From positions 186,001-250,000 of the forward strand of contig JABSSW010000030.1 in assembly GCA_018902385.1 (NCBI GenBank): 64,000 nucleotides of DNA, read 5' to 3'. The position numbers were made by a program, and so were the translations under genes. Source of the stretch: Physcia stellaris. Taxonomy: Eukaryota; Ascomycota; Lecanoromycetes; Caliciales; Physciaceae. The notes below the pieces were generated by a model. The model saw only the letters and a program-made list of their open reading frames with translations. It ran no database searches and had not been told where the DNA came from. The stretch's first letter is position 1. Every line of letters starts with the position of its first letter. Positions 1 through 64,000 of the stretch are shown here, piece by piece.

Positions 1-1164
1 AAAAGTTATCGTCTCATCTGATGAGCTAGTTAAGAACACGCTTATGCAGAAGACAGTGGCACGCAAAACGCCCATATCAAGAAACAACAGATCCTCGAGA
101 CGTTCAAAGACATGCGCATCTGGCTTGTCTGCCTTGGGGCGTTGCTCACGTCTATCCCAACCGGCGGGATTACCAGCTTCCAATCAATCCTCTTGACCAC
201 TTTCGGTACTATTTCCTTTTCTACCTACCCTTGCCCCCTCGTCCGCGCCCCACTTCCACTGATCCGTCTAAATTTACCTTTCGATGCCAATTTCAACTCC
301 CAAATGTTTCCTCTCAGAGGGTCCTACTCACATAAAGAATAGGCTACACATCCCAACAAGCCCTAATTCTCACCACCCCCACCGGCGCAATTGGCGCAAT
401 AAGTGTCCTTCTTGTCGGCTACCTCTCCGATAAATGGCACGACCGCTCTCTCGTTATATTAATCTCCATCTTCCCCACAATCCTTGGCGCAGGCCTAATG
501 ATCGGGCTTGATCCAGATGGCGTACCGAAAAACAAAGCTGGTCTGCTCGCTGCTAGTTTCCTGACCGGGTAGGGCCCCTTTCACTATTTCCTCTCTCCTT
601 TCTCCTTCTCGTTATCATCCCTTCAGAACGGCAGTAGAAAACTTCAGACAAGCAATTCCCTCAGAAGACTCTGCCGCGTTTTACATTAGCGTTTCTATGG
701 ATCTAGTAACCATGATTGCTAAAAACGAATCAAACAGCACATTCGGCGCAGCATTCATGCTCCTCCTCGCCTGGAACGCATCCAACATCGCGGGCCACTC
801 CAAAAAAGTAACGGCCAACGCACTGACCCTCGTCGCGGGCAGCGTCGGCCAAATAATCGGTACGCAGACCTTCCAAGCCCGCGAAGCGCCAGGGTACAGG
901 TCTGGAAAGATCAGTATCGTGGCTACACTGGCGGCGCTGTGTGTTGTTGTTGTGGCGTTGAGGCTTTTCAATGATGCGTTGAATGAACGGAATAGGAAGG
1001 CGTTGAGGGGGATGGAGGGAGTGAGCGAGGAGGAGAGGGAGAGGATGAGGGATGAGATGGCGTTTAGGGACGAGACGGATCGGAGGAATGTGTTTTTGTG
1101 TATACGCATTGAGGTGGTGGCCCTTCGCCTTAGTAGAGCTACGCATCAGAATAGTGACATTTAG
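1..1164 (+). CDS. MFS transporter, allantoate permease (Dal5)-like, 3' part
   Basis: Plasma-membrane major facilitator of the anion:cation symporter/allantoate permease type, probably importing a small organic anion. Only the C-terminal half is in the window. Supported exons are about 50-205, 343-568 and 738-1164; the introns 206-342 and 569-737 have GT..AG ends and removing them restores the family reading GYTSQQALILTTPTGA and then SFLTGTFGAAFMLLLAWNAS followed by the conserved SKKVTANALT segment. An acceptor at 48-49 suggests that a further intron crosses the window start. The last membrane helices are visible around 900-980, followed by an acidic/basic cytoplasmic tail. Family members usually end close to an FVY motif; here a T run at 1093-1097 seems one base short, so the frame passes that point and stops at 1164. 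Substrate not determinable from sequence. Confidence 0.8.
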
Positions 1165-2012
1165 CTGGGCTCAGCCTGTTCTTCCCCACCCAACCACCGT
1201 CCATCCAGCACCTCCAATAGCTCGTCACCAGTTTCTTAGACCGCCAATACCTTTTCCCTTCGTCCCTGTCAGTACCCAGCAATACATCTCATAGCTCGCA
1301 CGCCTGCACCTCTCCTCTCCAACTCCTCAAACCCTTCGAAAAAGGCCTCTCGCCCCCCAAGTAAAGGAAACACAAGACGCCACCAAAGCCCAAAAGTCAC
1401 ACAGAGTATACCTAAACCAACCATCTCATCCCCCCGCCCCAAAGCACGCATATCCGATATCCCCATCTATTCCATTCCTACCAAGGATCATGTGAGCAAA
1501 GGCCAACAACAGCTGATATCGTCGTTACCGTTCGCATTCTAATTTCATGAATGATTGCGAAGTAGCAGAAAACAAGGTCTAGCAAATGGTTGTGTCGGGG
1601 ATCGTGAGTTAGGCGTGTATTGGATGTAGATATACGATTCGGTCGCTGCTGTGGTGGGATGGCGCGAGGGTGAAGCGGGTGATTGGGGGAGATGAGAGGG
1701 GGCGGGTATTAGGGAGGTGGGCTTTGGTTTTGGGCTTTTGGATGGGTTGAGGGTACTAACTGCATGGAGAAGACGAGAGAAGACTTGTGGGGACGAGTGA
1801 TTGGTGAGCCAGAGGGGTGGATCATGTATGGAGGATGGTAGCTGTTCATCAGGAACTGCTAAGGGGCTCGAAAGAAAGGGAACCGGTTTGCGGACGAGAG
1901 AGGAGATGAAAAAGTGACATGTTTTATCTAAACTAGAATCTATCGAAAAATAACATAATCTTCACAAGAAGAACACACACACACAAAAGAAGGACAGTAG
2001 TTCATCTCATAC
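1165..2012. other. intergenic, no gene seen
   Basis: Between the transporter and the 3' end of the next, minus-strand gene. Short open frames on both strands show no recognisable motif or splice structure. Contains purine-rich stretches around 1620-1760 and a short CA repeat near 1974-1985. Confidence 0.5.
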
Positions 2013-3979
2013 CTAGATCGCACTCGCATCAATCACAACGATATCGACCTCCTCGGCCCCAACTTGAACCTCAAAACTCACATCCTTTCCTCCAGCCACG
2101 ACCTCTACCCCCCTCAACTCCCCATTCACATAGATCGCCCAACACCGATCCTCAAGCCCCTTAACACAAACCGGCAGCCCTACCTCTCCCCCATCCCAGC
2201 TCCTAACCGTAACGACCACCGCCCTACACTCCTTCACCCAAACTCCCCTCAAGAAATCAACTCCACATTCCAGCCCCCCGCCTTCCACCCACGGCTGTCC
2301 TCTCACCACCTCCCTCGTCCAGGGCTGATCCCACATTTTCTTCTGCCCATCCTGCACATTCAGCCGCGCATACCCAATCGCTGCGTTCCCGGAATAGGGC
2401 TCCATATAGCGGTAATTGCCCTCGTTGTCCCACCCGGGCTCATGGCGCGCGTAGTGCAGCCCGCCTTTCGTCCATGTGGGGTTGAGGTATTTGTCTGCAT
2501 GGCGCAGGAGCGGATCCAGGGCTGGCGGGCCGGCGACCTCGGAGAGCCATTGGGCGACGAAGCCAAATGTGGGGAGGGGCACGCGGGAGCGCTGCATTGG
2601 TGCTTTTTGGAATCCCTTTTGTAAGGGGCTGGAAGGCTGGTCTGAGATGGCGGCGTAGGCTTGAGATAGGACGGAGGGGGATTCGGGGTCAAGGTTTTGC
2701 GAGAAGGATATGTCGCGGATAGCGTTGGCTAATTCCGGGGGCGGATGTTGAGGCGGTTGTCGGGGGTAGGTTGCAGGAAGCCGACGCCGATGGTTGGGTA
2801 GAGGGATTTGACTTGAGCGTAGTTCCAGGGCATGTAGCCCATTATCCTATGAAGGTGTAAAGTTAGCGAAAGGAGATGAAAGGGAGATAGTGGTGAGATG
2901 TGGGAGATGAGGGTATAATTACCACGCTGAATGGGAGATGTCCTGGCTAGTAAGGACACGGTCTTGTCTGACAGAATACCAGCGACGGAAAAGCCCATTC
3001 TCGGATATGAAGCCACCACGATCGGCCCAAGCCTTTTTGTACTTGGGAAGGACTTCGTCGATGACGTTGGTTCCGTTCCGGATGTCGTTGTACCGGATTG
3101 CGATGAACTACCTATCGTAAGTATCATATGTATTCTGAGATTACCGAGTGACCCACGGGAAATTGATTGCAGACAATGAACACAGTGTTAGGTTCGCAAC
3201 ATGCACCCATCCAATTGTCTTGTTCCATCTGCTTGAGGATGGTCTCTTGAAGCTTGGTTCTGTTGTAGCAGTACCGCTCGGCCCCCATTCCCCACCACAT
3301 GGGGTCCCAATTGAAGACAACGCTGTCTTTCTCGTCATAACGATCATCGTCAAACAGCATTGAGTAAAGAGACAACATCAGCAGTAAATGCCCCGAATAC
3401 TAGGATAGAAGAGTCAGCCAGCCTTCATCGATGAGGCGAGCTTCTTTATTTTCCACACGGGGATTCTTAAAGCGTCTTTAAGGCTTCGTAACTCACCATT
3501 ACATTTTCCTTGCACACCGGATCCGCCCAGGGTTTCCTCATTTCTTTGAGGTCCGGATCCAGTAGAGTTCCCGAATGACTAGTCAAATACCAATATCCCC
3601 AAACATCTGGACGGAGCATCTTGGCAATCATCTTGTCCATCAATGATTTGAACACGGATCTCAAAGCGGGTAGACGGTGATAGTGAGCTGCACCGGCCGC
3701 ATAAGTCATAAAAGCGATCTGATAACGATAAGATCCCTCGTCATGATCTTGTCCTGACGCTCCTCCCATGAACGACCAGTCCCCGTCTGGCTGAGACACC
3801 AGATTATGGAAGTGGCGAAGGTGACCGCACTGTTCTTTGGTCAACCTGGGAAGCTTTGAGACTTCCTCAACAAGATGAGTCGGTAAGGTGATAGGGATAG
3901 TCGGGAGGCTGATGTGGTCTTCTCCGTCCGTTGGGAACACTTTGCCATTGCTGAGCGTCTGGGGTCTTGTTAGAGACAT
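2013..3979 (-). CDS. linalool dehydratase/isomerase-like (LDI-domain) protein
   Basis: Member of the family with the linalool dehydratase-isomerase (alpha/alpha-barrel) domain, found in fungi as an enzyme or enzyme-like protein of unknown substrate. Exons on the minus strand: 3979-3497, 3399-3157, 3107-2923, 2846-2013, with introns of 97, 49 and 76 bp having proper GT..AG ends. Family blocks appear in order: YSGHLLLMLSLY, FNWDPMWWGMG, CCEPNTVFIVCNQFP, RYNDIRNGTN, GYMPWNYAQVKSLYP, PTFGFVAQWLSE, LNPTWTKGGLHYARH, GNAAIGYARLN and MWDQPWTRE. Start chosen at the ATG at 3979 because the extension above it has no family similarity. A G run at 2737-2741 (plus strand) appears one base short; adding one base makes the total exactly 582 codons including stop, so this looks like a sequence error rather than decay. 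Neighbours (MFS, esterase, P450) are typical of accessory metabolism. Confidence 0.85.
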
Positions 3980-4808
3980 GATGAATGAATATGATTGTTC
4001 GCTTGCAACTTGCTCAATGACTTTGAAGACATCGCGGAGGTACGTGGTTTTATATTCCAATTCAACGCCAAACCGAGGTCCTGCCCTGACCCCGATTACA
4101 AAAAGCTGCCGAGTAACGCGGCTACGATGATTGTCAGGATGCGTCAATTTGATATCTATGTTCACCTCCGTCCTATAACGATGGCCTTAGGGATAGGAGG
4201 ATTCTCGTCTGACGTCACTGCGCGTCTTCTCAAAATCCGAAGGTGGCGAGGCGTTATGCAGTGTGTCCGGCGAGTCAATCATGGCGTAGACCACACTTCT
4301 TTTGTTTTTATTCGGTGTACGGTCTGAAGGTATGTGTCTGACAGCCCGTGAGCTTTGAATCCGCAAATCATTTATGCTGTCTAATTGACACCTGTGGCTT
4401 ATCGATTATAGTGCCGCTCGGGGCTACTGATGCCTTCATGGCAAAGCTGCTTTCGACTTCGGTCCTATGGCCTTTGGATACGGAAGAAAGGATCCTTCCC
4501 GGATGGCTAATTCCTTCCCGGCGAGTCTTCGATCCGTGCTTATATCATCTGCCCAACCCAGAATGGTAGCTCATGCTAATTGACCAAAGGGCGACAACTG
4601 ATAACGATCCCGTCGTTCTCCGAAATGCTTCTTTCCCTCCTGCCCGACTACATGATAGACGATGCTAAGTCAAGAGCGGAAAAGCCATTACTTCACGGCC
4701 TACCCAGAAGCCGAAACGAGGTAGCTGAGCTCAGTCATTGCACCTCTAGGACTCCTCGCTCTCCCTCATTTCCATCCTGATGGTATCCAAAAGTTCGCGC
4801 AATGTAAT
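3980..4808. other. intergenic, upstream of the LDI-like gene
   Basis: Holds the promoter and 5' leader of the minus-strand LDI-like gene and the 3' flank of the next minus-strand gene. No supported coding sequence, RNA gene or repeat seen. Confidence 0.5.
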
Positions 4809-5676
4809 TTAGAGACTCGCCTTCGTCATCGACTTATCGAAGTTCACCTCCGTTGTGCAAACAATAAGCGTATCCTTCATGCTCGGCAATCTCCACTTCT
4901 TATTGGCATCCTGATAGTCGTCACTTGCAATCATATGCGCAAAATGTTCCATGCTTGGATAGTGCGCCACGGCAATCTGCCAAGAGCCAATCAGATCATT
5001 CTTCACTCCCTGGTTCCAAGCCCCATCGCCTGCCCAATGGTGTGAGAGAGAAAAAACTTACCTCTTCCCAACCCCAACATCCATCAGAACAGCTATCAGG
5101 GACCACCTTCCCCACAATCTTCGCCACGCCTCCTCTCCTCGACCCAACCGACTCCGCAAATGCCTGGCCGTATTTCAAATACTCTTCTTTCTTACCCGGA
5201 AGAAAGGCAAGCAGATTTAGCATCGACACTGCGCCTTGAGGTCCCTTGCCGCTCGTGATCCACTCCCGCAGCTCTCGGCTCAGTTCAAGTGCTTGCGCAG
5301 ACTCAACTACCCTAGACTGGGACAGCGAGCCTGTCAATGGAGGAATGTCACCCAAGGGAGGATGCAGGAGACGAGCATTCCTCATTGGAAAGGTTTGAAG
5401 GAGTTTGGATGGGATGCCAGCTTGGATGGACCAGGACTGTCGGATCACTGGCTGGATTCCTGCTGGGAGCGAAGTTACAGCATTGGGGAGTATGAGCATT
5501 AGGTCCCAGGGATATGTTGGGGTGATAAGACTGTGCTTGGAGAGAGTAGTTGGTGTGATAATCCATCTCAGTACTTGAGCGGTAATCAATGGTTGGAGTG
5601 AGCTTTCGCGGAGTTTCGAGATAAAAGGAGGAATCGAGGTGTTGAGAGAGAGTAAGAAGATAGTACAGACGGGCAT
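4809..5676 (-). CDS. DUF1330-like dimeric alpha-beta barrel protein
   Basis: Two exons on the minus strand, 5676-5062 and 4976-4809, joined over an 85-bp intron (donor GTAAGT, acceptor GCAG), giving 260 residues. The C-terminal half carries a DUF1330-type ferredoxin-like fold: GAVSMLNLLAF, EYLKYGQAFAE, then after the intron IAVAHYPSMEHFAHMIAS and DDYQ, ending with an alpha-beta pattern. The N-terminal 130 residues are less conserved and resemble a degenerate second copy of the same fold (MPVCTIFLLSLNT..FISKLRES). Function of the family is not established; relatives include small-molecule-handling and quinone/aldehyde-related barrels. Soluble, no signal peptide. Confidence 0.75.
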
Positions 5677-6343
5677 GTTGAGCCTTATTGAAATCCTCTA
5701 CGCTTCGACCCTGTGACTAGATGGCGTTGACGTGATCAACAGGTCTGCCTAGATGAAGCTGTCAACAACGAGTTCGGATGAAGGTATTCAAGCCGTTAGT
5801 CCGAGCCACGGATCTCGGCACAGAAAGACGAATGCGCCTTACGTCACTGGTGCTGACGGAAAGCGTCGGGTACGTGTGTACCTTACATCAAGTATGTACT
5901 TGTATAGATTATCACGAGACATGGAAGAAAGGATCAGTCGATCCGTAACTATAACACTTGAGTTTCTAGAGCCTGGACATACGAACTAGTGTTAGACAAG
6001 TAAGGTATCAGTGGCGCAAATCAAAACTCCGGAAGTAGAGAGAAGAAGTGCAAGAACGAGACTCATTCTGCAGCTTCTGCTTTCCGCCTTTATATTGTAG
6101 CTTTACCAGCTGCCTTTCTGTGGACTAGCTGAAACCGAAAGCACATCAAACTGGTGTCGATGTGCAGTCCATCCAGGGAACTTCCATTAACCTTATCAAC
6201 AGGAAGAAGCACCTCCTAAGAGACTGCCTCTTGTGCAAATTGTGGCCGCTGAGGCGACCTGTTTCGTGTTTAGAGCTGACGTATCTATCACGTCAGCTGC
6301 GTGAGAGTATTAGGTCAAGAGGGTTTGAGAGTACAACTCGGAT
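5677..6343. other. intergenic
   Basis: Short open frames only; no homology-like motifs, no convincing splice sites. Holds the promoter of the DUF1330-like gene and the 3' flank of the esterase gene. Confidence 0.45.
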
Positions 6344-8274
6344 TTAACCTTTGGTGACCGGCCACACAGGTGTCGCGGCCGACACAAAACCCTTGTATGG
6401 CGGATTAACCCCAACACAATGCTCAATCAATCCGTTACTATTTTGTTCAGTAAAGCTCTTGGTTATGTTTTCGGCTTCTGCAGCTCTTCTGTCTTCCCAC
6501 TGCTCGAGCTCCTCGCCGGTTGGAGCAACGTGTATCCACACCTCGTGGTCGTCACCATCCATCCCTCCTACTCTTTTCAGCCGCCTTCTTAATTTTGGGA
6601 CTACTCTACCCTGCATCTCATGCTTCAACTTCAACCGCATTGCCATCCACTCTTTATCCGGCTTGTGCTCCGACGGTAGTCTCTCCAAGCGTGGCTGTTC
6701 AAGCAAGTTTTCGCCTCGTAACGAGCGGTGGCAGCGGCAAGACCTGAGCAAGGAATTCAAGGGAGGCGCTAACGTTGAGGTCGATGGCTCGTTGAGGCTT
6801 AAGTGTCATTTTGAGAAACAAAGACGCCATGTGTGGATATATGATGCAAAAGTCGGATTGAGATATATGGATGGTCCCACGGACGGTCATCAGCCCGCTG
6901 GGAGCACCGCGTCTGCTCGTCTCCTCACAAAGGCTTGTAGCTGTCTTGAAATTTTCATCCCAATAAGTGAATGCTTCACTGTTGATTCCTAGTAAAGGGA
7001 CTTCTATGCGGTGATCAGGGTCCGAAGCAGGTTTTAAGGGAGCGCCCCAGATATCGTAGATGATGGCCTGCGTGACCCAGCGGAACCGCTTTTTCTCCCT
7101 CAGAACCTCGATCGTTGCGGCAGCACCAAAGGAGTGACCCAGCATGGTCACCTGGTTCATATTGATTCGGCCTTTCCAGTCCGACCAATCGACGCCTTCT
7201 AGGCCACGAGATGACGCTCCGACGCCGCCAGCTTTGCGAAGGTTACATTCTGCAACATCTTCCCCGCAACCATCATTGATGGCATTGACCAAGTCGTAAG
7301 CCTCATCGATTTCTGCCAAACGTAGCGCGAGCTGAGCAGCACGTAGCTCATTATCGACACCTTTAGGATTGCTAGGTCGGGTGTCCATTGGATTGTCTTT
7401 TGGAAAAATAAAGTCCACTGTATCGTATCTCTCTCTCGATTCCCAGTTATAGTGATGGACCTTGCCATTCTCTTCTCGCTCCCCACGGCTCCCCGAGCCT
7501 GCAGGTGGATGGTTGACCAGAGTCCGGGCGCCTGTACCGTCACGGTGCTCAAGTGCGACCACAACAAAGCCATGGCTAGCAAACTCTCCACACAGGGCAC
7601 TGTAGGCGGTGCGCGATCCGCCCATACCATGACTGAACATCATGAGAGGGAAGACCGGCTTTTCAGGTTGTCCTTCTGGTGGATCGCCTTTGTGGTCCTT
7701 GACTGCCCATTCCGCTGTTTTTGAATTGTAAAGCGTTGGCCAATGATTGGCGAGTTTGGCATTTCGGAATGCTGGAATTTTGGTGAACCAAGTGCTCGTC
7801 ATAAACAATAGCATCGTCGGCCATTGCGGCAAACCCGAGAACTTCGCATAGCCTTGTGCCGTCTTTGATCTCGGTGCAGGAAGCCACAATCCTTTAGACC
7901 AATTTCTGTGAGCCTTGCCGTCTTTGCAAGTGCCAGGATCGGGTACGGAAGGATAGTATATACAGACAAGTACGGTCTCGAGCTGAAGCATGTGCCGGCC
8001 GTGGCGCGTAATGTGAGAGAAATGGCGAGGGGAGGTGGCAGGAGTTTCAATATCCATTATGCCCACCTTAAACCGCTGTTAGCTTGGCACATAAGTCTGG
8101 ACATAGCAACGTACATTGTAGGGCCCGGAATATTTAGGTAGCGAGCGCGGATATGGTAGTCTGTCCCGCAGACTCCGAGGTGGTCTTGATTTCGAAGGCT
8201 TAGGAGGAGAAACGTCGTGCGGAGGTGCTCCCGACTCTACGCGGAGCACCAGACAGACGATCAAAGTGGGCCAT
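6344..8274 (-). CDS. PAF-acetylhydrolase-like (phospholipase A2 group VII type) esterase
   Basis: Serine esterase of the platelet-activating factor acetylhydrolase isoform II family, expected to hydrolyse short or oxidised acyl chains of phospholipids. Alpha/beta-hydrolase features: oxyanion region FSHGMGGSRTAYS, nucleophile elbow GHSFGAAA, acid in IYDIWGAPL, catalytic His in GTIHISQSDF. A 48-bp intron (8114-8067, donor GTACGT, branch-like GCTAAC) joins SGPYN to VGIMDIE, the standard start of the conserved region. The conserved C-terminus (LPSEHKPDKEWMAMRLK, VWIHVAPT) is in another frame than the catalytic part, with the change near 6712-6725; this is a one-base frame break in an otherwise conserved protein. 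The N-terminal exon is uncertain: an ATG at 8274 gives a plausible start but a second break or small intron would be needed. Confidence 0.8.
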
Positions 8275-8903
8275 CGTTGTGGTATTTAATGACGTGTAGG
8301 GGATCTAGGTGTTAGTGATCTGGTTGCGTATGAGATGATCTCATCCCCTCGCTTGAATTACAGCAGTAGTGAAAGTAGTCGATGCCTCGCTTTTCCCCGG
8401 GTTGGTCATGCTGAAGAACGTGAAGCTCGGGGCAAGCCAATCTGGGGTCGCATCGTAGGTATATGCTTTGGAAGGAAGCTTGAGAGGCAGCATCGTCAGA
8501 GATAACGGGACGGCTGGTCGGATGAACCGTTTGCTGGAGCGTTGAAGTCATCTTTACTGTACGGCACGGAGAGCTCGGATCCATTGTCTACGTCACCCTT
8601 GATTGCGATGGAACTTTCCGAGACTCGACGTGTTTTTTCGTCTATCGCGCTTGGATCCCGGTTAGTTTCTCAGCCCTCTCGAGGCTTGGCATCGGATTTA
8701 GCATGACTTGGTCCGAGGGGTCGACAACCACCACTTGCAGGATTCAAGAAGCTGATGAGTAGCTAAGTCCATTCGCAAGATAGCTGAGATCGATTTAGAT
8801 AAAGGCAAATTGTATTTCAACCAAACTCAGTTCCGACCATCTTGAAATACTATCCAATCTGTTTAATCGAGCCTAGCCAAGAACCTCCACCCATGGTACC
8901 GCA
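8275..8903. other. intergenic between divergent genes
   Basis: Lies between the minus-strand esterase and the plus-strand DUF7730-like gene; holds both promoters. No supported gene. Confidence 0.45.
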
Positions 8904-10065
8904 ATGACCAGCCTCCTCGCCAAGCTGCCCCTCCGCCGCTCCAATCGCGACGAGTCCTCGAAGTCGGAAACACCCAAGCCCAAACAAATCTACGCTCCCC
9001 GCCCACTCCCCACAAAGCGGAAACGCACACTAACCCTCCCCTTGCCACCAGCTGCCAAATCCACTTTCGGTAGATCAAGGCAGCATACATCTCCGCAGGC
9101 CAACTGCTCGTTCCTGCAAAAGCTTCCGTATGACATCAGGAGAATCATTTACGATGAGATATTATGTGGGAATATCTTCCATATAATCAGGATGAGGCGG
9201 AGATTGAGGCATCTGCGATGCTCGACCGAAGACGGGGAACCGCGCGATTTGAGGGCTACGTGCTGGGGAATATTGATGGTTGATGGCAGGTCGATTAAGG
9301 AGTTTTATGCTGATAGGATGACGGATGGGGATATCCTCCCAATATTACGGACATGTAGAGCTATGTAAGTCGAAAGCATTCCTTATAATCAGTATTTCTG
9401 AATCTTGGAACCCTTTTTGTAACATCGTCTCTATCAATGTTTTTTCTCCCTTGTAGTTAGAGAGTAGTACTATTTTAGGATTAAGTAAAGGTAGCTACAC
9501 AGAAACCATTCCCCTCCTCTACACAAACAACACCTTCGACCTAAACGGTCTCGAATCCGCCCTCCTCCTCTCCTCCACCCTCCTCCCCCACCGCCTCAAT
9601 TCCATCACCTCCCTACGCCTAACATGGGCTTTCTTCCAATCCTTCTTGACATCCACGTCCTCTATTTCGAACACACGTATCCCACCTCTCGGAACCACTC
9701 CGTCCACATCCACGCTACCTCTAACTCACCGGAGAGCGCTCTTTCCAGGCGACGAAGCAACCTGGAAAGCCAGCTGGAAGGTGATCGCTGGTATGCAATC
9801 TCTGCGCGATGTCCGCATCTGGCTCGCCATGAGTCCCGCCACAGAGATGACGAAGGCGTGTGAGTGGGAAATGTTGAGCCCCTTGAGGGAGGTGGGGCGG
9901 AAGAGGGTGTTTAAGGTGAGGGTCAGTTGGACAGTTTGGGATGGGGATGGGGAGAGACGGCATGGGAAGGAGGGTGGAGAGAGAGAGGAAGAGGTGAATT
10001 ATGAGATTATTAGGCAGGTGGATCAGGATTGGGGGGCTGGGAAGTTGCGATTGCAGAATCGTTGA
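8904..10065 (+). CDS. DUF7730-type (F-box-like) protein
   Basis: Two exons, 8904-9364 and 9495-10065, with a 130-bp intron (donor GTAAGT, acceptor GGTAG); 343 residues. After a basic, proline-rich N-terminus it has the fungal family signature: FLQKLPYDIRRIIYDEILCG, then ILPILRTCRA joined across the intron to IYTETIPLLYTNNTFDL, followed by SLRLTW and a late alpha/beta region. These proteins are very numerous in filamentous ascomycetes; the N-terminal helices resemble an F-box, but a ubiquitin-ligase role is not proven. The C-terminal 50 residues are highly charged (Arg/Glu-rich). Confidence 0.8.
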
Positions 10066-11052
10066 TTGGTTCGTTCTTTCCGAAGCACTGGGAGCGTAGG
10101 CAGAAGAGTAGAGGCAACCGCGACGGTTGTGATTTGCGGAGTTAAATCGATGTGATGGACCATCTTGAATAACTGCACTTACGTTCCATTGCTGTTGTTA
10201 CGGTTAAGCATGCATTCACTTGTTGAAGATATCTATCATTCTACTTGTTCCTTGTTGCATCTTTTCTCATAGTACTCGTGCTATCAGCAAACTGAGGCGC
10301 CGACGATCGTATAAGGAAAAGAGTCAAAAGAAAAGGTTGAGGGCGAAGCGTAACCATGGACAACCCACAATACTTGAGACCCACAGAAGAGCATAGTTAA
10401 GAGAGTCAGAAGCAGTGTGGCACAGCCCACACCATTTCAGAATGAGAACACTGGTGAGACCTCAGTCTATCCCCTGGCCTCGTGTGGTGTGATTCTGCCT
10501 TCCATACATCGGTAATATCGCCACTAATACTGAGGTACACTCGTTGTATCAGAACAGGTACCCGTCCTTGGCACAAAGCATACTTGTGAACATGACATGA
10601 AGAAAACATCACTCTCTGATTTCGGCCCAAGTCGGATAATCGCATTCCGACTAGATATGTTCAATAATCGTACCACTTAGAATGAGGCTATGGGATAGCG
10701 GTGGGTTCCCTGGTCTGTATCGACCAGACTGGGTATCCTACTATGTGTTGTACGAGATAGTCTTAGATTTTTATCTGCCTCTAAGGGACCGACTTGGAAG
10801 GAGAAGACTAGCAGGTCGGCCAAGATTTGAATTACATGTGAGGATTTTTGGTATTCATATGGAGCGTGACGAGTGGTTGTTACGTAAATGGTGGGGTTTG
10901 AGGATATCGAAAGGAAATTCACGCAGAGATGCCGGATCATTATTGTGTGAATTAACGGATCCAGTCAAATCTGAAGAGACCATGTTCCCCTGAATTCTGA
11001 AACAGGGCCTCGAGGAAGCAGGCACTCTTAATGCTGAGGAAGATCGATACTA
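10066..11052. other. intergenic, one doubtful small frame
   Basis: No recognised gene. A plus-strand frame of 103 codons at 10682-10993 starts at an ATG and is basic and aromatic-rich, but it resembles nothing I know and overlaps an equally long antisense frame, so I do not call it. Confidence 0.4.
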
Positions 11053-13002
11053 TTATCGCCGGCTCCACTTGACTTTCACTCTTTCTGGATTCTGCATTTG
11101 CAGCAGAAGCTCCATCTGACTCGTTTCTACGACGTCCAGTACCCTGCGTCTCGCTTGCTGAATTGTCTCTGTACCGACCGTGACAGGTTGCACCTTGTAG
11201 TTGCGGAATAGAGTCGCCATTGTAGCAACAAATTCGACTTGTGCGAATTTCTTGCCTGGACAGTTTTGGACACCCTCGGACCAGGCGATAAAGCTGCCCT
11301 TTTCGGGAACAAGTAGTTGTTCCTCAGGCAGAATAGTAGCATCGGCTTTATTATTTTCGGGGCCTTCGGGTTCGGGCTTTATCCATCTTGATGGTCGCCA
11401 ATCTAAAGAGTCTGAGCCCCAATAGCGTGGATGGGTGTGCAAAGCCATCATGGTAGGAATGACCAATGTATTGGGAGGAATGGTCTTTGTTTCGCCCCCA
11501 ATTCTAAGTGTGCAATGATTTAACCCCGTGTATTTGGGTATACTGAGTAAAGGATTGTATAGACGAACAGTCTCAAGCTGGATATCCCCACAAGTCAGAT
11601 TCCTGAGACCCATTTGTGGCCATGTTATACATACTAAGACTGCAAGGGTTCGTTTGAGCTTTGAATAATGGGTATGATACACCCATGATTCAGGGTCCTC
11701 ACCGGGAAGATAGTAGTTCATTTCATCCGAGATCCAATCTTGAACATCGGGGTGTGCGACGAGAGAATATAAGCTCGATGCTAAAACGATCGCAGTGGTA
11801 TCATGACCTGCGAAATTGAAAACAAAAACATTGCCCAATATCTCATCGATTGTCAGTGTTTTTACCTCCTGTGGCTCTTCTCCAGGAGCTTTTGGAGAAG
11901 CTTTGACGTTGGATACTTCTTCTGAGGCTCGTACTAGATTACTCATCAGATTTCCTGAGCCTGGTTTACCCTGTAGTTGCAGCTCTTTCTCCTTCCCGAG
12001 CTGATCAAGCATGTAGTTTCGGAAATTTCGCTTAGCTAAACCCACCCGCTTCCATTTGGCAGGTAAGAATGGAAGATCGAAGACTTTTGCAGGCAAAACC
12101 ACAGCGATAAGAACATGATGCAGTATGATAGCGAGCGAGTCTCTGTAGTTAGAAGTCCCACTACCTTCAGCGTCTTTAGAGATACTTCCAAATGGAAAGG
12201 ACTTTTGGAATCCGACATATGCTAAGACATGGAGAGCGAGTGTCCTGACGTCAGTAGCGGTAGATGATAGTCCCGTCTCAGTCTGTAGTGACCAGCATCG
12301 ACGCATGTCACTTGCCTGACAAATAGCTTCTGACCATACCATGCTACTCTTTTGTTCATTGAAAGCTGGGGCGGTAAGTTTACGCTGTCGTTGCCAATCC
12401 GCACCCTGAGCCTACCAAAAAATCAGCGTATGCTACTGACACATATATCGTACAGCCTCATCGGAACGGTTGGCTACCAAAGTCGCTCTGTCGTTGGATG
12501 AATTTAAGAGGAGGAACAATGACTAACCGTGGATACGCTCGGTCCAAATACATCCAGGATTTCTGAGAAAGAACAATAAGCACAGGTTTCGACTTGATAA
12601 AGGCAGATTCGAATCACCCAGCATCCAGACACATCTTCCAAAATCTCGATTGCGAGCAAAGACATCACTAATAGCTTGAGCGTCGACCACATGTAGCCAA
12701 TTCCTGTTCGGCGTCACCAGGACCCAAGCATCACCCAAGCGTTGATGAGTCTTGTATCGATCACGGAACTCCCATCCAAAGCGAGAATGCCGAAGGAATG
12801 AGATACTCTCAAGATGAAAGGCATCGACAATGGATGGAAAACTCGTCTGTAAAGCAATCCACAAAGGATTATCTGGACTAATCAAGGTACACACTCTAGG
12901 CACCCTCAGCTGTGAGGCCCGCCTGTAGTTGGCAAAGAGGCACAGGATGTTGTACAAGAACCAGGTTGTTACTGGCGCAAGGATAATGAAAGTAATCAAC
13001 AT
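11053..13002 (-). CDS. cytochrome P450 monooxygenase
   Basis: Membrane-anchored microsomal P450, 571 residues. Minus-strand exons 13002-12618, 12562-12528, 12405-11635 and 11577-11053; introns of 55, 122 and 57 bp. The 57-bp intron keeps frame and would be misread as 19 extra residues; removing it makes the ExxR motif (ETVR) follow the K-helix directly. Other hallmarks: N-terminal membrane helix (ITFIILAPVTTWFLYNILCL), C-helix DWQRQRKLTAPAFNE, I-helix FNFAGHDTTAI, PERF-like region HPRYWGSDSLDWRPSRW, heme loop FIAWSEGVQNCPGKKFAQVE with the Cys thiolate ligand. Substrate unknown. It sits immediately beside the AT-rich island that begins at 13381, and together with the LDI-like, esterase and MFS genes it suggests accessory metabolism. 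Confidence 0.92.
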
Positions 13003-13380
13003 GATCAGGTAGGAGTGGCTTGTTCAAATAATGAAGCGAGGGCTCCGAGGCTGGAGAGAGCAAGTAAACTGAATACATTTTCAGCAGTGTGTATCTACTA
13101 CCTTATCGTATTTAGGATTCCCGTTCCGATTCTCATCACACCACTCAGCCCCGGCACTTTGCTGAGTAAGCGTGATTCTCCCGCCAATGGCTTGGCGTCT
13201 ACACCGTCTGGGAAGGGAGTCGGGACGACCTTTTTCCCTGAACCCTGACCCGATGAGTATGGAAATATGTGATAGTAGTGTTAGTGTTCGTGTTGTTGCG
13301 TGTAATTGTACAGGAGCAAAAATTCAAAGCAAAATAGCGCGGAGCAGTCTAGTGACTAAGCAGCGCAAACATAAATATTA
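13003..13380. other. P450 promoter region, ends at the AT-rich boundary
   Basis: Normal-composition sequence upstream of the P450 gene. Composition changes abruptly at about 13380, where the inverted-repeat element starts. Confidence 0.5.
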
Positions 13381-13405
13381 GAAATCGTCAAAGTAGCGTT
13401 TTTTC

Positions 13406-13441
13406 GATCTCGCAGATCTCGCAGATCTCGCAGACCTCGCA
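13406..13441. repeat. 9-bp tandem repeat (GATCTCGCA x4)
   Basis: Four head-to-tail copies of GATCTCGCA, the last with one change, just inside the left end of the AT-rich island. Confidence 0.85.
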
Positions 13442-13790
13442 AGCAATAATTTTCGCATCTTAACGTGTTTGCAGAATAATTTCATCGAATCACAGTCGAC
13501 GTTAAATTCAGAATCTTAACGAACTCAACAAGTTTTACGAGTACTCGTAATGCTCGTAAATTAATCGATCGATCGAGATCGATTAAAGTTCGTTAACGAG
13601 TTTTTTAACTTCGTAGACTTTATCGCGTTTGACATCACATTTCAGCGCACAACAATACACGCACACGATAGAATAAATAATGTAAATATGATTCGAATTA
13701 TTCACAATATCATGTACATATCGTCATGTTGTGAACATACTACTTCGTACTGTTTTGATATTTTTGAATAAATTGTGACACGATTTTATT

Positions 13791-13880
13791 GTCGATTTCG
13801 TAAATCTGTGTTGAATTCAGAAAATGTCGCTAATTTGTCGAGTTTTCATCAAAATCATGAAAAATTCTGACAAAATGTCA
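13791..13880 (+). repeat. left arm of 90-bp inverted repeat
   Basis: Starts GTCGATTTCGTAAATCTGTG and pairs with the complement of 18235-18324 at about 84 of 91 positions. Differences are almost all transitions. Confidence 0.8.
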
Positions 13881-16800
13881 TAAATTTTTCTATTCTTCTA
13901 TGAAAGCCTTGTAATCATTCTATTGAAATTCAGTATATTTCGTTTAACTCGTGTTTTGATGATTGTTTTTCAAATTTGACGTTTTGACGTCGTCGTCGTT
14001 CATCATGTCGTCGATGTTTTTCACGATCATTCAAAACGAAATACGAAATCAAATTGATTTCGATCGTTTCATTTTTCAAATACAAACGTTCATCGATGTC
14101 AATCAAACACAAATCGATAAAATGAAAAAAAATTTGAAAAAATATGAAATCGTTGTCGTTTCGCTCTCGATACGAAAACGATTTAGAAAAATGATCGAAA
14201 AAATGAAAAACTTTTTGTTCGAATACATTAATTTTCATTCAATTAAATATTTAAACGAGATGTGCTGATATGTTTACAATGAATTTGACATCGTCGTCAA
14301 CGAATTCATTTTGTGTAAAATGTTGAAACGTCGAAAATGAACACACAAAAAAATGAAATTTTTTTTTTTTTACATCGTTTTTTTTGTTTTACAATTTTCA
14401 TTGAAATTGATTCGTTCAATAAACGTTTTTTCGTGTTTTACAACGAAATCAAAATTAACGCGATGTTTGACGTTTGCGATTTTGTGATTGAAAAATTCAT
14501 CAATTCATGTTTTTGAACGAAACGATCGTTTGCGAACGCATTGAAAATCGAAAATACGCATGAACACGACGAAATCGAAAAATCAACGTTGTTACGTTGT
14601 TCAAAAAAAATAAAAAATGATTTATATTTTTTGTTTTCACGTTGAAAAATTATATCGTTTGAACGATACATCATGATTTTATTACGCAAAAGATTTTCAA
14701 CGATTTCGTCAAACATCACGTTTTATTTTTCATTACATCGATCATTTATGAAAACAAAAATTTTGTATTGATTTTGAACAACGTTTCGATTCACAAGTTT
14801 GTAAAATTTCAAAAATGTGCATTGAAATCGACGTGAAATTGATTTTTTTATTTTTTTATTCATTTGATTACAATTCAATAAAGATTTCGTTCGCGATTTT
14901 CAAAAAATGAATCAAACGACACGATGATTTAGTCGAAAAATACGAATTTGCATTTGAAAATTTCGAACGATTTTTGCACGATGCAATATATGCACAAATT
15001 CAACGAAATAATTCAAACAATTTGTTTCGAATTTCAAACATCAATTTGTGAAAATTCAAAACATATGTACTAGTAAATTATTTAATAAAAAGAAAATCAA
15101 ATATGCGAACTTTTCGAATGTTCGAATTGTAAATTCTCATTGATGTTTTTTTTTGTGTCATCAAACGAATCATTTTCAAAATCAATATTCGCGTATTTCA
15201 AATTCTTCGAATGAAATGAAAATGAACGAAATTTATCATCGAATAAAAAAACAGTTTGAAAATTCGATTTTCGCAAATGTGAAAATTGAAAAATTTTTTT
15301 GATTGTTTTGAACATTCGTTGAGTAAAAAACGAAATTTGCAAATCGAATCACATCGATGAAAATTTCGAATTTGAAAAATTTTGTTCCATATATGATTTT
15401 AATGATGTCGACGACGAGTTTCGAATGACAAAAAATTTTAAATCAAAAATTTGTTAACGATAATGATTTCAATGATAATTATGATTTTTCATGCGAATGC
15501 GAAAAAATTTCGATTTTGAGATTTTGCGCGATTTTGCGATTGTATTTTACAAATATATTACAACGTTACAGTCAAAACATCAACGATTTCAACGTCAAAA
15601 ATTGAACGTTAAAATGATGATGTTTTGTTACACGTTTTAACGCTGTTTTGATTTTCGTTCACAACGAAAATCGCATGATCAAAAATGAAATAAATGCATT
15701 CATTTCGCATGCTGTCAAGCAAACTCGAATTTTCGATATTTTGTTTGAATTTCAATTCACGTTTTAATCAAATTTTTTCAAACGTTTTCGCATCAATGAC
15801 AAACTCGTCATCGATGTCAAATTTGATGTTTTGTTGAGTTCATCAAGTTTCGACGTTTTTTTTGATTTGTATTTGACGAAAATTGAAATCGTTTTCGATT
15901 AAAATTTCATTTGTCGTTCGATAAACATTTAATTCGCGTTCAAATTCAAAACAGCGATTTTTTTGAATTTTTCACTCGATGAAATTTTGTATTTGTTTTT
16001 CGAAATTTTTTTTCAACTTGATTGAATTGCTGAACGAATTTTGATAAACAAATTGAACGTCAAACAACGAAAACATGACTTTTGATCGTGAAATAAAAAA
16101 GTATATGACAATTTTGAAATTGTAAAGTTTGAAAAAATTGAAAATTTTTCGCGATGATTTCGTTTTCGTTTTTCGATTCGAAACGATGATTTGTTTCGTT
16201 TTCGTTTTTCGTTTCGAAACGATGATTTATTTCGATGACGACGACGTTTTTCATTGTTTCGATGATTTCTCGATGATTTATTTCGATGACGACGACGTTT
16301 TTCATTATTTCGATGATTTTTTACATTTTCATCGATATATCGTCGACTTGATTTACGTTTTGAATGACGTTTGTTATGATCATGACGAATATGCAATATC
16401 AATTTTTTCAATTTTTCTATTCGACGTTTTCATTGACGTTTATTTTTGACATGTAAATGATTCAAATCGTCAAATTCAATAGCGATTTTGCGTTCTAGTT
16501 TCGCGAATTTGATTTTTAATTTTTTCACATTGTTTAGCGTTTGTTGTTTCGATTTTTGCGTTTTATTCATTTTTTTGTGAATCGAGAATTCGATATAACG
16601 ATTCAATGTCGTGTTTTTTGACGAGTCGTCGATTTGATCAAATGATTTTTTATTGTTATAATCATTTGACGTTTTGCGTTTGAGTTTTTTTCTAATTTTT
16701 TTCGAAAATTTATTGATAATGAATTTATTTTTTACAATGACGTTTCGTCACTCGTTGAAATCAACAGAAATCAATTCGTAATGATGATTATTGTATACGT

Positions 16801-18234
16801 AACATTGATTTTTTTTTCAATTTTTGCACGATTTTTCAATACAATTGTATTTCGAAATGAATTGAATTTTGAAATCACTCGATTGCGTTTTTTTTTTGAT
16901 TCGATCGACATTTTTTTTTGCGATTTTTTCGATTTGTAATTGAATTTTCATTTGAACGATTGACATTTGCACGAGTACAAAAAAAAATTGTTGAGATTTT
17001 AATAGAATGTCGTTTTCATTTCTGTGTCATTTCAATACAGTCTGAACAGCAAATTTCTTTCTTTTTTGTTTCAATACAAGTTGCGACAGAAACAGAGTGT
17101 TTTATTCTATATAACGTTTAATCGTAATCGTCGTTTTTCATTTTTCGTTTGTCTAAATCATAATAGAAAAATTTCATCGTACAAATGATAAAATTGACGT
17201 TCGATATTGTCGACGTACTTTTTACTAATTGAAAAATCGTTTTGATTACACTCAAATAATTGAGAATTTCGTCATTTTTAATAGCACGAACGAAAATATT
17301 GTCATCAATTTTAATTTTTCGAAATAAACGACTCAGATGAAAATGTATTTAATATCGACGAGTTGTTCGTTTTCGATTTCACTATTCAATTAAATCATCG
17401 TTTTTTTCTTTGTGAACGAACAAACGTGAAAAATGTCTCGTCGTCATCGAAAATACATCAACGAAATCGTTTAAATTTTTTCTTTTTCGTTGTTTGAATT
17501 TTTTCGTTTTTTTTTTATTGATCAATTGCGCAATTCGCAATTGTTTTTGTTGTTTTGCAATTTGACGTCGAAAAACAAACTTTTTTTGATCGTTTTTTTG
17601 CGTTTTTTTTTTTTTGCTCGTTTTCGTTCGAAATTTTCGACGATGCGTTTGCAATAATCGTGTTTTTTTGTTCAACGATTTTCGCACAGACTTTTGTATA
17701 TCATTTTCGCAATCGTCGATATCGAAAAAAAAAAAAAATTTTCGATATCGCGAATTTCGATTTCGCGTTGATTTGTTTGAATTGCGATTTTTTTTTCGAC
17801 GATGTTTTTTTGACGACGAATTTCATTGTTTTTTGATTTTTGACAATTTTTTCGTTTTTTCGAATTTGTACGAAAGTTTGATTAGATGTTCGATTACGTT
17901 CTGTTATGACGACGAAACGAAAAAAGACAATAAAATTACAAAAAGCGACGAGAAAATATCAAAAAAATAAAAAATGTTCGAAATATTAAAAACAACAATA
18001 TCACAATCACGAAATCAAAATACGATTGCGCAAAAAATAAAAATGTAATATTGATGCAATTTCATTATATGCGTTCGTTTGATTTTTTTTTTGATGCATT
18101 ATGCATTAAAACAATAACACATCACGCGTTATTCGCGAATTGATCAATGAAAAAAAAATTTACATCAAAAATCACAATTAAACGAAATATATTGAGTTTC
18201 AATTGATTTGCAATTGATCGTGATTGACAATTCT

Positions 18235-18324
18235 GACATTTTGTCAGAATTTTTCATAATTTTGATGAGAAATTCGACAAATTAACGACATTTTTTGAAT
18301 TTAACACAGATTTACGAAATCGAC
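18235..18324 (-). repeat. right arm of 90-bp inverted repeat
   Basis: Reverse-complement partner of 13791-13880; the two arms lie 4.4 kb apart. Confidence 0.8.
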
Positions 18325-18624
18325 GATAACGTCTTCGCATAAAATTGAATCGAAACGAAAATTCATCAAAATTACTTTGACGATTTCTATTAAAAATCGT
18401 CAAATTTCTTTTTCGCAAATTGTTTTTTTACATTCTAGATGTACTATATGTATTACATGATTCATATGAAATCGTAAAATCGTGAGAATTTCGAAAACGA
18501 AAAATGTTGTGAACGTGTATGTGCTAAACGATTTATAATATAATAACAAAAATAATACGCTTTTGACGCAATAGATTGAAACGTTTTATTTTTTTTGTTT
18601 TCGAGACACGCGTTTGTTGTTGTT

Positions 18625-18629
18625 GTTGT
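18625..18629. repeat. target-site duplication, left (GTTGT)
   Basis: Five bases identical to 20957-20961, directly flanking the two outer ends of the LTR pair. Confidence 0.8.
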
Positions 18630-18812
18630 TGTAAAATGTCATGCGATGATATGAGTAACAACAGAATTCTAGATTGCAAAATTAACTATGAAAATCTGGC
18701 AGAAGCATATGTAAAAGATTTGATCATAACGAAATTCGAATTCGAATTTCGATGTGATAAGATAAAAGTTCAAACATCTATCAGAATTTCAACACATAGT
18801 ACGCTCGTCACA
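18630..18812 (-). repeat. LTR (3' LTR in element orientation)
   Basis: 183 bp, matches 20774-20956 with about 20 differences. This copy is the more strongly mutated of the two. Confidence 0.88.
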
Positions 18813-18838
18813 TTATTTCTCGTTTTCTTTCAGTTTCG
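18813..18838 (-). other. polypurine tract
   Basis: On the minus strand this is almost all A and G and abuts the 3' LTR, the expected place for plus-strand priming of an LTR element. Confidence 0.6.
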
Positions 18839-19024
18839 TTTCGAAGCGACTAATCATTTCTTTCACTTCTTCTTTTTCGTCGGTCGGCGATTCGAAAAGT
18901 GTCGATGACTAGAACGTGAATAGTCGAACAGATCATTGCGAAAGCCGAAATGATCGAAACAGATGCAACAAACGTGAAAATCTGAAGACGAAGATCGAAA
19001 AAACGACGAAAACGTAAATCGAAA

Positions 19025-20408
19025 TCATGCGAATGAAAATTTTGATTGCAAAAATGAAAATTTTGATTGCAACGAAATGTAAAAAATGTCTGACTTTTTA
19101 TATGATGAAATGATCGATTTTTCAGACAGAGCAGAGCGAATCGTTTTCGCAGACGTAAACTGCTGAAAATTTTTCGATTTTGAACTTTTCAAATCTTGAT
19201 TAATCGACGTTTTTTGATTGACTGCAGACAGAAAGTAGACGATGATTCGTGACTGATATGAAAAGCGTGATTGACGAGATGAACGAGTGTCGAAACGCTG
19301 CGAAGATGCAGAATCTTTTTGATGTTGCGATAAATCAAATGATTTGAATCTTTCATGAAACATGCGAATTAAGTCATCGATAGTGAGATAAGATTTCTGA
19401 TGTTCTGATACAGATGTTCGAAAAGATGTTCGAGAAAATGTTCGAGAAAATGTAAATGAACTGACTGATAATTTCTTCATCGATTTCGATGTGACATTGA
19501 GTGTCGCAATAGAAAAATGCGAACACTTTGATGATATTGATTCAGATATCGATGTAGATGTTGCAAAAAAAATCGGCGAAACAAGCGAAACTGATTTTTC
19601 ATGAATTTGAATGTGAATTCTGATGTAGAAAATCGAAAATTCGAATTGATATTCGATTTCTGAATATGTTGCTCGCGAATATGCTCGTGAAGTTTGTTTT
19701 TGAAATTGAAATTTTGTTCGCATTGCTTGCAAACGATTTTGAAACAAACGTTTTTTTGTTTGATATGTTTCAGAAATCGACTTAATGAAAAAAATTGAAC
19801 GAAACATTCGACGCACGAATGATATTGAAACGAAAAATATGAAATATGCGAATCAAATGTAATAAATGACTGATTCGATGTTTTCGATGCGAGTTCAAGC
19901 GAAATAGTAAAAAAGACACATCTTAGATCTTTGTCGAAATTCTGTATGATGATGAAACTTGACTGACTATTAAATCATGCGAAAGCAAAATTCCGAACGC
20001 ATTTGAACAACAGATCGAGCACATCTTGCTCTCGATATTGATGTTGAGTTTGCTGAAAATGTTGCAAAAAATCTATTATCTTGCTGTATAGATCGAACTT
20101 CAGAATATCGCATACTAATGTAGAATCGAAGATATCGATATCTGAGAAACTTGATGTTGACTTTGCGACTTCAATGATTTCAACTTCTGCTCGCTTTGCA
20201 GCTTTCTGCTCGGTCAATTCAGCTTGTTTCTGAACTTTTGCTCGGCCAATTCAGCTTGCTTTTGCCATTCTTGACTGACTAACTCGGTTTCTTGAATGTA
20301 TTGTGCAATTCGATGCCGAATAACTTCAAAACACTTGATTGATCGTTGATAATGCTGACGAGTTGTAAACGTTTCAGAGAATTCGCTGTCACAATATTGA
20401 CAATGCAT
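19025..20408 (-). pseudogene. gag-like region of the nested LTR element (fossil)
   Basis: Minus-strand remnants with a C2H2-like knuckle at the start (CQYCDSEFS, then an H..RS..C spacing), a coiled helical part, and a Ser/Arg/Gln-rich tail containing YLTIDDLIRMFHERF, a block I associate with gag-type proteins of Gypsy elements in filamentous ascomycetes. Broken in several places. Less mutated than the flanking DNA. Confidence 0.6.
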
Positions 20409-20773
20409 CGTGAAAACAAAAAAGAATAATCGATTCGCTAAGTAATTGAATATGATTCTGAAGAATTCTCGAACAAGAAAAATGATTTCGATACTGAAAA
20501 AATTTTGATGCTGTGACAGAATTTCTGATACAGCCGTTCTTCGATGATGTAATGAGATGAAATCTTATTTAGAATTCGCGTACCTCGACGAGGGTGTAGG
20601 ATAATGAGTAGAGCCGAAGATAGATAACTGAATGGGCGTTGAGGTTCGTTGATGATTTAGATACTGAGATCTGATCGACGAGCTTCAATGTTCAGTTCGT
20701 TGCCTTACTTACGGCTATGGTGAGGGCATGTACGAAGACATACCTCAATGAGTTTTGTAAGAGTCTAGAATAA

Positions 20774-20956
20774 TGTAAGGTGTCATGCAATGATATGAGT
20801 AAACAACAGAATTCTAGACTGCAGAACTAACTATGGGAATCTGGCAGAACATATGTAGAAAATTTGGTCATAGCGAAATCCGAACCCGAATTCCGATGTG
20901 ATAAGATAAGAGTTCAAACATTTATCAGAATCTCAACACATAGTACGCTCGTCACA
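20774..20956 (-). repeat. LTR (5' LTR in element orientation)
   Basis: 183 bp; keeps many CC, CT, AG and GG dinucleotides that are lost in the other LTR. Confidence 0.88.
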
Positions 20957-20961
20957 GTTGT
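20957..20961. repeat. target-site duplication, right (GTTGT)
   Basis: Matches 18625-18629. Confidence 0.8.
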
Positions 20962-22300
20962 ATCTCGTCGTCGTTATGTCTCGTCGAAATTCAAAAAAAC
21001 GACTTCGCAATGTTTTGTGATAACAATTTATACAAAATATTGTTGTCACAAATTTCGCGTTTTTTGTTACATTGCGTTGATTCGTTTTTATTACAATATT
21101 CGACAACAACGTTATTTGTTGTTTCGTTCTATCAATGTATTCAAATTGATTGAATTGTTGACGTTTTTTTTTGAGTTATTCAACACACGTTTTCGAAAAT
21201 TCGTTCGCATGAATCGCGAAATTTTCAAACAAATGTTTCAATTCATCGAGAATGATGTGATATTTTAAAATAATAATTATGTTTTTCAATCATTCGTTCA
21301 GCATCAATTAATCATTGCTTTTCATAAATTGAAACATGAAAAAAATGATGTTGATTTCACGAATTGTGTCAATTTTGAAATGTTTTCGAAAATCAAATTT
21401 TCATTTGCATCAAACGTGTGATTTTGATTTTATGCAAAAAAAAAAATTTTACGTCAAATGACTCAACGCGAAAAAACGAAAAATCGAAAATATGAAAAAT
21501 AACGCGCGTGCAAATTTTTTCGATTGTGTGAATAAAACAAACGACATTGACATCGTTTTGAATAAAAAATTCGATAATCAATACGACGACGAACATTTTT
21601 TCAATCGAAAAAAACGTTACGTCATGAATTTATTAATCGTTTGCGATTCGAAAAAAATGTTTATTTACATGTTCAATGAATGATTCAATTTTCAACACGA
21701 TGTTAAAGTTTTTGCGTTTTCAACATTCAATCGAAAATCAAAAGAATTTTTCGAAAGCAATCAATATTTTTTGATCGATAATGCGTATGTCAGCGTCAAT
21801 CATTTCGTCTTTTTTTACAAGAATTCGATTGTTTTTGTTCTAAACAACAAGCGATTCAATCGTAAACTTTTCAGTATTCGAATCGACATCGAGCACGCGT
21901 TTGATATGTTAAAGAATCGTTGACGAAATTTGATTGATTTTCGTCTTTTCTTGTACAACGAGAAGCAATATGAATACATGATTCAATGAATCATCGTTTG
22001 CGTGATTTTTCACAATATTCTTTTCGATTTGATCGACGTTTGAAACGTAAACGAGAATTGATGAATCGAAAAGAAAAAAAACGAACATGACGAGAATTTA
22101 TTGATAATTGCAGCGAAACAAACGCGAACAGACTTGAATAAAAAAGAAATCTTGAAGAATTTTGTACTTGAAATGAGATTCGAAATTTCTGTCATTCAAT
22201 AATTAGTTTCAATTTTGCGAGAAATAAATGAATTTTTATTTAGTAATTCAGTTTGTTTCTCTCGATTATTGATTTTTCATTTCAAATTTGACGATTTTGC

Positions 22301-24650
22301 AATCAGAATATCGATGTACGTCTGCTCATTTCGTTTTGATATTTTACAAGTCTGAATGCGTGATGAAGATTTCAGAAAGCGATTGAATCGTGTCAAAAAC
22401 ACGTCTTCAAAATTCAGAATTTCGTTTTATTGTTTCGCATTTGTTAATGAACAGACGCATTGTCGTATAAAGTGATGATTGAATTCAATGAAATCAAAAA
22501 TCGAATTTGTGAAGTTTCGAGAGGAGAAATTCAGACTCGAGAACGAACAATGAATACATTTCGCATTCTGTACAACTCGTGTATTTTACGACTAGTGCAT
22601 GTTTTGTTTCGCAAAAAGTGTGCAACATCATCATCAAAAAAAATGATGATGTTTTATTACACGTAATAGCGTTTTTTGACAGTAAATTCATACATCGCAG
22701 TTGATATTTCGTTTTTTTGCAAAATTCAAAGTTCAAATCAATAAATTCAATTCAACAACAGCGACATGTATCGTCACGTGTATTGAATCAAAGCGTTTGC
22801 AATTTATTGACTAGCTAGCTATATATGTAAAGACTGTATATCAGGAAATTGAAACAGATTAAACGAACGTGCAACGAGCAAAACGATAATGAAAGTACAA
22901 CAATAATGACAGTATTGAAAAAGTCGAAAGCAAATCTCAAACGCTCATTTTTGCAATGCAAAAATCATCAATTCGCAATAACACGTTTTTGTTTTGCAAG
23001 ACGATGTTTAGAAATCGTCAAAATTTTGACTATTCATAAAGAAATGCTCGAATGAATAGTGATTTTTTTTTTTGATTCAGCTTTTTGCTTATCTTTGTTC
23101 AGATTTTTGTTTTGCAAAATCGTCAATTGTATTTGCATTTGAAACATGCGTTCTTCATGCTGTTGATTTTGTCGCATTGTTTTTCTGTCGCGTTGCAGAA
23201 TTTCACGATCGAATTGCAAGCGACGTTTTTTGAATTCGTGTTTGTTTTGAGTCAAAGCAAATTCGATGCGTTTATTCTTCATTTTCATCAAAGCGTCGAC
23301 AACGAAACGCTGTTTGAAATTTTTTTTTTTTTGTTTCGCTTTTGATTCGTATCATTTTCGAGATCGTATGAATGAACACGTTTACTTTTCTTGATTTGAA
23401 CTTGTTTGAAAGATTTCGCATGAGCGAATTTTGCAAAAGTTTTCGCAAAGATCTTCGCAAAAGTTTTCGCAAATGCGAAAGATTTGAAAACAGAAATTTT
23501 GATGACTGTCGAATCAGCGAATTTTGCAAACATTTTGACAGAAAATAAAACGAAAGAAAAAATATTTTGAGTCAAGTTTTCAAAATTCGAGACATCGTCA
23601 AATGCGTAGCCTGTTAATCAAGTGAGTATTGAGATTTTTCGAACAAAGTGAACAGCAAATTTATTTAGAAGATTCGCGTCGAAAATTTCAAAACGAATCA
23701 ACATTTCGTCAATGTGAATATCGCGAGTTTTTTTTTTTTTTTTGCGAACGTTTTTTCGTTTCATCGTTAATTTTATCGTCGTTCAAAAGATTTTGAGTCA
23801 ATTCAACGACGAATTCAAAAAAAATTGCTCGAAAATTTGTTGATCAATTTTTTCAAAAATCACGTCATTTTCGACATCGATATCGTTGTTGTTTTGTTTT
23901 TCAACATTTTTGAAACAACGATTTGCAAATTTCGTCGATTCGATTGTTCAAATTCGAAAAAAAATCGATGTAACGTTCGATCGCTCGTTCATAATTTTTC
24001 GAATTCGTAATATCAAAGCATTTTCGTTACAATGATTGCTTTGATGATAAAAATTTCAACGATATTTTTGATCGATCATCGATTGATTGTGATCGTCAAA
24101 ATCAACGTTTCAATTCGTGAAATCGATTTTGTTTCGCATGTTTTTGAACATATTCATCATGTTAACGAGTTTTTCAACGAATTTTTGAGAAATGACAAAG
24201 AACATTATCGCAATCAAATTCAAATCATCGAAATATTTTTTCGCGTTTTCGATTTTGACGTTTTTCAAATAATAAATAACATTCAAACATTTGTTCGAAA
24301 CAAAATTTTTCGATTGAATCGTTTCGCGATTGTTGCAACGATTTTTGAAAATCATTTGACGCGAGCGTTTTGAATGAAAAAATTTGAGTTTGTGAAATTT
24401 CAATAACGATTTGAGTGAATTTTTTGATACGAGACATGACGAAACAACAATGCAAATACGACGATTCTAATGAAAATATCAACGAGTTGACGTTTCGATG
24501 CAATTATCAAAATTTGAATCAATACAAAAGACAAAACAAATCGCTCATCATTTACGAAATGAATCATGATTGTGATTTCGATTAAAACAACAACAACAAC
24601 GCGAGAAGCGAGAAACAACGCGAGAAACGAGATTTCGTTTTTCACGCTAG
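22301..24650 (-). mobile_element. AT-rich transposon remnant with a possible Myb/SANT-like partner protein
   Basis: Minus-strand fragments at about 23575-23034 encode a long basic and Gln/Glu/Lys-rich helix (for example FKKRRLQFDREILQRDRK and QQHEERMFQMQIQLTILQNK) preceded by a Lys/Arg stretch with YDLENDTNQKRNKKKK. This is the kind of C-terminal coiled coil found in Myb/SANT-like proteins that accompany PIF/Harbinger transposases, so the stretch may be the second gene of the same element or of a sibling. The DNA-binding half (expected about 24400-23900) is too mutated to confirm. Many interruptions. Low confidence on family. Confidence 0.35.
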
Positions 24651-24653
24651 TGA

Positions 24654-24801
24654 TTTGTGAACCATATGGGTTTTCAAATAAATTAATTGAAATGAATTCG
24701 TCTGATTTATTTTATTGTTTTTGTAGATTATATGATACGTAATTGCGACAATTTCTAGCGTGGAAAGAGTGTTTCACCCCTCTGTTTGTAGACCATATGG
24801 G
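24654..24801. repeat. 18-bp direct repeats at the right edge of the AT-rich island
   Basis: TTTGTGAACCATATGGGT (24654-24671) and TTTGTAGACCATATGGGT (24784-24801) flank about 110 bp at the place where composition returns to normal. Could mark the edge of an element. Confidence 0.4.
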
Positions 24802-25496
24802 TATTGTAGAAGGTCGAAAAAAGAGATCTGAAAATCCCTATTGACAGCCAAGTCGTTTTGCGACAGGAGGCTTGCGTGCAGCGGTTTCACCTTCTGTGAC
24901 CTTCTGAAACACCCATGCTAAGCATATTAACTAAGGAGGCATAGCGTATCTATATCATCGCATACCCGCCGAGTTCCTACAAGCGCATAGTCAGTTGTAT
25001 GGACATTCCAGTATTGTTGCCTGTATCGAGCTTGATTTGTCGGGTGAGTGAAGGCGGCGAAGCCAAGCCATGAAGAAGCGAGACGGCGATTACAGCGAGC
25101 AAGGGACGACAGGGGCTAATCGAAGCTCCATGGACTTGAAGCGTGAGCGCACTGATGATGGAGACATCCCGAGGTAACATGTAAGAAAAAAGTAGCATCT
25201 ACTCCTTGTCGTGTCATCTTACAGCATTGAGAACAGACAAATCACTTCTTCCTATTTCTTCGTTCCTTTCTCTTTGCCATAGTAGCTCCTCAAATTCGGC
25301 TTGGCTTTAGGTGTTCCTGATTGTCGCGTTTGCCTTACAAGTTTACGGGTTTTGCTTCCCGAATTTGGGAACCGTTTCATTGCCCTTGGATTCACCTAAA
25401 AGGGTCGTTATCGGTTAAACGGACGAAAGATGCCGATGCCGAAACGCGCCTTCCACGATTAACAACACCTCCTCATCTCCTTAAGACGACGCTATC
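24802..25496. other. intergenic, promoter side of the C2H2 protein gene
   Basis: Normal composition. Pyrimidine-rich tract around 25240-25290 and the 5' leader of the gene that starts at 25497. No separate gene seen. Confidence 0.5.
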
Positions 25497-26933
25497 ATGA
25501 CTGACGAAGAGGCAGCACGAGAGATCGATAGGATCATAGAGATCATGCAACGACACGATTCGGTATTGAAGAAAACTGCTCCGCCTTTGATCTGCCCGTA
25601 TCGGTCTCCAACGAACCAGCAGTCCGAGGCAGAGAGACAGACGCGCGCTAATGCCAGCATTGAAAGCCCAAAGGTACCAAAACCAATTACGTGTCAGTGT
25701 TTCTCATCAACGTTGACTGGAATCAAGATCAAACAGGAAGCACCCATCGAACCACATTCTTGCCTGAATGGGCTCGCGGCCATGCACGCGCCATCAGCTC
25801 CAACCAGTGGTATTGTCAACCACGGCCTGCCGTACGCTCTTCAATGGGCCGACCCTCCTGTGGACACGCCATCTACGGCTTCTCAAGCCGATCACGCCAG
25901 GACTGACTTACGAAGTAAGCACGTTATGTCCGAAGTAGAACGCCTTAAAGGTCTGCTTGCCGAGAGCGAAGCAAAACATAAGGTGAAGGACGAGCAGCTC
26001 CATCATCTAAGAAGCGAGTTGGGATCTAGCCGGCGCACTGTAGAAGATGTACGTGGTGGGAAGCTCCAGCAGCTACGGTCCGAGCTTGGATCTGCTCGAC
26101 GGACTATCTCAGACCAGGAACTGGAAATTAACAAGCTGAATGTGGCTTTGAATCACCAGAAAGAGCTAGTGACAGTCTATAAACAACTCATAACGACGCA
26201 GAGTATGACAGAGAATGGAACTTCTCGAGTAGATGTTTCACGTCCATCACTGAAACGTCTCTCATCACCCGAGCCAGCGTCAGATGTAAAGAGGATAAGG
26301 CCTGGCCCTGCATACGAAATGCCCTCCAAGCACGCGAATGGTAGCGGAATAGGTCAGCAGGCTTTCAGTGTCGCGCCGCCGCCCTGTAAGCCTGCATTCG
26401 ACCGACCCCAGGCGCCTCGTAGTTTTCTCAAAGAGCAGCCTCTAGATCCTCTACGCGAATCAGGCCAGAGCGAGTTTACCGTGCGAGGGGCTGACTTTTA
26501 TAGTCCGCCCTATTCCAACTACTTCCTTGAAAAGCATGAAATTGACCGCTATACCCCCCTCGGGTCGGTCAGCAAAGGATCAAGAGACAGATACATCCCA
26601 GCATATGAACTGGCGACGCACACAGCGTCTACTGCAGACCCTGATCTAATGCACTCAAAGCCTGTTCAGGCACTAGGGATGGTTTCCCAATCCCTAGGAA
26701 ATGGGGTGTCATTCCGTCTAAGCGGAGAACAGCGCCCTCTACTACCAGGCAATGCCCCTGAAGCCTTTGCCCGAGCTCAACGCCTCGGAGTCCCCTACGA
26801 TCCAGCAAAGCAGCCTGGTATTCCCCGGAAATGTGATCTTTGCTCGCAAATCCTGACTTCGGGATCAAAGCTGGATCAACATATGAGACGCTATCACCCA
26901 ATCCACCGTGTGGAATCCGCCTCCAAAACGTGA
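25497..26933 (+). CDS. coiled-coil protein with a single C-terminal C2H2 zinc finger
   Basis: Intronless, 478 residues from the ATG at 25497. A coiled coil spans about residues 140-235 (VMSEVERLKGLLAESEAKHK, two near-repeats LHHLRSELGSSRRTVEDVRG and LQQLRSELGSARRTISDQE). The middle is disordered and rich in Ser/Pro with a basic KRLSSPEPASDVKRIRP patch that could be a nuclear signal. The C-terminus has one C2H2 finger, CDLC..HMRRYH (C-x2-C-x12-H-x4-H), around residues 446-467. Likely nuclear, dimeric DNA- or RNA-associated protein; no name recognised. It is the first gene after the AT-rich island. Confidence 0.8.
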   Translation: MTDEEAAREIDRIIEIMQRHDSVLKKTAPPLICPYRSPTNQQSEAERQTRANASIESPKVPKPITCQCFSSTLTGIKIKQEAPIEPHSCLNGLAAMHAPSAPTSGIVNHGLPYALQWADPPVDTPSTASQADHARTDLRSKHVMSEVERLKGLLAESEAKHKVKDEQLHHLRSELGSSRRTVEDVRGGKLQQLRSELGSARRTISDQELEINKLNVALNHQKELVTVYKQLITTQSMTENGTSRVDVSRPSLKRLSSPEPASDVKRIRPGPAYEMPSKHANGSGIGQQAFSVAPPPCKPAFDRPQAPRSFLKEQPLDPLRESGQSEFTVRGADFYSPPYSNYFLEKHEIDRYTPLGSVSKGSRDRYIPAYELATHTASTADPDLMHSKPVQALGMVSQSLGNGVSFRLSGEQRPLLPGNAPEAFARAQRLGVPYDPAKQPGIPRKCDLCSQILTSGSKLDQHMRRYHPIHRVESASKT

Positions 26934-29322
26934 AGAATGAGTTGGGAAAGATCAGACGCGAAAAGAGTGCTGTTCAGCTCCATAGATTGACCCTGATGCT
27001 GCTTCAGCAGCTTTCATCAATTAATCCCGGGAGAACATAGTTTATGGCCGCGACTGATCTGCCAGTCGCGGCTCTAGCAGGATTTGCATTCCTGGCTTTG
27101 CATACATCCTGAAAAACACATTCTAGATAGACTGGTTGAAAGCGATATCCTATTAGGCAGCAGTAGACCTATTTACGGTGTGAATGTCGGTCAACTAAAA
27201 TCAAGCTATAGTCGCCAACTCATTTAAACACTATATGCAAAAAGCCAGCGCTACCAATCTCAAGTCTGTCTCAACCGTGTGTATGCCACTCAATACCACT
27301 CGTCGCATTTCCTGCCCCCTTCTCAAGCAAAGTATTGACTCTGGCACCAACCCTCCGATCCATCTCCGAACCAGTAGCATACATGAAGAGGAGGAAATCT
27401 GGCTGCGCTAATTTCTCGTGTCAGCCGCTTTTTTATTTCTGCTGTTTTTCTTGCTATCTCTCGCGTTCTCTCCGTGCTGAGTCTTCTGCCCCTGGAACAT
27501 GAAAGATGGATTATGAAGCCTGAAGAAGGCGGAACATGACATACCCATGAACGAAAAAACCCCTGCAAATAGCCCCTTTCTCCACTCCACCCAACTCCTC
27601 TCTTCTTCAATCAATCGATCCATTATTCGCTCCGCGTGGCTTGAGCAGTTTAGACCACGTTGAGGCTACCCATAGGCGGCAGGGACCCTGCCCCAGAGCT
27701 GGGAGTTCTGGCGGGTGGCGAACGCGTGGGTATTCGTTATGGCGAGTGTGCATGCGCCTGCACTTTACGTCTTGAGTTGGGCTTGAGCTCGTAAATCGCC
27801 CTCCCATCGAAAACCCCTTCCTCCATCCCCTTTATCCAAAGACTTTGTCCACGACACGAGAAGTCAAAAAATAAATAGAGCATAGAGCGATTGAATGACT
27901 GAGTATCAGTCTAGAAATAAAATAGCAACGATTTATTAATGAAGGTTTTGAAGTTCGGTTTATTTGAACGTGGATACACCTTGAGAGAAATAAGTATCAA
28001 CACCAGAAATTCAAATTTTAAGAAGCAAAAAAGAGGATAAAAAGATACGATTTGCGAGGACTTGAACACGGACATCCCAGAATTGCAAAAGAGAAGTGAG
28101 CTGCCACAAAAAGGAACGACAGTCACAGACTGCCTTGTAATCGTAAGCGACTACCCCTACGCCACGTCCTTCTTCTCCGAGAACATAATTCTCTTATTTT
28201 TTATATAAACTTGTGAGCTTCATATCATTCTGTGTCATGATATCTCCCGAAAATGCTGTTAGTTCTTATTCTACGCCTATTCGATTTTCAAAGCTGACAA
28301 GCATCATTCAGTAGATTTGACTACACATATGGAAATATTCATTTCGACTTTGACACTCAGGGAAACGCTCAAAGTTTTCACACGCACGCAAGACTCCGAA
28401 ATGACTCATGGGCTGAAGGGCATCACATGCATACCATAACACGGATCAACACCGTCACTCCAAACATCATGCCATTCCTCGCTCCTTTCTCGGTCGAACA
28501 CAGTCGCAGTAAGCCAAAGTGAGCTCCCCTTACGAAGTAAATTGCCTATCAGGGAGGGCATTGATATCTGCATAGCCCGAGTAGACGGTGGCTGCAGTGG
28601 ATGACGTTGCAGCCTGAAAGATGAGCAGGATTCCATTGGGTTAACTGACATTCTGGAAGCATATATAATGGACAAGAGTCTTTCAAGTCTGGTCGAGCTG
28701 TCGTCAGAAAACGCAGAGATCTTACTCTCTTTCTGCTGCTTCGGTCCAATAACTCATCGTACGGCTCAATGCTCAGAAGGCACAGCCCACGTCATCTCAT
28801 CCCTGCAGCGCTGACTCGGCCACCCGTATCTGCTTCTCTCATGACTTAATCTCGTACTGCTCCCATCTCCCCAAACCCCACATTATTCCCTCATCCTCCT
28901 CAACCACTTCGGATCATCATAAACGCTATATGCCGCAAATCCCTTCCCCTAAACACCTTGTTCGTCGACGATAAAGGGGTAGATAAAGTAGCACAAGGAA
29001 AGTGCTTTCGTAAACTCCCTCTCACACTGCTGGTGGTCGCACAGAGAAAGATTTCGGATACATTATTTGTTTTTTGTTGTCTTGGGGCTACTCGAAATCG
29101 GATGATGGACCTCGTTTTACGAGTGGTCTGCTGGTTTGGAGTTTGTCTCAAGGGCATTATTGTGGATTGGAACAGCTTATCGGTAGAAAGCGTCATTCCA
29201 GCTTCTTCTTCCCATGGCGAGTTTAATCTGCTAAATCTCACTAATGACGAGCCCGGACCCCCTCATCGCCTATCTCTTCGTCCCCTATGCTTATGTGCCC
29301 CATACCCACAACACCTTCTCCA
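26934..29322. other. 2.4-kb intergenic stretch
   Basis: Several short open frames without recognisable motifs. Contains a Pol III-like A box/B box/T-run at 28038-28165, listed separately. 28180-28400 is AT-rich but lacks the CpT/CpC depletion of the mutated islands. Confidence 0.45.
28038..28165 (-). ncRNA. tRNA-like Pol III unit (tRNA relic or SINE-type), tentative
   Basis: On the minus strand an A-box-like TGGCGTAGGGG (28163-28153) followed by GTAGTCGC, a B-box-like GTTCAAGTCC (28067-28058) and a T5 run (28043-28039) occur in the right order. The A-to-B distance is longer than in a plain tRNA, and I could not fold acceptor or T stems well, so it is not a normal tRNA gene; an intron-bearing degenerate tRNA or a tRNA-derived SINE is possible. 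Confidence 0.25.
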
Positions 29323-29667
29323 CTAACATTTGTAGTAACACTTCATACTCTGTCCACCCCCGAAATTCCCGCACTTCGTTCCGAAAACAGTATTTCCTGT
29401 ACTCCCCAGCGGGTTCTGGCAGTTCTTATCGCTGTACGCCGCACAGTTAGTCCCATAAATTCCATCCCCTTGCACCTTGAGACTGCCGAACGGGTACACG
29501 TAGCAGTTGCCGGCACAGGTGGGCTGGTAGGAGGTTTCGATGTTGCCGTTGGCGCAGTTGGAGCCAGAGTAGACGGATACACATGCGAGGCCTGAACAGT
29601 CTTTGGCGTAGGTGAGGCGGAAGAGGAGGAGAGGGAGGGGAAGGAGGTAAGACTGGGAGATCTTCAT
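29323..29667 (-). CDS. small secreted cysteine-rich protein A (10 Cys)
   Basis: Intronless, 114 residues. Signal peptide MKISQSYLLPLPLLLFRLTYA, then a mature part of about 93 residues with ten cysteines (five potential disulfides) and little charge. Core block PTCAGNCYVYPFGSLKVQGD, then a GTNCAAYSDKNCQN block and a KCYYKC end. It is a clear paralogue of the plus-strand gene at 31521, with every cysteine matched. No family recognised; size, secretion and cysteine content fit an apoplastic effector-like or antimicrobial protein, which is inference. Start chosen at the ATG giving a full signal peptide. Confidence 0.85.
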   Translation of the reverse strand: MKISQSYLLPLPLLLFRLTYAKDCSGLACVSVYSGSNCANGNIETSYQPTCAGNCYVYPFGSLKVQGDGIYGTNCAAYSDKNCQNPLGSTGNTVFGTKCGNFGGGQSMKCYYKC

Positions 29668-31520
29668 TGCGGCTGAGGAAGAGAAGGCGGTGGTGTTAAG
29701 ATCGGTAGTAGAGTACCTCTCCTGAGAGTGAAGAAGACTGGCGTCGCAAGGGTGGCGGAACGGAGGCTTTTGGCCTTTTTTCTATGGCTTCCGGCAGCTG
29801 GAGAGTGAATCTTGCCTCTGGACCGCGTTGGAAGCCTCGTATTTATCATATTTACCTATGAGCATCTATCTCCGCGGCGCGGTGGCTGGAAGCCGAATAA
29901 ATGTGAGTGCTGCAGAGATGAACCCAGCGATTGCCCCAACAATCCAAGATTGAGAGACTCGCACGCATAGAGCAGATCCACATTCTCGTGTTTGGTTGAC
30001 AGTCGTCGTGCGGGGAAGATGCTCAGCTGCTTACAGATCTTGTGTGACAGGTTTGACTAAGCCATGGGGAGATGGTAACGGTAGTATTCTGATCGCTTAA
30101 CATCTGCCACAATTAGTTAGTTACATTCATTCTTTGAAAGGCAGACACGCCATTTAGCAATGCTCTCGCTTCACATTCCCAAATTCAGAAGAGACACTTC
30201 TGCTTAGATATTTCTTCGGGCAGCACTCTACACCGCTAGAGCCTCAGCTAATGCTCGGTCATGCTGACGCCGTTCGTGGGGAAACCCTTTATTGCTAGTG
30301 TCATTGGTCACAGGACTATCGTCCATTGCATGTCTCATGTGGTCGACATTGTTCTGATGCTGCAAGGGCCATGAAGGGATTTGTACGCTACCACTTTTCG
30401 GACCACTGAAGACGGAGCAAGCGACGAGAGAGGTTAAGAAAAGGGGTATTACTTGCTTATCGTGGAAGCAATAATGGAGTGTAGAGATCAGGTTACTTGT
30501 CGATGCACTTTCTTGGCACGCGGTGCACCTCGTTTTAGCTGCTGCATCCGTGACCGGCTTCGAAGCACGAAATGGTATAATTCAGGAGGTTTTCGGTGCA
30601 TACCAGATTACTGGTGCGTTGCATTTCTCGTCGTACAATGAGTGTTAGTCCTCCAGATCCGTTGCAATTAACCCTGCGGCTGGCCCACTTAATGCTAGAG
30701 GTATTGCTGTTCCTGCACCCGAACATGATTTCTCGTTTGAAACTGTCTTGATTTACCTAGTACTATGCCATTTGGACTAAAACCCACTTGTCGATCGTGG
30801 GGAAAACACACAATGAGCGTTCTGCAACGAGGGTTGCCACGAGATCGTTTATCGTTGTGCCAATTCTGACTGCCCGCTCGATGCACCGTGGGCGACAAAT
30901 CTAACCACTACCGACGAATTTTGACGAGCGTGCAGGATGCGTGACGCCAGGTCCAAAGGCCCGATCACGTAACAATGCTTCAATTCTCTTACTTCTCCTC
31001 TCATCATTTCCATCCGAACCTGCTGCTCAGCTGTGGTAGAGAAGGAAATGCTGATGGGAATGGTTGGTCGAGGTTGAGTTCCCGAGTCAGCGTGCATTTC
31101 CAGAACGAGCGATCATTGGTTCCCAGGCGAGTACTATTAAGCAATGCTGCAGGTCTCTCGTGTCTGCATAACACTGAGTCAGCCATATTACAGAGCATGT
31201 CTATCCTTTCAAATCAATCCATCTAGATCTGCGCCGGCAACAGCTGGTGGCAACGCCAGCCAACACAATGATGTGGTTTTCCGCGGGGTCCACCAAAAGA
31301 AGGATCTTCACGGTATTCCTTTCACGTCGACTGCTCATACGGTAGAGTCTGGGAAGAATATATAACCGGCTTGAGAGTTACAATCGAGGATGGAAACATA
31401 CTCCCTCATACCATCTCACCTTCTCCAACAAGGAACAGTCCTCGCGTCCAACCATTAGTACATTAAACTCCCACAGCGACCAAACCTCAAACTCGAACCA
31501 ACGATACTTAAGCTTCAACT
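29668..31520. other. shared 1.85-kb upstream region of the divergent secreted-protein pair
   Basis: No supported gene. Holds the promoters of both small secreted protein genes. Confidence 0.5.
31359..31365 (+). promoter_or_regulatory. TATA box for secreted protein B
   Basis: TATATAA about 155 bp before the start codon, followed by a CT/CA-rich leader typical of strongly expressed fungal genes. Confidence 0.5.
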
Positions 31521-31880
31521 ATGAAGCTTCTTCATTTCTCTCTCGCCCTCTTCTCCCTCTTCACAAACCCCGCTCTCACAGCCGATTGCTCCGGCAAGCC
31601 AGGTCAACCAAACGGCGAATGTGTAAAAGTGTATGCGGGCTCCGGCTGCTCAAACCTCGAAACCAGCTATCGCCCCACCTGCGCAGGGAACTGCTATGTC
31701 TATCCATTCGGCAGCTTGGTGGTCTCGGGTGATGGAATCTTCGGTACCAACTGTGTTGCTTACTCGGATAACAACTGTCAGAATCAGATCGGGTCGACGG
31801 GGAACACGAAGGGGTCGACGTGTAAGACTTTCGATGCGGGTAATGGCGCTAAGAGCATGAAGTGCTATTACCGGTGCTAG
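31521..31880 (+). CDS. small secreted cysteine-rich protein B (10 Cys)
   Basis: Intronless, 119 residues. Signal peptide MKLLHFSLALFSLFTNPALTA, then a mature part with ten cysteines in the same order as protein A: core PTCAGNCYVYPFGSLVVSGD, GTNCVAYSDNNCQN, and C-terminal KCYYRC. Compared with A it has a short insertion near the mature N-terminus (GKPGQPNGEC) and near the eighth cysteine. The pair is divergently arranged. Function unknown; probably secreted and disulfide-stabilised. Confidence 0.87.
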   Translation: MKLLHFSLALFSLFTNPALTADCSGKPGQPNGECVKVYAGSGCSNLETSYRPTCAGNCYVYPFGSLVVSGDGIFGTNCVAYSDNNCQNQIGSTGNTKGSTCKTFDAGNGAKSMKCYYRC

Positions 31881-31977
31881 ATGTTAGGTTGCATAGGAGG
31901 CAGCCACAAAGTAGGAAACAATGGATCATAGGTCAGGTGGGGAACAAGGATGTGGACTGGTGGGGAGATGATTCCTG

Positions 31978-32284
31978 TAGGGATGTGCAGAACGCACTGG
32001 AATCTCTTGGCGAAAATAATTTTACTTTCCCGCACCTCTCACCAAAAGTTCGCTGCAAAGTGATTAACCGTCATGACAAGAAATGCTCACAAGTGAAAAA
32101 AAGATCATACAATTCATCATGATATATATGAATTGTTATGCACAATGTCAAAATGTGATCGTTTCCATCAGATTGAATAGCAAAAAGCTGTGAAGGTTTT
32201 GAAGATGCACCGAGATTTAGTGCGGGGTGCGGAGAAGTGAACTTTTTATTGCCAAGACATTCCCGTGCGTTCTGCACATCCCTA
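31978..32284. mobile_element. MITE with terminal inverted repeats and TA target duplication
   Basis: A 303-bp element (31980-32282) flanked by TA on both sides. The ends are GGGATGTGCAGAACGCAC and its exact complement (18 bp perfect), with a weaker inverted match for about 65 bp. No coding capacity. TA duplication suggests a Tc1/mariner-type origin. It sits about 100 bp behind secreted protein B. Confidence 0.85.
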
Positions 32285-33229
32285 ATCCGTCTCCTGCAGA
32301 CTTCTGGAGAACCGTCATGTCAAGATTTCTGTGCATAAGGTTACTCATCACTTGTGTCTAAGCACACTGCAGAAAAGCTCCATCCTATAGCCACGTCAAA
32401 GTTAGGCAGATTAGCCCCCCCACGTCGCTGCTGTCGTAGTGTTTCCACCTTTGGTAATTTCTTGCTGCGATCCAGCCTTTGACCCAGAGGCACACATCTC
32501 TATCAATGACGCATGATGGCACCAATCAAGGTCCAACACTGTAATTCATGGTGAAAGCGCGAATGATGAGTACCACGAACTAGTGTTGAGTGGATCTAGT
32601 GTACGGGAAATCGATCAAGGGTTCCAGGACTTCGCATGAGGTGAGGTAGTGCCCAGACTACGGTATGATGTAGATATTATTAGCCGGTTCAAGTCTCAGG
32701 TAGATCTACCCCGAAGGGAAGTAACATTCCGTCGCACAAGAACGATTCTTTTCCCATCGTAGAGTCCCCTCATAAAAACTCGGACTGAATTAAGACACTG
32801 AGAACAGTATGAACAGGAACTCGTTAGCAGAATTGGAAAATGGATTGAGAGGACATGTTTCATTTCCGTGTGACGCATGATATGATATATGTTGCTTGAA
32901 TTGGAAGAGTCTGAGGTATGGTATTGTTAAATGGTTTAAATGTTCTATATGGGGTTGGAAAAGGAAAAGGTATACGAGCTCTATAGAGGACGCTTGAAAC
33001 TGTCTTCATATTTATTAGCTTTGGAAATAGGTCAAGAGGGATAAGATGGATAGTGATTACGGAGAGAGACTCACAATTGATTTTCTATCCAGAGAAATTT
33101 TAGCATCGAGAGATGATACCCATTGACGGAAATTTTGCTTTTCTCTTCAAATTCTCATCTCTCGCTCTTCATCAGCTCATAATTCATATCTCATTACTTG
33201 ATCCTCATCCCCATCTCCTCTCTCTCTCT
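32285..33229. other. intergenic
   Basis: No gene, RNA or repeat that I can support between the MITE and the 3' end of the Gly/Ser-rich protein gene. Confidence 0.45.
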
Positions 33230-33880
33230 TCACATCCACCCCCCAAAAACACCTAAAAGGCTACAACCACCCTCCAACCCCCATCCCCACCCCCAGCACC
33301 ACCCCCCAGCAACAAAAACCACCTTCCCATCAACAACAACCCTCCCAACGCCCGAATCCCTAGTACTACTCGACCCCGCCACCGCGCCACCCGATGAGCC
33401 CCTCCCTCCACCACTGCCACTGGACCCAGAAGATCCTGAAGACGATGAGCCCGACGAGCCTGTAGACCCCCTCCCCCCAGACGACGCACCTGATCCCGAG
33501 CTTCCACTCGATCCTGAAGAGCCGCTGCTCCCACTACTCCCGCTCGAGCCGGATGAGCCGGAAGAACCGCCGCTCGAACCGCCGGAGCTACCGCCGCTTG
33601 AACCGCCTGAGCTACCACCGCTTGAACCGCCTGAGCTACCACCGCTTGAGCCGCCTGAGCAACCACCGCCCTATAAGCCATTAGTCTACTTATTGCGAAT
33701 GAGGTCAAGAGGGAGAATTGGAGGGAGACATACCGATGACCCAGGCTTCATAATTAGATCGTCGCCCAGTGCTCGATTTATGAGGGAAAGACCAGAGAGG
33801 GCGTCGGAAGGCGGGGCGGTGAGTGCGAGGTGGGAGGCGCAGAGGAGGGTGAGCGCGAGAGCTAGGGGGGAGGTTTTCAT
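33230..33880 (-). CDS. secreted Gly/Ser-repeat protein, LIMKPGSS family member 1
   Basis: Minus-strand exons 33880-33734 and 33670-33230 with a 63-bp intron (donor GTATGT, acceptor ATAG), 195 residues. Signal peptide MKTSPLALALTLLCASHLALTA, a short mature N-terminus ending GDDLIMKPGSS, then a long low-complexity Gly/Ser region built from a 24-bp repeat (GGSS units, about 33570-33670), and a Gly/Val/Trp-rich C-terminus. The opposite strand has a long proline-rich open frame that is only its shadow. The protein at 42075 shares the signal peptide plus GD-LIMKPGSS plus Gly/Ser layout. Probably a cell-wall or surface protein. The C-terminal frame is the least certain part. Confidence 0.65.
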
Positions 33881-35213
33881 GATTGATGGGGAATACGGAG
33901 TTGAGGAAGAGGATGGGAGAAGGATGAAGGGTGTTGCTTAGTTGGTGGTGTGCGTGGAAGATATATTTGTGAAGGATATGTAGGTAGGTGATTTATTGCT
34001 AATCACGAGACTTTCGTGATACTCTTGTATTTGAGTCTCGAGGCTGCTGTTATCGTTCGGTCGAGCGGGAGGAGATGTGAGATGTGAGATTTGATTGCAA
34101 TTCCAGATGTTCGAGATACAAAAATTCAAAAAGAAAAATGATAAGGAGGAGCGACCCTGAAGATATACCCATCTGATTCAAGACCAAAAGCCCCAAAGGC
34201 GCCTGACAGGGCGCGGAACCTCACCTGCCCTGCTTCCATCGATCCATCTGACTAAGATGGTTCATCGGTGAAACATGACACTATCAAGAAAACGCAATTA
34301 TAACATAAGTCAGATCTGGTCACAAGGTCTGTTGGAAGGATGAGGCTGAGTAATACTAGTAGAGGCTAAAAATTGGAAACAGCCGGAGGATCTGCGTTAC
34401 AGCCGCAAGGCAGAGTCGCACTGGCGAATCACTAGTCACACGGCAGCCTTAGCCGAGGGCGAGGCATACATCCTTTCCTTGTTTCGTGTGTTTGAGAATC
34501 TTGAATCTGCACGTTGGTGCTTTGCATCGATGGAAAGGATTGAGATTGCAGAAACAAGAAAAACCAAGATGCGCATCTCGGTAGAGATGGGATAGAAGCT
34601 GATGCGACTCAATGGTCGTGCTATTGCAGGGCGTAACGCTTGAACTTGGCCCCTTGGGATGGTATGGAAGAACAAATCTAGCATAGCTAGTGCGATAGGT
34701 TGTTCCTAGATTGTCAGTGGCTTCATCTACCTTTCGCTAGTCAAACGACGCTCAAATAGCTTGGGCAATCCGCTGACCTCAATCGCCGTGTTTGCCGAAA
34801 ATGTGTGAGCCTGACTGTTAGTGTGGCTCTGCTAGAGACCTTAGACGAGAGGCGAACGAATCGTGATCATTAGCTACCACAGAGTCATCGACAGGAAAAG
34901 GACAAGATCCAGCAGAGTAGAAAGAAGCGGAAGAGGGTCTGCAGCAAACACAGTCTTGCTATTTGTCGGATATATGATCCAATGCTGCAGAACCAGTGTA
35001 TCTGGCACGTAATAGAGTGTGGTGGCCTCGACCCATTTCCTCTTGAACAAACCATATTGTCGCCATTCGTCTTCCGAGACGTTGGATGAAAATTGACAAA
35101 TCATGTCCTAAGGGACCGCAAATCAACAGATATCCGGTATCATACACACAGATGCATCAGCCTCGAAATTAGTATTCCTCTTCATGTCGAACCGCTGGCC
35201 AATCATATGAGCC
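33881..35213. other. intergenic
   Basis: Holds the promoter of the Gly/Ser protein and the 3' flank of DEF1. One tentative small secreted peptide at 34436-34576 is listed separately; otherwise nothing seen. Confidence 0.45.
34436..34576 (-). CDS. tentative very small secreted peptide
   Basis: 46-codon minus-strand frame starting MRILVFLVSAISILSIDA, which looks like a signal peptide, followed by a basic 28-residue tail. No homologue recognised and the length is within chance. Confidence 0.2.
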   Translation of the reverse strand: MRILVFLVSAISILSIDAKHQRADSRFSNTRNKERMYASPSAKAAV

Positions 35214-38200
35214 TCAATGCCCATAATTTCCAGCCCATCCCCCACGGTTGTTGCCATAATAGCTTCCAAAGCCGGCTCCGTACCCGCCGTACCCGCTTGC
35301 CTGATGAGACTGGCCACCAGATTGATGGTGACCACCAAGTCCGCCTGGGGAGGCGCCATACCCACTGGCCTGTTGGCCATGCATTTGATGCTGTCCTGGG
35401 TACCCTCCAAAGCCTTGCTGAGACTGACCATGACCTTGCGGTGGCGCATTCTGCTGCATACCACTAACTGCAGAGCCTGGCCGTCCTCCGCCAGGTTGTC
35501 CGAGCGCCGGGCTCGGTCCATTCGGGCCTTTGGAGGCAGAGTCATACGCGCGGAGAGAGTCTTCGTTGGCACTACCGCTACCACTTCCACCTTGTTGGCC
35601 ACCTTGCTGTGGGTGGTTAGAGCCTGGATAGCCCGACTGTGAGCGCCCGAACACATCAGGTATGTTACCATATCCACCCGAAGCACCATATCCCTGCTGA
35701 CCTTCCGCCGGTTGCGTGGACCCGGTGCGTCCATAGTTACCTATACCAGCAGATGTAGGTCCACCATCGCGACTCGGAGCGCTATGCTGCCCAAAACTTC
35801 CAACGTTGGCGGGGAAGAAGAATGCTGATCGTAGGCGCTCTGTGGGTATCCTTGATGAGGCTGACCATACATCCCTTGCTTACCACCTGCGCCTCCCCCA
35901 AAGGGACCACCCCCATAAGCGCCTTGATTGCCTCCATAGCCAAACTGAGGATTATGTGTAAGATATTGATCATCATACCGACGGACATCGTCAAACATCG
36001 GACGATCCCGACCATATGGATGATTACTTACATGCTGATTATAATAGCCGTATGGGCTTCCATAAGCGTATGAAGGGTGTCCGTAAGGATAGCCGCCGTG
36101 TTGCTGGCTACCCGCTTGACCTTGTTGATGCATGGATTGACTTGGCTGAGACTGAGGCGGTTGTTGATTTGGTACAGATGGGTTCGGAGTTGACTGGCCG
36201 CTGGTTTGAGCCTCAGTACCTTGACCATAACGAGACGGAGGTTGATGGCTGGTGGCGTATTGAGGCGCTTGCTCCGAAGCTGAGGTACCGAAAGCGCTGC
36301 CGACTCTCTGTTGGGCTGAGCCAGATTCCTGCTGGGTCTGCTGTGGTTGCTGGGCGTAGCTGTTATAGTAATTCTGGTACGCATTTCGTTGACTATCAGA
36401 AGTATAGTATGCAGGCATATCATTCGGTGCTGATGAGTAGTTACCCAATTGAGAGGGCGTTTGCTGAGACTGGCCCTGAGATTCGGGCTGGGATGTCGAA
36501 GGGTAGCCATCGTATTGCGGATGCTGCTGAATCTGCTGACCAAACGGCTCGTATGGTTTTTGTGCAGGAGCAGCCGTATCCTGTGCGGTATGCTGAGATC
36601 CATAACGTCCATATTGATTGTAAGGGTACCCTGATTGATTTGGCTGTTGAATGGCTTGGTCAGAAAGCGAGGCTTGACCAGGCTGTTGTTGATTGACTGG
36701 CGGTAACCCAGGAGCTTGACGTGGAGTGGGTAGTGTCTCTCCGGCAAGGGGCTGCGACAGCAGGCTAGAAGCTTGCGACGCGGGTGGAAGGGATGCACGT
36801 GGTGCGATTGGAGAGTGTTGCGGTGGTTGAGCACGAGTTTCTGGTTCTTCTCTGTCACTATCCACGTCACCATCTTCTGTCGATCCATTCAATCCCATGC
36901 TACCAAATTGGACAGCAGCACGATCCACCGATTGTTTGCTCGGCATGACGACCGCCTCTTGCTGTTCGGCAAGTCTTCGATTATAGCTGGCTGATCGCCC
37001 AGCTCCACCAGTTGCCTTATAAGCGCTTGTTGCAAAGCCACCCATGGGAGGTCGAGAAGCTGGTTGTTGTGAGCCGTGCAGCGGGGTATTGCCTCCAACG
37101 GCGGTACGCTGATCAATGGTGCTGGCAGCAGTGCTTGCTGCGGTCGCCACTGGTGCTGGTTCCGATGTGTCGGGCAATTGTTCCAAATTCGTCTCCGTCA
37201 ACAGGTCCTTTGATGGAGTAATCTCCAAAGCTGGCTCTGAATGCTCCATCGCAGAGATTGGTGGAGTTACTGATGTCTCCGTCTGAGGATGTTCGACAGA
37301 AATAGGGGGTGGTAATCCGGGCATGTCCTCCTCTATCGTAGGTTCTTCCATAGCAGGGGGATCAATCTCAGCTTCTTGAACCGCTGGTTGAGGTGTTTTC
37401 TGTGGCACCGGAACAGGTGCAGGCTTGCTGAACATGCTAGCCCAGCTACGTGTACCATCCGGCTTTAATGGTTTTGGAGCTTCTGCTGCAGGAGCCGGCG
37501 CAGGAGTTGCGTCAGATGCGGCGACATGTTCCCAGGACGATTCAAGAGGAGTTGTATCTGCATCACCCGGCTGATCCCATCCTCCAGTAACCCCATCAGT
37601 CTTGGGAACCTCATCCCAGCCGCCGCCATTTGCAGTGACTGTGGATTCATCCGGGCCTTTGTCCGTGCTAGCGTTCCGAAAACCATTCGCGGTTGATCCA
37701 GCCCTTCCCCCTCTCGTGGTACCTCTTCCGCGATCAGAGCCTCGGCCACGCCCACCACGAGGAGCGTCAGCGCCGCCGCGTGCACGCGCGCCTCGCGAAG
37801 ATGTATTTGAAGGATCTCCCGCTGTAATCCCGGGCTCTTTGACCTTCGATTGAGACCGATCCTTGGTTTTCTTCTTCACTTCACCCCACTGAGAAACATT
37901 GCCTGCGCATTTTATGTCAGTTGCATGACAGGAGCCCGTAACAAGCAAAGCGCTTAAAACTAACCCTCGGTGATCCGATCGATAGTACCCTCCAGATCAC
38001 CATTAGTTTCCTGCAGAGCAAAAACAATATCCTCGGCGGTCCAGCCTGGAAACATGTCCTTGATGGTACTAATCTTTGGGGCATATTGACGTTTGAGATC
38101 GCCCATTTCGCCTTCGTCTTCTTCTTCGTCCATGATTGTATCTGACACATCGGGTTTGTCTCCGTTGGTTTGACGGGCTGAGCTCCGTCCACCTCGAGAG

Positions 38201-38274
38201 ATGTAGCCTCCACGACCTCCTCGGCCAGAGCCTCTACCACGGGGCCCAGAAGGCCTCGACTTGACCTCGGACAT
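35214..38274 (-). CDS. DEF1: RNA polymerase II degradation factor Def1-like, CUE domain
   Basis: Nuclear/cytoplasmic protein that recruits ubiquitin machinery to stalled RNA polymerase II. Minus-strand exons 38274-37965 and 37902-35214, intron 62 bp, about 999 residues. N-terminus: RG-rich (RGRGSGRGGRGGYISRGGR), then the Def1 CUE domain (YAPKISTIKDMFPGWTAEDI, then LEGTIDRITEG across the intron), a second RGG patch, acidic and Pro-rich middle, and a very long Gln/Gly/Ser/Tyr-rich prion-like tail ending NRGGWAGNYGH. A C4/G4 run at 35811-35814 (plus strand) is one base short: upstream frame and downstream tail are both clearly conserved, and one added base makes the total exactly 1000 codons. 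I read this as sequence error. The start at 38274 is the first ATG before the RG-rich block. Confidence 0.9.
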
Positions 38275-38661
38275 GATACTATTGCGAGATGGGGTAGGTA
38301 CGAGCAATGGCGACTTCGGTACTGAAAGGTAGGCAAGCTTTTTCGAGGTCTGATGTATGAAATCACTGGAAGGCAGAATGACGGACACGCATTTAGAGTT
38401 TGTTAGGTGAAGGGTTGTTATGGGGAGAGCAGCGGAAAGAGGTCCGATGTTAATTGATCGCACAGAAGTAGAAGGAAATAGTGAGTATGAGATAGAAAAT
38501 CACATGCGGTTGAAGGGGATGATGAAGCACGAAAAGTCACCCCCAGGAGTCGCGTTTCTCCACGCAATTGCGAAACCAGAAAAGACGCTAAAATCTTTGC
38601 TAAGCCAGCGTCTTGGCGCCAAGTCATATGGAACTTATTTGCAATTCGCCTTCATTCTTTC

Positions 38662-39222
38662 TTACACCTGACTCCATTGGCCTTGACTTTCAAGTGGGCC
38701 TGACCATGCGAGCCATCCCATAAACCAGAGCGCCAGCATCTCCAAAATCCCCAACCCCCACCAGACACTCGCTGTGGTAGCTGTCAGACCACCAAAGTAC
38801 CACCCAACAAGCATTATCTCCCATGCCAAACATCCCAGCAAAAACACGTCAAAATGCCATCTAGTAACACTTTGACGCATGAATACTCTCTCGCCCGTCG
38901 CCTGCCCGATACGGCTCAGACACCAAGCTGAAAAGAAGAAGTGAACAACAGTGAGGATGATGCGGGGAATCACACTGAAGTGAAGGGCATGGGTGACAAT
39001 GCTAAGGATCGATGTGAGAGTGTCGAGGCCGAGGACGCCGCACATACAACTTCGTCGCACGGTCGTTGTAGTATCAGGGCAGTTGAAAGGCGAAAAGCTT
39101 GCAATCGTGACACTTGGTAGACAATCGCGAAGGGTCAGACCTGGTGACGCCGAGTAGGAGGGAGGAGAGTCCGACGGTGTCGTCTGCCTGTTGAAGGACT
39201 CAAACATTGTCGCTAAAGACAC
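38662..39222 (-). CDS. hypothetical small integral membrane protein
   Basis: Intronless, 186 residues. A Ser/Pro-rich cytoplasm-like N-terminus is followed by about four hydrophobic helices (around residues 62-85, 86-108, 125-145 and 150-172), the last ones Trp-rich (VWWGLGILEMLALWFMGWLAW). No family recognised. The divergent or tail-to-head neighbours (DEF1, SprT-like gene) say nothing about function. Confidence 0.6.
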   Translation of the reverse strand: MSLATMFESFNRQTTPSDSPPSYSASPGLTLRDCLPSVTIASFSPFNCPDTTTTVRRSCMCGVLGLDTLTSILSIVTHALHFSVIPRIILTVVHFFFSAWCLSRIGQATGERVFMRQSVTRWHFDVFLLGCLAWEIMLVGWYFGGLTATTASVWWGLGILEMLALWFMGWLAWSGPLESQGQWSQV

Positions 39223-39436
39223 CGGATTCTATGGTATCGTAGAGAGTACGTCTGAGAGAAGGTTGCACGGGGTAGGACTCTCGTGGCAGAGGTAAGTCAA
39301 CTCCACATGTACCACCGCTAGGTTTTTGATGGTATTTATGGTGTTTCGCTTGGCTGTTAAGGATACTTAAATGAGACTTTTCAGTATTTCTATGGAGGCT
39401 GAGTCAAAGCTCCCTTGCCACAGAGTTCCTAGCAGT

Positions 39437-39484
39437 TTTGAGGATAATGCTGAGCCGCAGGTTTGAGGATGATGCTGAGCCGCA
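39437..39484. repeat. two-copy tandem repeat, 25-bp period
   Basis: TTTGAGGATAATGCTGAGCC repeated once with a single change (AAT/GAT), each copy ending in GCA. Confidence 0.8.
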
Positions 39485-39660
39485 ATCCCACTCACAGCTC
39501 CCCTGATCTTATGACATGTGGGTACTCCAAGCTATCCCTGAATGTCCTCCGATCCTCTAGAATGGATTCCGATACAGCAAATCCAGAAATTCAATTGTTA
39601 AAAGGGTCACTCTCCTTGTAGATAGCAGTAAAGACGCGTTATATCCTTTACTCCTCGGTA

Positions 39661-39722
39661 GTGGGTCAGGACCTCACTAAGACTTGGGGACTGCGCCAGA
39701 AACTGCTGAGGTCCTGAACCAC
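39661..39722. repeat. inverted repeat (hairpin), 16-bp arms
   Basis: GTGGGTCAGGACCTCA (39661-39676) and TGAGGTCCTGAACCAC (39707-39722), one mismatch, 30-bp loop. Not next to a gene end; function unknown. Confidence 0.75.
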
Positions 39723-40171
39723 CATTACATCTCTTTCAAAATGTCTGCTGACTTCTATTCTAGGTCCAGCATCCGGTCAAAAAACACCTGATCCGAAGTA
39801 GGTTGTCAGTCGTGCGCTCATCTAAGTAGTTGTATCGACAGTGTCTTAAATATGTAATAATATTTATCTTTAGTTTTTCATAATATGGCTAGGGTCTAAG
39901 AGGATGAGTCTATTGGCGTTATTTGTTCCTCGTCCAATGGCTACAGTAAGAGGACGATTGTGTTGGCATTTTCCGTCAGGACAAAAGAATTCTGGACAAG
40001 TCAACTGAAGTTCAATTGCCACGCTATGACCCAGCTGATAGACACAAATTTTTGAAGTAAATGAAGGGTTTGAATGTTCTTAAATATTGACGAAATAACA
40101 GGGAGTAGGAACCTGTGGCACAACGTCGAAAACTAATGCGATGATCGCTAGCTAGGGAACAATCCAAGTCT

Positions 40172-41248
40172 CTACTTCCACTGCCAGTGGACCGGCAAAA
40201 CCTTTAAGACATCTACTTCCGGCTTCGTCTCGAGTATTGCACTACTGCCCCAGACCGTCAACAATGCCTCTATACGATTAAGACCCATATCTACCAGTCT
40301 TCCAAACAGCTCCGCATGAGGTAATGGAATCCCTAGCTCGTCCGATATTTTCTCTACAAAAACGGCATGGCCCAATGCTTTATCGGCCATTAATGCTCTA
40401 TCGGCGAAGTCATCGAGACGCCTGATCGCCAAGACGGCTTCGTTTTCGTCGTCGTCCTGGCCAAGGTCTTCCGATTCTCCGATGCTTGCGAGCCCAAAGT
40501 GTTCCCTTGCAGCCCATATACACATTCGGAGAACATTCTTCCAGGCTTTACCGTGGCCCGTTGGCCCCATTTCCTCCAGCAAGTCCAATACAGAACCATA
40601 CTTTCGGCTACCAAAGATCTCTACCCAAGCATGACTCATTTCATGTAGAAGGATGCCTAAGATTCTGAGCAGCTGTACTCGAGGCCTCTGGGGTTTTCCA
40701 GCGGAAGTGCTACGGTGCCGTAAAAGATGGATACGTACGGTGTGGCATTGCTGGTGCTTTCTGCAGGAATGGCAATAAGTCATCAAGCCTCCACGGCCAT
40801 CGAGTCTCGATTCGGTTCCCCACTCGATAGAACATCTTTCCAGCAACTTGCCATTGAAAAGGAATGCATCGAAGCACGCCGCGTACTGTTTGATGTCAGA
40901 TATATTCACGCCGTCACGGCCTAGATTCCTGGTCACTGTTGAGTGTATCAGCTTGAATGCATCCAAGGCCTTTACCTGATGAGCTCGGAATGGCCGCGAC
41001 TTGGAAAACTCATTGTAGTTCGCCTGAGCCTGGTAGTAGCCGTCTAGGCTGTCATGGGGGATGTACGAAGGATCATTCGAGGGGTTGTAACAGGGTAGGG
41101 CGTCGACAAGGTCTGTGTACGAGAGGGAGCTAGGAAAAGGATCGAAGTCGGTTTCCTCGCAAGCCTTACAGCAAGGGTATTCCTCGAGCCAGTCGAGCTG
41201 TTTGGAGACGGAGTTGATGTAGGACGTGTCCATGTGGGGCTGGAGCAA
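40172..41248 (-). CDS. SprT-like zinc metalloprotease-like protein
   Basis: Intronless, 358 residues (a second ATG at 41233 would also serve). The SprT-like domain lies at about residues 95-245: FDAFLFNGKLLERCSIEWG, a CHSC..C Cys/His cluster (about 159-168), the HExxH zinc site HEMSH at 202-206 with Glu203 as the catalytic base, and GPTGHGKAWKNV supplying the third ligand at about 232. SprT/Spartan proteins cut DNA-protein crosslinks; whether this fungal family member is an active protease is not known, but the motif is intact. The C-terminal 100 residues are unmatched. Confidence 0.8.
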   Translation of the reverse strand: MLQPHMDTSYINSVSKQLDWLEEYPCCKACEETDFDPFPSSLSYTDLVDALPCYNPSNDPSYIPHDSLDGYYQAQANYNEFSKSRPFRAHQVKALDAFKLIHSTVTRNLGRDGVNISDIKQYAACFDAFLFNGKLLERCSIEWGTESRLDGRGGLMTYCHSCRKHQQCHTVRIHLLRHRSTSAGKPQRPRVQLLRILGILLHEMSHAWVEIFGSRKYGSVLDLLEEMGPTGHGKAWKNVLRMCIWAAREHFGLASIGESEDLGQDDDENEAVLAIRRLDDFADRALMADKALGHAVFVEKISDELGIPLPHAELFGRLVDMGLNRIEALLTVWGSSAILETKPEVDVLKVLPVHWQWK

Positions 41249-42074
41249 CCGAAAGGCCTCTATTTCTCAAAAAGAAGATCTTTTCCAAGATGTGGGGAAG
41301 GAGCGATTGAAGCTTTCGGGTTGTCCCTATGGTGATAGATTCAGGTACGTTCCGGCAGTACCATTCACAACTCAGACCAGTGAGCCGGTGCTCGAGACCA
41401 GTTCAACGAAGTTATTTGAACCACGATTTGTTGAAAGGGGGCTTACAATAGAGTTTAGCCACCGTGGAGATAAAGCGAGGGACAATGGCCCTGCCCTCAA
41501 CAAAGGCATTTTTGACGTGAGTGTACTTGTTTCATTGCATGTGAACCCCTAACCCATGTGTATTCAACAAGTGATACACCCGTCGGGAATGATGAATCCA
41601 CTGAGTCAATCTCAGTGATCGTGTTGTGCCCCTGACTGCGTAGCAGTGGATCAGCTACTTTCTTCCTCATCATGCTGGATGGATCTATCATTAAGAATCA
41701 CTTAAGCTGTGACTGAGCAAATGAAAACGCTATCATCAAATATCCACAGTTCAGGGAGACAATTGGAAATAAATAAAGTATCCTAGCGCAGTCTCAACGA
41801 AAAGCAAGAATGCATAATTCGTTGACTATTACCACGCGGCACTCGGTGTATTCTGTTATGGAATATGCCGCTTGGGGCAACATAATATAATGGGGCCCCG
41901 CCCAGATCTAGTAGGCAGGTACTTTCCCAACAATATATCTATTTATCTGCATTTCCATTACTATTTCCATTTCACTGCTCACCTTCATAATTCCAGAGAC
42001 TGAGCTACCACCATCCAACCCACCCACAAAACTTCCTCTCGTCCTATCCTTCCCCCAAAAACTAAAACACAAAA
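41249..42074. other. divergent promoter region
   Basis: Between the SprT-like gene (minus) and the Gly/Ser protein gene (plus). A TATA-like ATAATATAATG lies near 41881-41891. A plus-strand frame at 41226-41552 overlaps the SprT start and has no support. Confidence 0.45.
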
Positions 42075-42511
42075 ATGCATATCTCACCATCAACCCTCCT
42101 CCTCCTCCTCACCATCCCGCACCTCATCTCCGCAGCGCCTCAACCGCAATCACCCGCCATCTTCGAGAGTCCCCCGTGTTCCGCGAGGTAGGAGATGGGT
42201 TGATAATGAAGCCTGGGTCTTCTCCCTCGTCCGCGGGCGGTAGGGCCTCCTCGTACTCCACCGCTGCGCGCGGCGGGGGTGGGAGTTCGGGGGGTAGGGG
42301 CTCGTCGTCGTCGTCTGGGTCGAAGGGTGCGAGCGGTGGGAAAGGATCGTCGTCGTCGTCTGGGTCGAAGGGTGGGAAAGGGAGTAAAGGGGGCAAAGTT
42401 AACTCTGTCATGACCAATGACTCGGCTGCTGGGAACACGGGCATGGGGTGGAGGGTGATATTGATAGTGGGCGCGTTGGGAGCAGTCGCGGTGGGGATGG
42501 GATGTTTGTAG
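42075..42511 (+). CDS. secreted Gly/Ser-rich, GPI-anchor-like protein, LIMKPGSS family member 2
   Basis: 145 residues if a short C run at 42171-42175 is one base longer than in this sequence; without it the signal peptide (MHISPSTLLLLLTIPHLISAA) is in one frame and the rest in another. Mature part: VFREVGDGLIMKPGSS, then Gly/Ser/Lys repeats (two copies of a GSSSSSGSKG unit), then a hydrophilic spacer (NSVMTNDSAAGNTG) and a hydrophobic C-terminal helix (WRVILIVGALGAVAVG), which together look like a GPI-anchor signal. Related to the gene at 33230 through the shared GD-LIMKPGSS block. Probably cell-surface. The ATG at 42075 is the only one giving a signal peptide. Confidence 0.7.
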
Positions 42512-44141
42512 TCTTGTCCCTGGGGAAGGGGGAAGTGTGAGGAGGGTATAAAAGGGGCAATACCGCCCCATCCCAACTCTCATCAATTTGGTGAAGGATA
42601 TTGCGTTGCTTCCTTCCTTTCGAGCGGGCGGAGGGGATACGCATTACTACGTAAAGTTTCTATATTTTCTCGAGAATCCTAAGTCAAATGCGTGTGACCG
42701 TCTATGTCTTTCGTGTAGATCGGCTGAGAAGGCCAGCTCGGTATCGAAGTCATCTTTCCGCTGGTCAAAGGGGGAAATCCAGTAGAAGGTCTATTCCATG
42801 GTCTGGTGCGTAGGATGCTTCGCCAATGATATACGCATTGTGACAAGACATGGAATCTGTCCTTGACACAAAGCTCTTGGGTATGACATGGGCTAGAGAT
42901 CATCTTCTGAGTTTGTTCTACGTCGGGTAAATGGCAGATCTGGTAGGGTATATGTTGAAAAGAGTCGTACCACGGTAAGACTTAGTACCAAGCCATTGAA
43001 GACCCTGCGATTGCTGCTCAGCTAATGGCACGAGACAAAGGCCGAAAAGTTACCGCGGAAGGGAGAAATCAAGTATCGCGTTGGGCGAAATGGATGTGGG
43101 GATCTATAAGTCGCGCCAGGTCATGAGGGTACGATCCGTATAGATTGTGATATTGCTGTTGATTCATCAAGTGAACAGCGTGCCCGTGATCAAGACTTGT
43201 TATTCTGAGATTCTAATTCATTACCATGAAAGCGCCACTGGAATTTCATGAATGGGTGCAGATATCTTGGAATTACAAGGCCAACCAGTAGTAAGAAGAG
43301 AACATGAGAATAGGAAGTAAAAATTCAACTCGGGAATCTGGCACTGAATATGAACAATGACGACCTGCATTGACGTGCTTCATATACCAAGAAACCAACG
43401 AAGGAGAAATTGAAATCATACGCGAAAGCAGAAGATAGGGTTGTTGATATTAGCATTGAAATGAAATCACGATCGATCCGTTTCGGATCATGAATTTGCA
43501 AGGATATTGAGGAATCATCTTATGGGATCACGTCCTGGAGGCTCAAAGAGACCAACAACCAGTAAGATTTTCAGAACAAGTGTTTTCGTGTGGAGAGTGA
43601 AATAATCTAGTGGTGTCTCGGCTGATAGGGAACCTCTTTTCGTTTCTTGTTCTTGCAAGGTGTTGTACTCTCTAAGCTTCCTCTTTTACTTAAGAGAAAA
43701 AAAGGCAACGATGAACACGTTACCAGGGCTCTCTCTCCTCAGCAGGGGTAAAAACATGATCTAGCAAAGATTATATGTGAAGAAACAAAAGGTTCGTTCC
43801 AAGGGAACTTGCTGTCTCTCCATTTCGTTAGCTAACAGCTTAATTTCCACCTTGACTGAAAGAGAATAGGACTCTGAGATCAGATGTACTCGAAGGCAGC
43901 GAAGCCAGAAATCCGTTGGATAGGGAGAGCGAGAATTGAGAGCCTTCCCCCTCTCATGCAATGCGAGTCAGACGGCTCCACCATAAGTCAACCTATCCAG
44001 CCCCCAAGCCCGCTACCCATTCGCACGTATTATTGCCTTTCCCGCTCCCTCAGTGCAGTTCTCCTGTTCCCACGCTTGATCATGATTCTCGAGTCGGACG
44101 CAAAGAAATGAAAACCCCCTAAACACGCAGGTCGACAAGTT
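42512..44141. other. 1.6-kb intergenic stretch
   Basis: Only short open frames; no RNA gene, repeat or transposon recognised. Moderately AT-rich at 43140-43700 but without the CpT/CpC depletion seen in the islands. Confidence 0.45.
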
Positions 44142-45572
44142 TTATCCGGTCGCACCATCCATCGTCCCACCATTCGTACCCCTAAAGGCCCCGCAAGCGG
44201 CAGCAGGTCCATTGCTTTGATGCGCGTGATACGGCGGCTTCGCGTTCCTCGCCTTCCCCTCATCAAACCTCCACACACCACCGGTCTTCTCTGCCTCAAT
44301 CCTCTCTGCTATTGGCTTCGCCAGCGTCTCGAATACTTTATCAGCGCCCGCCTGCCGTGTGAAAAACGCCCTCTCCCACTCTCGGCCTTCAGCTTGCTCT
44401 TTCTTTCTTAGCTCCCGTTGCGCGTTCTCAATCTTGGATTTCTCGATTGAGGTGGTATCCATATCGCCCTTAGCGATGGCTTGCGCGACAAGACTCCATG
44501 CTTTCTTCGTTTCGTAGAGATCTTGTTGGTCGAGAGGTGGGACAATGAGGTCGGTTTTGGGGAGCTTTTGTGCGAGAAGGAGTCAATCTCAGTAGAATGG
44601 CTGAGTTTCTTGCCGCCACCTTCTTTGATGACGAAGCCGTCTGTCCATTGCCCTTCGACCGAATATATAATATCTTTCTCTTTCCCGGCCGGGTACATGG
44701 TTGCGGAGAAGGAGTTCTTTTTGCCGGACAGCCATCCTTTGCCGCTGTAGTCTATCTTTGACACATAGCCTGAAGAGGACGAAATGTAGGTGCAGTTGTT
44801 GAGCTCGACAAAGGGTTTGCCGTAGATGAGGCCTTCGATGTGAAGAGCTGGGATGGTGATAAGGTAGGATTCGTCGTACTTTGGGATAGTGAGGAGGGCA
44901 TGACCGACTTGTTTGATGTGGATGGTACGGGAAAATGAGGCTTTTTGGGCGTTGTAGCCTTCGAGCTGGTAGGCCAGGGGTTAGCCGGGTTTGGGGGGGT
45001 TGAAGAAGAGGGAGGTACTTTAATTCCGTGCTTGTCGTTCCATATGCAATAGGCTGTTACTGGTGGATGATGGCTTTCGAAGAAATTAGCAGGGGAATGC
45101 GGCGGTCACGTTGATTGTGGACCGCACCTGACCTGCTCAGACACCAATCTCGTCTCCCCCGCTGCATCCTCCCACCTTCCAAGGTACAGCTCGCCCAAGA
45201 AAGGGTTGAGTGGTTTCTTCTCCGTTCCATACTTATCGCTCCGACTGCTGTACTGTTGCTTCAATGTGCTGAGGAACCATTTCAGTACAAGCAAAGAGCG
45301 TTTCGCTGGATCAGGCTCTGATGTAGGCGCAACGAACACCGATGGGTGCTCTGTCCAATAAGCGGAGAACTCTGTAAGGGAGGTGGTGCCTAAGATAAAG
45401 GGAGGAGCGGTCATGGAAGAAAGGTCGCCGTTGAAGGAGGCTATGGACTGAGTAGCTGTCAGTGATGCAGCTTCAAGGGCTCTAGCTGGTGAATTACTTT
45501 AAGAAACGAAGACCAAGAGCCTTTATTCTGAGGGGCGACGCCGGCACCCTCATCTTTCGTGTTAAGTGACAT
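44142..45572 (-). CDS. KES1: oxysterol-binding protein, Kes1/Osh4 type
   Basis: Cytosolic/peripheral lipid-transfer protein exchanging sterol and PI4P at Golgi-related membranes. Minus-strand exons 45572-45498, 45447-45128, 45073-45019, 44965-44142; introns 50, 54 and 53 bp. Short type: no PH or ankyrin domain. The ORP signature EQVSHHPPVTAY is rebuilt exactly across the second intron. Other family blocks: NPFLGELYLGRW, YISSSSGYVSKIDYSGKGW, GQWTDGFVIK, and the late helix QRELRKKEQAEGREWERAFF. A one-base frame break near 44577-44585 separates the sterol pocket part from the conserved C-terminus; one added base gives exactly 425 codons, so I treat it as sequence error. Confidence 0.88.
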
Positions 45573-45917
45573 CGTGAAAGGTCTTATTGTAGAGTGTGGA
45601 AGGGAGAATAATGAAAGGACAAGAGAGAGAGATCAAGGAGTTTCTGATCGATGGAGGGGCATAAAGCAGGGCAAACGACAGGCCACTTCAGCCACATGAG
45701 GCGAAGATACGCGTCACAGGCCAGACAGGGTCCAAAAAGGGGCACGAGTCAAAAGCCAACACCCACAAGAGAAGAGATCTATGCATTATGTTTGTATGAA
45801 CATATCATTATTACTATTAATGTCTATGTACGCATACCGTCTACCCGTCAGGCTGGATAAGCCTTTACTCCCAATATCCAACTTTTCGTTTACGCTCTGG
45901 GCGACCCCTGGGCCAGA
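45573..45917. other. intergenic
   Basis: Promoter of the KES1-like gene and 3' flank of phosphoglucomutase; nothing else seen. Confidence 0.5.
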
Positions 45918-47724
<1,807 letters not shown>

Positions 47725-48092
47725 CTTGGCGATTTTAACGGACGCTGAGAATCGAGAGTATGGTAATAGTAATACGAGAAGCTTTCAGCTTCAGAGAATA
47801 ACAATAGAATAGGCTGTGGGCGGAACAATGGATTTAAGAAATTTGTTGAGCTCCCCTCTCCAATAATTGACAGAAGAGGGGCAGCAATAATCGGCGCAGG
47901 GATTAAGATCAAGCCACACCCGGTTTTATTTCCGCGATATCAAAATCTTCCCAATTCGTCTTTCATCTTTTGATAGCTGATCGAAAATGGACAACAAATC
48001 TCGACGGGCTTTGGTATTGGCTCAAATCACCCATCAGATCATTCGGGGTGGTCGATTGTGGTTCCCTTTTGGTCATGTTGTACCAAGCCTTA

Positions 48093-48736
48093 TTATCTTC
48101 TGCCGGCCTCATCTGTCTTGAAAAACACCTTTCGGTAAAATCTAGCCTCCTCGATGCTCTCCAGGATATCCTCTCGGGCCTGATGAAGCCCCTGCTTCTT
48201 CGGGACCTGATCCAGGAGACTCTCGGGTGCCCAACGCCTTGCCGCTTCCTTGATACTGCTGACATCCAGAATACGATAGCCTAAGTAATCGAGTACCTGA
48301 TTGTAGGGAGACTTCTTTAAGAACTCTTTATCGCAATGCACACTGTTTCCGGCCAGCAACCCCTTTCTAGGCTGGTGAATATACTGCTTGATGTAATGAA
48401 GTAAGCCATCAGCTGCTGCCTCGGGCGTAGTATTGGATGCGATTGTGGCCGCTGTAAGACCGGATTTTCCGTGGGTGTTAATGCACCACTCGTTCATCTG
48501 ATCTAACGTTGATTTGTCGTGATGGATGATGGCATCCCAACCCTGATCATCTATGAGCTCGAGTTGTGCGTTAGTGATGAAACATGAAATGGACATGATC
48601 GTGTCGCGCTCTGCGTCGAGGCCTGTCATCTGGGTGTCGGCTGTTAGCCAATGCCAATGGTTCCTCAACGCTTCATATCATCAATTACCTCACAGTCTAT
48701 CCAGACTAGTGGATCGTTGGAACGAGCTGTAGCCAT
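48093..48736 (-). CDS. REX2: oligoribonuclease, mitochondrial/3'-5' RNA exonuclease Rex2-like
   Basis: DEDDh exonuclease that degrades short RNA oligomers. Minus-strand exons 48736-48689 and 48629-48093, intron 59 bp, 194 residues. Exo I motif WIDCEMTGLD is joined across the intron; then AGNSVHCDKEFLKKS (Exo II), YRILDVSSIKEAARRW, and HQAREDILESIEEARFY (Exo III with His and Asp). No long targeting peptide is visible. Transcribed away from the oxidoreductase gene, start codons about 225 bp apart. Confidence 0.9.
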
Positions 48737-48962
48737 GCTGACCTGTCTAGGCTGAGTATTGACCAGACAGCAAAGAATTTCCGTGCGCCGAGTATCCCTG
48801 CTTTGTCGCGAGCTCCCTTGCTAGGCACCGACATCAGGCAGTGACTCTGGGGTGAACGATCTGACACATCAATGTCGGATTTCTGTAAGGTGTCAATTCT
48901 CTCGCTCTTTTCACATTTTTTTAGCAAATAGAAATATCATTGTTCTTACTGCGGACCGAGCG
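48737..48962. promoter_or_regulatory. bidirectional promoter, REX2 / oxidoreductase
   Basis: Short shared upstream region of two divergent genes. On the plus strand it holds a likely 5' leader intron (GTAAGG near 48892 to TTTTTTTAG near 48924). Confidence 0.4.
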
Positions 48963-50690
48963 ATGGAAATGAGAAATGCTTTAGCGGAAGAGATGTCGCC
49001 GCCTCAGAATGGCGTACATCTCAAGCATGGAGGCACTACATCCCCCATCAAGACAGTCTCCAGTCCCAGATTCCTTATCATAGGCGCCGGCTCTCGAGGC
49101 AATGCCTACGCTCGCGCAGTCACCGAATCCACACCCGGCATCATCGCCGCCGTTGCTGAGCCCATCCGCTCCAAACGAGAAACACTTGGCCGGAAATACA
49201 TTTGGCAAAATACCAAAGCTTCAGTCGACCAAAGCTTCGAAACTTGGCAATCCTTCCTCTCATACGAAACTCATCGCCGCCAACGTCAAGATGCGGGAGA
49301 AGCTGTTACACCGGGCATCGATGGCGTCTTTATCTGCGTTCTCGACGAACTCCACGCAGAAGTCATCCTCGGTCTCCAGCTTCTGAATCTTCATGTTATG
49401 TGCGAAAAGCCCCTAGCCACAACCCTCAGTGATTGTCTGAAGATCTATCGCTCTCTTCAACCCCCAGGCTCTACCTCTCCAAATCGAGTTTTTTCCATCG
49501 GCCACGTCCTACGCTACAGTCCGCACAATATGCTTCTCCGTAAACTCCTCCTTGAAGATTCTGCCATTGGCGAGATCCTCTCCATCGAACACACTGAGCC
49601 CGTAGGATGGTGGCATTTCAGCCATAGCTACGTGCGCGGCAACTGGCGCAAAGAATCGACCACTGCACCCTCTCTCCTCACGAAATCATGCCATGACATT
49701 GACTTCCTACTCTGGCTACTTTGCTCTCCTCCTGCTGCCGCGATCCTTGACCCAACATCAACGTCAACTACACATGCAAACCCAATCTCGAATGTAAATC
49801 CCCCACCGCCGCATCTACCCAGCTACGTCTCCTCAACCGGCTCACTGAAGTATTTCAAACGCGCCAACAAACCGCCCCTAGCTGGCACAGCAACAAACTG
49901 CCTCTCCTGCCCCGCCTCCAAAGAATGCATCTACAGCGCCCCGAAAATCTACCATGACGCGCAGCTCGCCCGCGGGAACGCGGGATGGCCTGTGCAGATC
50001 GTAGATCCCGAGATCGAGGACTTGCTTACTGAGCACGGGCAAGATGCCGCAGATGCGCGGCTGCGAGAGAGGCTGGGGGAGGACTATGACGTATCCACTG
50101 CACAGCAAACAATTGACGGGAGGCCCTGGTTCGGACGTTGCGTCTATGAATCCGACAACGATGTCTGTGACGACCAGATCGTTACTATAGAGTGGGAAGA
50201 TGATTCGTTCCCTACGTCACCGCTACCTACATCGAATGGCAATGGCAATGGCGACACCAACGCAACGACTCGAGGCCGTGGACCGAAAACCGCGCTCTTC
50301 CACATGATCGCCTTCACGGAAGCCCAATGCGAGCGGCGCGGCCGTATCTACGGTACTAAAGGCGAAATCAGCTACGACAGCCGCGAAATCCGCGTTTACT
50401 CCTTCGCCTCCAAGACCTCGAAGACGTACTATCCGAAGCAGATGGGCGGCGGGCACGGAGGCGGGGATGATGGGCTGGCGAGACAGTTCGTCCTCGCCGT
50501 GGAGGCTACAAAGAATGGGGAGATGGGTGTTCAAGCCGCGCAGAGCCAATTCGTGGGCTGTACGCTCGAGGAAGCGGTTAGGAGCCACGCTATGGTGTTT
50601 GCAGCCGAGGAGGCGAGAAAGGGGCGGAAGGTGGTGGAGTGGGAGGGGTGGTGGAGGGACAATGTTCTCGCATCTCAAGCCACACTTTGA
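48963..50690 (+). CDS. Gfo/Idh/MocA-family NAD(P)-dependent oxidoreductase
   Basis: Intronless coding part, 575 residues from the ATG at 48963; the open frame extends upstream but that part looks like a leader with an intron. N-terminal Rossmann fold with FLIIGAGSRGNAYARAV (nucleotide loop), GVFICVLDELHAEVILGLQL, and the signature CEKPLATT with the catalytic Lys. Middle: GHVLRYSPHNMLLRKLL, then HDIDFLLWLL. A Cys-containing insertion (NCLSCPASKECIYSAP) is uncommon for the family and may bind metal. Late GTKGEISYDSREI belongs to the C-terminal barrel. Likely a sugar- or inositol-type dehydrogenase; substrate unknown. A duplicated copy of its C-terminal end lies right behind it. Confidence 0.85.
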   Translation: MEMRNALAEEMSPPQNGVHLKHGGTTSPIKTVSSPRFLIIGAGSRGNAYARAVTESTPGIIAAVAEPIRSKRETLGRKYIWQNTKASVDQSFETWQSFLSYETHRRQRQDAGEAVTPGIDGVFICVLDELHAEVILGLQLLNLHVMCEKPLATTLSDCLKIYRSLQPPGSTSPNRVFSIGHVLRYSPHNMLLRKLLLEDSAIGEILSIEHTEPVGWWHFSHSYVRGNWRKESTTAPSLLTKSCHDIDFLLWLLCSPPAAAILDPTSTSTTHANPISNVNPPPPHLPSYVSSTGSLKYFKRANKPPLAGTATNCLSCPASKECIYSAPKIYHDAQLARGNAGWPVQIVDPEIEDLLTEHGQDAADARLRERLGEDYDVSTAQQTIDGRPWFGRCVYESDNDVCDDQIVTIEWEDDSFPTSPLPTSNGNGNGDTNATTRGRGPKTALFHMIAFTEAQCERRGRIYGTKGEISYDSREIRVYSFASKTSKTYYPKQMGGGHGGGDDGLARQFVLAVEATKNGEMGVQAAQSQFVGCTLEEAVRSHAMVFAAEEARKGRKVVEWEGWWRDNVLASQATL

Positions 50691-50730
50691 CCAATTAGTG
50701 AAACGAGAAGAGAATAGAGGCAAATAGAGA

Positions 50731-50918
50731 TTGTTGCACGGGCGAGGACGTTTTCGAATGGTGATGAAGCCGCGCAGATGCGGTTCGTGGGCTGCACTCT
50801 CGAGGACGTGATTTGGAGACATTCCATGGTATTTGCGGCCGAGGAGGCTCGCAAGAGTCGGAAAGTTTTCAGATGGCAGGAATGGTGGAGGGAGAATGTC
50901 CTGGCACGTGCAATTTAA
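50731..50918 (+). pseudogene. partial tandem duplicate of the oxidoreductase C-terminus
   Basis: Starting 40 bp after the stop, this stretch reads AAQMRFVGCTLED, then VFAAEEARKSRKV and WWRENVLARAI followed by a stop, against AAQSQFVGCTLEE, VFAAEEARKGRKV and WWRDNVLAS in the parent. About 60 codons are kept in one frame with mostly conservative changes; nothing of the rest of the enzyme is present. It is either the remnant of a second tandem gene or an alternative last exon. Confidence 0.8.
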
Positions 50919-51676
50919 GTCGCATGTTAATGACTTGCTAATGCTTTGCACTAACGAATTAACGAAGGTCTCGCTTCGTGCTCTTTTGTCTTCTCTTCGT
51001 TCTCCCAGGGTGTTCGTTCAGGCAAAGGCACTCGAGAAGGGTCGATGCTTCTTTTTCCTTTCATCTTGTATCTTTATGATTTTGACGATTATGAAAGAGA
51101 TCTTCAACTAAGGTCACAACCGTCCACATTCATTTTACAAGATATCACGATAAGTGAAGACTGCGAAAGGTTCAACGAACTTGCAAAGGGAAGAATCATA
51201 CTCATATCATGTGCTGGGGGTTCTGAAGCATAGTAGGACTTCGGGATTCCTATTATTATTTAATTTAATATTGATCCGGTACGGAGTACCCAGTGCGCAT
51301 ATCGTATCGCTAGCGGGACGCCACGTGATATCTAACCGCTATTTTCGTACATACATAGTATACCGCGGTTGCTTAATGCTTGTCAGTGTGAGACAGTAGT
51401 GGACGCCGACTATAAGATATATTTCACTTTGTTGATCTACGAGGAGATCTGTCCATCGAGCCACGTCGCTCGGAGCATGTGGCTCAATTAGGGTTAGGGT
51501 AATCTGCTGTTAATTAGTTGTCTAGAGCTAAGAGCTTCCTAGAGGTGATTGGCTCCATCCTATGGATCAAGGACCCTTGTGCGCTAACGCTTGAACCCTC
51601 TTACCAGCATCCTGTCATTCTATAGACCTTGTTTGCTCTTGCATCGCGTGCCAGGGTCAAGACTACTGCCCTGAAC
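50919..51676. other. intergenic
   Basis: No gene seen. Contains TTAGGGTTAGGGT at 51488-51500, two units of the telomere-type motif, too short to mean much. Confidence 0.45.
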
Positions 51677-52534
51677 ATGTCTTTAAGAACAGAATTTGAT
51701 TCTGTGCAAAGCAAATTACAAAATGCTTTACAAACGTTAGCGCAAGAGGATCCTGACCTTCGGCTACAAGCGAGTCATAACGACGTTCGGCAGGGTTTAG
51801 ACGATATTCTTCTCAGGCAACAATTTTGGGCTGAAGACGTGGGGTACGAAAATGATCCATTTGGCATTATCAGCAAAGAGCCAAGCGATGCTGTGACGAC
51901 CTTGGGGCACCTGACGGCCATAAATGCCCTTTTATCAGAAATTGTAGGAATTGTGTCCTCAAAGAGGTAAGGAATTTTCTCCACTCTTCTAGCGGCAGAT
52001 GTCTACTTCTCTGGTAATCTGTTCGGAACGTCGAATATCACTCGCCCTGGACAAATTCGTGTGGAAAAGTCCGATCGACACACGGTTAGCCAAGTTGGGG
52101 AAAACATTAGTTCCAAAGCCACATTTATGTGCATATCGTCGTCTACAGCCCAAAGTCGAACAATCTTGATCTCGTCAAAGATCATTTCATTCCCACACTC
52201 AGTTCTATCCAGAGCGAATGTATTGAAAGTCAGTAATAGAGCATTGAGAAGTGTTCAAGTTGATGACAAGTGTTATAAAGTTGGTGAGAAGTATTTAAAG
52301 TTGACTTTTTCCAGCCGAAGAGAGTTGCAAATTCTTACACGTCTTACACAAACGTTGAATGAGCTAAAGCTGAAGAATGATCAATTCTGCAACGAAGAGG
52401 AAATCTTCCACATTATCGATAGCTTAGGGGACATGGAAGTCCAAACTAGCGATAGAAAAAGCTATCTGCAGCATTTTGTACATCAAAAAAGGCTTCAGTA
52501 TCTGGATCGCCGCCTCAGTCCGATATCCCTGTAG
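51677..52534 (+). CDS. helical protein upstream of the pseudokinase, exon structure unresolved
   Basis: Coding-like segments lie at 51677-51967 (from MSLRTEFDSVQSKLQNALQ to SEIVGIVSSK, followed by a GTAAGG donor), about 51999-52160 in another frame (LDKFVWKSPIDTRLAKLGK), and about 52225-52500 (VQVDDKCYKVGEKYLKLTF, LTQTLNELKLKNDQF). They are amphipathic and helix-rich; a further plausible segment (SGSPPQSDIPVDNLAIQ) continues to about 52600. The pieces imply two or more introns or breaks, and I cannot settle the junctions. They may form the N-terminus of the gene at 52583 rather than a separate gene. No domain recognised. Confidence 0.45.
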
Positions 52535-52582
52535 ACAATCTAGCCATACAAGGAAGAAGTTCTCTGGAAACCCCGAAAACTA

Positions 52583-54160
52583 ATGACGAAAAAACAAACG
52601 ACAACTACAAATGCAGCTGGTCGTAACCAAGCAAAGGAATTCTCAGAAACTCCCATCCTTCAGTTTGTGGAACAAGCTTTGAGCTTCATCTCGGTGGTTA
52701 CAGGACTAGAAGAGATTTCACAGTATATAATTGTAGGCTTCAAAATAGAGCAAGCGCGCTTAGAACTGGCGTCAGAATCTTTTCTTTCCGAGCCAGAAAC
52801 GAGCAGGGGTTTCGCGGAAATTTACAATTCCGCTCTAAGATCAATACTTGGGCGCCTGGGACTTTTCAGAGATGAGCATATAACGAAGGCTACCAAACCA
52901 TTGCGATTAGTACGGACTCCATCGACTCAAAGAGATAATGTCATCAAAGACCTTACTGAGATCCTCCACTTGCTCAGCAAAGCGAACGATATGATTTATA
53001 CCTTAGGTGTCCCTGTGCAACAAGAGTTACTTCGCCGCAATCTAAGATTGCAGCTTTCAAGGACGTTAGCAAGAGGATCGGAACAGGCAGCACAGCTACA
53101 GATGGCTTCCGCATTGCTCGGCCATGCAGATGTCGAACAGATGGCTCAAGCTATCAAGATCGTAAATATAGCCAATGATGAGAGCTCTCCTTCTTACTCT
53201 AGTCTATATCCTAAGCCCACTTTCGAGATTGAAGGGGCAAATTTCAGCTCCCCACCACGCCCGCCAATCGAGTCTTCGAGTGATGACACTCGACCTATTG
53301 TTAAATACAACGGCAGTAACATCATCATCGACTGGCAATATCATGATAAAAGCGATGGCTGGCGGAAGATGAATCCAGATGTCTTTCGTCACCGAACAGA
53401 AAGTCTTGCTCAATTACTGAACTACGTGCAAAAAATGGGGCTCTCGACCCTACATTGTGTCGGGTATGTCAACATCGAGCCCAGCCTGACAGGCTATGGG
53501 TTCCGTATTCCCCAGGGAGTGAATCCTCAGACGCCGTTAACGCTTCATAAATTGCTTCGAAGCAGCAACGGACTCGATATGCCCGATCTCGCAGAAAGAT
53601 TTGACTTAGCAAGAGCTTTAGTCGATACAGTGTTCAAAATTCATTCAGTCGGATGGGTCCACCGCAATCTGTTACCACGGAATATACTGTTCTGGTGTCA
53701 CAGTGACGCCTTACGACGATGCGACATCAACAAGCCTTACGTCGTAGGCTTTGACATCGCCGGACCCAGCCAGTCGGAAGAATACTCAGAGCGACCCGCA
53801 ACACACTTCGGTGATGAATTTTACAGGCACCATGACTATCAGCGCATTGGCGGCCAACAGCACGTGTACGATGTCTATAGCCTCGGAGTTATCCTTTTTG
53901 AGATCGGCTTCTGGCGTCCCATCGATTCGATATTTAAGGACAGGAAGCCTGACCCCAGATCAGCGCCAGAGACCCTCCGCAAGCAAGCAAGTGCCCTCAG
54001 AGGGTATGTAGGCCGTCGTTATGTTGACGCCGCTCTGGCATGTATCGATGGCAGCCTGGAAGGCTTATGGGCCAAGCACGAAGGCTATGAGCAGCAAGTG
54101 AATCATCTCAACTATTTCGCGAGCAAGATTGTGGACGTCATTGCACCTTGTAATGTCTGA
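52583..54160 (+). CDS. helical-bundle plus pseudokinase protein (fungal HeLo-like/kinase-like family)
   Basis: 525 residues from the ATG at 52583, or more if joined to the segment upstream. N-terminal half (about residues 20-200): all-helical, beginning ILQFVEQALSFISVVTGLEE, resembling the HeLo-type bundles in fungal incompatibility proteins only in general character. C-terminal half (about 245-520): kinase-like fold with SVGWVHRNLLPRNILF in place of HRDLKPxN, VVGFDIAGPS in place of DFG, and YDVYSLGVILFEIGFWRP as the conserved helix. The catalytic Asp of HRD is Asn and the DFG glycine pattern is lost, so it is probably a pseudokinase. This layout recurs in fungal self/non-self and NLR-associated genes; a role there is inference. 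Confidence 0.7.
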   Translation: MTKKQTTTTNAAGRNQAKEFSETPILQFVEQALSFISVVTGLEEISQYIIVGFKIEQARLELASESFLSEPETSRGFAEIYNSALRSILGRLGLFRDEHITKATKPLRLVRTPSTQRDNVIKDLTEILHLLSKANDMIYTLGVPVQQELLRRNLRLQLSRTLARGSEQAAQLQMASALLGHADVEQMAQAIKIVNIANDESSPSYSSLYPKPTFEIEGANFSSPPRPPIESSSDDTRPIVKYNGSNIIIDWQYHDKSDGWRKMNPDVFRHRTESLAQLLNYVQKMGLSTLHCVGYVNIEPSLTGYGFRIPQGVNPQTPLTLHKLLRSSNGLDMPDLAERFDLARALVDTVFKIHSVGWVHRNLLPRNILFWCHSDALRRCDINKPYVVGFDIAGPSQSEEYSERPATHFGDEFYRHHDYQRIGGQQHVYDVYSLGVILFEIGFWRPIDSIFKDRKPDPRSAPETLRKQASALRGYVGRRYVDAALACIDGSLEGLWAKHEGYEQQVNHLNYFASKIVDVIAPCNV

Positions 54161-55911
54161 TGATTATCCAGAAAGATTGCAAGTGAAAACAAAGATGTGA
54201 TCCCGAAGACCTAATACATGCCATCACCGCAGCACACCGAAAGCAAACCAGAAAGCCGTGAGCTCAAGCAAACACCACGGCGCTCGTTTCCACAAGAAGG
54301 AGATCAAACATATTGTTCTTCGTCAATACATCGAGTGTCGAGCATAGGCGCAACATCTAAGAATAGAGCCTGAATGCCACGGTGCTCTACTTCTCAATAT
54401 CGTTCTCAACCGCAAAACCAAATCAAATCGCCGATCCAAATCCTGAACCCAGATCCAGGTCCGGAAACCACGTTTCCATCACTTCCCACTCACGACCGTT
54501 ACAAGAACTGTTACCGAGCACTACGGAAGCCTTCTTAATACCTAACCCCATTACCTCTCCGCTAGCCAAACCCACAGAAACAAGTCATTCGACAACTGAA
54601 GCACTCCCTTGTCGAGAGGCTTTTGACACCATCCATGATAGTACACGCCATACGCATGATTCATACCACGCCCACTATTCACACCATCGCCACCATCCCA
54701 ACACCTGTTCGGTTACCGAGTTCATGGGACGTCGTGAATTATAATGGTAGTCAAGCAGGATTCTGCCCTTAGTTTTCTTGATCCCGACATGTACGTAGAA
54801 AGCGGAAGGCGAGAGGCGAAAGGTGAAGCAAGGGCGATAGCAAGATGCAGGGAGGATTGAGGGATAGGGAGAACAGGGAGAATACGGGGTGGGGCCTGTA
54901 CGCATTCCTGGTTCGAGTACTGTTTCGAGAGATCGAAGGGGTGAATTGAATGAGATCGCTAGGAGGATGAGGGAAGAGACGATGAGCTGTATGGAAAGGA
55001 GGGGAGACCGAGGGACTAGCAGGATCAAGGAAGAGAAGGAATTGATAGGCCACGGGGACAACAGAACGTATGACCCTCTGTCTGTGTCTCCTTTTGAGAC
55101 TGAGCACGACGAGACGAAATGAAATATGCGAGTTCCGAGTACATTTTGAAATCAGGATGATTATATGAGAAGAGGATGCCTCGATGGCTGTTGTATCTAT
55201 TTTGGGGTGTCTAAGATACTGCCTCGATCAACTATCAAGTCTTCTATCTTTTTCTTTCATTTTCTCGAAGTCAAAACCCACATAGAATCTAGAGAACTGA
55301 GCATTGAAATCATTGACGATCTGAATAAAAAGAACGACCAGTAGGAACAATGTGCCAGTAAAGCGATAATCATCCTTCGAAAGACATTAGTAGTGGTACA
55401 TCAAGCGTACACAGGAATCGGGAGAGGAAGGAGGAAACCATATCACTTCAGACCCAGAAAGAGTGAGACCGCAAAGAAGGGAAAAAAGGGCGCTGTTTTA
55501 GCGAAAAGATCCATATTCTGATGTGCTGTGCTCTCAATAAAAAAAGCCCGCAAACCGCGAATCCCCCTTCCCTACCCTAGCGTATAGTACATTAAAGGCG
55601 AATCCGCCATTGCATCTCCAGCCTAGCAAATCCAACCCAATAACGCAATAAGCCTAGAAGGTCGGATATTCACAAAAAGGGGGCAGGCTAAAGGCGCTCA
55701 ATCGCAGACAGAAGACCAAAGGGTACGGAGCAGCTCCACAAGTCGTCCGTTCCACCATTCTTGCCTCTGCTTGCTGTGGAAACGACGATGTGAGAAAGCT
55801 GCGTGCGCATGCCCATGGTTATGATGCCCCTGCTCGTCCCCCTCCAGCAGTGCTCCCCGCCCGCCATCACCACATCCAGCCAGCCACTCCAACCTCAAAC
55901 CGCGTAATGAT
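54161..55911. other. 1.75-kb intergenic stretch
   Basis: A plus-strand Ser/Thr/His-rich frame (54382-54744) starts at a non-ATG codon and has no support; minus-strand frames in 54675-55107 are pyrimidine-rich shadows. Also holds the 3' flank of the TUDOR/AT-hook gene. Confidence 0.45.
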
Positions 55912-56997
55912 CTAAGCACGGCTCCTCGTCCGAGTGCCCATACTGCCCTTCACCGGCGCCGCCTTAGGCTTGGACTCCTTTTTCTGAGTCTTCCCCACCC
56001 CCTTCGGACGGCCCCGGCCCTTCTTAACCTCCCCATCCGCACCCGCCTCTTTCTCCGCAGCCTTGACAGGCTTCTCCTTCTTCGGCGCCGGCGCCTTCTT
56101 CTCCGCCGCCGGCTTGCGGCCTCGCTTCTTCTTCTCTTCAGGCGCTGTCTTAGCCTTGGCGGGTGTCGCCTTCGGCGTCGCGGTGCCTTTGGCCGGGCGT
56201 CCGCGCGCTTTCTTCGCTTCTGGGGCTACTGCTTCTCCCTCGTCACCACCGTCCCCGCCTGCTGGAGCGGGCGAGGCGGTAGCTTTGCGCTTCTCGCCTG
56301 TCTTGGGGCCTTGGTCTCCGCCGGCAGCGGCACCAGCTCCATTACCGTTGCCGTTCAGATGGAGGCCTTTATCTTCATCGGCTTTGCTCTTCTCGGCTTT
56401 ATCTTTTGCTTTATCGGAGGGTTGGCCGTCGCCTTTGGATTCGACGGAGAGGTCGGATTGTTTCTTGACGACGTCGTTGCCGGAGCGGGCGAGGTGCATG
56501 GCTGGGTCGGAGGGCGAGCCGGGCGCTTTGATGGTGTTGCCGCGGGAGGACTTGATGGCGAGGTCGCCGTCGGTTTTCTTTTCGGCGATTTCGCCGGATG
56601 GGTGGGAGCCGTTCCAGGACCAGGATGCTGGAGTGGGAGATTAGCTTGGGTGATTATGGATGAGGACGTGAATGGGAATGTGAATGTTGTGGGGAGAAGG
56701 ATGTTCGAGTGAAGGGGGAAGATGAAGGTGGAGTAGTATATGGGATTGGGCAGACGACGGATGGGGAGAAGGGTAGAAAAGAAATGGAGGTGAGAGATGT
56801 CATGATCGCAAGCAGTCGACGCGACGGGAATGCGCTGACGATCGCGAATCATCGAGATAGCTGCGCGTAGCCGGTTTCACTGCTGATGTAGTAGACGGCT
56901 GCCTTTTTACGTTGAATAGTGACCAAGAAACGCGTAAAAGTTCGACGTAACCTCACTTACCTTTATCGCCAACTTCGGGCGTGGAATCACCAGCCAT
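55912..56997 (-). CDS. HVA1-type TUDOR-domain protein with three AT-hooks
   Basis: Nuclear chromatin-type protein, 250 residues. Minus-strand exons 56997-56961 and 56627-55912 with a 333-bp intron, the longest in the window. After MAGDSTPEVGDK the small TUDOR domain of the hypervirulence-associated (DUF2945) family follows: ASWSWNGSHPSGEIAEKK, IKSSRGNTIK, MHLARSGNDVVKKQSDL. The rest is Lys/Ala/Pro-rich and disordered with three AT-hook cores (KKARGRPAKG, KKRGRKPA, KKGRGRPKG), predicting binding to the minor groove of AT-rich DNA. It lies 300 bp from the AT-rich island that starts near 57300. Confidence 0.82.
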
Positions 56998-57299
56998 TGC
57001 TATTTGTGGTTCTGGAGCTAATAAACGCGTATGTAGAGATGCTTGTGGGAGAAGACGGTAGAGAGAAGATGCTTGGAAGAATGATGGCAAGAGTGGTGAG
57101 TGCTCGCTTTGGAATGGAAGTGGAAAGAGGATGTTTGAATAATTGTTGTTGATGAAGGTTTGGCGCAGGCGCAAAGTGAAAAGGGAAAGACCTCGCTGCT
57201 GATCGACAGCAGGGATGCTTGTAATAGACAGATGAAGCTAAAGTGACTGGGACGAGGTCGCTTACTCGACCAGTGTGAAGCCTCAATTCTGGCGCTTAA

Positions 57300-58942
57300 T
57301 CATAATAGGGATTTTCAGATCACTTTTCGAAATAGTTGAAGATTTGCAACTGAACTTCCTGAAGTGATGTAAGATGTGAATGTTGATGTGAAACTTCTCG
57401 AACAAAATGTGAAAAATGTGAAAATTGATCGATTGAGTATCACATCATCGATCGTCTAATTGATATTCGTTTTAATTGTTTATTGTAAAAATGACATCAT
57501 TTTGCATCGTGAAATCGTTAATTTTCGATTTTAACATTTCGTCGATTTTCTTTTTTTTTTGAATCAATTTTCGTTCTTTTGTTGAGTTTCATAATTTCGT
57601 GATGTTTCGAATCAACGATTGTAAACGTTACGTAAAAAATTTGTAAATTTTGTAATTAATCAATGCGATCATCAAAAATATTACAAATTTCGAAATCGTT
57701 GAACGTTTGATCTTTGTTTCGACATTTGAAAAGCAACGATATATCGAATCAAAACGAGTGTTTATCGACAAATCGAATTGAATTTCAATTATTTTATTCA
57801 TTTATTCGAAAACACGTTTTTCAATATGAATCAAAATGAACAAATACACGTTTGAAAAATGACTGAAATATTCAACAACGATTTCATATTTCATAACGAA
57901 TCGACGTGCGAGCAAACTTCTTTGAATGAACAATTACATTTGATTTTATTCAAATTCGATAATGCAAACGAAAAATAAATTTCGTGAAATTCGCGATTAC
58001 GTGAGATGTATCGAAAAATCACGTTTACAATTGCATTCGACGAATAATTTTGATTTTTTCAATTTGAAAAAACGTTATATTACTTGATCGAACGAGAAAG
58101 AAAAAAACACGAAAACATGAAAAATGACAATCATGTCGATTTTATTGATTGTGTAAAAAAATCGATAACATCGATATCATATTGAATCAAAAATCGTTTG
58201 ACGAATATTTCGACGAAATGTTTTGAAACAAAAAGAAAAAATACGTCATGAATTTATGTGCAATTTGCGATTTCTCGAAAAATTCACATATATATACACG
58301 AATTGATCGAATTCGCAACACGATTCGCGTGTTTTCAAATCAACTCATATATTCAAACATTCAGACGAATATTTTTTCGAAAATCAATATTTGATGAACG
58401 ATTCGATTTATTTAACAACGTCGCAAATGATCACATCGTATATTGTTTTCGAACGAAAAATTTCAAAAACGCGCGTTTCAACAAACTATTGTTTAGCATT
58501 CGTATCGATATAGAACACGTCTTCGAAATGTTGAAAAAACGTTGAATCAACTTGACGAATTTGAAATTGACTTTACGAAATCGAAAACAATATACGTATG
58601 TTTGTCAATAAATCGTTGTTTGCACGATTTTGCACAATATTTTTTGAAATTGAACGATACAAAAAAAAAAAAAAACGACTGATGAAACGAAAACGAGAAA
58701 AAAAAAACATGATCAAGAATTGATGAAATTCAACAACATTCAAAAAAAATTGAATTTAAAAAAGCGTGAACATTTGAAAGTCATCGTGTTGAAAACGAAA
58801 AAAACATACGATTAAAACAAATGCGATCGAAAATAATCACAGTTTTATCATACAAAACATTGCATGTTTTTGTATATTTTGTCAAAAACGTAAATGCGAA
58901 ATTCGATGTTTAAACGTTGAAATGCGAAAAACGATACATTTT
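57300..58942 (+). mobile_element. PIF/Harbinger-like DNA transposon relic, copy 2
   Basis: AT-rich, CpT/CpC-depleted block beginning about 300 bp upstream of the TUDOR/AT-hook gene. Between about 58130 and 58680 it aligns with copy 1: DCVKKSITSISY-like remnants of the DGT region, KKKYVMNLCAICDF, and IDIEHVFEMLKKR followed by a HNIF block. Shares with copy 1 the same order of the conserved blocks but many differences. Interrupted by several stops and frame changes. It ends where the LTR at 58943 begins, so the Gypsy element probably inserted into it. Confidence 0.6.
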
Positions 58943-59168
58943 TGTGAAATGTCATGCGTTGATTGAACTAATACATAATTACACGAGAATTTCTAAGTGA
59001 GAAGCAAATACATGAGAATCTGTAAAAACATATGTAAAAAATTAGATCGTTTGAATGCGTCAAGGCGAATTTCGATCTTAACATCCGATATGATAAGATA
59101 AAAATGTTAATTCTAATGATTGATCAGATGTTGATTTCAGATGTTGAATTCGATGCACGCTCGTCACA
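58943..59168 (-). repeat. 3' LTR of the Gypsy element
   Basis: About 226 bp, starting TGTGAAATGTCATGCG and ending GCACGCTCGTCACA on the plus strand, alignable with the 183-bp LTRs at 18630 and 20774 at both ends and over the TGATAAGATAAAA block. A purine tract (minus strand) abuts it at 59169-59195. Confidence 0.75.
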
Positions 59169-62100
59169 TTACTTTTCGTCTTTTTTCAGTTTCGTTTCGA
59201 AGCGACTAATTGATTTTTTTTTTTTGAACGTTTTGCGCGATGTAAATATGCCGTTAAATGACGTTGAATTGATTTGTCGTCGAGACAAAAAAATAAACGC
59301 GAAGCGTCGCGAAATAAATTTCGTCAACGAAATAAATTCGTCGAGATTTTGAAAACATTCACATGATCATATCTTAAAATAAACAGTTCGAACATGTTAG
59401 TAAAATCGTCATTACAATTTTTAATGCATTGAAATTTTCGAGTGTGCGAGAGTCGATGTGTACATTGCATGCGATAAAACGTGAATGCAATGAATGTTTT
59501 GAAAGATGATCAATTTATGCAATTTGTTAGAAGTAATTTCGACGAACATTAGTAAACAAATCATTGAGAATTCGATTTCGCGTATCGACAATTTTGAGAA
59601 TTTTTGCAACATCAGATTGATATCACGAGACGAGCAGTTTGATCAAATTGATGAAATTTCTGTTATCACAGATAACACGTCGACGTTATCGCATATAAAC
59701 AACAGCTGATTCGTACAATGCATTCAGCGAAATATGCATGTATTAAATTTTTCGAAAAGCGAGTATCTTGTACGAATTTTACAGATAATTTCGCGTGTCA
59801 TTAGTAAGCAATTGAGAATTTTGTTGACGAACTTGTAAATGTTCGAATTTTCTGCTATTTATTCATATCAATGCATGATGATATTTTACATTATCATTTA
59901 TTGTTCAATAAAATCTGACGACAATCTCTGAAAATGTTTTTGACACGATTCAATTTTTCATGCGACGTAAATTCTGACTGTAAATAACGCAAAGTGATAA
60001 TGAAACGAATGACAACGAAAAGAAAAAAAGATTATTAACGTCAATCTAAAAATGAATTGTAACGAATTCGGTGACAATCTTTTGATCGATCATAAACAGT
60101 AAAGTTCACGATCTAATCATTTCGCAAAACAGATTCTATTGTTTTTGAATTTGTTTCGTGAAAAATATCGACGATATTTTGAGCATTTTGAAATTCATCG
60201 TCGTCGACATAGTATCAGATGCGATCGTGAGAATTTCAACTCGATCATTTACAACGATATTGAAGACGATGATAATGATATCGAAATTGCAATATGTCGT
60301 CGAATTTTCATTCGAACGTTTCATTTGCGATAACGAGTTTCGAAAAATCGTTGTGTTGTTTTTTCAACGAATCGTTGAAATTTTTTTTTAGCAATCAGAA
60401 ATGAAAAATTGAATGAATGTGCATGTCATCGAACAGTTTCAACTCGTAAACAATGTTTCGTTTTTTGACAACGAGATATGAATTCAATTTTTGTCATTCA
60501 GTTTGTCAAATGAACGAGCTGTTTTGATGTGACGACGATTTAGTCACACATAATTTTTTATCTCAAAATTGATCGAATAGCGAAATTTGTTGATTCGAAT
60601 CGTCATTTTTTGTTTGACGTTAGCAACATTGATTTTGATTTATTCGATAATGCGATTCATTTTTTCGACGATGAATTCGTTTTGCTTGATCAATAGACGT
60701 TTTTTTTAGTGATTTCGTAATCATTTAGATTCGAATCAAAAATCATTCGAGAATGATAATTTTTATTGATGAAAAACGAAATGAGATTTGTGATTGCGAA
60801 AACGTCATTGTTGTCAGCGAATTTCATGATGTCGATTCATTCAATTTAATCGTTTTGACGATAATTGCAATACAAACGTAAACGAATTTCAATGTTTTGA
60901 TTAATTCGCTCGATTTGATCATTCGTTTGAAATTGAAACGTCGTGAACAATTTACATTTGATTTTTAAACGTTTGCAAAAAACTTTTCAAACGCGATTTA
61001 CAAATTGATCATCTCGATTCGAAACGATAAAAAAGATAAATTATGCGTGCGAAATACGTAATGAAACAATATTTTGACGCAAATCTCGATTGTCAAGTCG
61101 TCATCATCGATCACACAAAAACATAATGTCGTTTTTGATTAATCGATCGATAATAGTGCAAATAATGTTGTTTTTTTTGAATTCAAATAATTCGATTATG
61201 AAGTTTATCGAGATATTCATTCATCGTTGACTAGAAATTGACAATGATGTTAGTAATTCATGACGATCATCGTGTGAAACTTTAAATCGTTGACATTTGT
61301 GACAGTTACGAATGTAACGTTTGATAAATAGTCGCATACTAAATCAATAGTAGTAGCGTTTAATGAATTTTTCAATATGATTCATGTTCGAATGAGCACA
61401 GAAAAATTGATCGTGAGCATCGCGAATTATTTCAATCATGAAATTTAAACGATCTGATATTCATAGATTTTCGTTTTTGAAGAAAACGTCGTCTCGATTT
61501 GAACATTCTTGTAAATTTATTTTTTCGTTGATGATTTGTTCATCGATCAAAATTTGACGATGATTAATGCAATTCTCATTTTTTCGATTGATTTGCATTA
61601 TCCGTTCGTACAAATCGTTTTGAGCGTCAATCGGACACAATTGCAATCGAGAAAACGACAACAGAATTTGTTCTCTATAGAGTTTTCGTTCGTCGTCATC
61701 GACAAAACGAAATTCAAACATTCGAATCAAAGCGTTCGTTTTAACATTTTTGATTTCGAATTGATATTGAATTTTGATGTTGTAATCGATCAAAATTTCG
61801 ATTCAACGTATTTGACGAAAAATGAATTTTTTGTTCGTCATGAAAATTTTCAAATTTTTATAATCGATGTAGATTTCGACGAATTCGTCGATGTTTTCAA
61901 ATTTTGATTTTCAATGTTTCAAACATCGAATAATGATCAGAAGTTTCTTGTCATATATTTCGTAATTGCATTCGACAAAAATCATCTTTTTGTTGAAAAA
62001 AGTCATCGAATGAAACATTTCGTCGTCGTCGTATTGAGATAGAATCTCATTTAAACATCAATTTGAGAAATCGATTTTCAAAATAATTTTACGATTACGA

Positions 62101-62309
62101 TCGTAATGTCGAAAAATTGAAATTTCGATTATTTATTTTTTCAAAATTTCGAATGTTTCGTTGACAAATTCGATTCATTCGAAATTAATTTTTTTTTTGA
62201 TCATTCGAGTCAAAAACTTGACGAATTTGAAAAATACTTTGATGAAACGACGATAAAAATTGCAAAAATTTACAAAAATTTGCATTTCTTTAATGCAAAT
62301 TGAACGAAT

Positions 62310-62813
62310 TCAATTGACGATATTTTGAACTTTCTTGAAATTCATTCGTAAGTTTTCTGTTGATAATATGACGCTCAAAAACGAGATTTTCGTTTGAAAG
62401 AATTCGCATTTTTTGATATCAATTTGAAGTTCGATCTTTTTTAATTTTTGAAATATTTGAATGAAATGTCGTTCATGTTCTCGTCGAATTTTGTTGTAAA
62501 TAAAAATGTCATTTAAATATATTTGACAAAAATGATTAATGTATTCGAACAGCAAATCGTTCATGTAATGTTGTCAATTCGCCGAACCATTGATCAGCCC
62601 GAAAGACAGTACATGATACTTGTAAATGCCTAACGAACATATAAAAATAATCAGATCTTCGCTTTGTGAATCCATTCGAAATTTATTGAAAATCGATATG
62701 ATGTCCAATTTGAATAGAAACTTGCAATCTATTACTCGGGCCAAAGTCTCTTCAATCAGCGATATTGAATAACTGTTGCGCTTGATTATGGCGTTCAGTT
62801 TTCGATAATTCAC
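62310..62813 (-). pseudogene. Gypsy reverse-transcriptase remnant
   Basis: Family blocks readable on the minus strand: MNYRKLNAIIKRNSYSISLI, LFKLDIISIFNKFRM, FGLINGSAN, then YLNDIFIYNKIRREHERH with the second catalytic block altered, and CEFFQTKISFLSVILSTENL. Clear Ty3/Gypsy type. Broken. Confidence 0.88.
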
Positions 62814-64000
62814 ACACAGACGAAACTGTCCGTTCGACTTGACAGCGAATAAAATGAACGATGCGTATGATGCTTTGTTTGAATTGATAAATTTCTTTTG
62901 AAAATTGTCGTGAAAATATTTTGAAAAATTTCAAACTTTTTAGACGATAGAGAATACACTCGACTTCGTGATAATTGAATCGTGTTTTTCGTCAATTCGA
63001 TTTTGTGATCGTAAAATTTATGAAAAAATAATTTATTTGTTTTTTTGAAATTGAATACGCTTTCGAATCGCTTAAAAAAATCAAAAATTTTTCGTTTCAA
63101 TTTTTCAACGATTGCTTTCATGATTTTAAAAATTTTTTTGAAATCGATATCGAAATCGAATTTTATTTTGATTAGATTTTCTTGAACGTCGTCAATGATT
63201 TCGTTCAGTTTTTTCATGATTAATGAGAACGTTTTGATTTTTTTTTTTTTTTTTTTCGATTTTGTCAAAAATTGATAAACAGCGACGTCGATAAAAACGA
63301 CATTCAAAAACGTTTCGAAATCAAAATTTTGTTCGTCGTTTTCATTATCGAAAGTCGAAATTTTGAATCGTCTATTAAATCGTCGAGCAGATTTTTTAAC
63401 TAAATTCGATTTTCGAACAAAAATCTTCACGAAAATAAACTGTTGAAAATTTCGTATGATTTTAATTCGTTTTTTTTCTTTCGAAAACTTAGCAAAAAAA
63501 TATTTTTTATCAATTTTCTCGATAGCATATCGAAAATTAAAATTCAATATGTTTTTGAAAAAAAATTTCTCGTCGTTCTCGAAATTCTCGACGATAAAAA
63601 AAAAAAATTTAATCTTGAACGAAAATGAAAATGATCGTCTTTGAATAATTCGATATTTTTGAAAATTTATCGATATCGACTGCTTGATCGATGATGTTGA
63701 CGATGAGAAATATATCTCTTTAAAAAAGATTGATCGTTCGCTTTTAGTTCTCAAAATTTTGAACGTTTCGAAATGAAAACAACGATCGAGTTTGAAAATA
63801 ATTTTATCGTTCTTCATATTCAAAATGACTTCGTGAGCGTTCATTCAAAACTTATTCAGTATCAGCGAATGAATTTCAATTCTGATTATGAACATGAGAG
63901 TCGTGATTTTTGAGTGATTCTGCACGATAAGTGTAAAATAAATGACATGAATAATGAACTTAATTTCTCGATCGTCGAATTCATTGACGAGTTTCGATCG

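Follow-up and report, generated by a model that had tools for sequence, protein, structure and literature searches.

What process could strip a stretch of fungal DNA of cytosines that precede a pyrimidine while leaving those that precede A or G in place? The question is raised by two AT-rich islands, neither with an assigned strand, in a 64,000-nucleotide stretch of the genome of the lichen fungus Physcia stellaris (the window), located in window coordinates as follows:

13381..24740, AT-rich island 1, CpC and CpT depleted, CpA and CpG kept
57304..64000, AT-rich island 2, signature as in island 1, extending beyond the window end

Dinucleotide counts over positions 13381-24650 (GC 30%) gave observed/expected ratios of 0.08 for CC, 0.08 for GG, 0.40 for CT, and 0.49 for AG, together with 1.22 for CA, 1.20 for TG, 2.72 for CG, and 0.38 for TA. 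Positions 57301-64000 gave a like pattern (CC 0.10, GG 0.05, CT 0.37, AG 0.44, CA 1.13, TG 1.22, CG 2.94), and TpA/ApT was 0.40-0.41 in both islands. In the gene-rich parts of the window the ratios were 0.84-1.08 for all four CpN, so that the islands lie far from expectation. The initial annotation had described CpT and CpC as nearly absent, which holds for CpC throughout and for CpT in the island cores but not for CpT island-wide (0.37-0.40); the accompanying loss of ApG and GpG and the recurrence of the pattern at 57.3-64.0 kb are both borne out. The mean CpT ratio of island 1 is raised because its 19-21 kb segment is less mutated, with 31 and 62 CT per kb compared with 4-10 per kb in the core at 14-17 kb. 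Within the island cores, C/(C+T) behind a 5' A, G, or T was 0.00-0.02 for NCC, 0.09-0.13 for NCT, 0.53-0.66 for NCA, and 0.51-0.55 for NCG, the last two to be set beside 0.54-0.66 and 0.40-0.49 in gene-rich DNA; values are lower in rows with a 5' C because that C is itself a target.

The signature was also found outside the window. Twenty chosen 10-kb stretches, two of them adjoining the window, were combined with it into 528 sub-windows of 500 bp. None of the 182 sub-windows with GC below 36% reached a CpY+RpG count of 70, compared with about 120 in gene-rich ones, and the AT-rich sub-windows sampled elsewhere had nearly lost CpC and CpT, with CpA and CpG at about the gene level; retention of both CpA and CpG was lower below 25% GC. 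Classical RIP indices flagged 0 of the 182 AT-rich sub-windows and 11 of 318 normal ones, and the CpA preference that usually accompanies them is likewise absent here. Both are typical of RIP but do not define it in all fungi.

Homology searches covered island 1 up to 17000, from 18400 to 21100, and from 23000 onward, and a minor part of island 2. The following features were obtained, with no strand assigned except where given:

13377..13673, left-edge repeat of island 1, short and dispersed, with 73-83% identity in nine longer matches
13787..17000, mutated repeat copy, genome matches at 69-95% identity (17000 is the query end)
18626..20959, high-copy family member (40 of 335 candidates scored), more mildly mutated than the remaining island
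23001..24842, right-edge repeat of island 1, 89% to C5:1069207-1071040 (23001 is the query start)
57304 onward, traced to 58500, repeat homology of island 2, 93% to C7:430105-431301
62367..62840, minus strand, RVT_1 (reverse transcriptase) remnant carrying a single in-frame TGA (C30:248367-248840)

The CpY count drops between ~13250 and ~13450 on entering island 1 and recovers at ~24750, close to where homology stops (24842); for island 2 it drops at ~57400, and the island ends ~4.5 kb past the window (L021). Island edge and repeat edge thus lie within ~130 bases of each other at all three borders inside the window, and at these borders mutation is confined to shared homology, as in RIP.

To see which cytosines change, seven mutated copies were aligned to an unmutated Ty3/Gypsy-type copy (L032). 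C-to-T changes were present at 3414/3788 CpC, 2405/3503 CpT, 193/3698 CpA, and 108/3556 CpG sites, compared with 19/546, 20/505, 15/531, and 13/510 for CC, CT, CA, and CG in the unmutated sister copy L035. The seven copies carry 6120 C>T/G>A changes versus 214 T>C plus A>G changes and 183 transversions, the excess in repeated DNA that is characteristic of RIP, and 5819 of the 6120 are at CpY. The proposal in the initial annotation of a C-to-T process with a following-pyrimidine context that spares CpA and CpG is therefore upheld, and we refine it in that CpC is more strongly targeted than CpT. Two partial copies gave changed fractions of.88/.91 for CC,.65/.66 for CT,.07/.06 for CA, and.04/.03 for CG, and a DDE_1 family (L031 versus L043) gave CC 198/234, CT 171/269, CA 16/268, and CG 18/274. 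The mutation load is graded from copy to copy, and in the least mutated copy 0.76 of CpC and 0.44 of CpT were changed. Classical CpA RIP is rejected by these alignments, with CpA changed at 5.2% in the seven copies versus 2.8% in the unmutated pair. Since up to 7% of CpA sites are changed in certain copies, and retention of CpA as well as CpG declines under 25% GC, weak CpR targeting may nevertheless exist besides CpY.

The rule also shapes the damage done to genes, with stops created nearly always through TGG to TGA and almost never through CAA, CAG, or CGA. The open frame of L032 holds 55 CAA/CAG/CGA codons versus 13 TGG codons, yet of the 84 stops newly created across the seven copies, 81 are TGG>TGA, 1 is TGG>TAG, and 2 are CAA>TAA, a predominance that the CpY rule predicts. 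Across 150 RVT_1 matches there were 250 TGA, 33 TAA, and 3 TAG.

Clustered, strand-by-strand mutation, a further mark of RIP, was observed in L036, the least mutated copy examined. Over its bases 250-1000, CpY was mutated at 76/100 sites on the minus strand and 7/92 on the plus strand, and heterogeneity along the plus strand was marked (windowed chi-square 138, p=5e-22), with few other changes (31 T>C/A>G and 28 transversions). Strand tracts of several hundred bases are plain in this one of ten mutated copies; the other nine have none that are plain, and their less-hit strand is more mutated than in L036. In L043 mutation is uneven lengthwise on both strands, the minus strand being lower at one end, and in L056 one strand gave p=0.03; a run-based strand test on four copies including L036 found no excess. 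Slow deamination of 5-methylcytosine at heterochromatic CpY, without an active mutator, would be expected to leave C-to-T changes in silenced DNA, but the strand contrast in L036 and its scarcity of other changes point to abrupt, strand-wise events and make this explanation very unlikely.

Strand-specific tracts such as those of L036 are what an AID/APOBEC-like or other cytosine deaminase acting on exposed single strands in repeats could produce. Such AID/APOBEC enzymes read the 5' neighbor, whereas in the aligned copies the 3' base is decisive and the effect of the four 5' bases is small (0.88-0.92 at CpC and 0.62-0.74 at CpT), so that a deaminase appears highly improbable. The small 5' effect equally disfavors ultraviolet damage, which would strike TpC before A or G as well; only 68/1095 TCA and 29/1125 TCG sites were changed. 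Misreading of modified bases could be suspected, as the assembly is based on Nanopore reads, but these received two rounds of Illumina polishing (PMC7513301), and the conversion is near complete, graded among copies, and stops at repeat edges. A sequencing or polishing artefact, like ultraviolet damage, is thus extremely unlikely.

The two unmutated Gypsy-type copies L032 and L035 are 95% alike, and the sequenced culture was derived from ascospores (PMC7513301), so either the process is leaky or these copies are recent arrivals. Relatives of the studied element were sought in viral contigs with no match. Twelve short inverted-repeat elements, taken as a test of a RIP length threshold, are CpY-rich and unmutated in appearance (GC 51-58%); their mean identity is 73%, perhaps too dissimilar, and C/T differences over all pairs, uncorrected for site numbers, were CC 301, CT 295, CG 100, and CA 59.

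RIP is defined as falling between fertilization and meiosis and as depending on rid or dim-2. The genome was found to contain one DIM-2 homologue (L002) and two RID/Masc1-like genes, RIDa (L001) and RIDb (L003), placing RID-type methyltransferases at two loci. Motif VI is EET and EQT in the two RID-like proteins, in keeping with the Masc1/RID rule of EQT or EET instead of ENV (PMC6709928). The RIDa clade has a support of 100/100 and a long stem branch (0.84) in a tree of 40 rows, 46 having been chosen and six without a readable domain, including DIM-2, dropped; the tree includes Aspergillus, Xylona, and Xylariales members, lacks N. crassa RID and Masc1, and is weak at its deep forks. A clade-specific His-to-Gln change directly follows the catalytic PCQ (Pro-Cys-Gln) of RIDa. 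Gln occupies this site in all 26 readable RIDa-clade proteins (of 29), and His in all 119 readable matches among the 120 from the RIDb search, as well as in 46/49 of the other fungal-type matches (of 68). The target recognition domain of RIDa, between motifs VIII and IX, is ~70 residues by a by-eye count with two introns assumed; Masc1/RID methyltransferases are marked by a short domain of ~80.

Taken together, we consider it probable, at roughly 0.8, that the islands are transposon-derived repeats under RIP with the target rule CpC > CpT >> CpA, CpG, the last two near background, and with RIDa perhaps setting the rule. The RIP process would strike cytosine preceding a pyrimidine in repeats and convert it to T, presumably before meiosis, and the mutator would probably be a RID/Masc1-type methyltransferase. 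RIDa, the divergent second RID-like protein, would be the most likely one to carry the altered rule, with RIDb, of the ordinary RID type, leaving CpA unmutated in P. stellaris. RIDa is perhaps the enzyme concerned, a candidacy suggested by its divergent sequence. Tentatively, and at somewhat less than even odds, RIDa may be a RID paralogue whose 3'-base recognition switched from A to pyrimidine through changes beside the catalytic cysteine, and which now runs genome defense in Physcia and, probably, in related Physciaceae.

A heterochromatin-guided DIM-2 homologue, its non-CG preference for CpT widened to CpC, could instead be the mutator. L002 shows clear homology to a structurally known DNA methyltransferase (9bap/9baq; 608 bits to 9bap, E 2e-181, residues 220-905 of 1009) whose entry name is generic and which, for 9bap, we take to be N. 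crassa DIM-2. According to a review, Neurospora DIM-2 prefers CpT and old heterochromatic repeats need it for RIP (PMC13297926). However, CpC already leads CpT in the copy with the lightest mutation load, which also lacks the CpA phase expected from a CpA-type RID start, and the Neurospora DIM-2 route is described as targeting repeat-flanked single-copy DNA (PMC12543289), unlike the tight borders seen here; we regard this explanation as unlikely, if the most serious of the rivals. A quite unlikely alternative is that RIDb mutates the repeats, the CpY rule coming from a cofactor or another part of the protein. Neurospora RIP requires RID, and RIDb has many lichen-fungus relatives and a seemingly intact gene; it bears no special mark, however, its motif IV, DAHT, being shared by 87/119 readable matches of its search. 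Endocarpon pusillum, a lichen fungus of a different order whose RID was outside our comparison, has RIP-described repeats that pass the classical indices (1.47 / 0.70, the TpA/ApT of 1.47 being classical; PMC3897900), unlike those of Physcia. The review cited above for DIM-2 records that no in vitro activity has been found for RID proteins (PMC13297926).

With RIP as the preferred reading, the system in Physcia resembles that of N. crassa in its C-to-T changes in repeats, its RID-like and DIM-2-like genes, and its strand-biased clusters, which make up 91.9% of clusters in Neurospora (PMC7296669). In contrast, the N. crassa order of CpA>CpT>CpG>CpC (PMC5496416) is nearly reversed, although a large contribution of CpT was reported by RIPCAL for copies of Tad1 (PMC2621366). 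RIP in Trichoderma reesei also places C-to-T changes on repeats, there in the order CpA~CpG, then CpT>CpC (PMC5496416). CpT as a RIP target, even a predominant one, is already known (PMC4352252): beside CpA it is a target in Magnaporthe, Botrytis, Sclerotinia, Colletotrichum truncatum, and Anisogramma, it is listed as predominant for Magnaporthe, for a single Botrytis strain, and for several families of C. truncatum, and RID motif 29 has been proposed to underlie it in Magnaporthe, Botrytis, and Sclerotinia (PMC4352252, PMC6180176, PMC10998396). CpT to TpT was dominant in alignments from known RIP-capable fungi (PMC7882544). In the five genera CpA is a target as well, a CpC lead is not reported in the available text of these sources, and TpA/ApT is 0.93-1.68 in C. 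truncatum and 1.14 on average in Anisogramma, far from the Physcia islands. Basidiomycete and Tuber signatures share a non-CpA context, but it is CpG (PMC4352252), which Physcia spares. Among lichen fungi, AT-rich repeat compartments or repeats of Cladonia rangiformis are ascribed to RIP (PMC12542154). A kingdom-wide survey describes RIP-like defenses as sharing a CpA preference (PMC12543289). No published report of CpC-first RIP was found in the accessible portions of the literature searched. The rule in Physcia is unusual for its purity, for the lead of CpC, and for the lack of CpA targeting.

Standard RIP tests miss mutation of the CpY type. A fungus that combines so sharp a rule with two RID-like proteins, of which one has a diverged catalytic loop, offers a handle on the determinant of target choice. 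If the reading of RIDa is true, the choice of RIP target would be encoded in the RID enzyme itself and could evolve, and fungi with RIDa-like enzymes would be scored as RIP-free by current indices.

In the AT-rich islands of the window (island 1, 13381–24740; island 2, 57304–64000 onward) the initial annotation described a near absence of CpT and CpC, and the dinucleotide counts bear this out. C/(C+T) in the island cores is ~0 before C and ~0.1 before T, but equals the level of gene-rich DNA when A or G follows. The same signature is present in AT-rich stretches of twenty hand-picked 10-kb samples across the 43.97-Mb assembly. The genome comes from an axenic culture grown from ascospores, with Nanopore assembly, two Illumina polishing rounds, and 43.3% GC (PMC7513301); no analysis of repeat-induced point mutation (RIP) was found in the accessible part of that description. 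At GC <20% (8 windows) retention before C and T is down to 0.00–0.01. Retention before A/G starts at 0.60/0.44 and reaches 0.35/0.37 as the GC class falls, which may reflect a gradual loss in these two contexts too. One contig end (L008, C2:1–10000) has GC as low as 13%, under most other islands, and CpA and CpG retention is reduced as well in its GC class. A further stretch (L015, C5:600001–610000), perhaps a centromere, contains ~4 CpC, CpT, GpG, or ApG in the whole 10 kb.

The target rule is defined by copies of a Ty3/Gypsy-type element aligned to an unmutated reference (L032, C5:1164501–1168500), which encodes RVT_1, RNase H, and integrase zinc-binding domains and has at least 40 further matches in the genome (38 of 294 candidates scored). 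Ten of these 40 were compared: the best eight, including an unmutated sister (L035, C12:58291–62291), and two partial matches of intermediate identity.

C-to-T changes relative to L032 (changed/total sites)
Copy; CpC; CpT; CpA; CpG
Seven mutated copies; 3414/3788; 2405/3503; 193/3698; 108/3556
L036, least mutated copy; 408/539; 217/496; 18/530; 11/509
L035, unmutated sister; 19/546; 20/505; 15/531; 13/510

Measured against L035, the mutated copies place CpA and CpG near background and CpC ahead of CpT, supporting the proposed C-to-T change before a pyrimidine (CpY) that spares CpA and CpG. The 5' base has a weak influence (0.88–0.92 changed at CpC, 0.62–0.74 at CpT), and the two partial copies and one DDE_1-family element agree with the seven Gypsy-type copies. 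In four copies (L036–L038 and L042) C before AC is changed somewhat oftener than before other AN (6/91 to 13/91). L032 and L035 are 95% alike and coexist, both unmutated, with many heavily mutated relatives, despite the ascospore-derived culture. A many-copy family of short elements (L044–L055 and further matches), with inverted ends ~100 bases apart, seems to have escaped mutation; at one end these elements resemble the beginning of the DDE_1 reference copy (L031), adjoining its gene.

With the target restricted to C before a pyrimidine, CAA, CAG, CGA, and the middle G of TGG would be spared and stops would arise solely via TGG to TGA. The L032 open frame contains 13 TGG and 55 CAA/CAG/CGA codons, and the 84 new stops in the seven mutated copies, not independent (like the stop counts below) because copies have sites in common, comprise 81 TGG to TGA, 1 TGG to TAG, and 2 CAA to TAA, with none in L035; this is the outcome that the CpY rule predicts. 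Genome-wide, 150 reverse transcriptase matches (150 of 527 candidates were scored; 10 are stop-free) contain 250 TGA, 33 TAA, and 3 TAG, and ten DDE_1 matches contain 44 TGA, 3 TAA, and 0 TAG, the latter added up by eye with two rows slightly overlapping.

In L036 one strand is mutated and the other spared over long stretches; at bases 250–1000 the minus strand has 56/62 CpC and 20/38 CpT changed and the plus strand 5/48 and 2/44. By analogy with Neurospora RIP, which likewise acts in strand-wise clusters (91.9% reported as confined to one strand, PMC7296669), such tracts are what one or a few strand-wise rounds would leave. None of the other nine mutated copies has plain one-strand tracts; repeated rounds would be expected to erase them, though this is no proof of such rounds. 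In the mutated DDE_1 copy (L043) mutation is uneven along both strands and lowest in the first 250 bases. Homology to other copies starts at 13377 for island 1 and at 57304 for island 2, and on the right side of island 1 it stops at 24842; CpY drops at ~13250–13450 and ~57400 and is back at ~24750, and mutation thus ends at repeat edges at the borders examined, the homology search having covered parts of the islands.

A six-frame PF00145 search of the genome gave four matches in three genes, a DIM-2 homologue (L002) and the RID/Masc1-like RIDa (L001) and RIDb (L003), with motif VI EET and EQT, respectively, as in Masc1/RID (rule reported in PMC6709928). RIDa appears intact from its sequence, the frame continuing across two introns (judged by eye) to KQIGNAVPP. 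RIDb clusters with the other lichen sequences of its search in a 40-row tree, in which the RIDa clade has support of 100/100 and a stem of 0.84, Heterodermia being its only named member among the matches listed. Seven residues past the catalytic cysteine, the RIDa clade has Gln in 26/26 readable sequences (29 proteins), the other fungal-type matches His in 46/49 (68 proteins), and the RIDb-search matches His in 119/119 (120 proteins, grouped by search, the tree including only some). Nine more distant RIDa relatives (P0150–P0158, 44–51% identity), two of which fall in the RIDa clade, have Gln in 1/1 readable. Aligned to HhaI, the position lies within the stretch just after the catalytic cysteine, part of the loop closing on DNA. 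Its divergence and clade-specific Gln make RIDa the best candidate, although not proven, for the enzyme setting the target rule. The DIM-2 homologue stays a serious rival as mutator, since DIM-2 methylation in Neurospora is stated to prefer CpT (PMC13297926).

Generally used RIP indices seek TpA gain and CpA/TpG loss; TpA is depleted here, so the signature could be overlooked, and 0/182 AT-rich windows pass the classical indices, compared with 11/318 normal windows. Reported target orders are CpA>CpT>CpG>CpC in N. crassa and CpA~CpG, then CpT>CpC, in T. reesei (PMC5496416), and a kingdom-wide survey describes CpA preference as common to RIP-like defences (PMC12543289). In several plant pathogens CpT is targeted alongside CpA, at times predominantly (PMC4352252, PMC7882544, PMC10998396, PMC6180176). 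Another lichen fungus, Endocarpon pusillum, has classical RIP values (PMC3897900). No description of RIP with CpC preferred and CpA spared was found in the accessible parts of the literature searched, and the process in P. stellaris is regarded here as a newly seen variant of RIP.
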